The notes under the pieces: model-generated
Seen by the model: only the letters and a program-made list of their open reading frames with translations
The model's database searches: none
Told to the model about the DNA's origin: nothing
Shown here: positions 1 through 64,000 of the stretch, piece after piece
Position numbering within the stretch: the first letter of the stretch is position 1
Layout: every line of letters begins with the position of its first letter
Translations under genes and position numbers: made by a program
Source of the DNA: Nonomuraea turkmeniaca
GTDB lineage: Bacteria; Actinomycetota; Actinomycetes; Streptosporangiales; Streptosporangiaceae
Assembly: GCF_005889735.1 (NCBI RefSeq)
Contig: NZ_VCKY01000011.1
Coordinates: 1 to 64,000 of the forward strand
Length of the DNA: 64,000 bases
Direction: 5' to 3'

Positions 1-131
1 ATCCCCGGCCCCGCGTCCAGCAGTGACCAGAGCGGCCAGCACAAGAGCAGCAGCCACGCGGCGGACCCAGCCCGGGCCGCCGCGCGGGCGCGGCCGTGCT
101 CCAGCTCCGGCAGCGCCGTCCTCACCGTCAC
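1..131 (-). CDS. Sensor histidine kinase, N-terminal piece (cut by window edge)
   Basis: A GTG at 129-131 overlaps the TGA of the ABC permease (GTGA), so this reading frame is translationally coupled to it. The 43 visible codons have a charged Ala/Arg-rich start followed by a hydrophobic helix containing WLLLLCWPLWSLLDAGPG, typical of the first membrane segment of NarL-type (DesK-like) histidine kinases. Such kinases commonly follow an ATPase-permease pair in actinomycetes, usually with a response regulator next. The catalytic part lies outside the window, so the kinase assignment rests on context and one membrane segment. Confidence 0.5.
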   Translation of the reverse strand, partial: MTVRTALPELEHGRARAAARAGSAAWLLLLCWPLWSLLDAGPG

Positions 132-850
132 AAAGCCCGACGGTAACGCCACACGGCGAGCCCGGCGAACAGCAGGGTCCACGCCGCCAGCAGACCGACC
201 CCGGTCCCGCTCGGCCACTGTCCCTCCAGCACCCGCCAGCCGAGCGATCCGGCCTGGTAGGCGGGGCTGTACTCGGCCAGCGCGCGCATCCCCTCGGGCA
301 TGGCCTGCAGCGGCAGCCAGAGGCCGCCCAGAACGGACAGTACGAAGTAGACGCCCATCATGGCCAGATTCGCCGCCTGCCCCTTGAGCGTGTAGCCGAA
401 CGCGACGCCCAGCGCGGCGAAGGGCATGACGCCCAGCCAGATCAACGCCACCAGCGCCGGCCAGGCCCACAGCGGCAGGCGCACCCCGCCCAGCAGCGCG
501 CCCCCAGCCAGCACGACGAGGATGCTCGGCAGCACCCCCGCCGCCCCGCTGACCAGTTTGGCCACCACGTACCCGTGCGGCGGCAGCGGCGTCACCGCGA
601 GCTGCCGTGACCATCCCTTGCTCCGCTCGAGCGCGATGGCGCCCCCGATGAACAGCGCGCCCCCCATCGCGCCGTACGTGGTCATGGAGACCATGGAGAA
701 CGCGGCGAAGTCCACGCGCTGTCCCTGCGGGACCACGTTGAGCACCTTGGTCCACAGCAGGTAGAGCCCCAGCGGGAAGGCGGTCAGCAGGATCAGCCCG
801 GCCGGGTTGCGGAAGGCGCGCCGCACTTCGAGCTTCAGATACGACCTCAT
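128..850 (-). CDS. ABC-2 type transporter permease
   Basis: This 240-residue membrane protein has about six hydrophobic segments and the ABC-2 layout: a cytoplasmic N-terminus (MRSYLKLEVRRAFRNP), then paired helices, ending in a helix plus YRRAL tail. It should form the membrane channel for the ATPase encoded just upstream, with which it shares an ATGA stop/start overlap at 847-850. An upstream in-frame extension lies inside the ATPase gene and is not used. The substrate is unknown; pairs of this kind next to two-component genes often export lipids, peptides or antibiotics. Confidence 0.9.
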   Translation of the reverse strand: MRSYLKLEVRRAFRNPAGLILLTAFPLGLYLLWTKVLNVVPQGQRVDFAAFSMVSMTTYGAMGGALFIGGAIALERSKGWSRQLAVTPLPPHGYVVAKLVSGAAGVLPSILVVLAGGALLGGVRLPLWAWPALVALIWLGVMPFAALGVAFGYTLKGQAANLAMMGVYFVLSVLGGLWLPLQAMPEGMRALAEYSPAYQAGSLGWRVLEGQWPSGTGVGLLAAWTLLFAGLAVWRYRRAL

Positions 851-1734
851 CGTTCCCGCCCTCCCGTCAGGCTGATGACGGCGTCCTCCAGATCGGTGCT
901 CATCATCCGCACCTCGCTGACGTCGAACATCGCGAACAGGCCGCGAAGCGTGGCGTCGGAGTCGTCCGTGCGCAGGGTGACGGCCCGCCCCTCGATCCGC
1001 ACATGGCGCACGCCCGGCAGGATCGCGAGCTCCGCCACGTCCGCGTCCTCGAGGACGAAACGCACCTCCGTGCCGCCGACCAGGGATTTGATGGCGCTCA
1101 CCGGCCCGCTCGCCACGATCTTGCCGCCGGCGAGCAGGACGACCCGATCGGCGTAGTCGTCGGCCTCGGTGAGGTAGTGGGTGGCGAAGATCACCGTACG
1201 GCCCGCGGCCGTACGGGCGCGCACCTCCTGCCACAGCGAACGGCGGCTCTCGACGTCCAGCCCCACCGTGGGCTCGTCGAGCACGAGCAGCTTCGGGTCA
1301 CCGGCCAACGCCAGGGCGAACCGGACGCGCTGCTGCTGACCGCTGGACAGGCGGCCGACGCGCCGCGTGGCGAACTCCTCCACGCCCGCCGCTCGCATCG
1401 CCCGCTGGACCGGAACCGGGTGCGGGTACATCCCGGCGACCGCCGTGACCAGCTCATCCACCCGCACGTCCTCCAGCAGCCCGGAGTCCTGAAGGAGCAC
1501 CCCGACCTCGCCGGCTTGCAGCGCCTCGACCGGTGTCCGGCCGAAGACGCCGACCACTCCTGAGCCGGGGCTGAGCAGCCCGAGGGCGATCGACAACATC
1601 GTGGTCTTGCCCGCCCCGTTCGGCCCGAGTACGGCGACCGTCTCCCCTTCCGCGACGCTCAGGTCCACGCCGTCGAGCGCGACGGTGTCGCCGTAGCGCT
1701 TGCTCACGGCCTTGAGTTCCAATGCTGTTGGCAT
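847..1734 (-). CDS. ABC transporter ATP-binding protein
   Basis: This 295-residue ATPase powers the neighbouring ABC-2 permease. Walker A GPNGAGKT is near residue 37, a Q-loop (LLQDSG) near 85, the signature LSSGQQQR near 130, Walker B LLVLDEP near 150 and the switch-loop His in ATHYLTEAD near 185. The start is the ATG at 1732-1734 (MPTALELKAVSKRY), which puts the ABC domain at the usual distance from the N-terminus; a longer frame to 1839 has no homology-like content. The C-terminal 90 residues are the regulatory tail of DrrA/CcmA-type exporters. The gene is divergent from uppP, leaving about 195 bp for two promoters. Confidence 0.92.
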   Translation of the reverse strand: MPTALELKAVSKRYGDTVALDGVDLSVAEGETVAVLGPNGAGKTTMLSIALGLLSPGSGVVGVFGRTPVEALQAGEVGVLLQDSGLLEDVRVDELVTAVAGMYPHPVPVQRAMRAAGVEEFATRRVGRLSSGQQQRVRFALALAGDPKLLVLDEPTVGLDVESRRSLWQEVRARTAAGRTVIFATHYLTEADDYADRVVLLAGGKIVASGPVSAIKSLVGGTEVRFVLEDADVAELAILPGVRHVRIEGRAVTLRTDDSDATLRGLFAMFDVSEVRMMSTDLEDAVISLTGGRER

Positions 1735-1930
1735 GGCATTCAGCCTGAGCGACGGCACAGCCCCGGCTGAAGTGCCGTACGTCAGCACACCCGACGTGAC
1801 ATATGTCAGCCGGCCGGGACCACTTTCGCCGGATCCCACCCGGGCTGCAACGCGCTACGGGAGCAACTGCTCGGTCCCCGTTTCCGCTAGCCTCACCCTC
1901 GTCACTCCCGCGTTCTCGAAAGGTGTCGTT

Positions 1931-2761
1931 GTGATCGGCTGGTTCGAAGCGGTGGTTCTGGGGTTGATCCAGGGGCTCACGGAGTTCCTGCCCATCTCCT
2001 CCAGCGCCCACATCCGGGTGGTCTCCGCTTTCGCCGGCTGGCAGGACCCGGGGGCGGCCTTCACGGCCGTCATCCAGATCGGCACCGAGACGGCCGTGAT
2101 CATCTACTTCCGCAAGGAGCTCTGGGAGATCATCTCCACCTGGACGCGGTCGTTGTGGAACAAAGAGCTGCGCAGCCACTGGGCGGCCCGCATGGGCTGG
2201 TACGTCATCGTCGGCACGCTGCCGATCGGCGTGCTCGGCCTGGTGCTGAAGGACCAGATCGAGGGCGTCTTCCGCGACCTGCGCCTGGTGGGCACCACGC
2301 TGATCGTCTTCGCGCTCATCCTGTGGTTCGCCGACCGCACCGCCCGCAACAAGCTCACGCTGGAGAAGCACCTCAGCTTCACCCACGCCATCGTCTACGG
2401 CTTCGCCCAGGCGCTCGCCCTGATCCCCGGCGTGTCCCGCTCGGGCGGCACCACGACCGCGGGCCTGCTGCTCGACTACCGCCGCGAGGACGCGGCCAAA
2501 TACTCGTTCCTGCTGGCCATCCCGGCCGTCCTGGCGTCGGGCCTGTACGAGCTGAGCGAGATCGGCGAGGGCCCGTCCCCCGCGTGGGGGCCGACGATCC
2601 TCGCCACGATCATCTCGTTCATCGTCGGTTACCTGGCGGTGGCCTGGTTCCTGCGCTACATCAGCACCCACCGCTTCACGGGCTTCGTGATCTACCGGAT
2701 CGTGCTCGGGTTCTTCGTCATACTCGCGGTCACCGCGGGCTGGATCCCGGCGATCGGGTAG
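1931..2761 (+). CDS. uppP: Undecaprenyl-diphosphatase (UppP/BacA)
   Basis: This integral membrane phosphatase converts undecaprenyl pyrophosphate to the monophosphate so the lipid carrier of peptidoglycan synthesis can be reused; overproduction gives bacitracin resistance. The 276-residue product has the family length. It shows the N-terminal active-site block QGLTEFLPISSSAH and the second block PGVSRSGGTTTAGL, with eight or so hydrophobic helices. The GTG at 1931 is chosen because GAAAGG lies about 8 bases upstream and the protein then begins at VIGWFEAVVLG, as in homologues. Its 3' end overlaps the convergent gene at 2692 by 70 bp. Confidence 0.95.
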   Translation: MIGWFEAVVLGLIQGLTEFLPISSSAHIRVVSAFAGWQDPGAAFTAVIQIGTETAVIIYFRKELWEIISTWTRSLWNKELRSHWAARMGWYVIVGTLPIGVLGLVLKDQIEGVFRDLRLVGTTLIVFALILWFADRTARNKLTLEKHLSFTHAIVYGFAQALALIPGVSRSGGTTTAGLLLDYRREDAAKYSFLLAIPAVLASGLYELSEIGEGPSPAWGPTILATIISFIVGYLAVAWFLRYISTHRFTGFVIYRIVLGFFVILAVTAGWIPAIG

Positions 2762-3405
2762 TACGCCGCCCACGCCTCGTCGCCCATCCTGAGGATCTTC
2801 ACCCCGATCCAGCCGAGGGCGAGGACGGGAGCGGCCCAGAAGGGCACGGTCGCGGGGCCGTACGGGACCGTGAAGGAGCCGACGTAGCCGGCGGCCACGA
2901 CGAGCGGCACCCACCAGCCGGTGAACCCGGCCCGCCACACGAGCACGGTCAGCACCGGCAGGCCGAGAAGCCCGAAGAACATCCACGGCATCTGGAACCC
3001 GAAGATCACCCCGGGCAGGTTGACGATCTCGTCCATGATCTTCTGTGCCTGCTCGGGCGGGTACTGGCGGCCCAGCCACCACTCCACGGGATCCATCATC
3101 AGCAGGGCCGACAGGGAGAGGTAGCCGATGATGGTCAGCCCGCCCAGCACGTGGCTGAGGACCATGAACCGGCGCCTGGTGAGATGCAGCAGGCCGAGTA
3201 CGGCCACGGCCATGAGCATCCAGCTCCAGTGGTAGAGGACTGACTGAATCTGGGCGAGCGCGGGGTTCACGCCAAAGCTGACCGCCTCCCTGTCGTCGCC
3301 CCAGGTGCCCGGGTCGACGGCCACGGCGACGGCCTGGAGCAGGGGGGCCACGATCAGCAGGACGCCTGCCGTGACGCGGCGGAAGGTCACCTGGTTGTTC
3401 AACAT
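2692..3405 (-). CDS. Multi-pass membrane protein, unknown function
   Basis: This 237-residue protein starts at MLNNQVTFRRV, the first Met with a nearby hydrophobic helix. It has about six predicted membrane segments (for example LLIVAPLLQAVAVAV, WMLMAVAVLGLLHL, WVPLVVAAGYVGSF and FWAAPVLALGWIGV) joined by short loops, one of which is acidic and contains PVEWWLGRQYPPEQAQ. No enzyme motif is visible and the family is not recognised. Its coding region runs tail to tail into uppP with a 70-bp overlap, which is unusual but both frames have convincing content. Confidence 0.7.
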   Translation of the reverse strand: MLNNQVTFRRVTAGVLLIVAPLLQAVAVAVDPGTWGDDREAVSFGVNPALAQIQSVLYHWSWMLMAVAVLGLLHLTRRRFMVLSHVLGGLTIIGYLSLSALLMMDPVEWWLGRQYPPEQAQKIMDEIVNLPGVIFGFQMPWMFFGLLGLPVLTVLVWRAGFTGWWVPLVVAAGYVGSFTVPYGPATVPFWAAPVLALGWIGVKILRMGDEAWAAYYPIAGIQPAVTASMTKNPSTIR

Positions 3406-3622
3406 GCCGCCGACGGTAGGCAGCGACCCCTGCCGCCGTCGTCCGCCTGCTGGAGGACGGCTCCTCCCCTGCCAGGTGGAGAAGATCAGGAGGCGGCCCC
3501 TGTGCCGCATGGTGCAGCGGGGCCCCGTCGTGCGGGTCCGGTCGCGCGGTCCTCAAGGTGGAGCCGCTGGCGCCGATGCCCGCCGACGTGCTCGCGGCCG
3601 CCAGCGCGCCGAACCTCCGTCG

Positions 3623-4771
3623 CTACCTGACGGGCACGCTCTCCCTGGCGGAGATGGCCACCTTCCGGTAGGTGGCCATCGTGAACAGCAACGTCACCAG
3701 CCCGAACGCGGTGGCCAGCACGATCACGCCCGTCCTGCCGTACCAGTCGAGCGCCGCGCCGCCGGCCAGCCCGGCCACGAACAACCCGAGGTACTGCGCG
3801 GACGACAGCAGCCCGAGCCCGATCGGCACATTGTCAGGGACCGCGGCGACGGTCCTGAACTGCTGGGCCGGCACCACGAGCCAGCCGAGCGCGCCCCACA
3901 GGAAGGCCCAGACGAGCGCGATCGGCAGGGCGAGGTTCGCGACGGGGATGAGGGCCAGGAACACGGTGGACGCGGCCAGTCCCAGAATGATCATCCTGCG
4001 GGGGCCGTACGCGTCGGTGAGGCGCCCGCCGAGCTGGTTGCCGACGACGCCGCCGAGCCCCCACGCCCACAACACCGCGGGCAGCGGCAGGTCGAACAGC
4101 GACCCGATGTAGGTGTACGCGGTGAACCCGGCCGAGAACATCAGCAACTGCGTGACCAGCACCACCAGCACCCGCCGGTCACCCAGCGGCGCGAAACGCT
4201 CCTTCAGCCGCCCCGACGCCGGGATCCTGAGCTCGGGCACCACGGCCGCCACCCAGGCGAGCCCGACCATCCCGAGCCCCACCACCAGCCAGATCGTGAC
4301 CCGCCAGCTCGTGGCCGTGCCCAGCCAGGTGCCGAGCGGCACCCCGATCGCCGAGGAGACACTCAGCCCGCCTATGACCAGCGCCAGCGCCCGGCCGCGG
4401 CGCTCCGGGGTGGTCAGCGCGTTCGCCACGCCCGACGCGGTCGGTGTGAACATGGCCGCCCCGACGGCGGCGATCACCCGGGTGGCCAGGACCAGCGAGT
4501 ACGTCGGCGCGAGCGCGGTCAGCACATTGCCCAGCACGAAGACGCCCATGGCCAGGAGCAACAGTTGTTTACGCGGCAGGCGGGCGGTCAGGGCGGCGAG
4601 CGGGGGCGACAACACCGCGTACGCCAGCGCGAAGACCGTCATCAGCTGCCCCGCCGCCGATGGCGAGATCTCCAGGTCCGCCGAGATGGGCGGCAAGAGC
4701 CCGGCGGTCACGAACATGCCCGTACCGATCGCAAAATTTCCGACAGCCAGCGGGAAGAGCCGCGTACTCAT
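3623..4771 (-). CDS. MFS drug exporter (Cmx/CmlR-like, DHA1 family)
   Basis: This 382-residue major facilitator protein has twelve hydrophobic segments. The N-terminal helix FPLAVGNFAIGTGMFVTAGLLPPI and the loop-2 motif LTARLPRKQLLLL mark the DHA1 group that includes actinomycete chloramphenicol and arabinose-type exporters. It acts in the cytoplasmic membrane as a proton-driven efflux pump; the substrate cannot be read from sequence. The ATG at 4769-4771 is preceded by GGAGG; an upstream Met at 4855 would overlap the promoter. It is divergent from an ArsR repressor 86 bp away, with a palindrome between them. Confidence 0.9.
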   Translation of the reverse strand: MSTRLFPLAVGNFAIGTGMFVTAGLLPPISADLEISPSAAGQLMTVFALAYAVLSPPLAALTARLPRKQLLLLAMGVFVLGNVLTALAPTYSLVLATRVIAAVGAAMFTPTASGVANALTTPERRGRALALVIGGLSVSSAIGVPLGTWLGTATSWRVTIWLVVGLGMVGLAWVAAVVPELRIPASGRLKERFAPLGDRRVLVVLVTQLLMFSAGFTAYTYIGSLFDLPLPAVLWAWGLGGVVGNQLGGRLTDAYGPRRMIILGLAASTVFLALIPVANLALPIALVWAFLWGALGWLVVPAQQFRTVAAVPDNVPIGLGLLSSAQYLGLFVAGLAGGAALDWYGRTGVIVLATAFGLVTLLFTMATYRKVAISARESVPVR

Positions 4772-4819
4772 GAAGCCTCCAGCAAATGTTGGATGCCCAT
4801 CAAACTGACTTATAGTTGG

Positions 4820-4835
4820 ATCGTTGTCAAACGAT
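4820..4835. promoter_or_regulatory. Candidate ArsR operator between MFS and arsR genes
   Basis: ATCGTT and AACGAT form a perfect 6-bp inverted repeat separated by gtca, in the 86-bp space between the divergent exporter and ArsR genes. Its position suits a site where the repressor controls both promoters. This is inference from symmetry and location. Confidence 0.55.
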
Positions 4836-4857
4836 AAGACGGAGGTAGGGTTCACGC

Positions 4858-5271
4858 ATGCGCCTGCTACCGCATCCCGCCACCGCGGACATCGAGCTCA
4901 CCGAGGTCCTGCGGGCGCTGGCCGATCCCGTCCGGCTGGAGATCGTCGTCCGGCTGTCCGTGGCCGGTGAGCTGAACTGCACCGTCGCCGGCGACGACCT
5001 CGGCGTGCACAAGTCGACGGCCTCACACCACTACCGGACCTTGCGCGAGGCGGGTGTGCTGCTCACCAAGCAGATGGGCAGGCTGAAGTACATGAGCCTG
5101 CGCCGCGACGACCTGGAGTCCCGCTTTCCCGGCCTGCTCGACTCGATCCTGGCGGCCGCGCTGACCCAGCCCAGCGCGCCGGCCGCGACGCAGGACCAGC
5201 CCGACGCACCCGCCCGCCTCGACCTCGACCCGGCCGGCGCGGCTCGTGCCGACGCCCACGCCCAGCCCTGA
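4858..5271 (+). CDS. ArsR-family winged-helix repressor
   Basis: This 137-residue protein has an ArsR-type winged helix (LTEVLRALADPVRLEIVVRL, then GDDLGVHKSTASHHYRTLREAGV as recognition helix, then a wing ending LKYMSLRRDDLE). The metal-binding CxC of classic ArsR is absent, so it likely senses a small organic ligand, in line with the divergent drug exporter. About 40 C-terminal residues are Ala/Pro/Asp-rich and probably disordered. AGGAGGTAG lies 8 bases upstream of the ATG. It ends 14 bp before hrpB. Confidence 0.88.
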   Translation: MRLLPHPATADIELTEVLRALADPVRLEIVVRLSVAGELNCTVAGDDLGVHKSTASHHYRTLREAGVLLTKQMGRLKYMSLRRDDLESRFPGLLDSILAAALTQPSAPAATQDQPDAPARLDLDPAGAARADAHAQP

Positions 5272-5285
5272 CGCAGACGACGATC

Positions 5286-7670
5286 ATGCCCGCTCCTGGC
5301 GCACTGCCCATCCACCACGTCCTGCCCGAGCTGCTCGGCGTGCTCGAGCGGCACGGCACCGCAGTGCTGACCGCCCCGCCCGGCACCGGGAAGACGACGG
5401 TGGTTCCGCCGGCGCTGGCCGAGGCGGGGATGCGGGTGCTGGTGGCCGAGCCGCGCCGCCTGGCCGTACGCGCGGCGGCCCGCCGGATGGGCGTGAGCTA
5501 CACGATCCGCGGCGAGCGCCACACGGGCGCGAACCCCATGGTGGAGGTGGTCACGACCGGCGTGCTGCTCCAGCGGCTCCAGCGGGACCAGGAGCTGGCC
5601 GGGGTGGACGTCGTCATGCTGGACGAGTGCCACGAGCGGCACCTGGACGCGGACACCTCGCTGGCGTTCCTCTTGGACGTACGCGACACGCTCCGCCCCG
5701 ACCTGCGCCTCATCGCCACCTCGGCCACCGCCGACGCCGCCCCGTGGTCCCGCCTGCTCGGCGGCCCGGTCGTGACGGCAACCGGGGCCGCGTACCCGGT
5801 CGAGACGGTGTGGGCCCCGCCGCCGCGCCCGGTCGCCCCGCCGCACGGGCTGCGCGTCGACCCCGCGCTCCTGTCCCACGTGGCCTCGGTGGTCCGCCGC
5901 GCCCTGGCCGAACACGACGGCGACGTGCTGTGCTTCCTCCCCGGCGTCGGCGAGATCGCCAAGGTCGCGGCCATGCTCTCCGGTACGGGTGTCCCGGACG
6001 TCCTCCAGGTGCACGGCCAGGCGCCGGCCCACGTCCAGGACGCGGTGTTGTCGCCGGGCTCGGCGCGCCGGGTGGTCCTGGCCACGTCCGTCGCCGAGTC
6101 GAGCCTGACCGTTCCCGGCGTCCGGGTGGTCGTGGACTCGGGGCTGGCGCGCGAGCCGCGTACGGACCATGCCCGGGGGCTGGGGTCGCTCACCACGGTC
6201 AGGGTCTCCAAGGCGGCCGCCGGCCAACGGGCGGGACGGGCGGGCCGCGAGGCCCCTGGGACGGTGTACCGGTGCTGGACCGACGCCGACCACGAGCGCC
6301 TGGCCGACCACCCGCGTCCCGAGATCGTGCTCGCGGACCTGACCGGATTCGTGTTGCAGGCGGCCTGCTGGGGCGTCACCGACGCCTCCGGGCTGGCGCT
6401 CCTGGACCCGCCACCGCCGGCCGCGATGTCCGCCGCCACCCGCACCCTGGTGGAGCTCGGCGCTCTCGGGCCGGATGCCAGGGTGACGGACCGCGGGCGG
6501 CGGATGGCGCTCGCCGGCGTGCATCCCCGCCTGGCCAGGGCGCTGCTGGATCTGGGCCCGCGTGCCGCCGAGGTGATCGCGCTCCTGTCCGAGCAACTGC
6601 CCCGGGACGCCGGCGACGACCTCGTGGAGATCTGGCGCACGGCCCGCCGCGGCGGATCCGGCTTCGCCGCCCGCTGGCGCCAGGAGGCCCAGCGCCTCCG
6701 CAGAGCGGCGTCCCAGGCCGGTGGCGAAACCGAGGACGACGTGCTGGCCGGGATGGCGGTGGCGCTGGCGTTCCCGGAGCGGGTGGCGCGCCGTCGCGGC
6801 GGCGGATATCTCATGGCGTCGGGCACCCGGGGCCAGCTCCCCGAGGGCTCCCGGCTGCAGACCGCGGAGTGGCTGGCCATCGCGGTCGCCGACCGCCCCA
6901 CCGGGCAGGCGTCGGCCCGCATCAGGCAGGCGGTCACGATCGACGAGGAGATCGCCAGACGGGCGCACCCCACCACGACAGAGGACGAGGTCGAGTGGCG
7001 GGTCCCGCCGGGCGAGCGTCGCGGCGACGTCTCCGCCCGCAAGGTCGAGCGCATGGGCGCCATCGAGCTGTCCTCGACCCCGCTCAAGGACGCCGACGTC
7101 CGCGAGGCCATCCTGTACGGCCTCCGCACGGAAGAAGTCCTGACCTGGACGAAACAGGCCAAGGACCTCAGGGACCGCCTGGCCTTCTGCCACCGCGCCA
7201 TCGGCGACCCCTGGCCCCCGATGGACGCGCTCATCGACCTGGCCGACCAGTGGCTGGAGCCGGAGCTGTCCAGGGCCCGCCGCCGCGCCGACCTGGAACG
7301 CCTCGACGTGGCCCAAGCACTCAAACGCCTGATCCCGTGGAGCGAACGCCTGGAGAAGGTCGCCCCTGAGCGCATCGAGGTGCCCAGCGGCTCCCACATC
7401 AGGATCGACTACGCGGGTGAGCAGCCGGTGCTGGCGGTGAAGCTGCAGGAGCTGTTCGGCTGGCAGGAGACACCGCGGATCGCCGGCGTGCCGGTCCTGG
7501 TGCACCTGCTCTCCCCGGCGGGCCGTCCGGTGGCGGTGACGGCGGACCTGGCGTCGTTCTGGCGGGACGGCTACCGCTCCGTACGCGCCGAACTCCGCGG
7601 CCGCTACCCCAAGCACCCCTGGCCGGAGGACCCGCTGACGGCCATCCCCACGAGCCGGACTCGCCGATGA
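5286..7670 (+). CDS. hrpB: ATP-dependent RNA helicase HrpB
   Basis: This 794-residue DExH-box helicase has Walker A PPGTGKTT at residues 31-38, a DECH box (VVMLDECHERH) near 112, motif III SAT near 148, and motif VI QRAGRAGRE near 314. A helicase-associated region and the HrpB C-terminal domain follow (from about residue 480, including ELFGWQETPRI and LLSPAGRPVAVTADLASFW). Family members are 800-850 residues. HrpB is a cytoplasmic helicase of the DEAH group whose exact RNA target is unknown in most bacteria. It sits 14 bp behind arsR, so it may be read from the same promoter. Confidence 0.95.
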   Translation: MPAPGALPIHHVLPELLGVLERHGTAVLTAPPGTGKTTVVPPALAEAGMRVLVAEPRRLAVRAAARRMGVSYTIRGERHTGANPMVEVVTTGVLLQRLQRDQELAGVDVVMLDECHERHLDADTSLAFLLDVRDTLRPDLRLIATSATADAAPWSRLLGGPVVTATGAAYPVETVWAPPPRPVAPPHGLRVDPALLSHVASVVRRALAEHDGDVLCFLPGVGEIAKVAAMLSGTGVPDVLQVHGQAPAHVQDAVLSPGSARRVVLATSVAESSLTVPGVRVVVDSGLAREPRTDHARGLGSLTTVRVSKAAAGQRAGRAGREAPGTVYRCWTDADHERLADHPRPEIVLADLTGFVLQAACWGVTDASGLALLDPPPPAAMSAATRTLVELGALGPDARVTDRGRRMALAGVHPRLARALLDLGPRAAEVIALLSEQLPRDAGDDLVEIWRTARRGGSGFAARWRQEAQRLRRAASQAGGETEDDVLAGMAVALAFPERVARRRGGGYLMASGTRGQLPEGSRLQTAEWLAIAVADRPTGQASARIRQAVTIDEEIARRAHPTTTEDEVEWRVPPGERRGDVSARKVERMGAIELSSTPLKDADVREAILYGLRTEEVLTWTKQAKDLRDRLAFCHRAIGDPWPPMDALIDLADQWLEPELSRARRRADLERLDVAQALKRLIPWSERLEKVAPERIEVPSGSHIRIDYAGEQPVLAVKLQELFGWQETPRIAGVPVLVHLLSPAGRPVAVTADLASFWRDGYRSVRAELRGRYPKHPWPEDPLTAIPTSRTRR

Positions 7671-7728
7671 CGGACGCCGCGAAACACGGCTTCACCACGG
7701 CCGGTCCGCTCCGCGTCTGGCTGAAGAG

Positions 7729-8904
7729 CTAACGCAGGTCCTCCAAGGTCGGGTTCTCCAGCACCGGGAACGTCTCCGCACCGACCCCCACGTCCTTGAA
7801 GCCGCTGGACGTGCCGATGCACACGACCGGCCCGTCGAACTCGCGCCGCAACCGCCGGTACCCGGCCAGCCCGGCCGCCCCGGACAACTCCTGCCACAAC
7901 CCCTGCCGGGCCAGGTCCCGCTGTGCCTGCCGCATCTCGTCATCCGTCACCAGCACCGCCTCGCCGCCGCTGTCCCGCACGGCCAGCACGCCCCGGTGCC
8001 CGCCGACGGACCCGGCGATGCCGTACGCGTCGCTGTGACCCAGCTCGACGATCGCGGCCGGCGCGCCGGTGGCGATCGCGCGCGCGTGCGGCCCGCCCGC
8101 GGCCGTCTCACAGGAGAACATCCGGGGCGTGGCGCCGGCCAGCCCCAGCAACCGCAGCTCGGTGAACCCCTTCCACACCCCGTAGAGCAGCTCCGCGTAC
8201 CCGGTGGGCGCGAAGACCGCCGCCGGCACCGCGCCGAGCTGCAGGAACACCTCGTACGCGATCGTCTTGTATCCCTCGGGCCCGAACGGGTGTCCGGTGT
8301 GTGTGACGGTCTGGTTGCTGACCGGGTGGTACCCGAGCCGGTCCACGACCTCCCGCAACAACGGCCACCGGGCCGCGGTGGGCACGGAGACCACGCGGGC
8401 ACCGTACGCGCGGGCGAACGCCTGCACGGCCGGCGGTGAATCGGCCGACGTCAGCACGATCGCGCGGAGTCCCGCCCGCGCGGCGTAGGCGGCGGCGGAG
8501 GCCCCGTGGTTGCCCGACGAGGCCACGACCACGCCTGGCGCGCCCGCTGCGACGGCGGCGCTGACCGTGACCCGGTTGAGCCGGTCCTTGTGCGACCAGG
8601 TCGGGTTCCGCGACTCGTCCTTGATGTAGATCCCGTCGAACTCGACCAGCGGCGTCCCGCCCTCCCCCAGCGTGGGGGCGTCGAGGGGCGGCAGCAGCGG
8701 CGCCCAGCGCCCGATGTCGGTCCCCGGCTCCTGGTCGAACAGCCGCGTGTCCACCCGCGCGTAGTCGTACACGACGTCCAGCGGATAGGCGATCTCGTCG
8801 GTGCTGGTCTTCGGGCAACCCCGCGTCAGCGGTGGGAACAGCGGGAACTCGGTCGCTGGAGCTCCGAGGGAACGTTGGCCGGTGGCGAGCGATGTGCTGT
8901 TCAC
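7729..8904 (-). CDS. PLP-dependent lyase/synthase of the threonine synthase type
   Basis: This 391-residue fold-type II PLP enzyme has the Schiff-base lysine at K106 (SHKDR), the phosphate-binding ASSGNHGASAAAYAARAG near residue 128 and a Gly-rich C-terminal CIGTSSGFKD that should bind the cofactor pyridine. The spacing resembles threonine synthase and related beta-eliminating enzymes, but the usual N-terminal zinc-binding half is missing and the substrate cannot be named. It is divergent from the amidase across 52 bp, so the two may be coregulated. Confidence 0.8.
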   Translation of the reverse strand: MNSTSLATGQRSLGAPATEFPLFPPLTRGCPKTSTDEIAYPLDVVYDYARVDTRLFDQEPGTDIGRWAPLLPPLDAPTLGEGGTPLVEFDGIYIKDESRNPTWSHKDRLNRVTVSAAVAAGAPGVVVASSGNHGASAAAYAARAGLRAIVLTSADSPPAVQAFARAYGARVVSVPTAARWPLLREVVDRLGYHPVSNQTVTHTGHPFGPEGYKTIAYEVFLQLGAVPAAVFAPTGYAELLYGVWKGFTELRLLGLAGATPRMFSCETAAGGPHARAIATGAPAAIVELGHSDAYGIAGSVGGHRGVLAVRDSGGEAVLVTDDEMRQAQRDLARQGLWQELSGAAGLAGYRRLRREFDGPVVCIGTSSGFKDVGVGAETFPVLENPTLEDLR

Positions 8905-8956
8905 GTGTTCTCACCCTACTCTCGCCACCAGGTACGAAAACCTGCACACTCGAGAC

Positions 8957-10396
8957 ATGTTGTGGGCAGGCAGGACCGCCACCGAGATCGCCACGGCCGT
9001 TCGGCACGGCGATGTCTCGGCCACGACGGTCGTCGAGGAGCACCTTCACGTCATTTCCGAGCGGGACCCCGAGGTGGGAGCGTTCCGGCGGGTCAGGGAG
9101 CAGGCCGTGGAGGAGGCGCAGGCCGTGCAGAAACGTCCCGACCTGGCGGAGTTGCCGCTGGCGGGCGTTCCCGTGGCGGTGAAGGACAACCTGGAGGTGG
9201 CGGGCGAGGCCACGCGCGGCGGCTCCGCCGGCACCGCGGACGTGCCCGCGCCGGCGGACCATGCGACGGTCGCGCGGCTGCGCGCGGCGGGCGCGGTGGT
9301 CGTCGGCCTGACGAACCTGCCCGAGCTGGGGCTGGTGGCGTTCGGCGACAGCGCGTACGGCATCGTGCGCAACCCATGGGACCGGACCCGCACGCCCGGC
9401 GGCTCGTCCTCGGGCAGCGCCGCGGCCGTGGCGGCGGGCATGGTGCCGATCGCGCTCGGCAACGACGGCATGGGGTCGCTGCGCATCCCGGCGGCGGCCT
9501 GCGGCGTGCTGGCCGTCAAGCCGGGCGCCGACGTGGTGCCCCCGCCCGCCGATGACTGGAACCGGCTGACCGAGAACGGCCCGCTGGCCACGACCGTGTC
9601 CGACCTGGCGCTGACGCTGTCCGTGCTCGCCGCCGACCCGTCGCTCGCGGAGGCGTGGCGTGGCGGCCGGCGGGTGGATCCGCGCCCGCCCATGCTGCGC
9701 TCCGTCTGGGCGGACGACGACGAGGTGTGGGAGCCGCAGCCGCCGCCGGACAGCCCCGAGCCATTCGACCTGCGGGTGGCCTACGCGCCGCAGCCGCTGC
9801 CGATCGGCCTGCCCATGGACAAGGAGTTCCAGGCGGCGGTGCGCGCTGCGGCCGAGACGTTGCGGGTGGCCGGGCACACGGTGGTCGAGCACGGCCACCG
9901 GCTGCCTGCCTGGCTGGGCCCGGCGACGATCGCCACCTGGCTCAGCCAGGCCGCCATGTCGGCGGCCGAGATGGACAGGCGCACCGTGGAGCGACGCACC
10001 CGGGCGCTTGCCCGCGCGGGCCGGGCGCTGACCAGGATGAAGCTGGACGGCGTACGCGGCCGCGAGCGCTGGAGCGCCTACGGGGCGGATCAGTGGTTCG
10101 GCGACGCGGACGTGCTGATCACGCCCTCGCTGGGCACCGTGCCGCCCAGAGCGGACCGCTGGGGCGAGCGCGGGTTCCTGCGCAACGTGCTGGCCAACGT
10201 CAGGTTCGCCCCCGCCACGGGTGCCTGGAACATGTGCGGCTGGCCCGCGATCACCGTGCCCATCGCCACGCACACCAGCGGCCTGCCGATCGGCGTGCAG
10301 CTCATCGCCCCGCCCGGCGGCGAGCCGCATCTGCTCGGCCTGGCCGCCCAGCTCCAGTCCGCCCATCCTCCGGTGCGGCCACGCGGCTATCACTGA
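8957..10396 (+). CDS. Amidase signature family hydrolase
   Basis: This 479-residue enzyme has the Ser-cisSer-Lys triad of the amidase signature family: K76 in VAVKDN, the Gly/Ser-rich block GGSSSGSAAAVAAG at 148-161, and the nucleophile S174 in GMGSLRIPA. It hydrolyses an amide bond in the cytoplasm; homologues include GatA, indoleacetamide hydrolase and nylon-oligomer hydrolases, and no specific substrate is indicated. No gatB or gatC is nearby, so a role in Gln-tRNA formation is unlikely. The ATG at 8957 is chosen over earlier in-frame codons that overlap the divergent gene. The stop overlaps the ATG of the next small frame (TGATG). Confidence 0.88.
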   Translation: MLWAGRTATEIATAVRHGDVSATTVVEEHLHVISERDPEVGAFRRVREQAVEEAQAVQKRPDLAELPLAGVPVAVKDNLEVAGEATRGGSAGTADVPAPADHATVARLRAAGAVVVGLTNLPELGLVAFGDSAYGIVRNPWDRTRTPGGSSSGSAAAVAAGMVPIALGNDGMGSLRIPAAACGVLAVKPGADVVPPPADDWNRLTENGPLATTVSDLALTLSVLAADPSLAEAWRGGRRVDPRPPMLRSVWADDDEVWEPQPPPDSPEPFDLRVAYAPQPLPIGLPMDKEFQAAVRAAAETLRVAGHTVVEHGHRLPAWLGPATIATWLSQAAMSAAEMDRRTVERRTRALARAGRALTRMKLDGVRGRERWSAYGADQWFGDADVLITPSLGTVPPRADRWGERGFLRNVLANVRFAPATGAWNMCGWPAITVPIATHTSGLPIGVQLIAPPGGEPHLLGLAAQLQSAHPPVRPRGYH

Positions 10397-10608
10397 TGCT
10401 TCTGGCCGCCGCGGACGATCTGCCCATAGCCGTCCAGACCACCGGCCACGGCCTCCCCGTAGCGCCACACGGGCCGGCCCCGCTGTCCGGCTCGTCGCCG
10501 GACGCCGGCGCGATCTCGTACACGCTGGGCGGCGGCGGCATCGGCCTCCTGGCCGAGCTCAAGGCCGGGTGGGACCCGCGGAACCTGTTCCGCCTGAACC
10601 CGGCCTGA
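10396..10608 (+). pseudogene. Internally deleted relic of a BBE-type FAD-linked oxidase
   Basis: A 70-codon frame starts on the amidase stop (TGATG). It strings together three landmarks of berberine-bridge FAD oxidases: DLPIAVQTTGHGLPVA (start of the FAD-binding domain), DAGAISYTLGGGG (the middle of that domain) and KAGWDPRNLFRLNPA (the usual C-terminus). In an intact gene these lie roughly 30, 100 and 440 residues in. Hence almost the whole protein is gone while the frame stayed open. It cannot bind FAD or catalyse anything. Confidence 0.65.
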
Positions 10609-10615
10609 GCCGGAC

Positions 10616-11473
10616 TCAGATCCCGACCGGATGCCAGACGGTCTTGGTCTCCAGGAACCGCGTCATCCGCCCGATCCCCGGGTCGGCCGTCCAGTCCTCC
10701 TGGGCGGGACGCAGGACCCGCTTGAGGTTCTCCGCCGCCGCCTGCTCGCACCGCAGCGCCAGGTCGGCGTCCGCCACCCCGGTCAGGTCGAGCCCGTTGA
10801 CGTCCATGTGGCTCGCCAGCCAGGGCGCGAGCTCGGCCTGCCGCCCGGTGAGCACGTTGACGACGCCGCCCGGCAGGTCCGAGGTGGCCAGCACCTCGGC
10901 CAGGGTGATCGAGGCGAGCGGCGACGGCTCGGAGGCCACGACCACGCAGGTGTTGCCGGTGACGATCACCGGCGCGACCACGGACACCAGCCCGAGCAGC
11001 GGGTCGGCGGGCGCCACGATCGCGACCACCCCGGTCGGCTCGGGCGAGGACAGGTTGAAGTAAGGACCGGCGACCGGATTGGCCGCCCCGCGCACCGCGG
11101 CGATCTTGTCGGACCACCCGGCGTACCAGACCAGCCGGTCCACCGTCGCGTCCACGGCCTCCAGCGCCGCCCGCTTCCCGCCCTGTCTCACCGGGGCCGA
11201 CTCCTCGGCGAACTGGGCGCGCCGCCCCTCCAGCATCTCGGCGACGCGGTAGAGGATCTGCCCCCGGTTGTACGGGGTCGCGCCCGACCAGCCGGGGAAC
11301 GCCTTGCGCGCGGCCACCACGGCGTCGCGGGCGTCCTTGCGCGAGGCCTGCGAAGCGTTGGCGAGGAATTCGCCCTTGGGCGAGGTCACGGGGTAGGACC
11401 TCCCACTCTCAGAGCGCGGGAACGCCCCGCCGATGTACAGCTTGTAGGTCTTTCTGACGGACAGCCGGCTCAT
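10616..11473 (-). CDS. Short aldehyde dehydrogenase-like protein lacking the catalytic Cys
   Basis: This 285-residue protein aligns with the N-terminal, NAD-binding half of ALDHs (YIGGAFPRSESG, YNRGQILYRVAEMLE, PTGVVAIVAPADPLLGL, VVVASEPSPLASITLAEVL, DLPGGVVNVLTG). It ends at MTRFLETKTVWHPVG without reaching the region with the active-site Cys. Normal ALDHs are about 480 residues. It is the last gene of the deoC-ALDH operon. Because the frame is clean and its end is orderly, I read it as a dedicated short paralogue, perhaps a structural partner of the full ALDH, rather than random decay. The ATG at 11471-11473 has AGGAGG just upstream. Confidence 0.75.
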   Translation of the reverse strand: MSRLSVRKTYKLYIGGAFPRSESGRSYPVTSPKGEFLANASQASRKDARDAVVAARKAFPGWSGATPYNRGQILYRVAEMLEGRRAQFAEESAPVRQGGKRAALEAVDATVDRLVWYAGWSDKIAAVRGAANPVAGPYFNLSSPEPTGVVAIVAPADPLLGLVSVVAPVIVTGNTCVVVASEPSPLASITLAEVLATSDLPGGVVNVLTGRQAELAPWLASHMDVNGLDLTGVADADLALRCEQAAAENLKRVLRPAQEDWTADPGIGRMTRFLETKTVWHPVGI

Positions 11474-11635
11474 CGACCCTCCTGCGACGTCTGAACGGGG
11501 ACGAAGACCTGGCCGCACCGGCTCACACCGCAGCGATGGGCGTACCAGCCGGTGCGGACCGGACGACCGGCCCGCGCGAACGCGTGGCCGCGGGTGGCCT
11601 GCGCACGCCGTTTCCGGCGCCGGGGGCGGCGATGC

Positions 11636-13060
11636 TCACACGTCAAGGTAGGCCTCCAAGCCGAGCAATCCGCCCTCGCGGCCGTACCCGGACTCCTTGT
11701 AACCGCCGAAGGGAGAGGCGGGATCGAACTTGTTGAACGTGTTGGCCCAGACCACGCCGGCCCGGAGCTTGTCGGCCATCCAGAGGATGCGGGATCCCTT
11801 CTCGGTCCAGATGCCGGCGGACAGCCCGTACGGGGTGTTGTTGGCCTTCTCGACGGCCTCGGCCGGGGTGCGGAAGGTCAGCACGGAGAGCACCGGGCCG
11901 AAGATCTCGTCTCTGGCGATCGTGTGCGACTGCGCGACCCCCGTGAAGATCGTCGGCGGGAACCAGAAGCCGCGCTCGGGCAGCTCACACGCCGGCGACC
12001 AGCGCAGCGCGCCCTCCGACTCGCCGATCTCGGACAGCTCCCGGATCTTGGCCAGCTGGTCGGCGGAGTTGATGGCGCCGACGTCGGTGTTCTTGTCCAG
12101 CGGGTCACCGACCCGCAGCGTGCCGAGCCTGCGCTTGAGCGAGTCCAGCAGCTCGTCCTGAATGGACTCCTGCACCAGCAGGCGGGAGCCCGCGCAGCAC
12201 ACGTGTCCCTGGTTGAAGAAGATGCCGTTGACGATGCCTTCGACGGCCTGGTCGATGGCGGCGTCCTCGAACACGATGTTCGCGGCTTTCCCGCCCAGCT
12301 CCAGCGTCAGCTTCTTGTCGGTGCCCGCCACCGTGCGCGCGATGATCCGCCCGACCTCGGTGGAGCCGGTGAAGGCCACCTTGTTGACGTCGGGGTGCGC
12401 GACCACGGCCGCGCCGGTGTCGCCCGCGCCGGTCACGATGTTGACCACACCCGGCGGCAGGTCGGCCTGCCGGCAGATGTCGGCGAACCACAACGCGGTC
12501 AGCGGCGTGGTCTCGGCCGGCTTGAGCACCACGGTGTTGCCGCAGGCCAGCGCGGGCGCGATCTTCCAGGCCAGCATGAGCAGCGGGAAGTTCCACGGGA
12601 TGACCTGCCCCGCCACGCCCAGCGCCTTGGTGCCGAATCCGGCGTACTCGAGCTTGTCCGCCCAGCCGGCGTAGTAGAAGAAGTGCGCCGCGACCAGCGG
12701 CAGATCCACGTCGCGTGACTCGCGGATCGGCTTGCCGTTGTCCAGCGACTCCAGCACGGCCAGCTCGCGGGCCCGCTCCTGGATGATGCGCGCGATGCGG
12801 AACAGGTATTTCGCCCGCTCGGCGCCGGGCAGCGCGCTCCAGACGCCAAACGCCTTGCGCGCGGCCTGCACGGCCCGGTCCACGTCGTCGGACGTGGCGG
12901 TGGCGATCTCGGCCAGGGGCACCTCGGTCGCCGGGTTGATCGTCTTGAACGTGGGGCCCGAGCCGTCGACGAACTCGCCGTTGATGAACAGCCCGTACGA
13001 CGGCTTGATGTCGACGACGTCGGTGGATTCGGGGGCGGGTGCGTATTCGAAGATCGCCAT
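11636..13060 (-). CDS. Aldehyde dehydrogenase (NAD-type)
   Basis: This full-length 474-residue ALDH has GQVIPWNFPLLML and KPAETTPL (cofactor phosphate and adenine contacts), FTGSTEVG (Rossmann turn), the general base Glu in LELGGK and the catalytic Cys in GHVCCAGSR near residue 285. It starts 3 bp after the deoC stop. Because deoC makes acetaldehyde and glyceraldehyde 3-phosphate from deoxyribose 5-phosphate, the likely job is oxidation of acetaldehyde or a related aldehyde. A 160-bp gap separates it from the short ALDH. Confidence 0.92.
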   Translation of the reverse strand: MAIFEYAPAPESTDVVDIKPSYGLFINGEFVDGSGPTFKTINPATEVPLAEIATATSDDVDRAVQAARKAFGVWSALPGAERAKYLFRIARIIQERARELAVLESLDNGKPIRESRDVDLPLVAAHFFYYAGWADKLEYAGFGTKALGVAGQVIPWNFPLLMLAWKIAPALACGNTVVLKPAETTPLTALWFADICRQADLPPGVVNIVTGAGDTGAAVVAHPDVNKVAFTGSTEVGRIIARTVAGTDKKLTLELGGKAANIVFEDAAIDQAVEGIVNGIFFNQGHVCCAGSRLLVQESIQDELLDSLKRRLGTLRVGDPLDKNTDVGAINSADQLAKIRELSEIGESEGALRWSPACELPERGFWFPPTIFTGVAQSHTIARDEIFGPVLSVLTFRTPAEAVEKANNTPYGLSAGIWTEKGSRILWMADKLRAGVVWANTFNKFDPASPFGGYKESGYGREGGLLGLEAYLDV

Positions 13061-13063
13061 CGG

Positions 13064-14005
13064 CTAGTCCAAGGTGAAGTAGTCGGGGCCGGCATACCGG
13101 CCGGTGGCCAGCTTCTGACGCTGCATCAGCAGGTCGTTGAGCAGCGAGGACGCGCCGAGCCTGAACCACTCGGGCGTCAGCCAGTCATCCCCCGCGGTCT
13201 CGTTGACCAGCACCAGGTTCTTGATCGCGTCCTTCGTCGTACGGATGCCGCCGGCGGGCTTGACCCCCACCTGCCGTCCCGTCGCGTCGCGGAAGTCCCG
13301 CACCGCCTCCAGCATGATCAGTGTCACCGGCAGCGTCGCGGCCGGGGACACCTTGCCCGTCGAGGTCTTGATGAAGTCGGCGCCCGCCAGCATCGCCAGC
13401 CACGACGCCCGCCGCACGTTGTCGTAGGTCGACAGCTCGCCCGTCTCCAGGATCACCTTCAGGTGCGCCGCGCCGCACGCGGCCTTCACCGCGACGATCT
13501 CCTCGAAGATCTTCATGTAGTCGCCGGACAGGAACGCGCCGCGGTCGATCACCATGTCGATCTCGTCGGCGCCCGCGGCGACGGCCAGCGCCGTGTCGCT
13601 CACCTTGACCTCCAGCGACGAGCGCCCGCTCGGGAACGCGGTCGCCACCGAGGCCACCTTCACCCCCGAACCGCGCACGGCCTCGGCGGCCACGGCGACC
13701 AGGTCGGGGTAGACGCAGACGGCCGCCACCTTAGGGGCGTCGCTGCCGGGGCGCAGGGCCTTGATGCACATCGCGCGCACCTTGCCTGCCGTGTCCGCGC
13801 CCTCGAGGGTGGTCAGGTCGACCATGGAAATGGCCAGGTCAATGGCCTTGGCCTTGGCGGTGGTCTTGATCGATCGGGTGCCGAGCATGGCCGCCCGCTG
13901 GTCTGCGCCGACCCGGTCGACGCCGGGCAGGCCGTGCAGGAATGCCCGTAGCGTCGCGCCGGACGCGGCGACGTCCGCGAGCGAAGTCGTCAGAGTTGAC
14001 ACCAT
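13064..14005 (-). CDS. deoC: Deoxyribose-phosphate aldolase
   Basis: This class I aldolase cleaves 2-deoxyribose 5-phosphate to acetaldehyde and glyceraldehyde 3-phosphate in deoxynucleoside catabolism. The Schiff-base lysine lies in ADFIKTSTGK near residue 200. Supporting motifs are EIDMVIDRGAFLSG, LKVILETGELS and VGVKPAGGIRTTKDA. With the ATG at 14003-14005 the protein is 313 residues, close to actinobacterial homologues. A TTG at 14036-14038 would add 11 residues, but the GGAGGAGGAGG there overlaps that codon and is too far from the ATG, so the start is not certain. Confidence 0.93.
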   Translation of the reverse strand: MVSTLTTSLADVAASGATLRAFLHGLPGVDRVGADQRAAMLGTRSIKTTAKAKAIDLAISMVDLTTLEGADTAGKVRAMCIKALRPGSDAPKVAAVCVYPDLVAVAAEAVRGSGVKVASVATAFPSGRSSLEVKVSDTALAVAAGADEIDMVIDRGAFLSGDYMKIFEEIVAVKAACGAAHLKVILETGELSTYDNVRRASWLAMLAGADFIKTSTGKVSPAATLPVTLIMLEAVRDFRDATGRQVGVKPAGGIRTTKDAIKNLVLVNETAGDDWLTPEWFRLGASSLLNDLLMQRQKLATGRYAGPDYFTLD

Positions 14006-14183
14006 CACAGCATCGCCGACCAGGGCCTCCTCCTCCAAACCGGACCGCCTTAGGACGCCGTGCGGCCGGGTCTAGGTATGCCGAGCTGCTCCTACGCCCA
14101 GAGATAAGGCATCCACCCGATGCGTCGTACCTGGCCTTAGCCCGACTCTTAAAGGTGTCAGCACAAACAAGGAGATATGAGTG

Positions 14184-14330
14184 ATGAATCCCGAAATCGA
14201 GTACGAGCTCATGAAGAACCACGCGGACGAGCTGCGCAGGGCAGCAGCCGAGCACCGGCGAGTACGCGACGCGCAGCGGGCCAACAAGTCCGAGCGCCGC
14301 TCGCTCTTCGGCAAGCGCCGTTCCTCATGA
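14184..14330 (+). CDS. Small basic helical protein, 48 aa
   Basis: AAGGAG at 14169-14174 precedes a GTG at 14181 and an ATG at 14184 in the same frame. The product (MNPEIEYELMKNHADELRR and onward) is one long charged amphipathic helix, rich in Arg, Glu and Ala, ending in RRSLFGKRRSS. Similar tiny helical proteins with an ELRRxAxxHR pattern are frequent in actinomycetes and have no known role. A strong stem-loop follows 14 bp after the stop, so this is an independent transcription unit. Confidence 0.7.
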   Translation: MNPEIEYELMKNHADELRRAAAEHRRVRDAQRANKSERRSLFGKRRSS

Positions 14331-14343
14331 GCACCCCACGAGA

Positions 14344-14373
14344 GCCCGGCCACTACCTCCCTCGTGGCCGGGC
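14344..14373 (+). terminator. Stem-loop terminator after the 48-aa gene
   Basis: GCCCGGCCAC and GTGGCCGGGC form a perfect 10-bp stem with a 10-base loop. There is no U tract, as is common in high-GC actinomycetes. Confidence 0.75.
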
Positions 14374-14428
14374 CTCCGCACCTCCGTAAAAGCCTCAAAT
14401 AAGTCGAAAGCAATCAGTGAGGCATGAC

Positions 14429-17290
14429 ATGCTGGATGACATGCGGGGACGTTCTGTCAGTCCCGTCTTCGTCGGGCGGGAAGGGGAGCTGGGGGCTCTC
14501 GCGGAGAGCTTCGACGACGCCAGAAAGGGCAAGGTGACAGCGGTCCTGCTGGGGGGCGAGGCCGGCGTCGGCAAGACCCGGCTCGTGCAGCGCTTCGCCG
14601 AACGGTGCGCCGCCGACGGCGCGCACGTGCTGTTCGGCGGATGCGTCGAGCTGTCCACCGAGGGTCTGGCCTACGCGCCCTTCACCGCCGCGCTCCGGCA
14701 GCTCGTCAGGGAACAGGGCCCCGCCGCCGTCGCCGCGTTACTCCCGGAGGGCGCCCAGCGCGACCTCGCCCGCCTGCTGCCCGAGTTCGGCGAGCCGAGC
14801 GGCGACGGCGAGACCGACACCGGCCGCGCGCGGCTCTTCGAGCAGTTCCTCACGCTGCTGGAGCGCCTGGCCGACAGCCGCCCCACGGTCCTCGTGATCG
14901 AGGACATCCACTGGGCCGACCGGTCCAGTCGCGACCTCATCGCCTTCCTCAGCCGCAACCTGCACATCCCGCAGGTGCTGATCGTCATGACGTACCGCTC
15001 GGACGACCTGCACCGCCAGCACCCGCTCCGGCCGGTGCTGGCCGAGCTGGGCCGGGTGAACGGCGTGCTCCGGCTCGACCTGCCCCGCCTGTCGCGCGAC
15101 GAGGTGGCCCAGCAGATGACCGGGATCCTCGGCAAGGTCCCGGAGTACGGCAGCGTCGAGAAGGTCTACGAGCGCAGCGAGGGCATCCCGCTGTTCGTCG
15201 AGGCCATGCTGGAGAGCGGCGAGGTCTGCACGTTCCCCGAGTCCATGCAGGACCTGATACTCAACTCCGTCGAGCGGCTGCCCGAGGAGACCCAGCGGGT
15301 GCTGCGCATCGCCGCCGCAGGCGGCATCCGGGTCGGCCACGCGCTGCTGGCCGCCGTGAGCGGCCTGTCCGAGGTCGAGCTGGAGAGCGCGCTGCGCCCG
15401 GCCATCGCGGGCAACGTCCTGCAGGTCGCCGACAACCGCGCGTACGTCTTCAGGCACTCCCTGATCCGCGAGGCCGTGCACGACGAGCTGCTGCCCGGCG
15501 AGCACCAGCGCCTGCACGCCGGGTACGCCGAGGAGATCTCCAAGGACCGCACGCTCGTCCCGCCCGGACGCGCCCCCGTCGAGCTGGCACACCACTGGTA
15601 CGGCGCCCGCAACGACCTCTGGGCGCTGATCTCGGCGTGGGAGGCGGCGCGTAAGTCGTTCAAGGCTTTCGCCTACACCGAGGCCGTGCCGCTGCTCGAA
15701 CGCGTGCTCATGCTCTGGGACCGGGTGCCCGACGCGGCCGAGCGCATCGGCGCCGATCACACCGCCGTGCTGGAGCGGGCCGCCGAAGCCGCGAACGCCG
15801 GCGGCGACGTCGACAAGGGCATGAAGTTCGTCAAGGCCGCCCTGTCCCAGCTGGACGAGACCCGCGAGCCGGGCCGCGTGGCGCAGCTGATCGTGCGCCG
15901 TGCCGGGTTCAAGATGAGCAAAGGCCAGATGGGCATCATCGAGGACCTCAGGCACGCCCTGCGGCTCGTCCCCGAGGACAGCCACGACCGGGCAGAGGTC
16001 CTCACCACGCTGAGCCGCCACCTGATGCTGCGCGGCGAGATCGCCGAGGCGAGCGAGGTCATCGCCGCCGGCCTGCGCCTGGCCAGGGAGCACCGCGACC
16101 GCTGCCTCGAGGCCGACCTGCTGATGAACCTGGCGCTCGGCCACTCACTCAACGGCGAGCTCGAGTCCACCATCGCGGTCAACGAGCAGGCGCTGGAGAT
16201 CGGCCACGAGGAGCAGTCCGCCCGCATCATCACCCGGGCGATCGGCAACAACATCGACGCGCTGATCGACATGGGCCGGGAGCAGGAGGCCATCCGCCTG
16301 TCCGAACAGGGCTGGGAGATCGCCAAGAAGTACGGCCGGCTCCGCGGCAGCGGCCTGTTCATCATGAACAACTGGGCCGAGGCGCTGGAGTCGATCGGCC
16401 GCTGGGACGAGGCCATCGAGCTCGTCGAGGCCGCGCTCAGCCATGGCCCGCACCTGCGCACCAGGTACGCCCTGCTGCGCGTGCGCGCCGACATCGCCCT
16501 GGCCAGGGGCGAGCTGCAGCTGGTCGAGAGCATCCTGTCCGAGGTCGGCGTGCTCAAGGACCGCGCCGAGGACTTCGTCCAGGACATCACCAGCAACGCG
16601 CGGCTGCGGATCGGCTGGCATCTGCTGCGGGGCGAGCCCGGCGCCGCACTGACCGTGGCCGAGCGAGTGCTCGCCCTCCCCAAGCAGTCGTCCAAGGCCA
16701 TGCTGGGCTGGCGGCTGCTCGCCCTGCTCCGCATCGTCTGCGACGCCGCCGAGTCCACCGAGCCAGAACGGGCCGCGGCGGCCCGCGCGCACGCCGCCGA
16801 GATGGCGGCCGAGTTGTCGGTGATCGGTCCCGTCGTGGACGGGTACCGGCTGTCGTACATCGGGGACTTCGACGCCGCGGCCGCGGCCTGGGAGCGGCTC
16901 AAGCGCCCGCACAACCAGGCCAAGGCCCTGTTCCGGGCGGCCACGGCCGCCGCGCGGGCCGGCGACCGCGAGGGGGCGGCCGCCCGGCTGAAGGTGGCGC
17001 TGCCGCTGGCCGAGGCGCTGCGGGCCACTCCGCTGGTCGAGGAGATCGAGACGCTGTCACGGCGGGTGGGCGGCGCGCCGGCCCAGGAATCTTCGGAGCT
17101 GCTGACACCGCGCGAGCTGGAGGTCCTGCGGCTGGTCACGTTGGGCAGGACCAACCGGGACATCGCCGCCGAGTTGTTCATCTCGGCCAAGACGGTCAGC
17201 GTGCACGTGTCGAACATCCTGGCCAAGCTCGGCGTCACCACCCGCGGCGAGGCGGCCGCCGCCGCCCACCGCCTGTCCTTGATCTCGTAG
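14429..17290 (+). CDS. LAL-family LuxR transcriptional regulator with AAA ATPase
   Basis: This 953-residue regulator has an N-terminal AAA/NACHT-like ATPase (Walker A GGEAGVGKTR near residue 43, Walker B VLVIEDIHWADRS near 155), a long helical TPR-like middle and a C-terminal LuxR helix-turn-helix (LTPRELEVLRLVTLGRTNRDIAAELFI broken here into its scaffold and the recognition helix SAKTVSVHVSN). LAL proteins are ATP-dependent activators of secondary metabolism or sugar use. Several starts are possible (GTG 14417, ATG 14429, ATG 14441); the ATG at 14429 has GTGAGG 6 bases upstream. No obvious target gene is adjacent. Confidence 0.9.
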   Translation: MLDDMRGRSVSPVFVGREGELGALAESFDDARKGKVTAVLLGGEAGVGKTRLVQRFAERCAADGAHVLFGGCVELSTEGLAYAPFTAALRQLVREQGPAAVAALLPEGAQRDLARLLPEFGEPSGDGETDTGRARLFEQFLTLLERLADSRPTVLVIEDIHWADRSSRDLIAFLSRNLHIPQVLIVMTYRSDDLHRQHPLRPVLAELGRVNGVLRLDLPRLSRDEVAQQMTGILGKVPEYGSVEKVYERSEGIPLFVEAMLESGEVCTFPESMQDLILNSVERLPEETQRVLRIAAAGGIRVGHALLAAVSGLSEVELESALRPAIAGNVLQVADNRAYVFRHSLIREAVHDELLPGEHQRLHAGYAEEISKDRTLVPPGRAPVELAHHWYGARNDLWALISAWEAARKSFKAFAYTEAVPLLERVLMLWDRVPDAAERIGADHTAVLERAAEAANAGGDVDKGMKFVKAALSQLDETREPGRVAQLIVRRAGFKMSKGQMGIIEDLRHALRLVPEDSHDRAEVLTTLSRHLMLRGEIAEASEVIAAGLRLAREHRDRCLEADLLMNLALGHSLNGELESTIAVNEQALEIGHEEQSARIITRAIGNNIDALIDMGREQEAIRLSEQGWEIAKKYGRLRGSGLFIMNNWAEALESIGRWDEAIELVEAALSHGPHLRTRYALLRVRADIALARGELQLVESILSEVGVLKDRAEDFVQDITSNARLRIGWHLLRGEPGAALTVAERVLALPKQSSKAMLGWRLLALLRIVCDAAESTEPERAAAARAHAAEMAAELSVIGPVVDGYRLSYIGDFDAAAAAWERLKRPHNQAKALFRAATAAARAGDREGAAARLKVALPLAEALRATPLVEEIETLSRRVGGAPAQESSELLTPRELEVLRLVTLGRTNRDIAAELFISAKTVSVHVSNILAKLGVTTRGEAAAAAHRLSLIS

Positions 17291-17650
17291 CTACTCGGGC
17301 AGCACCGACCGCACGGCCTCCTCGGTCCGTCCGACCACGGCTGACCCGTCGTCGGCCGTGATGATCGGGCGCTGGATGAGCATCGGATGCTCGGCCAGCG
17401 CGGCGATCCAGCGCTCGCGAGCGGGTTCGTCGCGTGGCCAGGTGTTCATGCCGAGCTCCTTGGCCACCTGCTCGCCCGTCCTGGTGATGTCCCACGGCTC
17501 CAGGCCCAGCCGCTCCAGGACCGCGCGGAACTCGTCCTCGGTCGGCGGATCCTCGAGGTAACGGCGGACGGTGTACTGGGCGGACTCGGCGTCCAGGATC
17601 GACAGCGCCGACCGGCACTTGGAGCAGCGGGGGTTGATCCAGATTTCCAT
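17291..17650 (-). CDS. ArsC/Spx-family thioredoxin-fold reductase
   Basis: This 119-residue protein has the ArsC family start EIWINPRCSKCRSAL with a CxxC-like CSKC, the central FRAVLERLGLEPWDITRTGE, and HPMLIQRPIITADDG, whose Arg corresponds to the anion-binding Arg of glutaredoxin-linked arsenate reductases. It could reduce arsenate using mycothiol/mycoredoxin or act as an uncharacterised relative. No arsenite exporter is adjacent. The ATG at 17648-17650 is used; another in-frame ATG 12 bases upstream would overlap the 3' end of the tetR gene. Confidence 0.8.
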   Translation of the reverse strand: MEIWINPRCSKCRSALSILDAESAQYTVRRYLEDPPTEDEFRAVLERLGLEPWDITRTGEQVAKELGMNTWPRDEPARERWIAALAEHPMLIQRPIITADDGSAVVGRTEEAVRSVLPE

Positions 17651-17658
17651 GTGTCCGA

Positions 17659-18291
17659 TCATCTCCGAGGTTCGGGCAGCGGGCCGGTCATGCCGTCGAG
17701 CAGTTGGCCGACCATCTGATCGCGCAGGCTCTCGGTGACGACGTTCGCGTCCGGTCCGAGGACCTCGGCGAAGCGCGGCACGAACATCGGCAGGGTGATC
17801 AGTGCGCACAGCGCGGTGCCGTACGCGATCTCGAATGGGCAGTCCGCGCGGAACGCGCCTGTGCTCTGGCCGCGCGCGTACAGGTCCCGGAGCGGGGCGG
17901 GCAGCATGTCGGCGGTCGGCAGCGGCTCGGTGGGCCATCCGGCCAGTGCCTCGTGCAGGAGCAACGCGGTCAGCTGGGGCCGGGCCAGGAGCAGGCCGGC
18001 GAAGCCGGCCAGCACGCTGCGCATTCCGGCGTACGGCTCCATCTCCACGCCCCGGGCGATGATCGGCCGCCACGCCTCGGCCAGATCCTCCATCTGGGCC
18101 TTCAGTACGGCGGCGTACAGGCCGTCCTTGTTGCCGAAGTGGTGATAGATCATCCGCTCGTTGATCCCGGCGCGTTTGACGATCGAGTGCACGCGGGTGC
18201 CCTGCAGGCCGTGCCTGGCGAACTCCTCGGCGGCGGCGGTGAGCAGCGAAGATCTACTGTCGGTCACGCAGTAACTATTTACGGAACTCAT
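17659..18291 (-). CDS. TetR-family repressor
   Basis: This 210-residue protein has a TetR helix-turn-helix (LLTAAAEEFARHG, TRVHSIVKRAGINERMIYHHF) and a long ligand-binding domain. It is divergent from the serine hydrolase and FAD monooxygenase operon and likely represses it through the palindromes at 18269-18284 and 18327-18342. The ATG at 18289-18291 lies beyond the first palindrome; a GTG at 18265-18267 (VTDSRSSLL) is an equally plausible start and would leave that palindrome outside the coding region. Confidence 0.9.
   Translation of the reverse strand: MSSVNSYCVTDSRSSLLTAAAEEFARHGLQGTRVHSIVKRAGINERMIYHHFGNKDGLYAAVLKAQMEDLAEAWRPIIARGVEMEPYAGMRSVLAGFAGLLLARPQLTALLLHEALAGWPTEPLPTADMLPAPLRDLYARGQSTGAFRADCPFEIAYGTALCALITLPMFVPRFAEVLGPDANVVTESLRDQMVGQLLDGMTGPLPEPRR
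18269..18284. promoter_or_regulatory. Second candidate TetR operator overlapping tetR 5' end
   Basis: CAGTAACTATTTACGG matches the perfect palindrome at 18327-18342 in both outer halves (CAGTAA and TTAC). It probably gives autoregulation of the tetR gene. Confidence 0.6.
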
Positions 18292-18313
18292 CGCGCTCGC
18301 AACCGGAGGGCCC

Positions 18314-18343
18314 TTGACGGATTGCGCAGTAAATATTTACTGT
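18314..18343 (+). promoter_or_regulatory. Promoter with embedded TetR operator
   Basis: TTGACG at 18314-18319 and TACTGT at 18338-18343 form a sigma-70-type promoter with an 18-bp spacer for the gene starting at 18370. CAGTAAATATTTACTG at 18327-18342 is a perfect 16-bp palindrome covering the spacer and the -10 box, so a bound repressor would block RNA polymerase. Confidence 0.7.
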
Positions 18344-18369
18344 ACGAGCATCCAAGGGATGGAGGAGAG

Positions 18370-19680
18370 ATGACAGAGACGGACAAGGGTGCCCGGCCGC
18401 CGTTACCGAACCGGAGAGACGTGGTCAGGGCAGGTCTGGGCGCGAGCGCGGCAGTGCTGTTCGGGGGCGCCCTGACCACCGGATGTTCCGGGGACGAGAG
18501 CGGCGGAGGCCGGACGCCAGGAAGTCAGGTGGCGGGAACGGTCGCGTCCGGCTTCGAGGCGGTGCGCACGGCATTCGCCACCAATTTCATGCAGTCCGGC
18601 GAGGTAGGGGCGGCCTGCTGCGTCTACCTGGACGGCCGGCGAGTCGTCGACCTGTGGGGCGGCAAAGCGGACGAAACCACCGGCCGTCCGTGGCAGGAGG
18701 ACACGATCGTCCCGGTGTTCTCCACCACGAAGATCGCGACCGCGGTCTGCGCCCACCTCCTTGCCGAACACGGCGAGCTGGACCTGGACGCGCCCGTCGC
18801 GCGGTACTGGCCGGAGTTCGCCGCCGAGGGCAAGCGGAATCTCCCGGTCAAGTGGCTGCTGTCGCACCGGGCCGGGCTGCCCGCTCTGGAGAAACCGTTC
18901 TCGATGGACAGCGTCCAGGCATGGGACCCGATCGTCGCCGCCCTCGCCAAGCAGCGACCCGCCTGGGAGCCAGGCACCGCGCACGGCTACCACGCCCGCA
19001 CGTTCGGCTGGCTGATCGGGGAGGTGGTGCGCCGCGTCACCGGGCGGTCGCTGGGCACGTTCTTCGCCGAGAAGGTGGCCGGGCCGCTGGGGCTCGACTT
19101 CTGGATCGGGCTGCCGGCCGAGTACGAGCCGCGGGTCGGCCGCCTGATACCGCCGCAGCCGCCGGCCGGAGTCGATCTCGAGTCGCTGTCCCCGCCGCTC
19201 CGCAAGATGCTCGAAGCCAGGTCAGACCCGAACTCTCTGAGCAGCCGCGCCCTGACTCTGCCCGAGCTGGACGACAACAGTCGCGCCGTCCACGCGGCCG
19301 AGATCCCCGGGCACAACGGCATCGGCACGGCCCGCTCGCTGGCCAGGCTGTGCGCCGCGCTGATCGGCCAGGTCGACGGCGTGCGCCTGCTGTCGCCGTC
19401 GACGGTCCGGGCCGCGGCCCGGACGCGGTCCGACGGGCCCGACAGGGTGCTGTTCGTGGACACCAGGTTCGGGCTGGGGTTCATGGGCGACTCGCCGTTC
19501 TCGCCGTTCGGCGGGGCCGGCCGGTTCGGGCACACCGGGTCGGGTGGTGCGCTGGCGTTCGCGGACCCCGACACGGGCCTCGCCTTCGGGTACGTGGTGA
19601 ACCGGATGATGCCCGGCCTGCTCGGCGCGGATCCGCGCCAGACCGCCCTGATCAAGGCCGTGAAGGAGGCGACGTCATGA
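18370..19680 (+). CDS. Tat-exported beta-lactamase-fold lipoprotein (serine hydrolase)
   Basis: This 436-residue protein starts with a twin-arginine signal (NRRDVVRAG) and a lipobox ending in Cys39 (LTTGC), so it should be exported folded and lipid-anchored. The class C beta-lactamase/esterase domain has the nucleophile motif S118-T-T-K (FSTTKIAT), a Tyr in HGYHARTFG as second catalytic element, and HTGSGG as the KTG-like third motif. Family members act on esters, D-amino-acid peptides or beta-lactams. GGAGGAGAG precedes the ATG. It is coupled by ATGA to the following monooxygenase and controlled by the divergent TetR. Confidence 0.88.
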   Translation: MTETDKGARPPLPNRRDVVRAGLGASAAVLFGGALTTGCSGDESGGGRTPGSQVAGTVASGFEAVRTAFATNFMQSGEVGAACCVYLDGRRVVDLWGGKADETTGRPWQEDTIVPVFSTTKIATAVCAHLLAEHGELDLDAPVARYWPEFAAEGKRNLPVKWLLSHRAGLPALEKPFSMDSVQAWDPIVAALAKQRPAWEPGTAHGYHARTFGWLIGEVVRRVTGRSLGTFFAEKVAGPLGLDFWIGLPAEYEPRVGRLIPPQPPAGVDLESLSPPLRKMLEARSDPNSLSSRALTLPELDDNSRAVHAAEIPGHNGIGTARSLARLCAALIGQVDGVRLLSPSTVRAAARTRSDGPDRVLFVDTRFGLGFMGDSPFSPFGGAGRFGHTGSGGALAFADPDTGLAFGYVVNRMMPGLLGADPRQTALIKAVKEATS

Positions 19681-21221
19681 GCACCGACGTCATGAGCACG
19701 GGCGTCGTGGTGGTCGGCGGCGGGCCGGTCGGGCTGATGCTCGCCGCCGAGCTGAGTCTGGCCGGCATCCGCCCCGTGGTGCTGGAGCGGCTGCGCGAGC
19801 CCGGTGACGTGCCCAAGGCCAACGGCTTGGTGGGCCAGATCGTGCAGGTGCTGGACTACCGCGGTCTGCTGGAGAGGTTCAGCGCCGGGGCGCAGTTCGC
19901 GGGGCCGGCACCGTACTTCCAGTTCGGCGCCCTTCCACTGGACCTCCGCAGACTCGGCACGAGCCCGCTGCACCTGCTGCCGATACCACAGCCGCGGCTG
20001 GAACGGCTGCTGAGCGAACGTGCCCGGGAACTCGACGTGGACCTCCGGCCCGGCCACGAGCTGACCGCCCTGCGCCAGGACGACGACGGCGTCACGGCCG
20101 ACGTCCGCGGACCTCAGGGGGACTACCGGCTGCGTACTCGCTACCTGGTGGGCTGCGACGGCGCCCACAGCCTCGTGCGGAGGCTGGCCGGCATCGGCTT
20201 CCCCGGCACGACCGGCCGCGAGGTGGCGCGGTTCGGCGACGTGACCCTGCCCGCCTCCGTGATCGTGCCGGGGACCGGCGACCTGGACCTGCCCTGGGCC
20301 GGCCGCGTCGCCCCCGGATTCACCCGCACGGAGACCGGTGTCTTCGCGTTCTCGTCGTTCCGGCCGGGCGTGCACCGGGTGGCCGCCCTCGAATGGGGCG
20401 AGCCGGCCGCTGACCGCGGCGGCCCGATATCGCTGGAGGAGCTTCAGGCGGCCGTACGCCGCGTGCTAGGGGCGGATCTGCCAGTCGAACGCCCGCACTG
20501 GCTGTCGCGGGTACGGGCCAACAGTCGGCAGGCCGAACGGTATCGAGCCGGCCGGATACTGCTGGCCGGGGACGCCGCCCACGCCATCTCCGCCTTCGGC
20601 GGGCCCGCGCTCAACGTGGGCCTGCAGGACGCGGTGAACCTCAGCTGGAAGCTCGCCGCGCAGGTCGGCGGCTGCGCGCCGCCCGGAATTCTGGACACCT
20701 ATCACGCCGAACGGCACCCGGTCGCCGCTAGGGTTCTCATGCACACCCAGGCCCAGTCCGCCCTGATGGCGCCTGGCCCCGAGATCAGCGCCCTGCGTGA
20801 GCTGTTCGGCGACCTGCTCGGAACCGACGGGGTGCTGCGCGGCATCGCCGAGCTGTTGCACGGCTCAGACGTCCGGTACGACATGGACGGGGCCCGGCCA
20901 CACCCGCTGACCGGCGGTCTCGCGCCGGACCTGCCACTGGTCACGGACGGGGGCACGACCCGCGTCGCGCGGCTCCTGCACGCCGCCCGGCCGGTCGTCC
21001 TCGACCTCGCCGGCCGCTCCTGCGTGCGCGAGGCCGCCCTGCCGTGGACTGATCGGGTCGACATCGTGTCGGCTCACCCCGGCGAGGGGCGACCGGCGGA
21101 CTCCCTGCTGATCCGGCCGGACGCGTACGTCGCATGGGCGGCACCGCCCGGCGAAGCGGACGACCAGGTCAGAGACGGTTTGCGCCGCGCGTTGACCAGA
21201 TGGTTCGGTGCCGGCCGGTGA
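19677..21221 (+). CDS. FAD-dependent aromatic hydroxylase (Rox/PgaE-like group A)
   Basis: This 514-residue flavoprotein has VVVVGGGPVGLMLAAEL (FAD ADP-binding turn, residues 9-25), the conserved DG motif YLVGCDGAHSLVRRLAG near 155, and the GD motif ILLAGDAAHA with GLQDAVNLSWKLA near 300. A thioredoxin-like C-terminal domain follows, as in rifampicin and polyketide hydroxylases. It should hydroxylate an aromatic compound using NAD(P)H and O2. The start overlaps the upstream stop (ATGA) with AAGGAGG before it. A TetR-controlled hydrolase-plus-hydroxylase pair suggests inactivation or remodelling of a xenobiotic or antibiotic. Confidence 0.9.
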   Translation: MSTDVMSTGVVVVGGGPVGLMLAAELSLAGIRPVVLERLREPGDVPKANGLVGQIVQVLDYRGLLERFSAGAQFAGPAPYFQFGALPLDLRRLGTSPLHLLPIPQPRLERLLSERARELDVDLRPGHELTALRQDDDGVTADVRGPQGDYRLRTRYLVGCDGAHSLVRRLAGIGFPGTTGREVARFGDVTLPASVIVPGTGDLDLPWAGRVAPGFTRTETGVFAFSSFRPGVHRVAALEWGEPAADRGGPISLEELQAAVRRVLGADLPVERPHWLSRVRANSRQAERYRAGRILLAGDAAHAISAFGGPALNVGLQDAVNLSWKLAAQVGGCAPPGILDTYHAERHPVAARVLMHTQAQSALMAPGPEISALRELFGDLLGTDGVLRGIAELLHGSDVRYDMDGARPHPLTGGLAPDLPLVTDGGTTRVARLLHAARPVVLDLAGRSCVREAALPWTDRVDIVSAHPGEGRPADSLLIRPDAYVAWAAPPGEADDQVRDGLRRALTRWFGAGR

Positions 21222-21274
21222 AGGCCGGAGAGAACCGCAGGTCTCCCGGCCGGTCATGGTCGAGCCTCCATCGT

Positions 21275-21841
21275 CTACAGGATCGCCTCGCCCAGCAGCA
21301 CCACACCGAAGATCGCAAAAGCCGCGGCGGCGCCGTACCGGATGGCCTTCTCCGGGAGGTGCTTGCCCAGGAGGCGGCCGACGAGGATCGCCAGGGCGTC
21401 GGCCGCGACCATGCCGACGGTCGAGCCGATCCAGGTGCCGACCCAGCCGTGCTGCGTCGCCAGCGTGATCGTGGCCAGCATCGTCTTGTCGCCCAGCTCG
21501 CTCAGGAAGAAGGCCACGGTCACCGCGATCAGGGCGTTCCTGGTGGTGCGCTGGGCCTTGCGCGACTCCTCCTCGGTCAGCTCGTCGCCGCGCAACGTCC
21601 ACACGGCGAACCCGAGGAAGGCCAGCCCGGCCACCACTGAGATCGCGGTCGTGGGCAACGCGTCCCCGATGAGACCACCGACGGCCACGCTCACCAGGTG
21701 CACGACGGTCGTGGCGATCGTGATGCCCACGAGCACGGGCCAAGTCTTGAAACGGGTCGCGAACGTCATCGCCATGAGCTGGCTCTTGTCACCGAGTTCG
21801 GCCACGAAAATGACGGCGAGGCTGATCCAGAACGCTTCCAA
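21275..21841 (-). CDS. GDT1/UPF0016 family cation transporter (probable Mn2+ exporter)
   Basis: This 188-residue protein has six membrane helices with the duplicated family motif: VIFVAELGDKSQLMAM and FFLSELGDKTMLATI. The acidic ELGD(K/R) motifs bind the cation; bacterial relatives (MneA/TMEM165-like) export manganese. The start is the TTG at 21839-21841 (LEAFWISLAVIF), preceded by GGAAGAGGA. An ATG at 21928 lies inside the riboswitch-like leader and is not a real start. Its regulation is likely by that leader. Confidence 0.9.
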   Translation of the reverse strand: MEAFWISLAVIFVAELGDKSQLMAMTFATRFKTWPVLVGITIATTVVHLVSVAVGGLIGDALPTTAISVVAGLAFLGFAVWTLRGDELTEEESRKAQRTTRNALIAVTVAFFLSELGDKTMLATITLATQHGWVGTWIGSTVGMVAADALAILVGRLLGKHLPEKAIRYGAAAAFAIFGVVLLGEAIL

Positions 21842-21849
21842 CGGTCCTC

Positions 21850-22040
21850 TTCCGCGCAACCAGGCCGGAAGCAGGTACCCAGGGAGTTTTCGGGCACGAC
21901 TTTCGGCCAGGCAGCGTCTTGTCGACATAGCTACCAGGCCGAAGGTCTCGTCCGCCCGTACAGAGGCCCGTGTGACCGGGCGCGCGAACGCGCCAGTGTG
22001 TCGATCACACGATTGGGACTACTCCCCTTCGGTAATTCCA
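21850..22040 (-). promoter_or_regulatory. Probable yybP-ykoY manganese riboswitch
   Basis: Reading the minus strand, the leader of the GDT1 gene contains AAGGGGAGTAG (complement of 22019-22029), a helix-rich insert, then ATGTCGACAAGACGCTG near 21915-21930 and a CCTGGCC element before the coding start. The GGGGAGUAG block and a GUC(A/G)ACA strand are hallmarks of this class, which binds Mn2+ across a two-legged junction and commonly precedes UPF0016 and TerC genes. The extent is approximate; a covariance search would settle it. Confidence 0.72.
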
Positions 22041-22071
22041 ACCCACCATAACAGCCCAACCCGGACACCTA

Positions 22072-22139
22072 TTCCCAGCCCGGCCGGTTTCCCAGCCCGG
22101 CCGGTTTCCCAGCCCGGCCGGTTTCCCAGCCCGGCCGGT
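22072..22139. repeat. Four perfect tandem copies of a 17-bp GC-rich unit
   Basis: TTCCCAGCCCGGCCGGT is repeated four times without mismatch at 22072, 22089, 22106 and 22123. Each unit contains the palindrome CCGGCCGG. The array lies between the 3' end of murB and the riboswitch, so it may act as a terminator through several alternative hairpins, and its copy number probably varies between strains. Confidence 0.95.
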
Positions 22140-22178
22140 GCAGGTCCGCTCGAGAGGCTCGGGCAGCGGTGGCGGGGG

Positions 22179-23222
22179 CTATTCGCCCAGGGCGCAGCCG
22201 ACGAGCACCGGCTCGTTGACCAGCGTGACCCCGAACTTCTCCCGAACCCCGTCCCGCACCTCCCGCGCCAGCGCGAGCAGGTCGGTCGTGGTGGCGGAGC
22301 CCGTGGGATTGGTCAGGGCGAGCGTGTGCTTGGTGGAGATGCGCACGGGGCCGCGCTCGTACCCCTTCGAAAAGCCCGCCTGCTCGATCAGCCAGGCGGC
22401 CGGCACCTTGAGCGACCCGTCGGGCATCTCCCAGCGCGGATGATCGGGCGCCCGCGTCGCCAGCTCCGCCGCCTCCTCAGGGGTCAGGATCGGGTTGGTG
22501 AAGAACGAGCCGGCGCTACGCGTGTCGGGATCGTCCGGATCGAGCACCATGCCCTTGCCGCGCCGCAACCCCAGAACGGCCTCACGGGCCTGCGCCAGCG
22601 GCACCCGGTCGCCGAGCTCGACCCGCAGCCGCCCGGCCAACTCCTGGTACGCCACAGGTCCGGACACTTCCGAAATATCCAGCGCGTACGTCACCGCCAG
22701 CACCACAAACCGCGCCAGATCCCGCTTGAAAGCACTGTCCCGGTACGAGAACCCGCACTGCCGCGCCTCCAGATCCACCACCTGCCGGGTGCGGCGATCG
22801 TAAGCACGCACGCACCTGACGGTCTGGGACACCTCTTGCCCGTACGCACCGACGTTCTGGATGGGCGTGGACCCCACCTGCCCGGGGACGCCGGACATGC
22901 ACTCGATGCCCGACCAGCCCTCCCGCACCGCACGGGCCACGAACGGGTCCCAGTCCTCCCCCGCCTCGACCGTGACCAGCACCTGCTCGCCATCACGGGA
23001 AACGGACACACCCCGGGTCGCGACCTTGATGACGAGCCCGTCGAATCCCGCGTCCGACACCACGACATTGCTGCCTCCGCCGAGCACCAGCGTGGGCACC
23101 GCCGTCCTGTCAGCGTCAGCGATCAGGGACACGAGCCGCTCCGCCGTGGTCGCTTCGGCGAATTCGCGGGCGGGACCGCCCAGGCGCAGCGTCGTGTACG
23201 GGGCGAGCATCTCCATGGGCAA
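22179..23222 (-). CDS. murB: UDP-N-acetylenolpyruvoylglucosamine reductase
   Basis: This 347-residue cytoplasmic FAD enzyme makes UDP-MurNAc in peptidoglycan synthesis. It has the FAD-binding LVLGGGSNVVVSDAGFDG, the second FAD block SGVPGQVGSTPIQNVGAYGQE (split over the phosphate loop), the proton-donor Ser in RSAGSFFTNPI and the C-terminal Glu in VREKFGVTLVNEPVLVG. These mark type I MurB. It lies 5 bp downstream of the glycosyltransferase-like gene, so both are probably cotranscribed. Confidence 0.95.
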   Translation of the reverse strand: MPMEMLAPYTTLRLGGPAREFAEATTAERLVSLIADADRTAVPTLVLGGGSNVVVSDAGFDGLVIKVATRGVSVSRDGEQVLVTVEAGEDWDPFVARAVREGWSGIECMSGVPGQVGSTPIQNVGAYGQEVSQTVRCVRAYDRRTRQVVDLEARQCGFSYRDSAFKRDLARFVVLAVTYALDISEVSGPVAYQELAGRLRVELGDRVPLAQAREAVLGLRRGKGMVLDPDDPDTRSAGSFFTNPILTPEEAAELATRAPDHPRWEMPDGSLKVPAAWLIEQAGFSKGYERGPVRISTKHTLALTNPTGSATTTDLLALAREVRDGVREKFGVTLVNEPVLVGCALGE

Positions 23223-23227
23223 CTAGC

Positions 23228-24262
23228 TTATGAGGCACTCAGCATGCGCAGCACCCCGTCATAGTTACGCCGCGACTCCCGCTCCTGGTAGTCCGCCGGA
23301 ACGTCATGCGTGCCGAGCCGCTCCACCGGCAGCGACCTCTGGGGCACGACCAGCTCGCCGCGCAGGCCGAGCGACAGCTCCAGGTCCGCATTGCGGCCGT
23401 AGTTGGCGTCCTCGGGCAGCGCGCCGAGCGCGGCCGATCGGCGTACCGCCATGAGGTCGCCGGTCAGCGCCGGCACCCTGCCCGGGCCCACCTCACGCCC
23501 GCCGGCCGGGTCCACGCCGCGCCATCCGGCGGCCACCGCCCCTTCCACGACGGCCGCGACCAGGGGGGTCAGCGCGTCGCCGCGGAGCACGGTCGACGTC
23601 TCCATCAGCACATGGACGTCCGACTCGTCCAGGTGCAGCAGTTTGGCCCGGCTCTCGCCCCAGGTCGCCGTGCTTCCTCGCCAATGCGGCCGCTCGGCCA
23701 CGTGCCAGACGGCGACGCGGCCCGGATGCCGCTCGGCCAGGTCGTCCAGCACGTCACCGGCGCCGTCGATGTTGCCCAGGTCGAGCGCGAGCACCGTCGC
23801 GTCCGTGTGATCGATCACCGACTGGACGCAGGTACGCACGTCAGCGGGCCAGCCGTCGACGAGCAGGCCCACGGCGGTCGTGACGTCCTTGACCTCCAGG
23901 CGCTGCCGCTCGGCGTTGACGCCCTGGTCGTCGAGGCGGTTCGTGGCCAGAGTGGCGTCCCAGGCGCGCTGGGCATGCAGCATGCCGTCTTCCGCGTCGC
24001 CGTGCTGGCCGGGGTCCCCGGAGAAGCCCAGCTCGGCGGCGGGATTGGCGCGGGCGTGCGTGCCGGAGCTCGCCCGCGCCCTGGCCCCGGCCGTCCCCAC
24101 ACCGGTCGCGGCGCCGCCCGTGGTGTCCCGTCCGCTTCCCGAGCTGCCCGCCACCTGCTCCAGCCGGGCGGGGCGCAGCCGCCCGGGCGGTTTGGCGTCG
24201 GTCACGGCGGAGACGGGGATCGACCGGACCGTGGGCCATACCTGTCGCGCAGCTTCACTCAT
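23228..24262 (-). CDS. Glycosyltransferase family 2-like protein
   Basis: This 344-residue protein has a low-complexity N-terminal third (Gly/Ala/Arg-rich, residues 1-100) and then a GT-A-like core: TTAVGLLVDGWPADVRTCV as first strand and nucleotide loop, ATVLALDLGN, and HLDESDVHVLMETS where a DxD-like motif would be. LTGDLMAVRRSAAL and YGRNADLELSLGLR resemble acceptor-side motifs. Its substrate is unknown. It precedes murB on the same strand, so a role in envelope sugar chemistry is reasonable. The ATG at 24260-24262 is used rather than one 18 bases upstream. Confidence 0.6.
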   Translation of the reverse strand: MSEAARQVWPTVRSIPVSAVTDAKPPGRLRPARLEQVAGSSGSGRDTTGGAATGVGTAGARARASSGTHARANPAAELGFSGDPGQHGDAEDGMLHAQRAWDATLATNRLDDQGVNAERQRLEVKDVTTAVGLLVDGWPADVRTCVQSVIDHTDATVLALDLGNIDGAGDVLDDLAERHPGRVAVWHVAERPHWRGSTATWGESRAKLLHLDESDVHVLMETSTVLRGDALTPLVAAVVEGAVAAGWRGVDPAGGREVGPGRVPALTGDLMAVRRSAALGALPEDANYGRNADLELSLGLRGELVVPQRSLPVERLGTHDVPADYQERESRRNYDGVLRMLSAS

Positions 24263-24398
24263 AGGCACACGGGTACCCAAGTCTTGAGATTTGTCACATC
24301 ATGGCGTCGTGGCGAAGAGACCTCCCCAGGGTAGGGCAGCAACGCTCCGACGTGCAGCTTTACCACCACGTCCCATCAGCTCAGGTGACTCCTCAAGG

Positions 24399-25434
24399 CG
24401 GGGATTGCTGTACGCGCGTCTCAGCGAGTCATGGGATGCGGCGGAGTGGTACCGACCCAACTCGCGAACGGCAACAAATACGCCAGCGAGAACAATGTTC
24501 TGGTCGTCGCCGAATTCAAAGATGACGGGTATTCGGCGTTTCATGAGGTAACGCGCGACGGGTTCGATGCCGCGATTGAAGCCATCGAATCCGAACCTAT
24601 CGATGTAGTAATCGTTCGCGATATCGATCGGCTCGTTCGCAACCTAGCTGCATGGAATCGCCTAGAGCAGGCATGCATAGCCAACGGTGTCGTACTCATG
24701 GAGTACAGCACGGGGGCCGTGTACGACCTCAGCACGCCGGACGGCTCGTATAAGGGCGGGATGGAAGCGCTACGCGCTCGCAAAGAAAGCGCCGTTAAGG
24801 GCAGGGCGTACGTGAAGCTGCAGAGCGTCAGGCACGAAACGCAGGAGCGCAGCAGGCGGAACGCGTCGCTTCGGTTACATCTACATATACGCCGAGCGCG
24901 ACCCGGAAGACGATTCTCACAAGAACAAGGTCGTTCGCGTCGATCTACACCCTACAGAGGCGCTCTCATCGCCGGAGTTCGTTAGAGCACAAGCAAATGC
25001 GAGCGACGATTCTGCAACCGAACGGGAGCGGATCCTAAATGAAATCTCCGCGCAGGAGGAGATCCGCGCAGAGGCTAAAGCGGACTGCTACGCGCGACCG
25101 CGCATCGTCGAGCGTGATGAATGGATCGAAATCAAGACCCGATGCGAGACGGCAATAACCAGACTTCGGCGCGAGTACGATCGGCTCAGCGGGTCATCGA
25201 AATCTGTCCTGGCCGATGTTCCCCCGGATCAGTCAATCAGTGGAGCATGGGAAAACTGGTCGATAGACCGTAGGCGCAGAGCAATAAAGTCAGCTGTTCA
25301 CCAAATCATTGTCTATCCACTACCCGACGGAGCACCACGCAACATGTACCCGTACATCAAAAGATAAGAAGGTGCGAACGGAAAAGCAGCTTGCGATCAT
25401 CGAAAAGCGTCTGCACTTCGACTGGCGATTCTAA
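24399..25434 (+). pseudogene. Broken large serine integrase
   Basis: Pieces of a serine integrase lie in different frames. LLYARLSESWDAAE (start of the catalytic domain, about 24408-24450) is in one frame. VVAEFKDDGYSAF, VVIVRDIDRLVRNLAAWNRLE and DLSTPDGSYKGGMEALRA (the rest of the catalytic domain) follow in a second frame from about 24445. After about 24860 the frame changes again to GYIYIYAERDPED and a coiled-coil C-terminal part ending near 25367, and a last piece IEKRLHFDWRF ends at 25434. Most of the recombinase and zinc-ribbon domains is missing, so it cannot be functional. Confidence 0.85.
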
Positions 25435-25664
25435 GAGGCGCGACCTGGCACGCCGCGCCGGGATACTTCGTCAACAGCCTGGGATGGCGCGCTCCTGGAG
25501 TACGCGTTGGACGCCGGGGCCTGGCCCAAAGTGGATGCCGAGGCAACCCCTGGCGGGGCTTCTCGTGCTGGATCAGCTGGCTTCACGAACTTTAGCTTGC
25601 CTCCGGCCGCTCAGGAAGGGCATTGTTAGCATCGAGCCGTCTCAGAGCGAAAGGGCGTGACTTT

Positions 25665-26123
25665 GTGTCTAATCCGGACCCAAACAAAGGCGTTGAACCC
25701 TCTAGATCGCCTTTAAGGCGATTCATTGACACACTTTCGGTGACGCTAGGCTTGATTGGAGGGTGTATTGCCATCTTCCAGTTCCTCGTCTCGGATAGCG
25801 TGTCCGCTCCGTGGTTCCGCTCTATATTTGCCGACCCCGACATCCCGGGATGGTTCGCTGCCCTAGGCAGGTGGGCGATCGAGACCCACGGGAGCCTTCC
25901 CTTGTGGGTCACTATACCGGGCATGCTCGCCCTATGGTGGCTTGCTGTATTCGTCGCAGGCGAGATTGTCGAAGGCTGGTGGACGAACTGGCAAACATTC
26001 GTTTGCGCTGGGCTCTACCTAATTCTCCTTGTGACGATGTGGTCGTCCGTCCCTGTATGGATATTTATTGTTGCTACGGCAAGTGCGATAGCCTTCGCCT
26101 GGTACGGCAGCAGAGGCGTCTGA
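25665..26123 (+). CDS. Small membrane protein of the integrated element
   Basis: The product is 152 residues from the GTG at 25665, preceded by AAAGGG. After a short polar N-terminus (SNPDPNKGVEPSRSP) come four hydrophobic stretches: SVTLGLIGGCIAIFQFLV, WVTIPGMLALWWLAVFV, FVCAGLYLILLVTMW and VWIFIVATASAIAFAW. Base composition is lower in GC than the flanking chromosome, in line with acquired DNA. No family is recognised; a superinfection or conjugation-pore role would be a guess. A stem-loop follows about 120 bp downstream. Confidence 0.6.
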   Translation: MSNPDPNKGVEPSRSPLRRFIDTLSVTLGLIGGCIAIFQFLVSDSVSAPWFRSIFADPDIPGWFAALGRWAIETHGSLPLWVTIPGMLALWWLAVFVAGEIVEGWWTNWQTFVCAGLYLILLVTMWSSVPVWIFIVATASAIAFAWYGSRGV

Positions 26124-26243
26124 GGGCGTCCGAGATAGTGCGTGACATTCGGCCACATTCCCACCAGGTCCGCGAGTGTGAAGTAATCAGTCAGTATCGT
26201 GAGATCCGAGACCATTCACGATTCCTTTGGTCTGATGTGATAA

Positions 26244-26285
26244 ACGGAACGGCATCGCGGGATTGACTCCACGATACCGTTCCGT
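26244..26285 (+). terminator. Stem-loop terminator inside the element
   Basis: ACGGAACGG and CCGTTCCGT pair over 9 bp, extended by inner ATCG/CGAT, and are followed by TCTTATTC. It lies downstream of the membrane protein gene. The next 180 bp are AT-rich without a gene. Confidence 0.7.
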
Positions 26286-26468
26286 CTTATTCGATTCGGC
26301 TACACCATTTTCTGGTGCGGAATTTATTTGATTTGGCATTCGACTTTCAATTCTTTTTTGCTTGAAATAGCGGAAGTATTTCCGCGATGCCTACCGGGTC
26401 CTCAATGTGATCCGGCAACCCTTGTGCGCGTCTTGACTTGCGTGCGTGCGCGATACCCGCCGCTCGGA

Positions 26469-26684
26469 TCATTGCTCTCTGCCGAGTCTGAGGCGTAGGA
26501 CGGTGCCGTTGCAGCGGGGGCAGAAGCGCCAGCCGGATAGGCCAAATGGGTAGGGGATGCGGCCGGTGCCCCTGCATCGGCGGTGTTCGCGGAATGGTCG
26601 GGCGTAGCAGAGGAAGACGTAACGCAGAGTGAGCAGGATCGGAAGGGTGATCGCTGCGGTAGTAAGTAGGTTGTCTGGGGTCAA
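26469..26684 (-). CDS. Small membrane protein with paired CxxC-like zinc site
   Basis: The TTG at 26682-26684 has GGAGGT 6 bases upstream. The 71-residue product has one membrane helix (LTTAAITLPILLTLRYVFL) and a cytoplasmic tail with CRGTGR and CPRCNGT, which resembles a DnaJ-like zinc module. Comparable small proteins are found in actinomycete integrative elements near rep and tra genes. The frame is intact although its neighbours have decayed. Confidence 0.6.
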   Translation of the reverse strand: MTPDNLLTTAAITLPILLTLRYVFLCYARPFREHRRCRGTGRIPYPFGLSGWRFCPRCNGTVLRLRLGREQ

Positions 26685-26780
26685 GAAACCACCTCCTGAG
26701 GGAGTTTCGGGGTTGGTCAACGGTTGAGCTACTACCTGCTACCGGCCTGGTCAGACGGCATATTGAGGTCCTAGCGGGAT

Positions 26781-26818
26781 TACTGCCTGGCAGTAGGGTC
26801 ACCTACTGCCAGGCAGTA
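26781..26818. repeat. Long perfect hairpin built of nested palindromes
   Basis: TACTGCCTGGCAGTAGG (26781-26797) and CCTACTGCCAGGCAGTA (26802-26818) are exact inverted copies with a 4-base loop, a 17-bp stem. Each arm is itself nearly a 15-bp palindrome (TACTGCC/GGCAGTA), so there are two repeated protein-binding-type sites 23 bp apart. It lies 10 bp after the tra pseudogene stop and upstream of the zinc-site membrane gene. It could be a terminator, a regulator site or a replication/transfer origin element. Confidence 0.9.
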
Positions 26819-26827
26819 GGTTTGGCG

Positions 26828-28457
26828 CTAGTCGGTGCGGCCGGTTTGCTTACGTTCCGCAACCACTTCTGCGAGGCGGGCACGGTAGATGCCGCGCTTG
26901 TTGTGCCTCTTGCCGTCGATGCGGCGGGCGATGTAGGTGACCTCCACGCCGCGGGGGTTCAAGGCGCTGGTGAGCTGTTCGGACTGCCAGCCGCCGTAGA
27001 CCTCGGGCCGTAGCTCGGCCAGCCGCTCGCACAGCACCGAGTTCCACGCGGCGTCTTCCCCTGCTGGCCAGACGGTGACAACATCGGCCAGCAGGTCATA
27101 GGCGGGTGGTTCGGGTCGGGTCTGGGTGTCGGGTTCGGGCCTGGTGCCCGCTTCGACACGCGCCTTGATCGCCCGTTCTATGACCTGTTTGGCTTGGTCG
27201 GCGTTGACCTCGAAGCTTCGGCGGTTACCGGGCTTGCCCACGCCGACGACCACGCCCCATCCTGCGTCGCCCGGATCGTTGTCGTTGCCCGGCTCGAAGA
27301 TGGTCGCCCGGTATCCGGCCTTGTACATGCCGGTTCCGAGGATCATGTCGTTGGTGACTTGATCGCGGACCGACATGCACACGCGGGTGTTGATGTTGCG
27401 GGTGATCCCTGTGGGCAGGCTGTCTTTGGGCCATGCCGAGCGCGTGATGGTGGGCGATCTTCGCTGCGCGTTGCTGGCACTCGGTGTGATACAGCCACTT
27501 GATCATGGCGGCTGCTCTGCCGATCGTGGCGTCGTCTTGGCCGTCGCCGTACTCGGCGCAGATCGGTTCGACCAGGGCGAAATCTCCGACCCCCTTGAGC
27601 GCATACCCCCTGATCTCGGCGCGCGGGTCGAGGCCGGCTGCCAGGACCAGCAGCCGCAGCAGGAACGTTTTGCCCGAACCGGGCTGCCCGCCGATCAGCC
27701 AGTTGCGGAAGATCAGCATGGCGTTGACGATCTCCGTGCGGGGCGTGATGAACAGCGGGAACGAGGTGAAGACGTCCACGCTGCCGCTCTTCAGCAGTGG
27801 CCAGGACGGCGTGGCCATCTTGCTCGCGGGTTGGTAGCCGACCCACAGCGCGAGCCGTGCAGGGTGGCCCTAGGCGGGTTCTCGCCATACCTGGTCGAGC
27901 GGGAGCCGCATCGCGGAGGCCAGCTTGCAGCGCCGTGCGACGACGTCAGCAGCCTCTACCCCGTAGGGCAGATCGACGATAGCCAGGTGCCTGGGGCCGT
28001 CCCGGTGGATCTCGTCGGGGGAAGCTGACACGCGGCCCGTGGCTGACGCGATCGGTGATCGGCTTGTCCTCGGGCCGTCCGGCACGCGCCAGCAGCGGCG
28101 TCAAAACGGCCAGCAGCGCCCACCGTGCCCAATCCGGCACTGTCACGTCCCAGATGAGCAGGGTGGCCACCGATGCCCCGGTGAGCAGGCTTACCAGCAG
28201 CAGCACCGACCAGCGCCAGCGTGCTTGCCGTTCCGCTGCTTGTCCAGCTTGAGCCAGGTGGCGGGGTCGTTGCGGTCGGCGGCTGCTTGCCGCAACGCCC
28301 GGTTGCCCTCCTCCGCGCTGGCCCAGGTCAGCACGCGGGCGATGCCGGAGACGAACCCGATGGGCGCATACACGGCGGTCTTGACCGCGTACTTGGGGAG
28401 GCGAACCGTGTGGTAGCCGAGCACGTAGGCGGCGCCTCTGGCCCACCAGGCGAGCAT
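26828..28457 (-). pseudogene. Decayed FtsK/SpoIIIE-type DNA-transfer protein (tra)
   Basis: Reading leftward, the gene is recognisable in pieces. WWARGAAYVLGYHTVRLPKYAVK (two parts of an N-terminal transfer-protein start, 28457-28191) is first. A membrane pair LLLVSLLTGASVATLLIW is in another frame near 28210-28110. HLAIVDLPYGVEAADVVARR then runs to a stop at 27870. ARLALWVGYQPASKMATPSW, IGGQPGSGKT (Walker A) and EIRGYALKGVGD are in a further frame, 27870-27440. Last comes VTNDMILGTGMYKAGYRATI to the end at 26828. The Walker B region is deleted. The order matches the intercellular double-stranded DNA translocase of actinomycete integrative conjugative elements. Confidence 0.85.
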
Positions 28458-28582
28458 GGCGCGCCTACCGGCCCTCGTGCGCCTCTACGGCGGGACGACG
28501 GGGGCACGCCGGGACAGCTGAGCCGCCTGGCCGCCGCATGAGGCAACCGAACCACCTGGCCACGCGAAGGCAGCCCGATCAA

Positions 28583-28680
28583 CCGGCCGCACGTCAGACC
28601 GGCCGGACGACCCGGCCGCACGTCAGACCGGCCGGACGACCCGGCCGCACGTCAGACCGGCCGGACGACCCGGCCGCGGG
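28583..28680. repeat. Three tandem copies of a 29-bp unit plus a partial copy
   Basis: Units begin at 28583, 28612 and 28641 with CCGGCCGCACGTCAGACC and are identical; a partial copy starts at 28670. Each contains CCGGCCGG. The array lies 3' of hadB at the right edge of the decayed element, so it may be a terminator-like cluster or a junction scar. Confidence 0.92.
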
Positions 28681-28686
28681 TCAGGG

Positions 28687-29115
28687 TCAGGCGAGTTGGA
28701 CCACCGCGCGTGCCTTGGACAACACCTTGGCCTCGCCCGACTTGGCCGTCAGCCCGATGACCACCCGCTTGTCCTCGAGCTTCTCCTCCACGACCCCGCT
28801 CACCGAGATCGTCGCCCCTTGATCGTCATCGGGCACGACCACCATCGACGAGAACCGCACCCCGAAGTCCACCACCGCGCCCGGATCCCCCACCCAGTCG
28901 GTGACGAACCGCCCGGCCTGCGCCATCGTGTACATCCCATGCGCGATCACGTCAGGCAGTCCGACCATCTTGGCGAACCGCTCGTTCCAGTGGATCTGGT
29001 TGAAGTCCCCGGAGGCCCCGGCGTACATCACCAGGTTGAGCCGCCGCACGTTGTAGTCCACGGCCGGGATCTCCTGCCCGACCTCGACCTCGTCGTACTT
29101 CACCGTGGCGCCCAT
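28687..29115 (-). CDS. HadB-like (3R)-hydroxyacyl dehydratase subunit, MaoC fold
   Basis: This 142-residue hotdog-fold protein has the hydratase-2 motif with catalytic Asp and His: AGASGDFNQIHWNERFAKMVGLPDVIAHGMYTM (read over residues 33-65). It pairs with the gene immediately upstream; their stop and start overlap by one base (TGATG). In mycobacteria HadB is the catalytic partner in FAS-II. In a non-mycolate actinomycete the pair is conserved next to rpmG but its substrate is not established. Confidence 0.88.
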   Translation of the reverse strand: MGATVKYDEVEVGQEIPAVDYNVRRLNLVMYAGASGDFNQIHWNERFAKMVGLPDVIAHGMYTMAQAGRFVTDWVGDPGAVVDFGVRFSSMVVVPDDDQGATISVSGVVEEKLEDKRVVIGLTAKSGEAKVLSKARAVVQLA

Positions 29116-29564
29116 CAGCCGGCCCCTCCGCGCTCGACGATCGTGTTGTAGGTGACGCAGACCGGCTCGCCCTCGACGGTCGTGACCTCGCTGCGTACCG
29201 TCAGCAGCTCGTTGCGCCCGGCGGTGCGGATGTCGGTGATCGTGGCGGTGGTGACCAGCTGATCGCCGGCGTGAACGGGGCGTACGTACTCGAACCGCTG
29301 CTCGCCGTGGACCACCATGGCGAAGTTCAGCCCGAGGTCGGGATCCGCCAGTGCCTCGCCGCCGCTCTGCAGGCTGAACACGATGGGGAACGTCGGTGGC
29401 GCGATCACATCGGGGTACCCGGCGGCCTGGGCGGCCTCTTTGTCGCGGTAGATCGGGTTGCCGTCGCCGATGGCGGCCGCGAACTCTCTGATCTTCACCC
29501 GGCTGACCTCGTAGGGGGCGCTGGGCGGGTAGGTCCTGCCCACGAAGTCACGGTTCAAGGCCAT
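29115..29564 (-). CDS. HadA-like MaoC N-terminal domain dehydratase subunit
   Basis: This 149-residue hotdog protein (DFVGRTYPPSAPYEVSRVKI, then FAAAIGDGNPIYRDKEAAQA and the substrate loop IAPPTFPIVFS) matches the non-catalytic, substrate-binding HadA subunit. The catalytic His of the HadB partner is absent here. The ATG at 29562-29564 has GAGGGAG 7 bases upstream. The order hadA-hadB behind rpmG and a tRNA is typical of actinobacteria. Confidence 0.87.
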   Translation of the reverse strand: MALNRDFVGRTYPPSAPYEVSRVKIREFAAAIGDGNPIYRDKEAAQAAGYPDVIAPPTFPIVFSLQSGGEALADPDLGLNFAMVVHGEQRFEYVRPVHAGDQLVTTATITDIRTAGRNELLTVRSEVTTVEGEPVCVTYNTIVERGGAG

Positions 29565-29863
29565 CAATGCTCCCTCGCGCAGTGTCCGCTGCTGCTGAGG
29601 CCGACGGTAACAGAACAAGGTTCGGCTGTCGCCGGTGGTTGGCCTGGTTTTTGCGCCCGCCGTACTCGGGCTGCACATCCACCCGCCGTCGGCCCTGACC
29701 TCGCACTTCCCGCCCGCCGACGCTCCGGTTCACGCCCCGGTCTTCACGCGTGGCCGGGACAAACCAGTGGCGAGGCGGGCACCGGACGTGCAGACACGGC
29801 AAACCGGCGTCCACACCAGGACGCCGGTTGTGCGATATGAAGGATGGAGAAGCCCCCGGAGAG

Positions 29864-30028
29864 CTATCGGGTCTCGCGGTGCGCGCGGTGCGTGCGGCAG
29901 TTAGGGCAGTACTTCTTCAGCTCAAGCCGATCCGGGTCGTTACGCCGGTTCTTCCGCGTGATGTAGTTGCGGTGCTTGCACTCCTGGCAGGCCAGCGTGA
30001 TCTTCGGCCTAACGTCGGTGGCAGCCAC
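29864..30028 (-). CDS. rpmG: 50S ribosomal protein L33, zinc-ribbon type
   Basis: The GTG at 30026-30028 (AAAGG 9 bases upstream) opens a 54-residue frame beginning [20 protein letters not shown]. It continues [20 protein letters not shown] and [13 protein letters not shown], the L33 sequence. The four zinc cysteines (CQEC and CPNC) are kept, so this is the zinc-binding C+ form. It lies between hadA and tRNA-Met, its usual place in actinobacteria. Confidence 0.96.
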
Positions 30029-30099
30029 TTGGGAGTGCCTTTCTACGTTCGGGACATGGACACGCCCATGCCCAGGCCGGACGACCTGGGGTTGGGCAG

Positions 30100-30173
30100 T
30101 AGCGGAGGCCGGACTTGAACCGGCGACACAACGATTATGAGCCGTTTGCTCTGCCTGACTGAGCTACTCCGCC
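30100..30173 (-). tRNA. tRNA-Met (CAT), elongator type
   Basis: The minus strand gives GGCGGAGTAGCTCAGTCAGG and onward with a 7-bp acceptor stem (GGCGGAG/CTCCGCT), a D arm with AGCTCAG, the anticodon loop CTCATAA, and a T arm GCCGGTTCAAGTCCGGC. The CCA end is not encoded. The G1 start and the paired first base favour the elongator over the initiator. Confidence 0.95.
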
Positions 30174-30336
30174 TTTGAGCCGGTATGGACCCGGCCTGTA
30201 GAGGATACCCGACGCAGGGAGCAGTTTCGTAACTCACCTGATGCGAGCGGGGTGCTCCCAGCAGTATGCCTCAGGTCCCCCGAGAACCGAAATCCGAAAA
30301 CAAGATACTACCTGCCGTCAAGAGCCCGGGAGTCCC
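30174..30336. other. Intergenic, no gene seen
   Basis: This stretch upstream of tRNA-Met should hold the tRNA promoter on the minus strand. No coding signal is visible. Confidence 0.5.
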
Positions 30337-30503
30337 TCAAACGACCGAAGGCAGGGACAACACGAGCCGAACCTGCCGCCGGCCCGCAGCCGCCGGCACA
30401 CCTCCAGGCCCGTGCAGTCCCTGCATCATGATGTCCAGCACGACCGCGTCCTGCCGCCCGCCGCCTCAAGGGCACGCAGGCCGTCGGCGGCGGTGCTGAC
30501 CGG
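30337..30503 (-). pseudogene. Fragment of a response-regulator receiver domain
   Basis: On the minus strand PVSTAADGLRALEAAGG is followed, after a one-base frame change, by QDAVVLDIMMQGLHGPG. This is the phosphoacceptor core of an OmpR/NarL-type receiver (VVLDxMMPGxDG). The flanks do not continue the domain; the second frame ends at 30337. It is a short relic. Confidence 0.5.
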
Positions 30504-30573
30504 GCACCTTCAGGCCACCGTCGGCGAACCTTGGAAACGCCGAAGAAGGCCGGCCGCCGAGCCCGGCTGGGGC

Positions 30574-31656
30574 TCAGACCCGAATGCCCGACTTCCGCCA
30601 GACCTTGAGCAGCCTGCGGGCCGACCCTCCGATGGGGCCGACGGCCTCGTACAGCACGTCGCGGGAGACCGGCTTGGCCTCCGCCACCGCGCTCACGGCG
30701 GCGTCCGCGGCGGTGATCGTGTGCGAGCACACGCTCAGCAGGTAGCCGGGGATCTGCAGGCGCGGATCCGTACAGCCCACCAGCGGTACGCCCACGGCGG
30801 CGACGACCGGGAAGACCGTGCCCGGGATGCCGATGGCGGCCTCGGCCCGCGCCGACGCCTGGACCGAGGGAACGGAGCTGATCTCGTACCGCTCCCACAA
30901 CGAGCGGTCCTCACGCGGGTGCAGGCCCACCAGGATGTGCTTGCCGGCCGCCGCGAGCCGCTCGGCGGCGGCCAGGAGCAGCTCGGTGCCCGGGGCCGAG
31001 CCGCCGGTCTGGCTGGACCTGGTCACGCTGGTGAGTACCAGCACGGTGCCGGGTTCGGGGGTGTGCCGGGGCAGGGCGTCGGTCTGCGGTGTGCCCACGA
31101 CCGTGATCGGGCGGCGCGTGCCCAAGTAGTCGTCGAACACGCTCGCCTCGGCCGGAGAGGACGCCGTGATCGCCTTGAGCCGGGAGCGGAATTCCGCCGC
31201 GCGGGGCGCCTCGACGGGAAGCTGGTACGCGAGCGAGCTGGCGATCATGGGCAGTCCAGGCAGGCGCGCGGCGCAGTCCGCGGGCCAGTCTCCCGCGCCC
31301 GTCACCACGAGCAGGTCGGCCGGCGGGATGCGGTCGGGGGTCGCCACCGGCACGGGATCACCCGGCTTGATCCCGGACAGATCGGGCACCAGCTGCACGA
31401 TCTCCCACCCCAGGCGGCGTGCCTCGGGCAGCAGGGGGGCCACGTGGTAGGTGCCCCACGGCTCGTTGGTGGCGATCAGGACGCGGGGCGGTCTCCCGCT
31501 CGGCCGGGCGGCCGCGTGGGCCGGGGTGCCGCCCAGGACGGCGAGGCCCGTCGCGGAGAGCGCGCCGGTGAGCAGAGAACGCCGGGAGAATTCCTTGACA
31601 GCGGGTACGTCATCAAATTTCACGAGATCGGAATCTATGGGCTTGCCACTACCCAT
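30574..31656 (-). CDS. Tat-exported protein with a GT-B (CDP-glycerol transferase)-like core
   Basis: This 360-residue protein begins with a twin-arginine signal (FSRRSLLTGALSATGLAVL, cleavage after AHA near residue 49). The mature part starts as a Rossmann-like domain (RVLIATNEPWGTYHVAPLLPEARRLGWEI read in parts, LLVVTGAGD). It later shows TVLVLTSVTRSS, HILVGLHPREDRSLWERYE and VVAAVGVPLVGCTDPRLQ, which recall the C-terminal half of GT-B transferases. A glycosyltransferase fold outside the membrane is unusual because nucleotide donors are absent there, so it may be a binding protein or use lipid-linked donors. Confidence 0.55.
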   Translation of the reverse strand: MGSGKPIDSDLVKFDDVPAVKEFSRRSLLTGALSATGLAVLGGTPAHAAARPSGRPPRVLIATNEPWGTYHVAPLLPEARRLGWEIVQLVPDLSGIKPGDPVPVATPDRIPPADLLVVTGAGDWPADCAARLPGLPMIASSLAYQLPVEAPRAAEFRSRLKAITASSPAEASVFDDYLGTRRPITVVGTPQTDALPRHTPEPGTVLVLTSVTRSSQTGGSAPGTELLLAAAERLAAAGKHILVGLHPREDRSLWERYEISSVPSVQASARAEAAIGIPGTVFPVVAAVGVPLVGCTDPRLQIPGYLLSVCSHTITAADAAVSAVAEAKPVSRDVLYEAVGPIGGSARRLLKVWRKSGIRV

Positions 31657-31809
31657 CGATGAACACAGGACATCGCCTGGGAGAACGAGGCCCCCGCCGG
31701 GTCGTGAGGAAGGCTCGAGAGCTAGCCAAGCCAGGCGCCCTTGCGGGCATTCCTGGTCCCAGAGGTGAGAAGGAAGCCCTCGAATGGCCTCACGACGATC
31801 TCCACGGTA

Positions 31810-33924
31810 TCAGGCCGGGATCAGTTCGTGCAGCGTCCCAGGCGTGTACACCCGCGTGCCGGGCGGGAGGTCGGCCGGAGCCTCCAGCCCGATGTAGGTG
31901 GTGCCCCCGGCCGCCGAGCCCTTCGTCCGCAGCAGGTCGGCCAGATGACGGACGCGCAGGTAGTCGCGTTCCACGATCGAGCGCACCAGCAGCGAGGCGG
32001 TGACCCGGTTGCCCTCCACCTGGTTGAAGCCGGGATGCCCCTTCAGGTAGAGATGCAGCCACTTCACCCGCCATGCACCGTCGTCGCCGCGCAGGAAGAC
32101 CAGCGGCAGCACGATCCGGCCGGAGCCGCGCAGGTCGGACTTCATGCGGACGGTGCGCGGCTCGAACGGCCTGCCTTCCTGCACGGCGTCCCTGGTCATG
32201 TACCCGAAGAACGCCTCAGCGGCCTCGTCGAACCGTTCCCCGGCGTAGACGTTGACCTGCGGGATGATGATCGGCTGGGTCGCTTCGGCGAGGCGGATGT
32301 CGATGAACTCCGACGCGCCGTCCGGCGCCGCGGTGAGATCACCGGAGTACGTGGCGAAGCCGTTGGAGTAATTCGTCCACGAGATGTGCGTCGGGTTGCC
32401 GTAGAAGGCGTCGAGCATGAGCGCGGACAGGTCGTAGTCCGTGCGCCGCCCGGCCTCGCGCCAGTGGACGAAGAGCCTGAGCAGCTCGCCGTCCACGGCC
32501 GACAGCGAGCCTCGGGGCAGCATGCCGAGCCCGGGCGCGACGGCCTTGCCGGACAGCGGCAGTGCCACGTCGAGCACGTCAGGATCGACGATCAGCTCTC
32601 CCGGGTCGGACAGGCGGCGGGCGATCTCCGAGTCCAGCATGTCCAGCGCCCGCGCCAGCACGTCATCCTCCAGCGGCGCGCGGGTGTCCGGCGTCGCCCA
32701 CGCCCTGCCGTACCGGTTGGTGAAAACGCGGCCCGCGGTGCGGGCGAGCCGATTCTGCAGGTGCTCACGCAGGGACAGCAGGACGCGTCCTGAAGCGCCG
32801 GACGCGGCACGTTCCGCGGCGTCCAGCACGGCCGGCGCGGACAGGCCGGTCCGCACCAGGTGGTCGAGCCGGCGCAGCAACGCGCCGGGCGCCCGCTCCA
32901 GCAACTGGACGGCATCGGCGGTACGGCCCGCCGACAGCGCGGCCTCGACCCGGCCGTCGAACCCGGCGGCCTCACGGACACCCCTGGCCACCTCGAAGAC
33001 GTGGGCGGCCCGCGTCAGGCGCGGGTAGTCGTGGGGATGCAGCCGCTCACCGAGCCGCTTCCACTGCTCCCGATGGCGGGCCACGTCACCGAGCTTGGCC
33101 GGGGTGGCGACCGCGTCCAGGGCCTGGAGGAGTGCGCGGCGCTCGGCACGGCGGAACGAACGGAACCTGGTGGGCACGGCCAGCGTGACATCCCCGCCGG
33201 AGCAGCCGCAGGCGAGCCGGAGCACGTCCGTCACCGTGTCCACGAGCAGCGGCCGCCCTGCGGCCAGCCGCACCTCGTTGACGACCGCGCGGTTCTCGCG
33301 CACCGGGATACGTTCCGGCTGGTCGGCACAGTACGAAGCCAGCGAACGTAATGCCGCCAGGTCCTCGGCGGCGAGCGGCGATTCCGAGCCCGCCAGCGAG
33401 AAGTAGAGCTCGCGTGCCTCCGATTCCAGGCTTCCGCCCAGCTCCAGCACGGTCACCCCGTCGCCTGCCAGCGGAATCAGCTCGGCGTGCGCGGCCAGCA
33501 GGTCGGCGTAGGTGTGCTGGTAGCGCCCATAGCCCGGCAACGTCAGCAGGTCGAGCGTGGGCTGCTGCAGCCGCGCGGCGGCGACCGGGTCGAGCATGGC
33601 CTCACGCAGCAGGCCGACCCAGAACTCCAGAGTGTCGGGCACGTTCTTGGGAAAGTCGATGAAGTAGGCGTTGTGCCGGACGTGGTCGCCCACCAGGCCG
33701 CGGACCGCCGCCAGGACGCGTACGCCGAGGTCCACGACGGTCTCGCCGGGCAGTCGCGCCAGACGTTCCAGCAGGGCCGCCGAGCAGGTGAAGCCGACGC
33801 TCAGGAGCGCGGCGTCGAGCTGGCGCGCGGCCACCTCTCCCCAGCCGGCGGGCGCTGCGTCGGCGGGGGCGTCGATGGGAACTCGCAGCCGCCGGACGAT
33901 GACGAGGCTTTCCAGCGTATCCAC
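31810..33924 (-). CDS. Large protein with a C-terminal TerD-like domain
   Basis: From the GTG at 33922-33924 this is a 704-residue protein. Residues 1-400 are mostly helical with no known motif, apart from a small Cys cluster (LACGCSGGD). Near residues 510-640 a TerD-like beta domain appears: DYDLSALMLDAFYG, TYSGDLTAAPDGASEFIDI, IIPQVNVYAGERF. In TerD proteins this pattern forms a Ca2+-binding beta-sandwich linked to tellurium and stress resistance, although the acidic Ca2+ ligands are only partly visible here. No ter operon is adjacent. Confidence 0.55.
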   Translation of the reverse strand: MDTLESLVIVRRLRVPIDAPADAAPAGWGEVAARQLDAALLSVGFTCSAALLERLARLPGETVVDLGVRVLAAVRGLVGDHVRHNAYFIDFPKNVPDTLEFWVGLLREAMLDPVAAARLQQPTLDLLTLPGYGRYQHTYADLLAAHAELIPLAGDGVTVLELGGSLESEARELYFSLAGSESPLAAEDLAALRSLASYCADQPERIPVRENRAVVNEVRLAAGRPLLVDTVTDVLRLACGCSGGDVTLAVPTRFRSFRRAERRALLQALDAVATPAKLGDVARHREQWKRLGERLHPHDYPRLTRAAHVFEVARGVREAAGFDGRVEAALSAGRTADAVQLLERAPGALLRRLDHLVRTGLSAPAVLDAAERAASGASGRVLLSLREHLQNRLARTAGRVFTNRYGRAWATPDTRAPLEDDVLARALDMLDSEIARRLSDPGELIVDPDVLDVALPLSGKAVAPGLGMLPRGSLSAVDGELLRLFVHWREAGRRTDYDLSALMLDAFYGNPTHISWTNYSNGFATYSGDLTAAPDGASEFIDIRLAEATQPIIIPQVNVYAGERFDEAAEAFFGYMTRDAVQEGRPFEPRTVRMKSDLRGSGRIVLPLVFLRGDDGAWRVKWLHLYLKGHPGFNQVEGNRVTASLLVRSIVERDYLRVRHLADLLRTKGSAAGGTTYIGLEAPADLPPGTRVYTPGTLHELIPA

Positions 33925-34117
33925 TGACGCACCATATAGCCGACACCCGCCCGCATTCTGCGGGTTTTCCGGCCCGGGATCACCGCCGCGGGAGTCCTGC
34001 GCGGCCGGCCCCGCCACCCGCCGTCGAGGGAGTCCCGTGCCGGCAGAAGGTGTCCCGCCGCGCCAGAACGCGCCCGCACCGTTCGTTCTGGTCGAGAGCT
34101 GTCAGGAGGTCTATCGG

Positions 34118-34240
34118 GTGGCACGCCACAGCGGCACACGCGACACCACTGAGGGCGTTCGCTCCGTCGTGCTGGACGGCGCGGCGCTCCGGCTGGAGCT
34201 GAAGTCCGTCGCCGAGTCACCCGAATTGGTCGGCTTCTGA
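34118..34240 (+). CDS. Possible 40-aa hypothetical protein
   Basis: GGAGG lies 8 bases before a GTG at 34118. The product (ARHSGTRDTTEGVRSVVLDG and a charged tail ending SPELVGF) has no recognisable family. Codon bias is only moderate, so coding status is doubtful; a longer form from a GTG at 34037 is possible. Confidence 0.3.
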   Translation: MARHSGTRDTTEGVRSVVLDGAALRLELKSVAESPELVGF

Positions 34241-34260
34241 GGAATGGCGCAAAAACGCGA

Positions 34261-34295
34261 AACGCCCGACCCCACCATCACGTGGACCGGGCGTT
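34261..34295 (-). terminator. Stem-loop terminator for tRNA-Thr (may act both ways)
   Basis: AACGCCCG and CGGGCGTT pair over 8 bp with a 19-base loop, about 20 bp beyond the 3' end of tRNA-Thr. Confidence 0.65.
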
Positions 34296-34313
34296 GTGGC
34301 TACTCATGTAGAG

Positions 34314-34386
34314 AGCCCCCAAACGGAATCGAACCGTTGACCTTCTCCTTACCATGGAGACGCTCTGCCGACTGAGCTATAGGGGC
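34314..34386 (-). tRNA. tRNA-Thr (GGT)
   Basis: The minus strand reads GCCCCTATAGCTCAGTCGGC and onward. It has a 7-bp acceptor stem (GCCCCTA/TGGGGGC with one G-U), the anticodon loop ATGGTAA inside TCTCC/GGAGA giving anticodon GGT, and a T arm AACGGTTCGATTCCGTT. The CCA end is not encoded. Confidence 0.95.
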
Positions 34387-34425
34387 CTGTCCGTCGCTGC
34401 GGACAGGTGTAACCATACACGGCAC

Positions 34426-34656
34426 TCAGCGATGATGCGAACTCGTTCCGGCCTGGACGATCTTCTCCGGCAAGCGGCGCGGACGAAGCTCGATGACCTC
34501 GCACAGATCGGCCAAATCGACATGCCTGGCCACTTCTGCCACGGAGGTGCAGTCGGCTACCAGCCATCCGTTCCTGCGCACCCGCAGCACCTGCCGCCCG
34601 GCCCGCACGGCGCCCACGACCTCGTAGCCGTCGAGACCGACCCATCGCCTTTCCAT
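34426..34656 (-). CDS. Conserved small protein, 76 aa, unknown function
   Basis: This short protein (MERRWVGLDGYEVVGAVRAG, then QVLRVRRNGWLVADCTSVAE and VARHVDLADLCEVIELRP) looks like a compact alpha/beta fold. Its clean composition and the orderly pattern of hydrophobic residues support a real gene, and similar small proteins are widespread in actinobacteria without known function. It sits immediately upstream of tRNA-Thr on the same strand. Confidence 0.65.
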   Translation of the reverse strand: MERRWVGLDGYEVVGAVRAGRQVLRVRRNGWLVADCTSVAEVARHVDLADLCEVIELRPRRLPEKIVQAGTSSHHR

Positions 34657-34734
34657 AGCGGCACAGAGTAGCCTCCGGGTCTCTCAATTTCCGCCACGCC
34701 ACAGGCGTTACAGCCATACCGAGTCGGCAGGCGT

Positions 34735-35259
34735 TCAGTAGCGGTAGAAACCCGCGAGGTCCTTCAGCCGGGCGATGTCGTCGATGCGCACCACGGCCCC
34801 GGTCTCGGGCGCGTTCATCATCTTGCCGTCACCCAAGTAGATGCCGACATGGTGGGTTCTGACGGCCTTTTTGGTGATCTTTCCGAAGAAAACAAGATCT
34901 CCGGGTACGGGCGCCGCGTCGACCCGCCGCATCTTCCGTACGTGATCATTGGTGTTCCCCGGCCCCAGCACGTCCTCCCCGTGCGCCAGCGCGTACACCC
35001 ACCGGGCGAACCCCGAGCAGTCGAGGCCGCGTGTCTTCGCGGCCGGGCAGGGCTTGATCCGGCCCTTGTAGCCCTTGCAGGTCCCCTTCGACGGCCCCGG
35101 CCGCTCCGCGTGGCCGCCGCCCCACGAGTACACGATGCCGTGCCGCTCGAGCTCGTACGCGATCTGCACGATCCTCGGCAGCACGCGGGTCGCGAAGGGC
35201 ATGGAAGCCGTGGCGGTCAGCAGGATCAGCACCGCCGCCACGGCTAACCGCCGCTTCAT
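34735..35259 (-). CDS. NlpC/P60 family cell-wall endopeptidase
   Basis: This 174-residue protein starts with an export helix (LAVAAVLILLTATASMPFA). The NlpC/P60 domain has the catalytic Cys in RGLDCSGFARWVYAL, the His in THHVGIYLGDGKMMNAPETG, and the substrate loop VPGDLVFFG. It should cleave gamma-D-Glu/diaminopimelate bonds in peptidoglycan outside the cell. It is followed downstream (on the same strand) by no partner, and the GH25 lysozyme gene lies upstream, so two wall hydrolases are adjacent. Confidence 0.9.
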   Translation of the reverse strand: MKRRLAVAAVLILLTATASMPFATRVLPRIVQIAYELERHGIVYSWGGGHAERPGPSKGTCKGYKGRIKPCPAAKTRGLDCSGFARWVYALAHGEDVLGPGNTNDHVRKMRRVDAAPVPGDLVFFGKITKKAVRTHHVGIYLGDGKMMNAPETGAVVRIDDIARLKDLAGFYRY

Positions 35260-35318
35260 CCCGTTCCCGTCCCCTCCACCTACTGTCGGGCCCGGGATTC
35301 ATACTGCCCTACACCTGC

Positions 35319-35378
35319 CTTATATGGACTTATACGGACCCATCAGGACTCATCAGGACTCATCGGGACTTATCCGGC
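35319..35378. repeat. Six degenerate 10-bp direct repeats
   Basis: Successive 10-mers from 35319 follow the pattern C(T/C)(T/C)ATNNGGA: CTTATATGGA, CTTATACGGA, CCCATCAGGA, CTCATCAGGA, CTCATCGGGA, CTTATCCGGC. They begin at the end of the lysozyme gene and sit upstream of the NlpC gene. A 10-bp period is close to one helical turn, so a protein could bind each copy on the same face. Confidence 0.8.
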
Positions 35379-36389
35379 TTTGAGGGTGAGCTTCACCGAA
35401 CCGACGGTGACGTTGATGCCGACCGTGCCCTTCGACTTGCGTGGCTTGGTGGTGAATGTGAACGTCACCTTCTTGCCGCGCGGCAACTCCGCGATCGCGC
35501 AACGCACCGCCGTACCGCTGTACGTGCATCCAGGCGCCCTGACCACGCTCTGCCCGCCGAACGCGCGCCCGGAGAGCTTGACGTTCGTGACGGGGTGCGG
35601 GCCGGTGTTCGCGACGGTGACCGTGTACGTGCGCCTGCTCTTCGCCACGCCCGTGACCGACACCTCCGCCGGCGGGTTGGCCATCGCCTTGAGCTGGGAT
35701 TCCGAGCCGTTGAACGAGTTCCCGCCGCCGACCAGCGGTCCCTTGTCCGCCGACTGCCAGAAGGTGTGCTTCTTCCAGCTCTTGGGCAGCTCCCCCGGGT
35801 CGGTGCCCCAGCGGGCGAGCCAGAGCGGGTTGGACCTGAACTTCGTGGAGTTGCCCGTGCAGGTCTGCCACCAGCTCGTGGTGGTGTAGATGATCGCGTG
35901 TCGGCCGGTCCGCGCGCGGTACCTCTTCGTGAAGTCCTGGAGCCAGGTGACCATGTCTTCCGTGGACAGGTCGTAGCAGTTGTTCTTGCCGTTCCGGTCC
36001 TTGTACGGGTTGTCCTCGATATCGAGCACTCCCTGCAACGTCTGGCCGTCGGCGATCCAGCTGCCGCCGTTCTGCAGGAAATATTCGGCCTGCGTCGCCC
36101 CATCGGATTCGTGCGGTTGCGCAAAGTGATAGGCACCGCGAACCAGCCCGGCCGACGCGGCACCGCCGAACTGAGGGTCGAAACGGGGGTTGCGGTAGTT
36201 CGTCCCCTCGGTGGCATGGACGAACGCGAACTTCCCACCCCCGGAAGCGACGCTTGCCCAGTCGATGTCGCCGGTCCAATTGCTGACATCGACCCCGGGT
36301 ACGCCATCGGCCGCCTCGGCGACCCCGCCACCCATTCCAAGCGCCGCAATCACCGCGAATAACCAGAGACGTTTCACGCCGGAGATCAT
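35370..36389 (-). CDS. Secreted GH25 lysozyme with a C-terminal CARDB-like domain
   Basis: This 339-residue protein has a signal peptide (LWLFAVIAALGMGGGVAEA), then a GH25 muramidase domain: GVDVSNWTGDIDW with the first catalytic Asp, FAFVHATEG, RGAYHFAQP and VLDIEDNPY with the second acidic pair. After about residue 240 a beta-rich domain (VSVTGVAKSRRTYTVTVANTGPHPVTNVKL read in parts) resembles CARDB/DUF11 adhesion modules. It cleaves MurNAc-GlcNAc bonds in the wall, possibly during hyphal remodelling. Confidence 0.92.
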   Translation of the reverse strand: MISGVKRLWLFAVIAALGMGGGVAEAADGVPGVDVSNWTGDIDWASVASGGGKFAFVHATEGTNYRNPRFDPQFGGAASAGLVRGAYHFAQPHESDGATQAEYFLQNGGSWIADGQTLQGVLDIEDNPYKDRNGKNNCYDLSTEDMVTWLQDFTKRYRARTGRHAIIYTTTSWWQTCTGNSTKFRSNPLWLARWGTDPGELPKSWKKHTFWQSADKGPLVGGGNSFNGSESQLKAMANPPAEVSVTGVAKSRRTYTVTVANTGPHPVTNVKLSGRAFGGQSVVRAPGCTYSGTAVRCAIAELPRGKKVTFTFTTKPRKSKGTVGINVTVGSVKLTLKAG

Positions 36390-36880
36390 GGCGGAGCTTC
36401 ACACAATTCCGCAAGTCCGGAAATATCCACCGATTTCGAAGTATCGAGCCAATACACCGGCCCCGGCCCCGTGGCGCCACGCCCGCCGCCCGTTCCCGCC
36501 ATCGGGCGTCACCGACGTGGGCGTCGCCGTGGATGGCATGCAGCACACGCGCCTCGTGCCGGCTCCACTCCCGCTCGCTCACCCCTTCGGGTCTTTCGAG
36601 CGTGTCCTGGAGGCCGCCGTCCCCGCTGAAGACCGGCGGGCCGAGCGCTCGTCCGAGGGCTCGCGAAAAATTCTCCGCCACGTCTGGGAAAACCGCACTT
36701 CAGAGCCCGAAAACCGGCCGTCGCCAACTCGTCACCCTGACGGAGTTTGCGCAGGTGGGGAGGGTTTATGAACGTGATGTTCGCGTTTGCCAAAGGCGGC
36801 TCTTGCTGCCCAAACTTGATTCGATCCTCAATCGAGCCCCCGACCTGGGGTTTCTTCGCCATGCCCGCAGGAGGCCGACC
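36390..36880. other. Intergenic region, about 490 bp
   Basis: This is the upstream region of both the divergent lysozyme gene and the ABC exporter. A minus-strand stretch at 36480-36681 has coding-like composition (AENFSRALGRALGPPV) but runs into the lysozyme start without a stop of its own, so I do not call a gene. GGAGG at 36870 serves the ATPase. Confidence 0.5.
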
Positions 36881-37825
36881 ATGATCCACGCCCGGGGCCT
36901 GACCCGAGTGTTCAAGCTCAAGAAGAAGGAGACCGTCGAGGCCGTCCGCGGCATCGACCTCGACGTCGAAGCCGGCCGGCTGGTGGCGTTCCTCGGCCCG
37001 AACGGCGCGGGCAAGTCGACGACGCTGCGCATCCTCACGACCCTCCTGCCGCCCACCTCGGGCACCGCCACGGTGGCCGGCCACGACGTGGCCAGGGATC
37101 CGGCAGGCGTACGCGCCCGCATCGGCTACGTGGGCCAGCGCAACAGCGCGGGAGAGGACTTCCTCGTCCGCGACGAACTGGTCACCCAGGGCCGCTGCTA
37201 CGGCCTGCCCGCCAAGCAGGCGGCGGCCCGCGCGGACGAGCTGCTCGACCTGCTCGACCTGACACCGCTGGCCAAGCGCAAGCCCGGCACGCTCTCGGGC
37301 GGACAGCGCCGCCGCCTGGACATCGCGCTCGGCCTCGTTCACCGCCCTGACCTGCTCTTCCTGGACGAGCCCTCGACGGGCCTGGACCCGAAGAGCCGCG
37401 CCGAGATCTGGGCGCACATCCTGCGGCTGCGAGAGACGTACGGGACGACGTTGTTCCTGACCACCCACTACCTGGAGGAGGCCGACACCATGGCCGAGCG
37501 GGTGGTGATCATCGACAACGGCCGGATCATCGCGGACGGCACCTCGGAGCAGCTCAAGAACGACCTCGCCGGCGACCACATCACGCTCACCACCAGCACG
37601 GAGGCGGAGGCGCGGCGGGCCGCGAGCATGAGCGACGGCACGGCGGACGGCACGACCGTGCGCGTGCGGGCCGCCAACGCGGCCGCCGCCCTGCCCGAAT
37701 GCCTGCGCGCCCTGGACGGTGCCGGCATCAAGGTCACCACGGCCGAGACCACCCGTCCCACCCTTGACGACGTGTTCCTCACTCTCACCGGGAGAAGCCT
37801 CACCGATGACGACATTCCTGCGTGA
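36881..37825 (+). CDS. DrrA-like ABC exporter ATPase
   Basis: This 314-residue ATPase has Walker A GPNGAGKST near residue 42, Q-loop YVGQRNSAGED, signature LSGGQRRRLD near 140, Walker B LLFLDEPSTGLDP near 160 and the switch His in LTTHYLEEAD. The C-terminal tail (PTLDDVFLTLTGRSL) is that of the daunorubicin-resistance DrrA group, which exports hydrophobic drugs or lipids. The ATG at 36881 has GGAGG upstream. It overlaps the permease start by 20 bp. Confidence 0.92.
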   Translation: MIHARGLTRVFKLKKKETVEAVRGIDLDVEAGRLVAFLGPNGAGKSTTLRILTTLLPPTSGTATVAGHDVARDPAGVRARIGYVGQRNSAGEDFLVRDELVTQGRCYGLPAKQAAARADELLDLLDLTPLAKRKPGTLSGGQRRRLDIALGLVHRPDLLFLDEPSTGLDPKSRAEIWAHILRLRETYGTTLFLTTHYLEEADTMAERVVIIDNGRIIADGTSEQLKNDLAGDHITLTTSTEAEARRAASMSDGTADGTTVRVRAANAAAALPECLRALDGAGIKVTTAETTRPTLDDVFLTLTGRSLTDDDIPA

Positions 37826-38552
37826 CACCGCCACCGTCTTCGCACGGGAGTTCAAACCCGCTCTGCGCGCACCCGCCGGGCTGCTGTTCGAGATGGGGCA
37901 GCCGCTGCTGTTCTTGTTCCTGTTCGGGTCGCTGCTGGACGGGGCCGTCGGCTCGTCGTGGCAGTGGTTCGTGCCGGGCATCCTGGTCATGATGTGCCTG
38001 ACGGGCCCCATGTCCGCCGGTTACACGCTGCTGGTCGAGCTGATCGGCGGCTCGATGGAGCGCATGCTGGTCACACCGCTGAACCGGACGGCGATGCTGG
38101 TGGGCAGGGCCATGAAGGCGATGATCGTGCTGCTGGTCCAGGCCGTGCTGATCATCCTGCTGGCGCTGCCGCTGGGCTTCGAGCTGCACACGGCAGGAGT
38201 GCTGGCCGGCCTGGCCCAGCTGGTCGTCTTCGGGGTCGGGCTGGGGGCTCTCTCGTTCGTCCTGGCCATCAAGTCCGCCCCCGGGGGCACGCTGTTCTGG
38301 GTCGTCAGCCAGTCGATCCTGTTCCCCCTGCTGCTCCTGTCCGGTGTGCTGCTGCCGCTGGAGACCGCCCCGGCGTGGCTGCGGGCGATCGGGCAGGTGA
38401 ACCCGGTGACGTACATCGTGGACGCACAACGATCCCTGTTCGCCGGCGACCTCGCCGACCCCTCGATCCTGTACGGCACCGCGTCCGCCTGCCTGATCGC
38501 CGCGGCCGGCCTCTACCTGGGCAACCGAGCCATGCGCCAGGGCGTCGTCTGA
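37806..38552 (+). CDS. DrrB-like ABC-2 permease
   Basis: This 248-residue permease has six membrane helices and ABC-2 features: an N-terminal amphipathic segment (TVFAREFKPALRAPAGLLF), the coupling region GGSMERMLVTPLNRTAMLVG, and FPLLLLSGVLLPLETAPAWLRAIGQVNPVTYIVDAQR, shown here in outline. It is the membrane partner of the upstream ATPase. It ends one base before the convergent antiporter gene, so the two 3' ends abut. Confidence 0.9.
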   Translation: MTTFLRDTATVFAREFKPALRAPAGLLFEMGQPLLFLFLFGSLLDGAVGSSWQWFVPGILVMMCLTGPMSAGYTLLVELIGGSMERMLVTPLNRTAMLVGRAMKAMIVLLVQAVLIILLALPLGFELHTAGVLAGLAQLVVFGVGLGALSFVLAIKSAPGGTLFWVVSQSILFPLLLLSGVLLPLETAPAWLRAIGQVNPVTYIVDAQRSLFAGDLADPSILYGTASACLIAAAGLYLGNRAMRQGVV

Positions 38553-39677
38553 TCAGGGACTGATCGCCAGGAACAAGAACGCCGCGAACAACACCAGGTG
38601 CACCCCGCTCTGCATGAGCGTCGCCCGGCCAGGCACGACGGTGAGCGTCGAGACCACGACCGTCAGGGCCAGCAACACCATGTGGGTGCCGCCCAATCCG
38701 AGCAGGAGCGGCCCTTCGAGCCAGATCGACGCCACCGCGATGGCCGGGATGGTCAGCCCGATGCTCGCCATCGCCGACCCGAGCGCCAGGTTCAGGCTGA
38801 TCTGGACCTGGTCGCGCCGGGCCGCGTTGATCGCGGCGATCGTCTCGGGCAGCAGCACCAGCAGCGCGATCACCACGCCCACGACGGCCTGCGGCAGCCC
38901 GGCCGACGACACCGCGCCCTCGATGATCGGTGACTCGACCTTGGCCAGGCCGACGACCGACACGAGCGCGACCAGCAGCAGCCCGAGGCTTGTCAGCGCG
39001 GTCCGCCCGGACGGCCGGGGCGCGTGCTCCTCGGGGTCGACGGTGTCATTGGTCGCGCTCACTTGGCCCTCGCCGCTCCGTGCTTCCCTGGGGACCGGCA
39101 GGAAGTAGTCGCGGTGCCGTACCGTCTGCGTCACCACGAACAGCGCGTACAGCGCCAGCGAGGCCACCGCCGCGAAGCCGAGCTGGGCAGGCGAGAACGC
39201 CGGCCCTTGTGCGCTCGTCGTGAACGTGGGCAGCACCAGGCTCAGCGTGGCGAGCGTGGCCACGGTGGCGAGCGCCTTCCCCGTGCCCTCGGCGTTGAAC
39301 GCCGCGATCCGCCGCTTCAGTGTGACGGTGAGCAGGGACAGTCCTACGATGCCGTTGCAGGTGATCATCACGGCCGCGAACACGGTGTCCCGGGCCAGAG
39401 CACCGGTCTGCGCCCCACCGGAGATCATGAGGCTGACGATGAGCGCCACCTCGATCACCGTCACCGCCACCGCCAGCACCAGCGAGCCGAAAGGCTCCCC
39501 CACGCGGTGGGCGATGACCTCGGCGTGGTGCACGGCGGCCAGCACCGCGCCGGCCAGCAGCAGGGCCACGATGATCGCGAGCGCGAGCGGCAGCTCACGG
39601 CCCCAGGAGAGCCCCAGCGCGAGCAGCGCCAGTGCGGGTAGGAGAACGGTCCACAACCTCGCAGCGTTACGGATCAT
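38553..39677 (-). CDS. Ca2+/H+ antiporter (CaCA superfamily, ChaA/Cax type)
   Basis: This 374-residue protein has eleven hydrophobic segments and the two duplicated alpha repeats of the family: GEPFGSLVLAVAVTVIEVAL and LLPETIAAINAARRDQVQIS with NLALGSAMASIGLT. An acidic loop (DTVDPEEHAPRPSG) separates the halves. It should extrude Ca2+ (or Na+/K+) across the cytoplasmic membrane in exchange for protons. The start is the ATG at 39675-39677; longer in-frame starts up to 39743 reach into the divergent promoter. Confidence 0.9.
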   Translation of the reverse strand: MIRNAARLWTVLLPALALLALGLSWGRELPLALAIIVALLLAGAVLAAVHHAEVIAHRVGEPFGSLVLAVAVTVIEVALIVSLMISGGAQTGALARDTVFAAVMITCNGIVGLSLLTVTLKRRIAAFNAEGTGKALATVATLATLSLVLPTFTTSAQGPAFSPAQLGFAAVASLALYALFVVTQTVRHRDYFLPVPREARSGEGQVSATNDTVDPEEHAPRPSGRTALTSLGLLLVALVSVVGLAKVESPIIEGAVSSAGLPQAVVGVVIALLVLLPETIAAINAARRDQVQISLNLALGSAMASIGLTIPAIAVASIWLEGPLLLGLGGTHMVLLALTVVVSTLTVVPGRATLMQSGVHLVLFAAFLFLAISP

Positions 39678-39769
39678 ATACAGGGCGTCTTTCCCTTCTT
39701 TGGGGCGGAAAAGGGTTTCACCCTGATAATGCCTTGACATCACGTTTTGGCGGGAATGAAGGTGACTTG

Positions 39770-40285
39770 GTGGCCCATGTGATCGCGACGAACACCGTGC
39801 CCTGGATTCCCGTGGCGCACCGCCTCGACGTCATGTTGTCCCGGACCGTTCCGCCCGCGGACAGCACCACGTCGGCGTTCGCGTTCGTCACCGACGAGCT
39901 CGGCAGGACCCTGATGACCTGCGTGGATCGGGAGGGGAGGGGCTGGGACATCCCGGGCGGCCATCTCGAACCCGGCGAGAGCGCGATCGACGCCGCGGCG
40001 CGCGAGTTGCACGAGGAGACCGGCCTGCGCCTGCCTCCCGCCGCCCTGTCCGTCTTCGCCTGGCAGCGGATCCAGCTCTTTGACGCCCCGCCGGCCGAGT
40101 ACCGCTACGCGGCGTTGACGTACATGGCCATGTTCCGCGCCGTCGTGCCGGGCCCGGGCGCCCCGACCCGCCCGCCGGCGGGTTCGGAGAGCACCCGTGC
40201 CGAGTGGCTGCCGCGCGCGGACATCGAACGCCTCTGCGGGCACCGCACGTGGCTGACGCTGCTAGAGCGCGCGGGCACGCTCTAG
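39770..40285 (+). CDS. NUDIX hydrolase
   Basis: This 171-residue protein carries a full NUDIX box (GGHLEPGESAIDAAARELHE then ETGL), which binds Mg2+ and cleaves nucleoside diphosphates linked to another moiety. The N-terminal strand SAFAFVTDELGRTLMTCVD and the C-terminal EWLPRADIERL are typical. The GTG at 39770 has GAAGG 7 bases upstream. The 3' end overlaps the convergent flavin reductase by 24 bp. The substrate is unknown. Confidence 0.88.
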   Translation: MAHVIATNTVPWIPVAHRLDVMLSRTVPPADSTTSAFAFVTDELGRTLMTCVDREGRGWDIPGGHLEPGESAIDAAARELHEETGLRLPPAALSVFAWQRIQLFDAPPAEYRYAALTYMAMFRAVVPGPGAPTRPPAGSESTRAEWLPRADIERLCGHRTWLTLLERAGTL

Positions 40286-40936
40286 GTCTTCCCCGCGGTA
40301 GAAGTGTTCGGGAATGCGGGCGAGCGTGGACGGATGGACCTGCGGCCCGAGCCCGTACAAGTGCTGGAAGCTCATGATCAGCGGGCGCCAGGCGTCAGGG
40401 TCGATGCGATCGCTCGTCCCGGCCATCCGGATCTCCTCGTGCACCCAGACCCGCTGCACGCGTACCTCGAAGGCCAGCGTCCCGCCGTCGTCCCCGACCG
40501 GATGCACGGCCTCGACCACGGCCTCCATGCTGACCGGGCACTCGGCGACCCGCGGCGGCGTCACCGTCTCGGAGGGGACGGCGGTCAGTCCGGCCCGCTC
40601 GAACTTGTCCGGCACGTACCGGTAGCCCCGCTCCCACTTGCGGTCAGGCACCGGATTGGAGCCGGTGGTGAGCGCCAGCCGGTCGACGGCGCCGGCCATC
40701 GCGTCGGAGGGCAGGTTCAGTACGCACTCGCGCGTCCTCACTAAGTTTTGAGCCGTTTTGGCCCGTGAGCCCAGTCCCAGCATGCCCCTCCAGCCGAGCC
40801 AGAAGACCGACGACATGGGGGCCAGGTTGGGGGTGCCCTCCTCGTTCGTGGAAGAGAGCAACACGACCGGGGTGCCGAAGTAGAGGATGCTGGGCTCGAC
40901 CCTGGTGTGCGCCTGCGTGTTGAGGGAAATGCTCAT
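40262..40936 (-). CDS. Flavin reductase-like (split-barrel FMN-binding) protein
   Basis: This 224-residue protein has the flavin reductase-like fold: EPSILYFGTPVVLLSSTNEEG, NLAPMSSVFWLGWRGMLGLG (FMN phosphate loop) and TAQNLVRTRECVLNLP. It likely binds FMN and reduces it or an attached substrate. Two starts 15 bases apart are possible; the ATG at 40934-40936 (MSISLNTQ) gives the more usual length. It follows the GNAT gene by 21 bp on the same strand, suggesting one transcript. Confidence 0.82.
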   Translation of the reverse strand: MSISLNTQAHTRVEPSILYFGTPVVLLSSTNEEGTPNLAPMSSVFWLGWRGMLGLGSRAKTAQNLVRTRECVLNLPSDAMAGAVDRLALTTGSNPVPDRKWERGYRYVPDKFERAGLTAVPSETVTPPRVAECPVSMEAVVEAVHPVGDDGGTLAFEVRVQRVWVHEEIRMAGTSDRIDPDAWRPLIMSFQHLYGLGPQVHPSTLARIPEHFYRGEDLERARAL

Positions 40937-40957
40937 ACCCACCAGTGTCATGGCTCG

Positions 40958-41590
40958 TCAGGGGCACCGCTGGCGGGTATCGGACATCGCGGCCAGCCGG
41001 GCGCTCAGCTCCGACCTGACCGCCGGCCACTCGTCGGCGATCACCGAGAAGACGGCCGAATCCCGAACCTGCCCCTCCTCGCCCGGCGCCCACGAGGGCG
41101 ACCAATTCCGCAACACCCCCTCGAACCGGGCGCCGAGGCGCTCGATCGCCCGCCGCGACCGCACGTTGCGGGCATCCGTCTTGAGATCGACCCGCACCAC
41201 CTCGAGTGCCTCGAACGCGTACGTGAACAGCAGGAGCTTGGCCTCGGCGTTGATCCCCGTGCCCTGCGCCGACGCGGCCAGCCAGGTCCACCCCACCTCG
41301 ATCGCCCGCAACTCCTCCCGCCCCGGCCAGAAGCGAGGATCCCAGAACGCCGTGCATCCGACGGCTCGGCCATCCGCCGCCCGCACCTGCGCGAACGGCG
41401 TCAGCCCCGTGCGCTCCTGCTGATCCCGCAGGTACGCCTCGATGTCCGCGCCTCGAGGCACCAGGGTGAACGCGTAGGCGGAGCGATCCTCCTCCGCCGC
41501 CCACGCCAGATCGGCCGCATGCCGCATCTCCAGGGGCTCCAGCCTGACCAGGGATCCGCGCAGCACAGGAACATCGAGCCGCAGGCTCAT
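40958..41590 (-). CDS. GNAT N-acetyltransferase, RimJ/RimL type
   Basis: This 210-residue protein has the GNAT core: VRLEPLEMRHAADLAWAAEE, the central strand RAIEVGWTWLAASAQGTGIN with the acetyl-CoA pyrophosphate loop, and VVRVDLKTDARNVRSRRAIERLGARFEG as helix alpha-4, quoted in outline. RimL-type members acetylate protein N-termini, polyamines or drugs. The target is not evident. Confidence 0.87.
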   Translation of the reverse strand: MSLRLDVPVLRGSLVRLEPLEMRHAADLAWAAEEDRSAYAFTLVPRGADIEAYLRDQQERTGLTPFAQVRAADGRAVGCTAFWDPRFWPGREELRAIEVGWTWLAASAQGTGINAEAKLLLFTYAFEALEVVRVDLKTDARNVRSRRAIERLGARFEGVLRNWSPSWAPGEEGQVRDSAVFSVIADEWPAVRSELSARLAAMSDTRQRCP

Positions 41591-41740
41591 GGAACTCTCC
41601 TCATCGTTCCCGGCGTTGGCACCTTGCCGCTTGGGGCAGGTTGCCGGACCGTCACAGGGCCGGGTCCCTCGGATCCTCTGGATGAATCTCGGTGCCGAGA
41701 TGATGCCCGACCCCCGAGACGTCCGTCAAACGAGGACCGT

Positions 41741-43969
41741 TCAGTAGTCCTCGACCACGTTTTCCCGTTCGGCCCGGCAGAGATCCGCCCAGTAGTCCAA
41801 GCCGATGGACTGGTAGATCTCCGCTGCGGCGGCGTACGCGAGGCCGGCTTCGTGCTTGTGGTCCCGCGCGTGCGCCAGCTGGGCCAGCCCGAGGATCGCG
41901 TTGGCCTGGCCCAATCGGTTCCCGATCTCCTCGTACAGGTCGCGAGCCTGCGTGAAGGCCTCCTCAGCCGACCCGTCGTCACCCCGCATGGACGCGACCT
42001 CGCCCAACCCCCGCAGCGCGTGAGCCTGGCCGAGGCGGTCCCCGATCTCCTCGTACAGGCTGTGAGCCTGCCTGTACGCCTCCTCGGCCGGTCCGTCCTC
42101 GTCCCGCATCCGCGCGATATCGCCCAGGCGCCACATCGCGCCGGCCTGGCCCAGGCGGTCCCCGATCTCCTCGAACAGGCGGCGAGCCTGCCTGTACGCC
42201 TGCGCAGCCGGGGCGAACTCCCCTCGCGTGAACGCGACGTCACCCAAGCCCTGCAGCGCGTGGGCCTGACCCGTCCGGTCCCCCGTCCCCTCGTACAGGC
42301 CGCGAGCCTGCCTGTACGCCTCCTCGGCCGGCCCGAACTCCCCTCGCACGAACGCGACGTCACCCAGGCCGTGCATCGCGTCGGCCTGGCCGCTCTCGTT
42401 CCCGATCTCCTCGTACAAGCCGCGAGCCTGCCTGTAGGCCTCCTCCGCCTGGCCGAACTCGCCCCGCATGGCCGCGACCGAGGCCAGGCCGTACATCGCG
42501 CCGGCCTGGCCCGATCGGTCGCCTTGGGCGACAGCGGTATTTCTCATGGCGGTATAGAGATCATGGGCCTGGAGGTAGCGGTCGTTCAGGCGCAGCCACC
42601 AGGCGACCTCGTTGGCGAGCGCGAGCGCCTTCGGATGCCTCTGGGCGAGCGCGATGTCGGCGGCCACGCGCACCTCGCTGGTGGCGGCCATCAACCAGGA
42701 ACGGGCCTGGCCGGGGGATCCGAAGGACGGATCGCCCGGGGCGGTCGTGGTGAGCATGCTGATCGCGATGCGGACGTGGTCCCGCAGGGTCGCGTACAGG
42801 CGATCGTGCCCGGCCCGCCGTTCGTCCGCCGAGTCCTCGGCATCGGCCTGCCGGCGGGCGCATTCGAGGAAGACGTCGTGGAAGCCGTAGCGGTCGGTGG
42901 GCTGGCGCGTCAGCATGGCCTCCGCGGCCAGCTCGTCCAATCGCAGCCTCGTCACCGATGGGGACAGTCCGGCGAGGGGCGCGATGGACCGGACGTCGAA
43001 GTCCGGCCCGGGGTGCCAGGCACAACAACGCAGCACCTGCCGCTGACCGGTGTCCAACGCCTGGTACGAGACCGTGAACGCGGCTCGTATCGCCTGATCG
43101 ACCTTGGTCATGTGCCGGAACCGCCGGCCGCCGTCACGCATGGCCTCGGTCATCAACTCCAACACCATGGCCGGGTCCTGGCGGGCCAGCAACCGCCCCA
43201 CCGGATCGAGCGCCAGGGGCAACCACCCGCACAGCCGCGCCACATCCGCCAGGATGCCGTCGCCGGCCAGCGGCCGCCGAGCCCGCCGCCGAAGCAGGCT
43301 CACCGCCTCCGGCGGATCCAAGAGATCCACGGGGAGGCGGTCCGCATCGTCCAGGTCGTCCAGACTGGACCGGCTGGTGATCAAGGTCAGGCAGTGCGGC
43401 GCGTCCTGCGGCAACAACGGCATGACCTGCTCGACGGTACGGACATTGTCGAGCAACAGCAGCACCCGGCGCCCGGCCAGCCATCCCCGCCACAACCGCG
43501 ACCGGCCATCCAGGCTGCCGGGAATGTCCGCCGCTTCGAACCCCGCCCACCCGAGCAGCTCGGCCAGCACGTCACGCGGGTCGGCAGGGTCGGTGTCCGG
43601 GGTGAAGCCGTACAGGTCCACCTCCACCCGCGCATCGGTGAACCGCTCCTTGACCTGGACGGCCACGGCACGGGCCAGCGCCGTCTTGCCCACCCCCGCC
43701 ATGCCGTGAACCGCTGAGATCAACAGCGGGCGGCCCTCCCGCAGCGCCGCGTCCACCTTGCCGACCAGGGCCGCGATCTCTCCGTCCCGCCCCACCATCG
43801 GGGGCGGCGCCACCATCGGCAGCAGAGTCACGTGCGGACGCGAGACCCCGTGGAAATGCACATGCTGCGTCCCCTCCCCCTGGACGGCCATCTGAGAGTT
43901 GTCGTACGCGGACGCCTTCATGTCCCGTGCGTCTGGTCCCAGCGGCAACGCGCGCTCGGGCCCGGTCAT
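41741..43969 (-). CDS. NLR-like NB-ARC ATPase with six C-terminal TPRs (amyloid-motif N-terminus)
   Basis: This 742-residue STAND protein has three parts. Residues 1-50 are flexible and contain AVQGEGTQHVHFHG (28-41). Residues 55-420 are an NB-ARC ATPase: Walker A AVHGMAGVGKTA (86-97), Walker B RRVLLLLDN, sensor LTLITSR, the GLPL-like CGWLPLALD, and a winged helix with VLRCCAWHPG. Residues 480-722 are six TPR repeats of exactly 40 residues. NB-ARC/TPR proteins are ATP-switched signal oligomerisers. The gene lies 9 bp after a small protein that ends with the matching motif AVQGQGVQNVTFG, so the two probably form a sensor-effector pair. Confidence 0.9.
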   Translation of the reverse strand: MTGPERALPLGPDARDMKASAYDNSQMAVQGEGTQHVHFHGVSRPHVTLLPMVAPPPMVGRDGEIAALVGKVDAALREGRPLLISAVHGMAGVGKTALARAVAVQVKERFTDARVEVDLYGFTPDTDPADPRDVLAELLGWAGFEAADIPGSLDGRSRLWRGWLAGRRVLLLLDNVRTVEQVMPLLPQDAPHCLTLITSRSSLDDLDDADRLPVDLLDPPEAVSLLRRRARRPLAGDGILADVARLCGWLPLALDPVGRLLARQDPAMVLELMTEAMRDGGRRFRHMTKVDQAIRAAFTVSYQALDTGQRQVLRCCAWHPGPDFDVRSIAPLAGLSPSVTRLRLDELAAEAMLTRQPTDRYGFHDVFLECARRQADAEDSADERRAGHDRLYATLRDHVRIAISMLTTTAPGDPSFGSPGQARSWLMAATSEVRVAADIALAQRHPKALALANEVAWWLRLNDRYLQAHDLYTAMRNTAVAQGDRSGQAGAMYGLASVAAMRGEFGQAEEAYRQARGLYEEIGNESGQADAMHGLGDVAFVRGEFGPAEEAYRQARGLYEGTGDRTGQAHALQGLGDVAFTRGEFAPAAQAYRQARRLFEEIGDRLGQAGAMWRLGDIARMRDEDGPAEEAYRQAHSLYEEIGDRLGQAHALRGLGEVASMRGDDGSAEEAFTQARDLYEEIGNRLGQANAILGLAQLAHARDHKHEAGLAYAAAAEIYQSIGLDYWADLCRAERENVVEDY
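41804..42523 (-). repeat. Six in-phase 120-bp repeats encoding the TPR array
   Basis: The repeats follow G(D/N)RxGQAxAxxGLGxVA pattern units of exactly 40 codons; runs such as AEEAYRQARGLYE recur almost unchanged and the DNA is near-identical over long stretches between neighbouring units. This indicates recent duplication or gene conversion, common in TPR sensors under diversifying pressure. Confidence 0.9.
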
Positions 43970-43978
43970 GTTCGCCGC

Positions 43979-44398
43979 TCAGGCCTGGCGCGGGCCGAAC
44001 GTGACGTTCTGGACCCCCTGCCCCTGCACCGCCTGCTGGGCCTGATCACGTGCCTGGGCGTTGACCTGCACGACGCTCGCGGACGCATGGCCGGCGACAG
44101 AGTCCACCAGCTCGCGCAGCTGCCCTTCGCTGTCCGGATGGTCTTCCAGCAGGTCCCGCAGCCGCGCCGCCCACGCCGCCTCCTGCTCCCGCCCGGCCCG
44201 CTCACGATCGTCGGCGGCGAGCAACTCCTGCCGCGACTGCTCCAGCCTGCCCTCCTGCCGGGCCTCCGCATCGGCATCACCGCGCCCCAGCAGACGAGCG
44301 CAGCGTGTCTTGACCCCCTCCCACGCATCGGTGGTCATCGCCGTCACCAACGCCGAACCCGCGGCGCCCGCCAATGCGATCAAAGCCTCAGCTAGCAT
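43979..44398 (-). CDS. Small helical protein with C-terminal amyloid-like motif (candidate NLR effector)
   Basis: This 139-residue protein starts at an ATG preceded by GGAGG. Residues 1-25 form a hydrophobic helix (MLAEALIALAGAAGSALVTA), 26-105 are charged helices and coiled coil (RQEGRLEQSRQELLAADD, EEDHPDSEGQ-like stretch) and 106-139 are polar and Gln-rich, with AVQGQGVQNVTFG at 123-135. The motif matches that in the N-terminus of the NB-ARC protein encoded 9 bp downstream. A membrane-active helical domain followed by a prion-like motif is the known plan of effectors switched on by NLR templating. The toxic function is inferred only. Confidence 0.75.
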   Translation of the reverse strand: MLAEALIALAGAAGSALVTAMTTDAWEGVKTRCARLLGRGDADAEARQEGRLEQSRQELLAADDRERAGREQEAAWAARLRDLLEDHPDSEGQLRELVDSVAGHASASVVQVNAQARDQAQQAVQGQGVQNVTFGPRQA

Positions 44399-44526
44399 GC
44401 CTCCCCCTCCTCCACTCGCCCTGATTCCGGGATACCTCAGATTCCCCAAAAAATCAGGACTTCCAGGAGAAGGAGGCATCCTGAACGGCGGCCACATTGC
44501 CAGTCGCGTATGCGATGATCCCGCGC

Positions 44527-45141
44527 ATGAACGGAAACATGGTGCTGCAGACCGCAACCGAGTGCGAGGGATTCCTGCGCTCGGTGGCATCCCAAGACTG
44601 GGCGGAAACCCCTATTCCCGGGATGGACTGGACCGTCGCGCGGACCGCGGCCCACATCAGCGACTGCCTGCTGTGGTACGCCACGGATTTCGCCGCCGGC
44701 GAGCAGGAGCTCAGCACCACGGACATCCGTGTCCGCCCCGAGTCCAAGCCCGACGAGCTCATCAGCACGATGACCACATACTCCACGGTCCTCGCGCGCG
44801 TCGTGGACGGGGCTGCGCCCGGGGCTCGTGGCTGGCACCCCTTCGGCCTCGCGGACGCGTCCGGCTTCGCCGCGATGGCCTGCAACGAAATGCTCGTCCA
44901 CACCAACGACGTCGCCTCCGGCTTCGACCGAGCCTTCCTCCCACCCGAGCAACCCGCCATGGCCACGTTGCGTCGCCTGTTCCCGTGGGCGCCGGCGGAC
45001 ACGCCCCCATGGGCGACGCTGCTGTGGGCCAACGGCCGCACCGACCTCCCCGGTCAGGAACGGCAGGTGAGGTGGAAATGGCACTGCGCCCCGCTGGCCG
45101 AATGGAATGGCGTCAACCCCATGCTCGGCCCTCAGGGTTGA
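44527..45141 (+). CDS. Mycothiol-dependent maleylpyruvate isomerase-type DinB-fold protein
   Basis: This 204-residue protein has a DinB four-helix bundle with a metal triad: His in TAAHISDCLLWYATD, and Glu and His in NEMLVHTNDVASG. These correspond to the zinc site of the mycothiol-dependent maleylpyruvate isomerase N-terminal domain. It probably transfers mycothiol or acts on an unknown electrophile. The ATG at 44527 is used; Met codons 30 bases up- and 12 bases downstream are alternatives. Confidence 0.72.
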   Translation: MNGNMVLQTATECEGFLRSVASQDWAETPIPGMDWTVARTAAHISDCLLWYATDFAAGEQELSTTDIRVRPESKPDELISTMTTYSTVLARVVDGAAPGARGWHPFGLADASGFAAMACNEMLVHTNDVASGFDRAFLPPEQPAMATLRRLFPWAPADTPPWATLLWANGRTDLPGQERQVRWKWHCAPLAEWNGVNPMLGPQG

Positions 45142-45192
45142 TCGCCACCAGGTTTCCGCTCGACGACAGGCGCCCGATCTAACAGTGCACCG

Positions 45193-45822
45193 CTAGTCGG
45201 CCGATCGGGGCCCATAGGCAGCGAGGAACACGCGTACCGCGGGCTCGATGATCGCCTTCATTTCGCTGGGCGAATCCGGATGTGGCTGACCGGTCATCAT
45301 GACGCGGTTCACGGGAAGCCACAACAACAACCCGGCGAGATGGTCGGCCGCGATCTTCGCGTCGCCGTGAAGGCGCAACCAGCCGCGATCGGCCGCGTCC
45401 TGCAGCGTCTCGGCCACCGACCCGAGCACACGCAGGAACGCGCCCTCGTAGTAGGCCTGCCCGACCTCAGGGAACCTGGTGGCCTCCGCGATGACGAGCC
45501 GGCGGATGCGTTGCACCCGCACGTCGAAGAGCAATCCCACGAGCTGACGGGCAAGGCAGCGTACGGTCTCCTCGCCATCGCTGAAGGCGTCGGCCTTCAC
45601 CTCGACCACCGCGGCCAGCCCGCGTCCGATCATGTCGTCCGCGAGGGCCCGGAACAGGCCGGACTTGTCGCCGAAGTACTTGTACACGGTCTGCTTCGAC
45701 GCGGCTGCCCGCGCCGCGATCTGATCTGTGCTCGCACCGGCGTACCCGTCCGTGACGAAGGCCTCCAACGCCGCGTCCAAGATTCGCGCCTTGGTCGCGT
45801 CCGACCTGCTGCCTGTGCCCAT
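45193..45822 (-). CDS. TetR-family repressor
   Basis: This 209-residue regulator has an N-terminal helix-turn-helix (ARILDAALEAFVTDGYAG, STDQIAARAAASKQTVYKYFGDK) and an AefR-type C-terminal domain. It is divergent from an alpha/beta hydrolase gene and three palindromes lie in the 98-bp gap, so it most likely represses both. The ATG at 45820-45822 (MGTGSRSDAT) is preferred because the longer frame would run through the operators. Confidence 0.9.
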   Translation of the reverse strand: MGTGSRSDATKARILDAALEAFVTDGYAGASTDQIAARAAASKQTVYKYFGDKSGLFRALADDMIGRGLAAVVEVKADAFSDGEETVRCLARQLVGLLFDVRVQRIRRLVIAEATRFPEVGQAYYEGAFLRVLGSVAETLQDAADRGWLRLHGDAKIAADHLAGLLLWLPVNRVMMTGQPHPDSPSEMKAIIEPAVRVFLAAYGPRSAD

Positions 45823-45833
45823 GTGACACCTCC

Positions 45834-45901
45834 GTACTGAACAGTACCGTTCCCTCTTGACCCTGTCAGTACTGAACCGTACTGTACGTACTGAACAGTA
45901 C
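45834..45901 (+). promoter_or_regulatory. Promoter with three TetR operators
   Basis: TTGACC at 45857-45862 and TACTGT at 45880-45885 are separated by 17 bp and drive the hydrolase gene. GTACTGAACAGTAC occurs at 45834-45847 and again at 45888-45901, and a variant GTACTGAACCGTAC at 45869-45882 overlaps the -10 box. Three sites this close suggest cooperative repression. Confidence 0.8.
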
Positions 45902-45920
45902 CGTACTAGGGAGACGAACG

Positions 45921-46757
45921 ATGAAGGCAACCACTGGCATCACCCGCTCGGCCGACGGCACCGAGATCGCGTTCACCTCGATCGGCTCCGGGCCGGCGAT
46001 CGTCATCATCAACGGCGCCATGAGTTACCGGGGCTCCCACCCCACCGAGGGCACCGTCGCGCAGGGGCTGGCGGCCCGGCACACCGTGATCACCTACGAC
46101 CGCCGCGGGCGCGGTGAGAGCGGCCCCACCGATCCGGCACTGGCGGCGACCGAGGCGGTCCAGGCCGAGGTCGCCGACGTCGCCGCCTTGATCGACCACG
46201 CCGGGGGCACGGCCGCCGTGCTCGGGTTCTCCTCCGGCGGGGTCCTGGCCCTGGAGGCGGTACGGGCGGGCCTGCCGATCACCGCGCTCGTGCTCTGGGA
46301 GCCGCCCTTCCTCGTCTCGGCCGACCGCGCCCCGCTCGCCGCGGGCTACCGGGAGCGGGTCCAGCAGGCGCTGGCCGACGGCCGCCCCGGCGACGCGGTC
46401 GCCCTGTTCCTCACCGAACCCTGCGCAGTCCCCGCGGAGTTCGTCGAGCCGATGCGCGCCGAGCCCTACTGGGCGGGCATGGAGCAGATCGCGCCCTCAC
46501 TCCCCAACGACGCCGCCATCATGGGCGACACCATGAGCGGTGACCCCGCCCGCCTCCAGCGATACGCGACGGTCGACGTCCCCATGCTGGTGACGTACGG
46601 CGACGCCGGCCTGCCCGGGTTCGCCCACGCGGCCACCGCCCTCGCCGGCGTCCTCCCGAACGCCACGGCGCGCGAGCTCCCCGGCAAGGACCACGACGTG
46701 TCCCCGGAGCACCTGGTGTCCGCCCTGACCGAGTGGCTGCCCACCGCGCAACACTGA
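45921..46757 (+). CDS. Alpha/beta hydrolase
   Basis: This 278-residue hydrolase has the oxyanion loop IIINGAMSYRG, the nucleophile elbow GFSSGG near residue 100, an acid in VTYGDAGLPG, and the catalytic His in LPGKDHDVSPEHL. The substrate is an ester or lactone of unknown kind. GGGAGACG precedes the ATG. It is controlled by the divergent TetR; the DHFR-like gene follows 81 bp later. Confidence 0.9.
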   Translation: MKATTGITRSADGTEIAFTSIGSGPAIVIINGAMSYRGSHPTEGTVAQGLAARHTVITYDRRGRGESGPTDPALAATEAVQAEVADVAALIDHAGGTAAVLGFSSGGVLALEAVRAGLPITALVLWEPPFLVSADRAPLAAGYRERVQQALADGRPGDAVALFLTEPCAVPAEFVEPMRAEPYWAGMEQIAPSLPNDAAIMGDTMSGDPARLQRYATVDVPMLVTYGDAGLPGFAHAATALAGVLPNATARELPGKDHDVSPEHLVSALTEWLPTAQH

Positions 46758-46838
46758 CCGAGTCGAGAGCCTGTTGCTCACCGCCTCGAATTGCACCACC
46801 GCCCGGAACCCAAGCCGCACCGAAACGGAGGCAACGCC

Positions 46839-47393
46839 ATGGGAGCAATCCTCGTCCACGAGTTCATCACCGCCGACGGCGTCATCGACGACCCCGCCTG
46901 GTCCGTCGACTACGAATTCACCGACGCCATGAACGACGCCCTCACCGGCATCACCGAACGCTGCCGCGCCATCCTGCTCGGCCGGACCACCTACCAGCAC
47001 TTCGAGGAGCCGTGGTCGCAGCGCACCGACGCCGACGACCCGCACTCGTCCTTCTTCAACGACACGCCCAAGTACGTCGTCACCGGCACCCTCGACTCGC
47101 TGACCTGGCGAAACTCGACGATCCTCGGCCCCTACGACCCCGACGCGATCCGACGCCTCAAGGATCAGGTCGACGGCGACATCTTCACCAGCGCCAGCGG
47201 CACCCTGGTACGCGCCATGCTCGCCGACGGCCTGGTGGACGAGCTCAACCTCTTCCTCTATCCGCTCACCCGCGGCCAAGGGCCACGCCTCTTCCCGGCC
47301 GACGCCCCACCCCGGAAAATGCGCCTGGAATCGCACCGCGCATTCGAGCACGGAGTTCTCCACCTGACGTACCGGCCGCTCAGCCGACCGTGA
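46839..47393 (+). CDS. RibD/DHFR-like reductase domain protein
   Basis: This 184-residue protein has the dihydrofolate reductase fold of the YyaP/RibD C-terminal group: HEFITADGVIDDP, CRAILLGRTTYQHF, KYVVTGTLDSLTW, and DIFTSASGTLVRAMLADGLVDEL. Such proteins bind NADPH, but the substrate is usually unknown. The ATG at 46839 has CGGAGG 8 bases upstream. Confidence 0.87.
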   Translation: MGAILVHEFITADGVIDDPAWSVDYEFTDAMNDALTGITERCRAILLGRTTYQHFEEPWSQRTDADDPHSSFFNDTPKYVVTGTLDSLTWRNSTILGPYDPDAIRRLKDQVDGDIFTSASGTLVRAMLADGLVDELNLFLYPLTRGQGPRLFPADAPPRKMRLESHRAFEHGVLHLTYRPLSRP

Positions 47394-47412
47394 CGAGCAA
47401 ATGGCCGCGCGA

Positions 47413-48600
47413 TCAGGTCGGCCAGGCATCCCCCCGGCGTGTGATCTTCGACCAGAACGACGTGACCTGCCCGATCGCCTGGTCGAACCGGTAGTAAAGC
47501 CGCGGCGGGACATGCGGGAGCAGCGCCGAATGCCGTTGGCCGAGCAGGACGAGCATCTGTTCCGGTGGGAGCTTGACGTAACGCGGGAGGCTCTCGTACC
47601 AGCGGGCGCTGTTGCGGGCCGCCTTCTGCACGCCCCGGATCGCGGTCTGGCGCCCCCGCTCGTAGAACTCGAGTGCGGGCTCCAGCCGCGGCTGGGCGCC
47701 CAGCGCGTGGGCCAGGAAAGCGGCATCCCCGAGCGCGAGTGCGGTGCCCGCGCCGATCGAGTAGTGGGTGGTGTGCGCGGCGTCCCCGATCAGGACGAGG
47801 TTCCCGCGGTACCACCTCTCGTTCGTCAGGGTGCGGAAGTTCAGCCAGCGGGCGCTCTCGCCGGCGTTCTCCTGGCCGATCAGCGGGTGGCCGTCCAGGA
47901 TCTCGGCGAAGAGCTTCTCCAGGAGGGCCAGGCTGTCGGCCTCGTTCGCCCGGTCGAACCCGAGCCCCGCCCAAGTCTCCGGGGAGCACTCGATCACGCA
48001 GGTGCTGCGCTCCTTGCTGTAGACGTAGCCGTAACACCAGATCCACCCGTACGCGGTGTTGACGAAGGCGAAGGTGAAGGAGTCGAACACCTTGGTGGTG
48101 CCGAGCCAGATGTAGGCGTTGCGGCCGACCGCGACCTCGGTGCCGAAGTGGTCGGCATGGCGCCCACGCAGCGCGCTGTTGACGCCGTCGCCGGCGACGA
48201 TCAGGTCCGCGCCGGCCAGCTCCTCCTCGCCGGTGATCTCACGCTCGTACTCGATCCGCACGCCGAGGGAGCGGGCCCGGTCGGCGAGGAGGCCGAGCAT
48301 CCGGCTCCGGCCGACGCCGAAGCCCGCGTCCCAGTAATCCACCGGAGTCGGCGGGTGGTCCTGCACGTACGCCACCCAGTTGTCCCAGCGGACCGAGCTG
48401 TCGCCGATGGCACGCGCGGTCTCGGGGTCGATGGCGTGGAGGTCCTTGTAGAGCCCGTCCCAGTAGGTCACACCCCAGCCGTACGTCGAGCCTTCCGGGT
48501 ATCGCTCGTAGATGGTGATGTCGTGGGACGGGTCAGCCCGTTTCATCAGGATCGCGAAATACAGGCTGGCGGGTCCGCCGCCGACGCAGGCAACCTTCAC
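47413..48600 (-). CDS. FAD-dependent monooxygenase, salicylyl/anthraniloyl-CoA hydroxylase-like
   Basis: This 395-residue flavoprotein has the FAD start KVACVGGGPASLYFAILMKR, the substrate-side TYGWGVTYWDG, the DG motif DLIVAGDGVNSALRG and the GD motif NLVLIGDAAHTTHYSIGAG. GWGV after the first beta-alpha unit and the GTALALGDAAFLAHAL helix resemble the N-terminal half of salicylyl-CoA 5-hydroxylase and anthraniloyl-CoA monooxygenase. It probably hydroxylates an aromatic substrate, perhaps as a CoA ester. No CoA ligase is adjacent. Confidence 0.85.
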   Translation of the reverse strand: MKVACVGGGPASLYFAILMKRADPSHDITIYERYPEGSTYGWGVTYWDGLYKDLHAIDPETARAIGDSSVRWDNWVAYVQDHPPTPVDYWDAGFGVGRSRMLGLLADRARSLGVRIEYEREITGEEELAGADLIVAGDGVNSALRGRHADHFGTEVAVGRNAYIWLGTTKVFDSFTFAFVNTAYGWIWCYGYVYSKERSTCVIECSPETWAGLGFDRANEADSLALLEKLFAEILDGHPLIGQENAGESARWLNFRTLTNERWYRGNLVLIGDAAHTTHYSIGAGTALALGDAAFLAHALGAQPRLEPALEFYERGRQTAIRGVQKAARNSARWYESLPRYVKLPPEQMLVLLGQRHSALLPHVPPRLYYRFDQAIGQVTSFWSKITRRGDAWPT

Positions 48601-49101
48601 ACGAGCCCCCTGTGTGACGTCATGTCATCGATACGTTGCACAGCGTAACAGGCGAGTGTGGGAGGGTCGCGGCACTCCGTACGCGTTTGGCGTCAAGCGC
48701 CGGAAGTGCCGGAAACTCCGGGCACGGCGGCGCCGGCCCATGCCATTACGCCCCCTCTGCCCGAACGCGGGCATCTCGGCCCCCGAGGTCGCCGAACGGT
48801 GGGGTCGTCATTGTTCGAAGGTCTGGCTGCGGTCGATGAGGTCCAGAACCGCGCACCGCCCGGTTCGTGGCGGCGGAGCTGGTGGAGCGCGGACGGACGC
48901 CGCGATGGCTCTTGCGGCGGTTGCCACCGCACTCGGTAAACTGGCCAGTGGCGTCCGTCCGCGCACAACCTCCGGCGACCCGCCCCAGCAGGGTCACCCC
49001 AGGAGGCAAAGGGAGGTCCACCTCTCGGGCGGGGCTTCGCTCTCGATCGTGCGTCCGCCGCACCGGTCGCTGGGGGATCTGCGGACGGGCCGCGGGAGAC
49101 G
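48601..49101. other. Intergenic region, about 500 bp, no gene supported
   Basis: Several open frames cross this stretch but none has a ribosome site with convincing protein content. The upstream side must hold the promoter of the flavoprotein gene and the downstream side that of the DUF1835 gene (GGAG at 49093). Confidence 0.5.
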
Positions 49102-50247
49102 ATGATGACCAAGCAGGCCGACTTCAAACGGCGTGTGCGCGCTCGCATGGCCAAGACCGGCGAGTCGTACGCGACCGCCCGCAGCAACCTCTTGGCCGAG
49201 CAGCCCGGCACAGCGGCTTCCGGTCCCACCGGCGACGGGATGGCGGCGGCCCTGCACGTCAGCAATGGCGATGGCACGGACCTGCCCGGGACCGGTCTCG
49301 CGCCACGCGTTCTGTACTGGCGCGACGTCCTGCACGAGGGGCCGGTGCCTGCGGTGGGTCCCGAGGAGCTCCGCCAGATCAGAGCCGCCTTCCTGGCCGG
49401 GGCGAACGCGGACGACCGCGCGGAGGGTGCCGACATGTTCGCCGAACGGGACCGCATCCTGGAGGCCAACCGCGACGGCGAGTATGTCCTGTGGTTCGAG
49501 GCGGATCTGTACGACCAGCTCCAGATCATCCAGATCCTCGCTCGCCTCGCCGACCTTGGAGTGCCGGCGCAGCGCATCACCCTGATCTGCATCGGCGAGC
49601 ACCCCGGCATCGCCCGCTTCGGTGGCCTCGGCCAGTTGACCGCCGAACAGCTGCGCGAACTGCCCACCACGAACGCGTGCGCCCGGCTGACCCCCGCTGC
49701 GCTCCAGCTGGCCACGCACGCCTGGGCCGCTTTCCGGGCGCCGACTCCGGACGGTCTGCGCGCCATCGCCGGTAACCGCTCGAGTGAGCTGCGGTTCCTG
49801 GGTGAGGCGTTCGACCGGCTCAGCCGGGAGTACCCGGCGACCCGCGACGGGTTGTCGCTGACCGAGCGGCGGATCCTGGCCGCCGTCGCCGACGGCGCGG
49901 CCGAAGCCGGGACGGCGTTCGTCCGCGCCGCAGCGCGAGAAACGCGCCCGTACCTCGGAGACACGTGGTGCTTCGCGATGATGGATCGGATGGCTCAGGC
50001 ACCCATCCCGCTCCTTCACGCCGAACCGGCGAACCGCCCGGTCGACCGCGGCACCGGCCTGAGCCTGACCCGCGCCGGGGCACGAGTGCTCGCGGGTGGG
50101 GCGGACCACGTGGCGCTCAACGGCATCGACCGGTGGGTCGGCGGGGTGCACCTGCGCGGCCACCACGTGCCGTGGCGCTGGGACGACGGGACCGAGACCA
50201 TCACCCGCCCGGCCGAGGACCCACAGACTCGGGGCGATTCACCGTGA
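49102..50247 (+). CDS. DUF1835 domain protein
   Basis: The 381-residue product begins with a short helical module (FKRRVRARMAKTGESYATAR) shared with several actinobacterial proteins. It continues with a DUF1835-type region: LHVSNGDGTDLPGTGL, VLYWRDVLHEGPVP and the acidic strand YVLWFEADLYDQLQIIQIL, then a DUF3658-like C-terminus with ITRPAED near the end. DUF1835 proteins are uncharacterised. Start codons at 49102 and 49105 are equally possible behind GGAG. Confidence 0.8.
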   Translation: MMTKQADFKRRVRARMAKTGESYATARSNLLAEQPGTAASGPTGDGMAAALHVSNGDGTDLPGTGLAPRVLYWRDVLHEGPVPAVGPEELRQIRAAFLAGANADDRAEGADMFAERDRILEANRDGEYVLWFEADLYDQLQIIQILARLADLGVPAQRITLICIGEHPGIARFGGLGQLTAEQLRELPTTNACARLTPAALQLATHAWAAFRAPTPDGLRAIAGNRSSELRFLGEAFDRLSREYPATRDGLSLTERRILAAVADGAAEAGTAFVRAAARETRPYLGDTWCFAMMDRMAQAPIPLLHAEPANRPVDRGTGLSLTRAGARVLAGGADHVALNGIDRWVGGVHLRGHHVPWRWDDGTETITRPAEDPQTRGDSP

Positions 50248-50272
50248 ACCGAGCGCCCGTTACGCTTCGACG

Positions 50273-51298
50273 ATGGATGTGATCTTTCCTCGCAAGCTGA
50301 ACGAGGGCGACGTCATACGCGTGGTGGCGCCGGCCAGGTCCCGCGCGATGGTGATGGAGCATGACCACACCGACATCATCGGGCCTCGGTTCGCCGAGCT
50401 CGGCCTGACACTCTCCTACGGCAACCACGTCGATGAGCGCGACGCCTTCGACTCCACCAGCATCGCCTCACGGGTCGCCGATCTGCACGAGGCCTTCGCG
50501 GACCCGTCAGTGGCCGCGATCCTGACGGTCATCGGCGGCTACAACTGCAACGAGCTCCTGCCGTTCCTGGACTGGGAGCTGATCCGCGCCAACCCGAAGA
50601 TCTTGTGCGGATACTCCGACATCACCGCCCTGCAGAACGCCATCCTCGCCCGGACCGGGCTGGTCACCTACTCCGGTCCCCATTGGTCGACGTTCGGGAT
50701 GCGAGATCACTTCGAGCAGACTCTGCGCTGGTTCACCTCGGTCATGTTCGGCACCGCTCCGATCGCCCTCGCCCCCGCGGCGCACTGGAGCGACGATCTC
50801 TGGTATCTCGACCAGGACAAACGTGAACTGATCCCCAACGACGGATGGTGGCCGATCCGGCCCGGCACCGCCGAGGGACGCATCATCGGCGGCAACCTGT
50901 GCACGCTGAACCTGCTGCAAGGCACCCCGTACATGCCGTCCCTCGACGGTGTGATCCTTGTCGTCGAGGACGACCTCGAGTCACACCCGGCCACCTTCGC
51001 CCGCGACCTGACCTCACTGCTGCAGCTGCCCGGCGCTCCGGGGATCCGCGGCCTCGCGATCGGACGCTTCCAGCACGCCAGCCACATGACCCGCCCGCTA
51101 CTGGAACAGATCATCGACGCCCAACCGGCGCTGACCGGCATCCCCGTCCTGGCCAACATCGACGTCGGCCACACCTACCCGCTGGCCACCTTCCCGATCG
51201 GCGGCCAAGGCCGGCTCGCCGTCAGCGACACCGAACCCGCGACCGCGGCCGAGGCCGAGGCCGAGGCCGAGACAAGCGTGACGCTGCTCCGCCACTGA
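50273..51298 (+). CDS. S66-family LD-carboxypeptidase, MccF-like
   Basis: This 341-residue peptidase has a Ser-Glu-His triad: Ser in KILCGYSDITALQNAIL, Glu in VILVVEDDLESHPA, and His in VGHTYPLATFPIGG. The GGYNCNELLPFLDWELI block is close to the MccF branch, which cleaves the amide of microcin C-type aminoacyl-nucleotides, rather than the LdcA branch acting on muropeptides. The C-terminus carries a short Ala-Glu repeat. It could give immunity to an aminoacyl-AMP mimic. It starts 25 bp after the DUF1835 gene. Confidence 0.87.
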   Translation: MDVIFPRKLNEGDVIRVVAPARSRAMVMEHDHTDIIGPRFAELGLTLSYGNHVDERDAFDSTSIASRVADLHEAFADPSVAAILTVIGGYNCNELLPFLDWELIRANPKILCGYSDITALQNAILARTGLVTYSGPHWSTFGMRDHFEQTLRWFTSVMFGTAPIALAPAAHWSDDLWYLDQDKRELIPNDGWWPIRPGTAEGRIIGGNLCTLNLLQGTPYMPSLDGVILVVEDDLESHPATFARDLTSLLQLPGAPGIRGLAIGRFQHASHMTRPLLEQIIDAQPALTGIPVLANIDVGHTYPLATFPIGGQGRLAVSDTEPATAAEAEAEAETSVTLLRH

Positions 51299-51611
51299 GA
51301 CCCCGGCCCGTCCCATCGGGCACGAGGAGCATCCACCGGCGGCCGGGCCGGGGCAGGCACGGACGATCCCGGACGCGCTGATCGGCCGGGTGACGAGCGC
51401 GATCAATTTCGGAGCGGCGTCGATCCGGTGGCTCGGCGTGCTCGGTACGCCCTCTATAGGCGACAAATCCTGGTTCCCATGTCTTTGATCTTTAACCTGA
51501 CAACGCTAGTGGCTCCTGCCAACGGGCGGAGTCGAGGGGCGATGGGGGCAGGACGCGGTGTCGCCGCGGGCGCCTCGCGTCCACGCCACGTGCGCCGGAG
51601 GAGTGCCCGTC
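51299..51611. other. Intergenic, about 310 bp
   Basis: The region lies between two convergent genes. No gene, hairpin with clear terminator features, or repeat stands out. Confidence 0.5.
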
Positions 51612-52223
51612 CTAGCGCAGGCGTGCCAGCCAGCGGCCGTGCGCCGTCCAGCAGTCGGCTTCCACGAACCCGCCGGCCAGTGCGACCCGCCGGATGTCGT
51701 TCGCAGAAACGGTCGCCCAGCCGAACCATTCCCCGGCGAGCGGCCCCCGGCGTAGCCGGAGCCGGTCGACCCGGCTTCGTGTCCCGGGCGGCGCGACCTC
51801 GGCCAGGATCGTGCCGCCCGGCTCCAGGAGCTGCCTGACCCTGCGCAGCAGCGCTTCGGGGTTGCCACCGATGCCGATGTTGCCGTCGGCGAGCAACGCC
51901 GTCGCCCAGCGGCCGCTGCCGGGCACCTCGTCGAAGACGTCTCGGAGCAGGGCGAACCCTCCGGCGCGGCGGGTCAGGGCGACCGCGCGCGGTGTGATGT
52001 CGATGCCGAGTGAGCGGATCCCGCGTCGGGTCAAGGCCGCCGTGAGACGTCCGGGACCGGAGCCGATGTCCAGTGTGGGGCTGGAGCAGCGGCTCAGGAG
52101 TTCCTCGTCCCCGTCGATCGGCTCGAACCACCGTGCGGTCTCCAGCGTGACGCGGGTGCCGTCCACGTACTCGATCTCGGCGGCCTCTCCCGCGAGGGCG
52201 TCGGCGTAGATCTCCCCGATCAT
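51612..52223 (-). CDS. Class I SAM-dependent methyltransferase
   Basis: The 203-residue frame from the ATG at 52221-52223 has the SAM-binding motif I PTLDIGSGPGRLTAAL, motif II IRSLGIDITPRAVALTRR, the acidic ALLADGNIGIGGNPEALL, and a C-terminal beta tail GGFVEADCWTAHGRWLARL. Its acceptor is unknown. Its start overlaps the stop of the truncated DUF2064 frame (ATGA). It is also in frame with the upstream glycosyltransferase because of a 29-bp duplication, so it may be made as a fusion, from its own start, or both. Confidence 0.85.
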   Translation of the reverse strand: MIGEIYADALAGEAAEIEYVDGTRVTLETARWFEPIDGDEELLSRCSSPTLDIGSGPGRLTAALTRRGIRSLGIDITPRAVALTRRAGGFALLRDVFDEVPGSGRWATALLADGNIGIGGNPEALLRRVRQLLEPGGTILAEVAPPGTRSRVDRLRLRRGPLAGEWFGWATVSANDIRRVALAGGFVEADCWTAHGRWLARLR

Positions 52224-53702
52224 CGGTTCAGCTCCCGGAGTGCGGCGGCGAAACAGGACGCGGACACCTCGGCGGCCACGGCCGGACTGCGCGGCAGAGT
52301 CAGCCGGGTCTTGACCCTTCCGGGCAGCGGCTCCTCGGCGATGATCACGATCTGGGGCATTGGCGTATCTCCGCTTGGTGTGGCCGGCGGACGGCCCAGC
52401 CGATTGGTGTGGCCGGCGGACGGCCCAGCCGATCAGTACGGCCAGCGCGGCCGCGGCGTAGAAGGGGGTTCCTGGGCTGTCGGGGGCGACCGGGCCGGCG
52501 GTGTAAGCGACCGCGCCCGCAAGGGCCACGCCCAGCCATTCCCACCGGCCGTCCATGGCGGCCAGCGCGACGACCAGCAGCGCGTACCAGGAGTACCCGG
52601 GGGTGAACAGCAGGAGCAGCGAGCCGCTGACCAGCAGCGCGCCCTCCCAGGGCCGGTCGGCGTCGCCGTACCGCAGGACGAGAAGGACGACCAGGCCGAG
52701 TAGCGCGATCGCGGCATATGGGGCCCACGAGTCCGGCATGAGCAGCCGCAGGACCGCGTAGCGGTTGCCGCCGCCGGGTCCGTCGTAGCGCTCCTCCTTG
52801 AGGTAGCCCGGCAGGTAGCCCACCACCGACGCTCCCGAGGCCAGCACATAGGGCAGGTAGGACAGCGCCACCACGAGCACGGCAGGCACCACGGTGCCGA
52901 GGACGCGCCGCCACGCCACGCCGTTCGCCAGCACGCCGGACAGGGCGCCGGGGAGCGCTGTCACGGGCAGCAGCTTGGCCGCCACGGCTGCGCCGAGCAG
53001 CGCGCCGCGGGCGCGACCGGCGCGGACGGCGCTGAAGGCCAGCACCACCAGCAGCACGCCGAGCATGTCGACGTGCGCGTTGTTCACGGCCTCGACCGGC
53101 ACCGCGGGGCACCACGCCCAGTACGCCGTCCGGCGGGCGCCCGCGAGCCGGCACAGCGCCACCAGCGCCAGCACGGCCATCGCCCAGCCGCCGAGTTGGA
53201 GGGCCTTGTGCCGCGAACCCTCCGGCGAGAGCCAGTGCAGCAGCAGGAAGTACCCCTGCGCGACCGGCGGGTAGATCGTGGGCTCGGTGGGGCGGTTGAT
53301 CCGGGTGCAGCCGTCGACGGGCAGGGGCCACAGATCGGGGGCGCCGCAGTCCGGCGGGAAGAGCCAGTCGTCGCGCAGCGGGACGAGCGCCGGGTCGGAC
53401 GGCGGGTGGTCGTAGGGGGAGATGCCCGCGGCCTGCACCCGGCCGTCCCATGCGTACCGGAAGGAGTCGGTGCTGCTGCTCGGAGGGGCCGCCAGCCCGG
53501 TTGCGGCCAGCGTGATCCCACCGGCGACGACCAGCGCACCGAGCCGCCGTTCCGGCACCCGCCGGGCCAACCACAAGGCGGACGCGAACAGCGCCCAGGC
53601 CAGCAGGTACCAGTCCAGGCCGGGTGGCCCGGCCACCATCCTGAGCAGGACGGCCGCCAAGGCCACGAGGGTCCCGCTGACCGCGAGCAAGCTTCGGCGC
53701 AC
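51612..53702 (-). CDS. GT87-like polyprenyl glycosyltransferase reading through into the methyltransferase
   Basis: From the GTG at 53700-53702 (GAGG upstream) the frame encodes a ten-or-more-helix membrane glycosyltransferase with the signature DSFRYAWDGRVQAAGISPYD, an acidic DWLFPPDCGAP loop and PTIYPPVAQGYFLL, as in actinobacterial polyprenol-phosphate-mannose mannosyltransferases. It would normally stop at 52345, after GWAVRRPHQAEIRQC. A 29-bp duplication at 52375-52432 shifts the frame, and it now stays open for 696 codons through a linker into the methyltransferase. Both domains look intact; whether the fusion is made is open. Confidence 0.75.
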   Translation of the reverse strand: MRRSLLAVSGTLVALAAVLLRMVAGPPGLDWYLLAWALFASALWLARRVPERRLGALVVAGGITLAATGLAAPPSSSTDSFRYAWDGRVQAAGISPYDHPPSDPALVPLRDDWLFPPDCGAPDLWPLPVDGCTRINRPTEPTIYPPVAQGYFLLLHWLSPEGSRHKALQLGGWAMAVLALVALCRLAGARRTAYWAWCPAVPVEAVNNAHVDMLGVLLVVLAFSAVRAGRARGALLGAAVAAKLLPVTALPGALSGVLANGVAWRRVLGTVVPAVLVVALSYLPYVLASGASVVGYLPGYLKEERYDGPGGGNRYAVLRLLMPDSWAPYAAIALLGLVVLLVLRYGDADRPWEGALLVSGSLLLLFTPGYSWYALLVVALAAMDGRWEWLGVALAGAVAYTAGPVAPDSPGTPFYAAAALAVLIGWAVRRPHQSAGPSAGHTKRRYANAPDRDHRRGAAARKGQDPADSAAQSGRGRRGVRVLFRRRTPGAEPMIGEIYADALAGEAAEIEYVDGTRVTLETARWFEPIDGDEELLSRCSSPTLDIGSGPGRLTAALTRRGIRSLGIDITPRAVALTRRAGGFALLRDVFDEVPGSGRWATALLADGNIGIGGNPEALLRRVRQLLEPGGTILAEVAPPGTRSRVDRLRLRRGPLAGEWFGWATVSANDIRRVALAGGFVEADCWTAHGRWLARLR
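52220..52360 (-). pseudogene. Truncated DUF2064 (CofC-like) glycosyltransferase
   Basis: MPQIVIIAEEPLPGRVKTRL and the following LPRSPAVAAEVSASCFAAAL are the N-terminus of DUF2064/TIGR04282 nucleotide-sugar transferases, normally about 210 residues. This frame stops after 46 residues, overlapping the methyltransferase ATG. The rest of the gene is missing, so it cannot be active. Confidence 0.75.
52375..52432. repeat. 29-bp perfect tandem duplication in the glycosyltransferase 3' end
   Basis: Positions 52375-52403 and 52404-52432 are identical, starting TTGGTGTGGCCGGCGG. As 29 is not a multiple of 3, it changes the downstream frame: with one copy the gene would end at 52345; with two it opens into the methyltransferase. 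Confidence 0.95.
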
Positions 53703-53762
53703 AGGCGGCAGCCTCGCATCCCGAGGCCGGCTCGGGCGCGTGACGGGCTCGCCTGTTCGCCC

Positions 53763-53782
53763 TTCGTAAGAACTCTTACGAA
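53763..53782. promoter_or_regulatory. 20-bp palindrome in the divergent promoter region
   Basis: TTCGTAAGA and TCTTACGAA are exact inverted repeats around a central AC. It lies between the glycosyltransferase on the minus strand and the epimerase relic plus GT2 gene on the plus strand, and is a good operator candidate for an unlinked regulator. Confidence 0.6.
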
Positions 53783-53832
53783 CCGCTGACGTCACCTCGG
53801 CATGGCCGCAACGGCGGGCTAGCGTCGGCGGC

Positions 53833-53928
53833 GTGAGAGTGATGGTCACCGGCTCGGCCGGTTTCATCGGGGAACACGTGGCCGAGATCGGCTTCGACGC
53901 GGGTACGAAGGAGTTCGCCCGGTCATGA
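53833..53928 (+). pseudogene. Epimerase reduced to its two ends
   Basis: This 31-codon frame reads VRVMVTGSAGFIGEHV, the NAD-binding start of an NDP-sugar epimerase (SDR), directly joined to AEIGFDAGTKEFARS, which resembles the C-terminus of such enzymes. The 250-300 residues in between are gone. Its stop overlaps the ATG of the GT2 gene (ATGA), so the original operon coupling is preserved. Confidence 0.65.
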
Positions 53929-54587
53929 CGATCGACGTCATCCTGCCTTGCCTGGACGAGGAAGCCGCGCTCGGCTGGGTGCTGGGGCGCATGCCCGACG
54001 GCTACCGCCCGATCGTGGTCGACAACGGCTCCACGGACCGCTCCGCGGAGATCGCCCGCGACCTCGGGGCGCGGGTGGTCCACGAACCCAGGCGCGGCTT
54101 CGGCGCCGCCTGCCATGCCGGGTTGCTGGTCTCCTCCGCCGAGCTGGTCTGTTTCATGGACGCCGACGCCTCGCTCGACCCCGCCCAGCTTCTCCGAGTG
54201 GCCACCCCTGTGCTCGACGGGCGCAGCGACCTCGTACTCGGACGACGCGTACCGCAGACCGCGGGGGCCTGGCCCCCGCACGCCCGGCTGGGCAACGCCG
54301 TCCTCGCCGGCAACCTGCGCCGCCGCACGGGTGCGCCGCTGCACGACCTCGGCCCCATGCGGGCGGCCAGGCGCTCGTCGCTGCTGGCGCTCGGCCTGAC
54401 CGACCGCCGCTTCGGCTATCCCCTGGAGATGGTGTTGCGCGCCGCCGCGGCCGACTGGCGGATCACCGAGGTGGAAGTGGACTACCTGGCACGGACGGGA
54501 CGCTCCAAAGTGACCGGCACCCTGCGCGGGACGCTGCGCGCCGTCGCTGACATGCGGCGGGTCATGGCCGAGATCCGGCCCGGTTGA
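53925..54587 (+). CDS. GT2-family glycosyltransferase
   Basis: This 220-residue GT-A enzyme has the nucleotide-binding start VILPCLDEEAALGWVL, the VVDNGSTDRS loop, and the metal-binding DAD in ELVCFMDADASLDP, followed by a C-terminal FGYPLEMVLRAAA region. It lacks membrane helices, as in the dolichol-phosphate-mannose synthase-like subgroup, so it may make a polyprenyl-linked sugar for the neighbouring GT87-like enzyme. It is translationally coupled to the epimerase relic. Confidence 0.88.
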   Translation: MTIDVILPCLDEEAALGWVLGRMPDGYRPIVVDNGSTDRSAEIARDLGARVVHEPRRGFGAACHAGLLVSSAELVCFMDADASLDPAQLLRVATPVLDGRSDLVLGRRVPQTAGAWPPHARLGNAVLAGNLRRRTGAPLHDLGPMRAARRSSLLALGLTDRRFGYPLEMVLRAAAADWRITEVEVDYLARTGRSKVTGTLRGTLRAVADMRRVMAEIRPG

Positions 54588-54932
54588 CCAGGTTCTCCGG
54601 CCAAGCTCGGCGCCATGGGGCCGGCCAGCGGCCTCGAGCTGGCGGGGGCGCAGCGGCCGCCCTCGGAGATGTGATCACCACATCGGCGGACCCGGCGCCT
54701 TCCAAGCCCTGACGGCACTCGGTGAAGGACTACGCCCCGGCGATGCAGCCGACCTACGAGCCGCGCTCCGCCCGCTGCGCGGGGCTCAGCGCATCGTCGG
54801 CGACCACGTCGGAAACGCCCAGCCGGGCGCCCGCCCGGCTGGGCTTGGCCAGCGCCAGCGCCAGCGCCAGCGCCAGCATCTCCTCGGTCATGTCGAGCCG
54901 CGGACATCGGCTTTCCGATCGCATGAGGGGGA
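54588..54932. other. Intergenic, about 345 bp, with a (GCCAGC)5 run
   Basis: No gene is supported. A GCCAGC hexamer is repeated five times at 54848-54877. A plus-strand stretch (HIGGPGAFQALTALGEGL) looks protein-like but has no start signal or recognised family. Confidence 0.5.
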
Positions 54933-55505
54933 TCAGCGCAGGTGCCGGCAAATGGCGTGGCGGATCTGCTCGGGCGTCATCGGGTCGGTCGACAGGGCGC
55001 TGTGCAACACGAGCCCTTCGATGAGCGCGTCGAGTTCCCGGGCGGTGGTGGCGTCGAAGTGGCGTTCCAGCGCTTGGCGACTGCGCGCCATCCAGGCCTG
55101 GGTGACGGTCCTCAAGGCCGGGTTACGCGCTGCGGCCACGTACAACTCCACGCTGAGGACGAGGTCCTGCCGTGCGCCGAGCAGGTCGTCCGACACCAGC
55201 GTGATGACCGCCTCGATCGCCGCGTCACGATCCCGGGCGGCGCTCAGACGCTCGTCGAAGACGCGGGCCACCGAGTCGGCGTGCCGGGTGAACGCCTCGG
55301 CGAGCACCTCGTCCAGGGACGCGAAATGGTAGGTCATCGAACCCAGCGGCACGTCCGCGGCGCGGGCGATCTCCCGGTGCGTCGTCCCGGCGACGCCGCG
55401 CTCGGCGATGACGGTGAGCGCGGCGTCGATCAACCGGTCCCGCCGCCCGGGGTCGTGCCGGCGCGGCCGCCGCGGGACCGGTGACCGCGGGGTGGGGCCG
55501 CTCAT
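54933..55505 (-). CDS. TetR-family regulator
   Basis: This 190-residue regulator has a basic N-terminus, a helix-turn-helix (RLIDAALTVIAERGVAG, THREIARAADVPLGSMTYHF) and a helical effector domain. Its ATG overlaps the stop of the upstream acetyltransferase (ATGA), so both come from one message. The inverted repeat upstream of that operon is its most likely target, giving autoregulation. Confidence 0.88.
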   Translation of the reverse strand: MSGPTPRSPVPRRPRRHDPGRRDRLIDAALTVIAERGVAGTTHREIARAADVPLGSMTYHFASLDEVLAEAFTRHADSVARVFDERLSAARDRDAAIEAVITLVSDDLLGARQDLVLSVELYVAAARNPALRTVTQAWMARSRQALERHFDATTARELDALIEGLVLHSALSTDPMTPEQIRHAICRHLR

Positions 55506-56089
55506 GCCGTACCCGGCCCGATGGCGCGGATCACGCGGGCGGGATTGCCCACGGCGACGACGTTCGCCGGGAGATCGCGCGTGACCACCGCGCCGGCGCC
55601 GACGACGGTGTTGTCCCCGATCGTGACGCCGGCCAGGACGATCGCCCCGCTGCCCAGCCATACGTTGTCGCCAATGGTGATCGGCTTCGCGGCCTCCCAC
55701 TTCGCCCGGCGGGGCTCCGGATCGACCGGGTGTGTCGGCGTCATGAGCTGCACGTACGATCCGATCTGCACGTCGTCGCCGATGGTGATCGGCGCGACGT
55801 CCAAGGCGACGAGACCGAAGTTGGCGAACGACCTGGCGCCGATGTGGATGTGGCTGCCGTAGTCGACCCGCAGTGGCGGCCGGATCTCCGTGCCCTCACC
55901 GATCGCACCGAGCAACTCGGTGAGCAGCCGGCGCCGCTCCTGCGGATCACGGGCCGACGTCGCGTTGTACGCGTCCATCAGGTCCATGGCCCGCAGGTTG
56001 TGCTCGGCCAGCTCCGGGTCATCGGCGATGTACAGGTCGCCGGCGAGCATCCGCTCACGCATCGAGCGGCCATCGAAGTCAGACACCAT
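55502..56089 (-). CDS. Maltose/galactoside O-acetyltransferase-like LbH protein
   Basis: This 195-residue left-handed beta-helix acetyltransferase has the Maa N-terminal helix pair (MRERMLAGDLYIADDPEL) and hexapeptide turns such as IGDDVQIGSYVQLMTPTHPV with the catalytic His, ITIGDNVWLGSGAIVLAGV and TVVGAGAVVTRDLPANVVAV, then the terminal GNPARVIR. It acetylates sugars with acetyl-CoA. The ATG at 56087-56089 is preferred over upstream codons inside the operator region. Confidence 0.9.
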   Translation of the reverse strand: MVSDFDGRSMRERMLAGDLYIADDPELAEHNLRAMDLMDAYNATSARDPQERRRLLTELLGAIGEGTEIRPPLRVDYGSHIHIGARSFANFGLVALDVAPITIGDDVQIGSYVQLMTPTHPVDPEPRRAKWEAAKPITIGDNVWLGSGAIVLAGVTIGDNTVVGAGAVVTRDLPANVVAVGNPARVIRAIGPGTA

Positions 56090-56091
56090 AC

Positions 56092-56124
56092 GTACAAGCG
56101 TACACATCTCATGTACGCACGTAC
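56092..56124. promoter_or_regulatory. Candidate TetR operator upstream of the acetyltransferase-tetR operon
   Basis: GTACAAGCGTACA (56092-56104) and TGTACGCACGTAC (56112-56124) form an inverted repeat matching at 11 of 13 positions, 7 bases apart. It sits just upstream of the first gene of an operon that ends with a tetR gene. Confidence 0.65.
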
Positions 56125-56204
56125 ATATCACTGGGTCTGGTCCGCGCCGGCCACGATGTGCTCCGCTTCTCTTCGGCGAGCCGGGCACACTGAAGCCGAC
56201 AAGG

Positions 56205-57194
56205 TCACCCTCGGGGCACCGGTGAGGTCGTTGCGCCGGCCGACAACAGTCTTTCCGCCAGCACGCGACAGCGCGCCCTCAGCTCCGGAGGGTCGAGTAC
56301 CTCGAAGTCGTGCCCCAGCAGGACCATGTGCATGAGCACGAAGTCGAGGCTGCGCCCGCCACTGAGCACCTCGCAGCGCTCGCTCCCCCGCGGTCGTACG
56401 ACGGCCGCCGACGCCGGAATCTGCGCGCGCACCGTGTCGGCCGGCGCGTGCACGAGGAAGCGCGCCTGGTGCGGGTAGACCCGGCTCGCCACGCTCTCCT
56501 GCACGTACGTCGCCGCGTCGGGCGCGGCGCGCGGGCGGAAGCGCCAGGTCCGTGCGGACACGTCGGTCATCCGGTCGACACGGAAGCTGCGCCAGTCGTC
56601 GCGATCGAGGTCGTAGGCGAGGAGGTACCAGCGCCGGTCGGAGGCGACCAGGCGGTAGGGCTCGACCCGGCGCCGTCGTACCTCGCTCCCGGACGGGTAG
56701 CCGAAGCCGGCCTCGACCTCGTCGCGGCAGGCTCTGGCCAGCGTCATGAGCACGTCGGGGTCGACCGGCGTACGGCCTCCGCCGAAGGACTCCACCGAGC
56801 CGGAGAGCGCGCGCACCTCGTGCCGCAACCTGGTGGGCAGCACCCGGTCGAGCTTGGTCAGCGCCCGGAGTGCGGCGTCGCCGGCGCTGGCGACCGCGCC
56901 ACCCGCTCCGACGAGCAGCGAGACCGCGGTGGCGATCGCCTCCTCGTCGTCGAGCAGCAGCGGCGGCAGGTCCTGCCCGGGACCGAGCTGGTAGCCGCCG
57001 CCGACACCCTGGCTGGCATGCACCGGATAGCCGAGCGTGCGCAGCCGCTCGACATCACGACGTACGGTGCGCGGCGTGACCCCGAGCCGGTCGGCGAGCT
57101 CGGGGCCGGTCCAGATCTGGCGCTGCTGCAGCAGCCCGAGCAGGGTGAGCACCCGCTCCGTCGTGCCCCGCTCGTCGCCGCTCGCCACTTCCAT
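56205..57194 (-). CDS. WYL-domain transcriptional regulator
   Basis: This 329-residue protein has an N-terminal DeoR-like helix-turn-helix (ERVLTLLGLLQQRQIW, TGPELADRLGVTPRTVRRDVERL), a WYL domain (VEPYRLVASDRRWYLLAYDLD, followed by WRSFRVDRM) and a WCX C-terminal part (FEVLDPPELRARCRVLAERL). WYL regulators bind nucleic-acid or nucleotide ligands. It is divergent from the DinB-VOC operon, with 60 bp between them, and is a likely regulator of it. A GTG nine bases upstream is an alternative start. Confidence 0.9.
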   Translation of the reverse strand: MEVASGDERGTTERVLTLLGLLQQRQIWTGPELADRLGVTPRTVRRDVERLRTLGYPVHASQGVGGGYQLGPGQDLPPLLLDDEEAIATAVSLLVGAGGAVASAGDAALRALTKLDRVLPTRLRHEVRALSGSVESFGGGRTPVDPDVLMTLARACRDEVEAGFGYPSGSEVRRRRVEPYRLVASDRRWYLLAYDLDRDDWRSFRVDRMTDVSARTWRFRPRAAPDAATYVQESVASRVYPHQARFLVHAPADTVRAQIPASAAVVRPRGSERCEVLSGGRSLDFVLMHMVLLGHDFEVLDPPELRARCRVLAERLLSAGATTSPVPRG

Positions 57195-57254
57195 GTCACT
57201 CACCCTGCCAGATAGCGGACCGATTCTGTCCGCCAGGGGTGTCAGGGTGGCCCC

Positions 57255-57842
57255 ATGGACGCAGACGAACTCGACTGGAACCGGACGCTGCGCGAGCAGT
57301 GGGAGTTCCACTGGAACCATCAGCTCCGAGCTCGGCTCGACGGCCTCACCGACGACGAGTACTTCTGGTCTCCGGTGCCGGACGCCTGGAGCGTGCGACC
57401 GCGCGGCAGCTCGACGGCGCCCGTACAGGCCGGCGCCGGGGACTTCACGATCGACTACGCCTTCCCCGAGCCGGTGCCCGCGGCCTTCGCCACGATCGCC
57501 TGGCGACTCGGCCACGTCATTGTCGGCGTGCTCGCCGCGCGCAACGCGGCGCACTTCGGCGCGCCGGCGGCGTCGTACGAGACCTGGGAGTACGCCGGCA
57601 GCGCGGCCACCGCGCTCGACCAGCTGGAGACCCAGCTCGACGTCTGGCTGGCCGGAGTGCAAGGACTCGGGGAGGCTGGACTCCGGGTCCCGGTCGGCGA
57701 GAAGGAGCCCTACCCCGAGGCGCCCATGGCCGATCTGGTGCTGCACATCCACCGCGAGCTGATCCACCACCTGTCCGAGGTCTGCCTGCTGCGCGACCTC
57801 TACCTGCACACGAACCCCGCTACGAACGGAGCAACCCGATGA
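57255..57842 (+). CDS. DinB-family protein
   Basis: This 195-residue protein has a DinB four-helix bundle with the putative metal ligands in RLGHVIVGVLAARNA and in HIHRELIHHLSEVCLLRDLY. DinB-fold proteins often transfer a thiol cofactor or bind metal; the exact role is unknown. Its stop overlaps the ATG of the VOC gene. Confidence 0.85.
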   Translation: MDADELDWNRTLREQWEFHWNHQLRARLDGLTDDEYFWSPVPDAWSVRPRGSSTAPVQAGAGDFTIDYAFPEPVPAAFATIAWRLGHVIVGVLAARNAAHFGAPAASYETWEYAGSAATALDQLETQLDVWLAGVQGLGEAGLRVPVGEKEPYPEAPMADLVLHIHRELIHHLSEVCLLRDLYLHTNPATNGATR

Positions 57843-58300
57843 GCCGCCACATCCAGGTCACCTTCGACGCCCATGACCCGCAGGCGCTGTCGTCCTTCTG
57901 GCGCGACGCACTGGGCTACGTCCACCCCGGCCCGCCCGGAGTCGACCTGCCCGAGGGCGCCGACCCGCTGGCCGCGTGGGACGACTTCCTCGAGCGGGTC
58001 GGCGTGCCGAAGGAGGAGCGCAACACGAGATCGGCCCTCGAGGACCCGGACGGGCGCGGCCCGCGGCTCTTCTTCCAGCAGGTGCCGGAGGACAAGGTCG
58101 CCAAGAACCGCGTCCACCTCGACGTCCGCGCGGCACCCGGACTGCAGGGGGAGGAGCGGATGGCGGCGCTGGAGGCCGAGTGCGACCGGCTCGTCGCGCT
58201 CGGAGCGACGCGGGTACGTCGCGACGAGGCCGTTCCCCCGATGGGCGCCGGCTTCATCGTGATGACCGACCCCGAGGGCAACGAGTTCTGCCTGGACTAG
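57839..58300 (+). CDS. VOC (glyoxalase/bleomycin-resistance fold) protein
   Basis: This 153-residue protein has the two-module VOC fold: IQVTFDAHDPQALSSFWRDA with the first His, and RVHLDVRA plus MTDPEGNEFCLD with the second His and Glu of the metal site. It starts in an ATGA overlap with the DinB gene. VOC proteins include dioxygenases, glyoxalases and drug-binding proteins; DinB-VOC pairs hint at detoxification of an electrophile or antibiotic. Confidence 0.88.
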   Translation: MSRHIQVTFDAHDPQALSSFWRDALGYVHPGPPGVDLPEGADPLAAWDDFLERVGVPKEERNTRSALEDPDGRGPRLFFQQVPEDKVAKNRVHLDVRAAPGLQGEERMAALEAECDRLVALGATRVRRDEAVPPMGAGFIVMTDPEGNEFCLD

Positions 58301-58313
58301 CTCTGTAAGGCGT

Positions 58314-58515
58314 CTACCAGGGTAAACGCTCGTCCGGACCCTTCCGAGGACACAGCGAGGGCACTCGGCACATCCGCAGCGCCCTCGAAAAGGCGTTCAT
58401 CAACTTCCTGGCACGGTCGGCCGCGTCCAGCATGGGTGGCTGTAGACGCGAAGCGTGAAGCCGGGATCGTCGTGGCCGAGGTCGGCCAGGAGCTCGCGTT
58501 CGAGTACATGGCACG
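58314..58515 (-). pseudogene. C-terminal fragment of a tyrosine integrase
   Basis: LERELLADLGHDDPGFTLRV then YSH carries the catalytic-Tyr region of actinophage/plasmid tyrosine integrases (LGHxDPxxTLxVYxH). A one-base shift follows, and PMLDAADRARKLMNAFSR continues in another frame to a stop at 58314. The catalytic Arg region is absent, so only the tail survives. Confidence 0.75.
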
Positions 58516-58557
58516 CACCTGAGATGGGGGTCCTGGCGGTGGCGCGCCAGGGACGTC

Positions 58558-58596
58558 TACGCCCGGCTTCCCTTGAACCTCGGGGAGCCGGGCGTA
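58558..58596 (-). terminator. Strong stem-loop after the 28-aa ORF
   Basis: TACGCCCGGCT and AGCCGGGCGTA form a perfect 11-bp stem around a 17-base loop, 18 bp beyond the stop of the small minus-strand frame. Confidence 0.75.
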
Positions 58597-58613
58597 TGGG
58601 TGTCTCTTCCGCG

Positions 58614-58700
58614 CTACTCGATGTGCAGCGCCGTCCAGTGCGATGGGGTTCCCTCGAACATAACGTCGTTACAGTCACAATTGCCGCAGCCCGGGATCAT
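58614..58700 (-). CDS. 28-aa Cys-containing peptide ORF
   Basis: GAGGAGGAGCG lies 8 bases before an ATG opening a 28-residue frame that starts MIPGCGNCDCNDV and ends with WTALHIE. It has three Cys in six residues (CGNCDC). A strong terminator follows. Whether the peptide is a metal-binding microprotein, a leader or a precursor is unknown. Confidence 0.45.
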   Translation of the reverse strand: MIPGCGNCDCNDVMFEGTPSHWTALHIE

Positions 58701-58812
58701 TTCGACGCTCCTCCTCGCCTGGGGGATTAGGTCTTGTACCCGCAGTGACGGGCTCATACGCTGGCGTGCATGCCAGAGTTCCGATTCATCGGAATCCCGG
58801 GGACTCCGGTGT

Positions 58813-58866
58813 TTACTGGCAGGTCGTGCAGTCGGCGGGGTGGGCGGGCGGTACGGTATTGGACAT
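58813..58866 (-). CDS. 17-aa peptide ORF ending in CxxC
   Basis: CTGGAGGACGAATC precedes an ATG that encodes only MSNTVPPAHPADCTTCQ. A large hairpin lies 39-75 bp upstream of the start. The pairing of a good ribosome site with a very short Cys-x-x-Cys peptide recalls regulatory leader peptides or metal-binding microproteins, but no target gene follows on the strand before the 28-aa frame. Confidence 0.4.
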   Translation of the reverse strand: MSNTVPPAHPADCTTCQ

Positions 58867-58904
58867 GATTCGTCCTCCAGTTAAGGGCAGAGAGGACGGA
58901 TCGA

Positions 58905-58941
58905 GGCCCCGGCCCGGTGGTGGAATCACCGGGCCGGGGCC
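58905..58941 (-). terminator. 14-bp perfect hairpin
   Basis: GGCCCCGGCCCGGT and ACCGGGCCGGGGCC pair exactly with a 9-base loop, between the frameshifted gene and the 17-aa ORF. It would terminate or attenuate transcription on the minus strand. Confidence 0.8.
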
Positions 58942-59300
58942 GTTCTGCCATCGGGAGCCGCCCGCGCGGGCGGCCATGGCCGTGTTGATGAGCCCGTAGG
59001 CGAACCGCAACGCCCCCTCCGGCGTCAGTTCGGCGCTGGCCTCCCAGGCGTGGTGGCGATGCTGAGGGCGACCCGGACGGGCTTGCCGGGCTCCTGTAGT
59101 TCTCGGCGTCGACGTCGGCGAACTCGTCGCCCTCGACCAGCGACGCGGACGCGAGTCGGCGCAGCCCGGACTGTGCTCGACGTCCATCGGGTAGCGGTGC
59201 CCCTCGGCATGGTCCCGCCGTCGAGGATGCGCATGCACCCACCGGGTCGTGCGCGCAACGGACGGACGAGCGCGGAAGCGACCTGGGCGGACGCACCACC
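58942..59300 (-). pseudogene. Small DUF6907-like gene broken by three frame changes
   Basis: Pieces of one protein appear in order in three minus-strand frames: LASASLVEGDEFADVDAENY, then EPGKPVRVALSIATTPG, then EASAELTPEGALRFAYGLIN with TAMAARAG. Together they read as a compact beta-sheet plus terminal helix, the pattern of small actinobacterial DUF6907-like proteins encoded near regulators. No single frame gives a complete product. Confidence 0.6.
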
Positions 59301-59350
59301 CGTGGCCGGTCCTCGAAGCGAAGGAGGATAGGGCGATTTCCCGGACCATC

Positions 59351-59395
59351 GTCAACTCAAGGTTGACGATTCCTCGCCGTCAACCTACGGTTGAC
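59351..59395 (+). promoter_or_regulatory. Leaderless promoter covered by twin 17-bp palindromes
   Basis: GTCAACTCAAGGTTGAC (59351-59367) and GTCAACCTACGGTTGAC (59379-59395) are near-identical inverted repeats, 28 bp apart. TTGACG at 59363-59368 and TACGGT at 59386-59391 form a promoter with a 17-bp spacer, each box inside one palindrome. The predicted start of transcription falls on or next to the ATG at 59398. Confidence 0.8.
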
Positions 59396-59397
59396 GC

Positions 59398-60129
59398 ATG
59401 AGCGAGCCCTACGCGAAACTCAGCGAACTCATCTCCTTCGTCAAACAGCACAACCCCGACGGCCCTCTCGCCGAACTCTCCGGCGCCGTCCTCGTAGGCG
59501 AGCACCTCGGCGAACTCGCCGACCACCTGATCGGCCACTTCGTCGACCAGGCCCGCCGCTCCGGCGCGTCCTGGACGGAGATCGGCTCCAGCATGGGCGT
59601 CACGAAACAGGCCGCGCAGAAGCGCTTCGTCCCCACCAAGGGCTACGACTCCGGCAATCTGGAGGGCGCGGCGTGGGACCGCTACACGAACCGCGCGCAG
59701 ATCACCATCCGGCAGGCCGTCGGCGAGGCACAACACGGCGGGCACCGCGAGATCACCCCCGAGCACCTCGTCCTCGGTCTCCTCCACGAGGAGGGATGCC
59801 TTGCCACCAAGGCGATCGAGGCAGCCGGCGCGGACGTCGAGGCCTTGCGCCGAGCGCTGCGGGACGCGCTGCCCGACGGCGGTCCGCCGACCGGCGGCGG
59901 GCACATCCCGTTCTCCGCCGCCGCCAAGAAGGTCCGCGAGCTGACGCTCCGGGAGGCCCTGCGCCTCGGCCACAACTACCTCGGCACCGAGCACATCCTC
60001 CTGGCCCTGCTCGACGACGAGGACACCCCCGCCGCGCGCGTCCTGATCGAGCACGGCGTCACCAAGGAGGCCGCCGAGGCGTACATCCTCCCGGCGCTCG
60101 AAGAGATCAAAAAGCGTTCGGCACACTGA
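59398..60129 (+). CDS. HTH plus double Clp-N domain protein, probable autoregulator
   Basis: The 243-residue protein has an N-terminal helix-turn-helix (ASWTEIGSSMGVTKQAAQKRF, shown over residues 60-80) followed by two Clp N-repeats (HREITPEHLVLGLLHEEGCL and HNYLGTEHILLALLDDEDTP), without any AAA ATPase. Clp-N normally docks adaptors or substrates on ClpA/C chaperones. There is no ribosome site; the ATG lies 2 bp after the second palindrome, which suggests leaderless translation. The protein probably binds its own palindromes, linking transcription to Clp-substrate status. Confidence 0.85.
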   Translation: MSEPYAKLSELISFVKQHNPDGPLAELSGAVLVGEHLGELADHLIGHFVDQARRSGASWTEIGSSMGVTKQAAQKRFVPTKGYDSGNLEGAAWDRYTNRAQITIRQAVGEAQHGGHREITPEHLVLGLLHEEGCLATKAIEAAGADVEALRRALRDALPDGGPPTGGGHIPFSAAAKKVRELTLREALRLGHNYLGTEHILLALLDDEDTPAARVLIEHGVTKEAAEAYILPALEEIKKRSAH

Positions 60130-60201
60130 ACCCGCACGGCGGCTCCACGGCAGCTGCGCGCGGCCGAGCCGCCCAAGGGCTGGATCGTGCCTGAGCGTGC
60201 C

Positions 60202-60235
60202 GAAGGCCCCGCCGACTGGTGTCGAGGGGGCCTTC
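60202..60235 (+). terminator. Stem-loop terminator of the Clp-N gene
   Basis: GAAGGCCCC and GGGGCCTTC form a 9-bp stem with a 16-base loop, about 70 bp after the stop. Confidence 0.75.
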
Positions 60236-60381
60236 AGCTCAACGTATGCGTACCGGTGTGCGTGTCGCCTCTCGGCGAAAGGCACAACGCGGCTCCAGCC
60301 GAACGGTAGTCCGCGAAGGCAATAGGTGAGGCCCGGGGACACTGAGCACACCGGCCACGATGCATGTAACCATCGCCGGCC

Positions 60382-60448
60382 GCTCGATGTTCCCGTCCCG
60401 CGCAAGCTCGATGTTCCCGCGCAAGCTCGATGTTCCCGTCCCGCGCAA
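60382..60448. repeat. Three tandem units of 24, 19 and 24 bp
   Basis: Each unit starts GCTCGATGTTCCCG and ends CGCGCAA or CGCAA; the middle one lacks five bases. The array lies in a region without genes between the Clp-N terminator and a minus-strand small gene. Confidence 0.9.
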
Positions 60449-60474
60449 GACGGTGGGCCCTTCTCCCGCCTCTG

Positions 60475-60936
60475 TCAGGGTCTGCCGAAAAGGCTTCGGC
60501 ACACTCGCGCCTTGAACCCCGCGAACTGTCCACACGGCCCGCGATGAGCTCTGCGGTGCTTGGCTGCGGCCTTGCGAGTGACGTGCTTGTGCGGACGCGG
60601 GCGGCTCTCGCCGCGCGTTACCCGGGTCCTCCGCTCGGATGCCGGCCGAGAGACGATCTTGGAGGCCACGCTGGCCGGGGTGGCGACCGGCGAAGGGCTC
60701 GTCCGCAGCGGGCGGGGAGAAATCGACACGGCTTCCCACATCCCGACCGGCATGGCCGCAAGGGGCGGAACCGTTGCCCGCTCAGGCTCCCGAACCGCCT
60801 GCCCCGCGGAGAACCCCAGGCCACAGCCGAAGCCCAAGGTTCCGGCGAACGCGAGCGCCAACAACACTCCTCGACACCTCCGCCGGGACGCGGACGGCGT
60901 TCCACAAAGGGATGCGGACGGCGGAAGGTCGCTCAT
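60475..60936 (-). CDS. Small membrane-anchored or exported protein, 153 aa
   Basis: GGGGAG lies 6 bases before the ATG at 60934-60936. After a basic start (SASRRRCRG) comes a hydrophobic helix VLLALAFAGTLGFGCGLGFS, then a Pro/Ser/Arg-rich tail ending CGQFAGFKARVCRSLFGRP with a Cys pair. No family is recognised. The tail is basic and would lie outside the cell if the helix is an anchor. Confidence 0.5.
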   Translation of the reverse strand: MSDLPPSASLCGTPSASRRRCRGVLLALAFAGTLGFGCGLGFSAGQAVREPERATVPPLAAMPVGMWEAVSISPRPLRTSPSPVATPASVASKIVSRPASERRTRVTRGESRPRPHKHVTRKAAAKHRRAHRGPCGQFAGFKARVCRSLFGRP

Positions 60937-61094
60937 GGAAACTCCCCGGGAGAAGCAGGTGCTGACAGTTAGTAGACAACTACGACGAGTCAATGGTTCG
61001 TCAAGCCGCCGCCTATGGGGAGCCGGCGCGAGACGGGTTGCCGACCCCGTGAAGCCCGTCCGACATCAGCGAGAGCGGGAGCAGATGAAAAGGG

Positions 61095-62072
61095 TCAGGT
61101 CGAAGCGCGGTGGATGACGCGCGGAGACAACGAGGCCGGAGTCAGGCGCGGTTTGCGGCCTGACAGACTCGCCACGACTGCCTCGGCCAGAGAACGCCCC
61201 ACCTTCTCCAGGTCGAAGGCGATCGTGCTGAGCGGCGGATCGGTCACCTGAGCGAGGGGGATGTCGTCGGCGCCGATGACCGCCAGATCATCGGGGGCGG
61301 CGAGCTTGGCGTGGCGCATGCCCGTCAGGAGAGCGATCGCGACTTCGTCGTTGTAGGCGCACACGGCGGTCACGGACTCTCGCCGCCACCGCCTCGCGGC
61401 GCGGGCCAGGGCGGTGGTGTCGAGTTTGGTGTCGAGCGCCAGTGGCGGGTCGATGCCGGCGTGCGCGCAAGCGTCGGCGACCCCGAGCAGCCGGTCGTCG
61501 GCGATCTTGCGGAGCAGCGGATGGTCAGGCATGGCGTAGCCGAGGCGCCGGTGGCCCAGGGCGATGAGGTGCTCGGCCTGGAGGCGGCCCATGCGCCGCA
61601 TGGTGGGGTGGGCCTCCACCTCGGTGGTGAAGACGAGGTCCGCGCCCGCCCGGCGCAGAGCCTGCGCGGTGTCGTCGTCGAGCGGATCGAGACTGGCGAC
61701 CACCGAGGCGTCGATGGCCGCGCAGACGTCGGGGAGCGGCCGCCCGGGCGCTCCGGCCAGGTGGGTGACCAGGGTCAGGCCGGCGTGGGCAAGGGAGGTG
61801 GCGAACTGCTCCACGAAGCGGTTGATGCCGGGACCGATCGACAGATGCGGGATGGACAGCAGGACGACGTCGCTGCGTCCGGCGGCCAAGGCGCGGGCCG
61901 AGCCGCGCGGGCGGTAGTCGAGCTGCTTGACCGCCTCCAGGACGCGGCGCCTGGTCTCTTCGGGGATCGACTGCCCTGGCGTGTCGTTGAGCACGTAGCT
62001 CACGGTGGCGGCGGAGACGCCGGCTGCTCGGGCGACATCGGCGCTGGTGACCCGCTTTGCTGGGCGTCTCAT
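61095..62072 (-). CDS. LacI-family transcriptional regulator
   Basis: This 325-residue repressor has a LacI headpiece (VTSADVARAAGVSAATVSYVLNDTPG, residues 8-33), a hinge helix (RGSARALAAGRSD) and a periplasmic-binding-protein-type effector domain with AVIGADDIPLAQVTDPPLST near the end. It probably senses a sugar. No sugar transporter lies in the window, so its targets are elsewhere. Confidence 0.92.
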   Translation of the reverse strand: MRRPAKRVTSADVARAAGVSAATVSYVLNDTPGQSIPEETRRRVLEAVKQLDYRPRGSARALAAGRSDVVLLSIPHLSIGPGINRFVEQFATSLAHAGLTLVTHLAGAPGRPLPDVCAAIDASVVASLDPLDDDTAQALRRAGADLVFTTEVEAHPTMRRMGRLQAEHLIALGHRRLGYAMPDHPLLRKIADDRLLGVADACAHAGIDPPLALDTKLDTTALARAARRWRRESVTAVCAYNDEVAIALLTGMRHAKLAAPDDLAVIGADDIPLAQVTDPPLSTIAFDLEKVGRSLAEAVVASLSGRKPRLTPASLSPRVIHRAST

Positions 62073-62237
62073 GTCGGCATCGTAGGAGATTGCCGGCCAT
62101 ATATGTGACGGTGTCTCCGTTGCGCACTTGTTACGGGGAGATGTCTTGCGATCTGTGCGGCAGTCGACGGTAGGTTACTGATGCGCTTAAGTAACGAGCT
62201 GCGCTTTCCGACCCTTACTGCTTTGGGAAGGGTGTTC

Positions 62238-63110
62238 ATGGCTACTCCCCCCTCTCTCGGACCCCTCGACACCCAGACCACCGACGACCTGCCGAGGGCG
62301 AGTGCGAGCAACAGGCGCCAGGTGGAAGACCGCCTCAAGCTTCATCGGCACCATCTTCGGGCCGATGGCCGGGACTACAGAGTGATCACACTTCGCCCCG
62401 GCACCAGAGCCCGATTCTCCACGAACTTCTACCACGAGACCTGGCATATCCTGTCCGACCCGCACGGCGCGCTGCTCCTTAGCCGCCTGTTGTGGGGCCT
62501 GTCCTTTCAACGGCAACCTGACACGGTCGTGGTCATTGATCGGCGATTCATCGACCCCAACCCATTCGACGCCGAGCAAGGCGACCCCATCGCTCTCGTT
62601 CCGGCCGACTTGACACACCTGTCGTCGCGGACCGCCCGGCACCTCAGCCGGCGCGTCGCTGTACCGGGAACCATGTCCGGAACTGTCCGCTGGCATACCT
62701 GGAGCCTCGACGTGGCAGTCAACGAGTGGCGCACTCAGCGGGCCGACGGCACCTGGTGGCGGCAATGGCGTCCCGAGGAGGACATTCGGGCCGCCGAGAT
62801 AACCCGGCTGGGTGGACTGCTCAACGTACGGGCCTCATCTTCTTTGCTCCGCCGCTGGGCGGTCTACGTGGCCACGATGCATGACTATGTGTACGGGGGC
62901 ATGTCGTACACCGAGTTGGACGGCCCGAAGGGGGAACCCTGCCGCAGTGACGGCGAGGTGCAGACCTTCCACGATTACCATCAGCGAGTGTCCGTCGCCA
63001 GGATCTCCCGCAGAGAGGTACTTGCCGCCGAGAACACCCCGGGCGAACCTGCGGAACTCCGGCCCCTGATCTGGAGTCGGAATGACAGAGGCCATGGCAC
63101 TCATCGCTGA
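62238..63110 (+). CDS. Protein of unknown function, 290 aa
   Basis: From the ATG at 62238, preceded by GGGAAGGG, the frame encodes a soluble protein rich in Trp, His and Arg. Visible stretches are DTVVVIDRRFIDPNPFDAEQ, WHTWSLDVAVNEWRTQ and YVATMHDYVYGGMSYTEL. I do not recognise the family or any catalytic motif. Codon bias supports a real gene. It is divergent from the LacI regulator across 165 bp. Confidence 0.6.
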   Translation: MATPPSLGPLDTQTTDDLPRASASNRRQVEDRLKLHRHHLRADGRDYRVITLRPGTRARFSTNFYHETWHILSDPHGALLLSRLLWGLSFQRQPDTVVVIDRRFIDPNPFDAEQGDPIALVPADLTHLSSRTARHLSRRVAVPGTMSGTVRWHTWSLDVAVNEWRTQRADGTWWRQWRPEEDIRAAEITRLGGLLNVRASSSLLRRWAVYVATMHDYVYGGMSYTELDGPKGEPCRSDGEVQTFHDYHQRVSVARISRREVLAAENTPGEPAELRPLIWSRNDRGHGTHR

Positions 63111-63226
63111 GTCCATCCGATGTGCTGCCGGGTGTCACGGTCGACGACGTGCACTTCGGCATCGGCCCGATCTTCCGCAGCTACGCTTGAACTTCCCAAA
63201 AGCCGCATCCAGGGGAAGGACCTCAC

Positions 63227-63976
63227 TTGCTGAACGCCGACGTGCACGCCTATCTCAGGTCGGGAGCAGGCGATCGGGCCCACCGGGCCGGGCCGTTCGT
63301 GATCCGGTTCGATGAGCATGACGCCGCGCTCCCGTTCAACTACGCCATTCCCGACGACGACGTCGCCCCTACGGCGGACGAGATCGCGGCGCTGGTGGCG
63401 GCGTTCCGGGAGCGGGCCCGCACGCCCCGGCTGGAGTACGTGCCACAGGCGGCACCGAAGGTGGAAGACGCCCTGCTCGCGGCCGGGTTCACTCCGGAAG
63501 GCCGCTACCCGCTCCTGGTGTGCCCGCCGGACGAGGTGGTGGACGCACCCGGGGACGCCGCCGTCCAGGTCGCACTCGTGGCCGACGATCCCGGACTCTG
63601 GGGCGTCGCCCGGGTGATGAACGAGGCGTTCGAGGCGCCCGAGGCGACCGAACACGACGTCGCCCGACTCCGGCGGGTCCTGGACAGAGGCGGGCTCGTG
63701 GCCGCCGCCACCGACACCGCTACCGGAGACGTTGTCGGCGGCGGGCAGATCGGCGGCCCGCATCGGGGAGTCGCCGAGGTCGCCGGCATCGCCGTGCGGG
63801 TCTCACACCGGCGGCGGGGCATCGCGGGTGCGGTCACGGCGCTACTGACCCGGGCGGGCGCGGGCGCCGGAATCACGACGCCGTTCCTCACGCCCGGCGA
63901 TGACCGGGCCGCGCGGGTATACACCCGAGTCGGCTACCGGAAGGTCGGCGAGATCCTGCACATCTCGCTCCGCTGA
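63227..63976 (+). CDS. GNAT N-acetyltransferase
   Basis: This 249-residue protein begins at the TTG at 63227 with AAGGA 6 bases upstream. The C-terminal half is a GNAT domain: GVARVMNEAFEAPEATE, VVGGGQIGGPHRGVAEVAGI and the acetyl-CoA loop VRVSHRRRGIAGAVTALLTR, ending VYTRVGYRKVGEILHISL. The N-terminal half looks like a second, degenerate GNAT-like module. The acceptor is unknown. Confidence 0.85.
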   Translation: MLNADVHAYLRSGAGDRAHRAGPFVIRFDEHDAALPFNYAIPDDDVAPTADEIAALVAAFRERARTPRLEYVPQAAPKVEDALLAAGFTPEGRYPLLVCPPDEVVDAPGDAAVQVALVADDPGLWGVARVMNEAFEAPEATEHDVARLRRVLDRGGLVAAATDTATGDVVGGGQIGGPHRGVAEVAGIAVRVSHRRRGIAGAVTALLTRAGAGAGITTPFLTPGDDRAARVYTRVGYRKVGEILHISLR

Positions 63977-64000
63977 AACCGGTCGTTCATGCCGCGTGCA

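Follow-up and report, generated by a model that had tools for sequence, protein, structure and literature searches.

We consider it likely that two sugar-processing clusters of five genes in the genome of Nonomuraea turkmeniaca, one resident and one acquired, decayed reciprocally and now jointly encode a single gene set. The frame in which a GT87 glycosyltransferase of the acquired copy runs on into a methyltransferase (MT) would then be a late by-product, which may yield a bifunctional protein. The cluster would comprise genes for an epimerase, a GT2 glycosyltransferase, GT87, a protein of the glycosyltransferase-like DUF2064/TIGR04282 family, and MT, and it appears to be present twice in the genome. 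One copy lies in the window, by which we mean the whole 64,000-nucleotide stretch that was analysed, and includes the following features (evidence in parentheses).

51612-52223, minus strand: class I SAM-dependent methyltransferase with its own ATG (Pfam Methyltransf_11, identity with N. lactucae, dN/dS)
52220-52360, minus strand: DUF2064/TIGR04282 remnant of 46 codons, whose stop overlaps the MT start as ATGA (partial TIGR04282 match, relatives)
52232-52236, minus strand: GGGAG, 8 nt upstream of the MT ATG, a possible ribosome-binding site (same pentamer in relatives)
52375-52403, minus strand: 29-bp unit, copy adjoining the DUF2064 remnant (exact repeat)
52404-52432, minus strand: 29-bp unit, copy adjoining the GT87 core (exact repeat)
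52433-53702, minus strand: GT87 glycosyltransferase core with a GTG start, the frame continuing without a stop to 51612 (Pfam PF09594, frame, dN/dS)
53833-53928, plus strand: 31-codon remnant of a 326-aa NAD-dependent epimerase, whose stop overlaps the GT2 start as ATGA (comparison with relatives)
53925-54587, plus strand: complete GT2 glycosyltransferase (Pfam PF00535, identity with N. glycinis, dN/dS)

Genes and Gene Remnants in the Window

The GT87 and MT products matched their Pfam profiles above the respective cut-offs (PF09594, E 1.5e-9, 38.4 bits against 25; Methyltransf_11, E 2.2e-7, 31.8 bits against 21.2), and the GT2 product matched PF00535 with an E value of 8.9e-19. The amino acid identity of MT with its N. 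lactucae counterpart was 93%, and that of GT2 with N. glycinis was 90%. An ATG was confirmed at 52223, where the original prediction had placed the MT start. The GGGAG pentamer was found at the site upstream of MT in 12 of 19 loci (the 18 loci described below and N. lactucae), with GCGAG in N. glycinis; its conservation may have a cause other than ribosome binding, as it lies inside DUF2064 codons.

In 18 Nonomuraea loci, a DUF2064/TIGR04282 gene was located between GT87 and MT. This set consisted of Nonomuraea loci with the three genes on one strand, taken one per contig. Same-contig duplicates were left out, as were loci with GT87 on the strand opposite to MT (L016, L019, and L056), with GT87 as the only one of the three genes (L010 and L018), without GT87 (L021 and L034), or without MT in the locus (L055). 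The loci of Streptomyces, Streptacidiphilus, Acrocarpospora, and Pseudomonas were also left out; those of them with both genes differ in gene order. The length of the DUF2064 protein was 208 aa in 15 of the 18 loci, 212 aa in one, 257 aa in N. thailandensis, and 156 aa in N. jabiensis. In 17 loci, its stop codon and the MT start shared 4 bases, and the distance between GT87 and DUF2064 in N. maritima was about 1.5 kb.

Comparison with four close relatives demonstrated that the window is missing 486 bp of this gene, equal to 162 codons and in frame, so that what remains is approximately the first 26-30 and the last 16-20 codons of the 208-aa gene, in an open reading frame beginning MPQIVIIAEEPLPGRVKTRLTLP. 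The junction lies near 52269-52282, with the best join between remnant bases 78 and 91; the ambiguity amounts to 13 positions in the comparison with N. longispora and to 2-3 in the remaining three. The N-terminal part of the remnant resembled the family at positions 1-41 of the TIGR04282 profile (E 5.9e-4; 19.7 bits, below the NCBIfam cut-off of 134), and a Pfam scan of the remnant gave no match. Since it differs from the family in the absence of 162 of 208 codons, the DUF2064 copy in the window is very unlikely to be functional. Over 72 nt, the remnant carried six bases unique to the window, five of them at codon positions 1 or 2, as against 0-3 in each of the other 20 rows of the 21 compared, and it was changed at a Lys and a Pro that are invariant in those 20 rows. 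Over 24 codons, pN was 0.08-0.10 vs. 0-0.02 in three control pairs; the pairwise dN/dS of the remnant (0.21-0.44) overlapped the range of the retained genes.

In relatives, the genes for a 326-aa epimerase and for GT2 form a divergent operon and overlap by 4 bases. From the epimerase, the window has lost 885 bp (295 codons), also in frame, with the junction near 53880-53890 and up to 10 ambiguous bases in seven comparisons. The remnant contained two window-unique bases, both of which change an amino acid, one at a Met invariant in 16 other rows. However, two or three unique bases were also counted in 5 of these 16 rows; the window count is thus not unusual, which weakens the argument for decay of the epimerase scar. 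Both deletions, of 486 and 885 bp, are divisible by three, a coincidence expected in one of nine cases (hand calculation). Elsewhere in the genus, the GT2 gene of G050 (C2:6820099-6820752) showed one in-frame TAA in the search alignment.

Tandem Duplication and the Joined Reading Frame

The exact 29-bp repeat at 52375-52403 and 52404-52432, from which the original prediction set out, was recovered both by sequence comparison and by Tandem Repeats Finder. The two copies are identical, the matching run is 30 bases in the window sequence, and the program reported an array at 52371-52433 with a period of 29 and 2.2 copies. Given the base composition and periods of 10-100, approximately 1.4e-9 exact tandem repeats of such length are expected by chance in the window; thus, the repeat represents a real duplication. 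Allowing up to 9 mismatches, the unit had a single match in 12 of the 18 Nonomuraea loci, no match in six, and two matches in none. A frame that leaves the second copy in its original phase ends at 52345 with GWAVRRPHQAEIRQCPRS followed by the stop codon; the single-copy end proposed for GT87 was right, apart from the last residues, PRS. This C-terminus resembles that of N. glycinis (GWAARRPHRAELRH, then the stop). Because two copies were found in 0 of the 18 loci and the single-copy C-terminus is N. glycinis-like, the duplication is, by this comparison, derived in this genome. With 2.2 copies of 29 bp, it does not have the form of a typical multi-copy simple repeat array. Two further arrays were observed in the window: one at 28583-28684, in which a different unit, again of 29 bp, recurs in tandem (3.5 copies, 97% match), and one at 41895-42479, with 120/240-bp repeats in up to 4.9 copies, which perhaps encodes protein repeats.

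The frame starting with GTG at 53702 extends over 696 codons and closes only at the MT stop, 51612. As had been predicted, it joins GT87 to MT, with no stop between them in the sequence as assembled. Since the duplication removes the GT87 stop, a ribosome translating GT87 would have to read into MT. The linker comprises about 60 residues, of which about 45 overlay the 46-codon DUF2064 remnant (52360-52220) in another frame; the predicted linker peptides include one ending in PHQSAGPSAGHTK and another, TPGAEPMIGEIYADALAGEAAEIEYVDGTR. Because the position of the MT start codon and the upstream GGGAG are kept, a free MT beginning at MIGEIYADALAGEAAEIEYVDGTR would still be expected beside the fusion.

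The proposal that a slippage event creates the fusion was borne out in part. The derived duplication does remove the GT87 stop, but it did not join the genes alone, since DUF2064 stands between them in relatives and a 486-bp deletion has occurred here. The reading in which the fusion came first was rejected because relatives show a gene between GT87 and MT. Comparison with relatives, which had been suggested as a check, revealed the same in-frame fusion in 0 of the 18 loci, as it had a second 29-bp copy; the fusion is thus not one shared with these relatives. The open frame was also considered as a sign of selection and rejected: in 7 of the 18 loci, no stop interrupts the MT frame upstream over the full length of DUF2064, and in three the GT87 frame itself enters DUF2064 by 116 bases without any duplication. 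Such frames are common in relatives and therefore do not indicate selection for the fusion.

A search of solved structures gave matches on the MT part alone. The GT87 family presumably includes PimE. This GT-C mannosyltransferase has both termini in the cytoplasm (PMC12041525), so a cytoplasmic MT tail on GT87 is at least possible. The window protein is similar to GT87/GT-C enzymes such as PimE in its Pfam GT87 match above the cut-off, and differs from them in a C-terminus extended by the linker and MT.

A Complementary Cluster on Contig C47

The same genome (G000) carries the window genes on contig C22 and a second damaged cluster on contig C47 (L058, 14550-16728). The epimerase of the C47 copy is full (326 aa) and 85% identical to that of N. 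glycinis. Its DUF2064 covers residues 2-203 with 80% identity and matches both Pfam DUF2064 (E 3.4e-31) and TIGR04282, the latter above the cut-off; the last few residues are gone, and the frame runs into about 50 foreign residues. Of GT2 and GT87, remnants only were detected (residues 7-27, about 21-29 codons, and residues 338-373, respectively), corresponding to about 87 and 109 bases kept in comparison with the N. jabiensis cluster. No significant match to MT was found on C47.

Whole-genome searches yielded one close copy per gene: epimerase and DUF2064 on C47, and GT2, GT87, and MT on C22. Each of the five genes is full-length in exactly one copy, the C47 DUF2064 being counted without its last few residues. 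Any way of dividing the genes between the copies would look complementary if each of them has to survive once. The only further DUF2064 match in the genome was the window scar, and the next epimerase and GT2 matches, among the matches listed, were about 40% identical. Both cluster copies lie in one genome, the assembly of which is a draft of 592 contigs with an estimated contamination of 3.08%, leaving some room for contamination.

Reciprocal (complementary) loss after duplication is the idea known as duplication-degeneration-complementation. The present case is similar to it in that there are two copies of the gene set with each gene kept in one of them, and in the low dN/dS of the retained genes. 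It differs in that one copy is probably resident and the other acquired, rather than both stemming from a fresh duplication, and in that two of the lost genes left in-frame scars in which the overlap with the following gene is preserved.

Phylogenetic Analysis

In an rpoC tree of 24 genomes with motif-checked rows, from which G046 is absent, N. turkmeniaca was sister to G047 (100/100). The DUF2064 from C47 clustered with G046 and G047 (97/94), and the C47 copy therefore is probably resident; the tree of the C47 epimerase gave it no resolved position. The window GT87 and GT2 each paired with N. glycinis (97/93 and 99/96, respectively), and the window MT fell together with N. glycinis, N. lactucae, N. 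deserti, and N. longispora (99/98). These groupings suggest that the window copy was probably acquired from the N. glycinis/N. deserti group, and it is from them that we infer the direction of transfer. The clusters L012 and L020, of N. longispora and N. deserti, look hybrid: their GT2 grouped with N. jabiensis, and their GT87 and MT with the N. glycinis group.

In a comparison of ten genomes, the flanks of the window cluster were mosaic. Positions 50257-51234 and 54900-56135 had their best matches in G047, followed closely by G023 and G002, and positions 56236-58298 matched the N. glycinis group best; no common insertion site was found in this comparison. As a species marker, rpoB had no match in the N. 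turkmeniaca assembly. The same combination, rpoC found and rpoB without a match, was seen in the G049 assembly, and several genomes of the genus show two rpoB genes.

Selection and Distribution in the Genus

Pairwise dN/dS of the window GT87 was 0.22 against N. glycinis and 0.32 against N. deserti. The values were 0.18-0.25 for MT, 0.20 for GT2, 0.18-0.24 for the C47 DUF2064, and 0.32-0.34 for the C47 epimerase; all of them include the time before the losses and cannot tell what came since.

The cluster is widespread in the genus. By hand tally, 41 of 54 genomes matched all five genes, eight matched none, and five matched some. For epimerase and GT2, the tally took in matches from about 70% identity upwards, a level below which two of the match lists were truncated; among the 41, some matches are partial or in pieces, and G000 was counted with both contigs pooled. 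The partial sets were a weaker GT2 match only in G008, GT87 only in G033 (63% complete), all but MT in G038 and G051, and neither DUF2064 nor MT in G053. The five genes of G047 are spread over three places, and partial clusters are not rare. In N. lactucae (L021), DUF2064 and MT are close to those of the window, and no GT87, epimerase, or GT2 match was found within about 5 kb on each side.

Truncated or broken DUF2064 copies were detected in G000, G023 (two copies), and G045, in each case beside a further, nearly complete copy in the same genome. Such copies thus occurred in 3 of 14 multi-copy vs. 0 of 29 single-copy genomes (hand-calculated p ~0.03), a count that left out G003 (contig end) and G013 and G026 (insertions). 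The type-1 cluster of N. jabiensis likewise contains a shortened DUF2064 with the frame kept (156 aa) and a full-length copy elsewhere in the genome; unlike in the window, its GT87 is unfused, and the matches to the four genes other than DUF2064 are nearly full-length. N. jabiensis has two shortened DUF2064 genes in all (L008, 6369-6835, and L128, 2628-3092), and a third, full-length one (L128, 7790-8410) adjoins an extra methyltransferase.

Discussion

The reciprocal decay that we favour may have proceeded as follows. In the window copy, probably acquired, two internal deletions would have eliminated epimerase and DUF2064 in frame, leaving of each gene its start, its stop, and its 4-base overlap with the next one. 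The C47 copy, probably resident, would have lost GT2, GT87, and MT and kept epimerase and DUF2064, so that the two clusters together would form one complete gene set. The 29-bp duplication at the 3' end of GT87, late in the order of events that we infer, would have removed the stop, and translation of GT87 would continue across the DUF2064 scar, in a frame other than that of the scar, and on into MT. The expected products are a 696-aa GT87-linker-methyltransferase and a free MT from its own start. The composition of the five-gene set suggests that it makes a methylated sugar passed via a polyprenyl-phosphate carrier, if the families have the roles that we assume for them, DUF2064 being presumably nucleotide-sugar transferase-like. 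A bolder version, in which one pathway is run from two reciprocally deleted clusters, the trims resemble designed non-polar deletions, and the duplication made a working membrane-anchored bifunctional GT87-MT beside the free MT, appears unlikely to us.

It is quite improbable that slippage made a new GT87-methyltransferase fusion enzyme that was selected as such and is perhaps phase-variable. The frame open over 696 codons, an exact duplication with no such pair in any of the 18 other loci, and the permissive topology suggested by PimE (PMC12041525) are what such a fusion would show; but the linker is mostly an out-of-frame reading of the DUF2064 remnant, MT keeps its own start, the fusion is absent from 18 of 18 loci, and high-GC DNA often leaves a frame open by chance. 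A 29-bp unit present in two copies is also unlike the arrays that are typically hypermutable, which speaks against phase variation.

Wrong joins in the assembly could in principle have produced the deletions or the duplication, or C47 could be contamination from another strain in an assembly of 592 contigs with 3.08% contamination. Short matching stretches at both deletion junctions, the failure to find rpoB in the assembly, and an epimerase remnant that is no more changed than some intact relatives would agree with such an artefact. Nevertheless, we regard it as distinctly improbable: the DUF2064 remnant carries changes at residues that do not vary among the 20 other rows, and a wrong join would not create these; neither deletion disrupts the frame; the C47 DUF2064 clusters with the species that is sister in the rpoC tree; and the genome contains no other close epimerase or DUF2064. 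The least probable reading is that both clusters are simply decaying after loss of the pathway, with complementarity arising by chance. Since 8 of the 54 genomes match none of the five genes, the set is dispensable, and pairwise dN/dS partly reflects pre-loss time. On the other hand, dN/dS is 0.18-0.34 for all five retained genes, one full copy of every gene remains, and having all five genes or none is a tendency among the genomes.

Among the matches listed in a literature search, neither the five-gene cluster nor the fusion is described in the titles and the opening parts of the abstracts. Reciprocal decay of the two clusters would have consequences for annotation, as calling either cluster complete would mislead, and so would annotating the 696-aa frame as one enzyme. 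The case partly documents the steps by which an acquired cluster may partly replace a resident one: genes are lost reciprocally, in-frame scars are left without harm to the genes downstream, and a change of frame joins two neighbours. The case also predicts which genes at two distant loci must work together, which would help to assign a function to this cluster.
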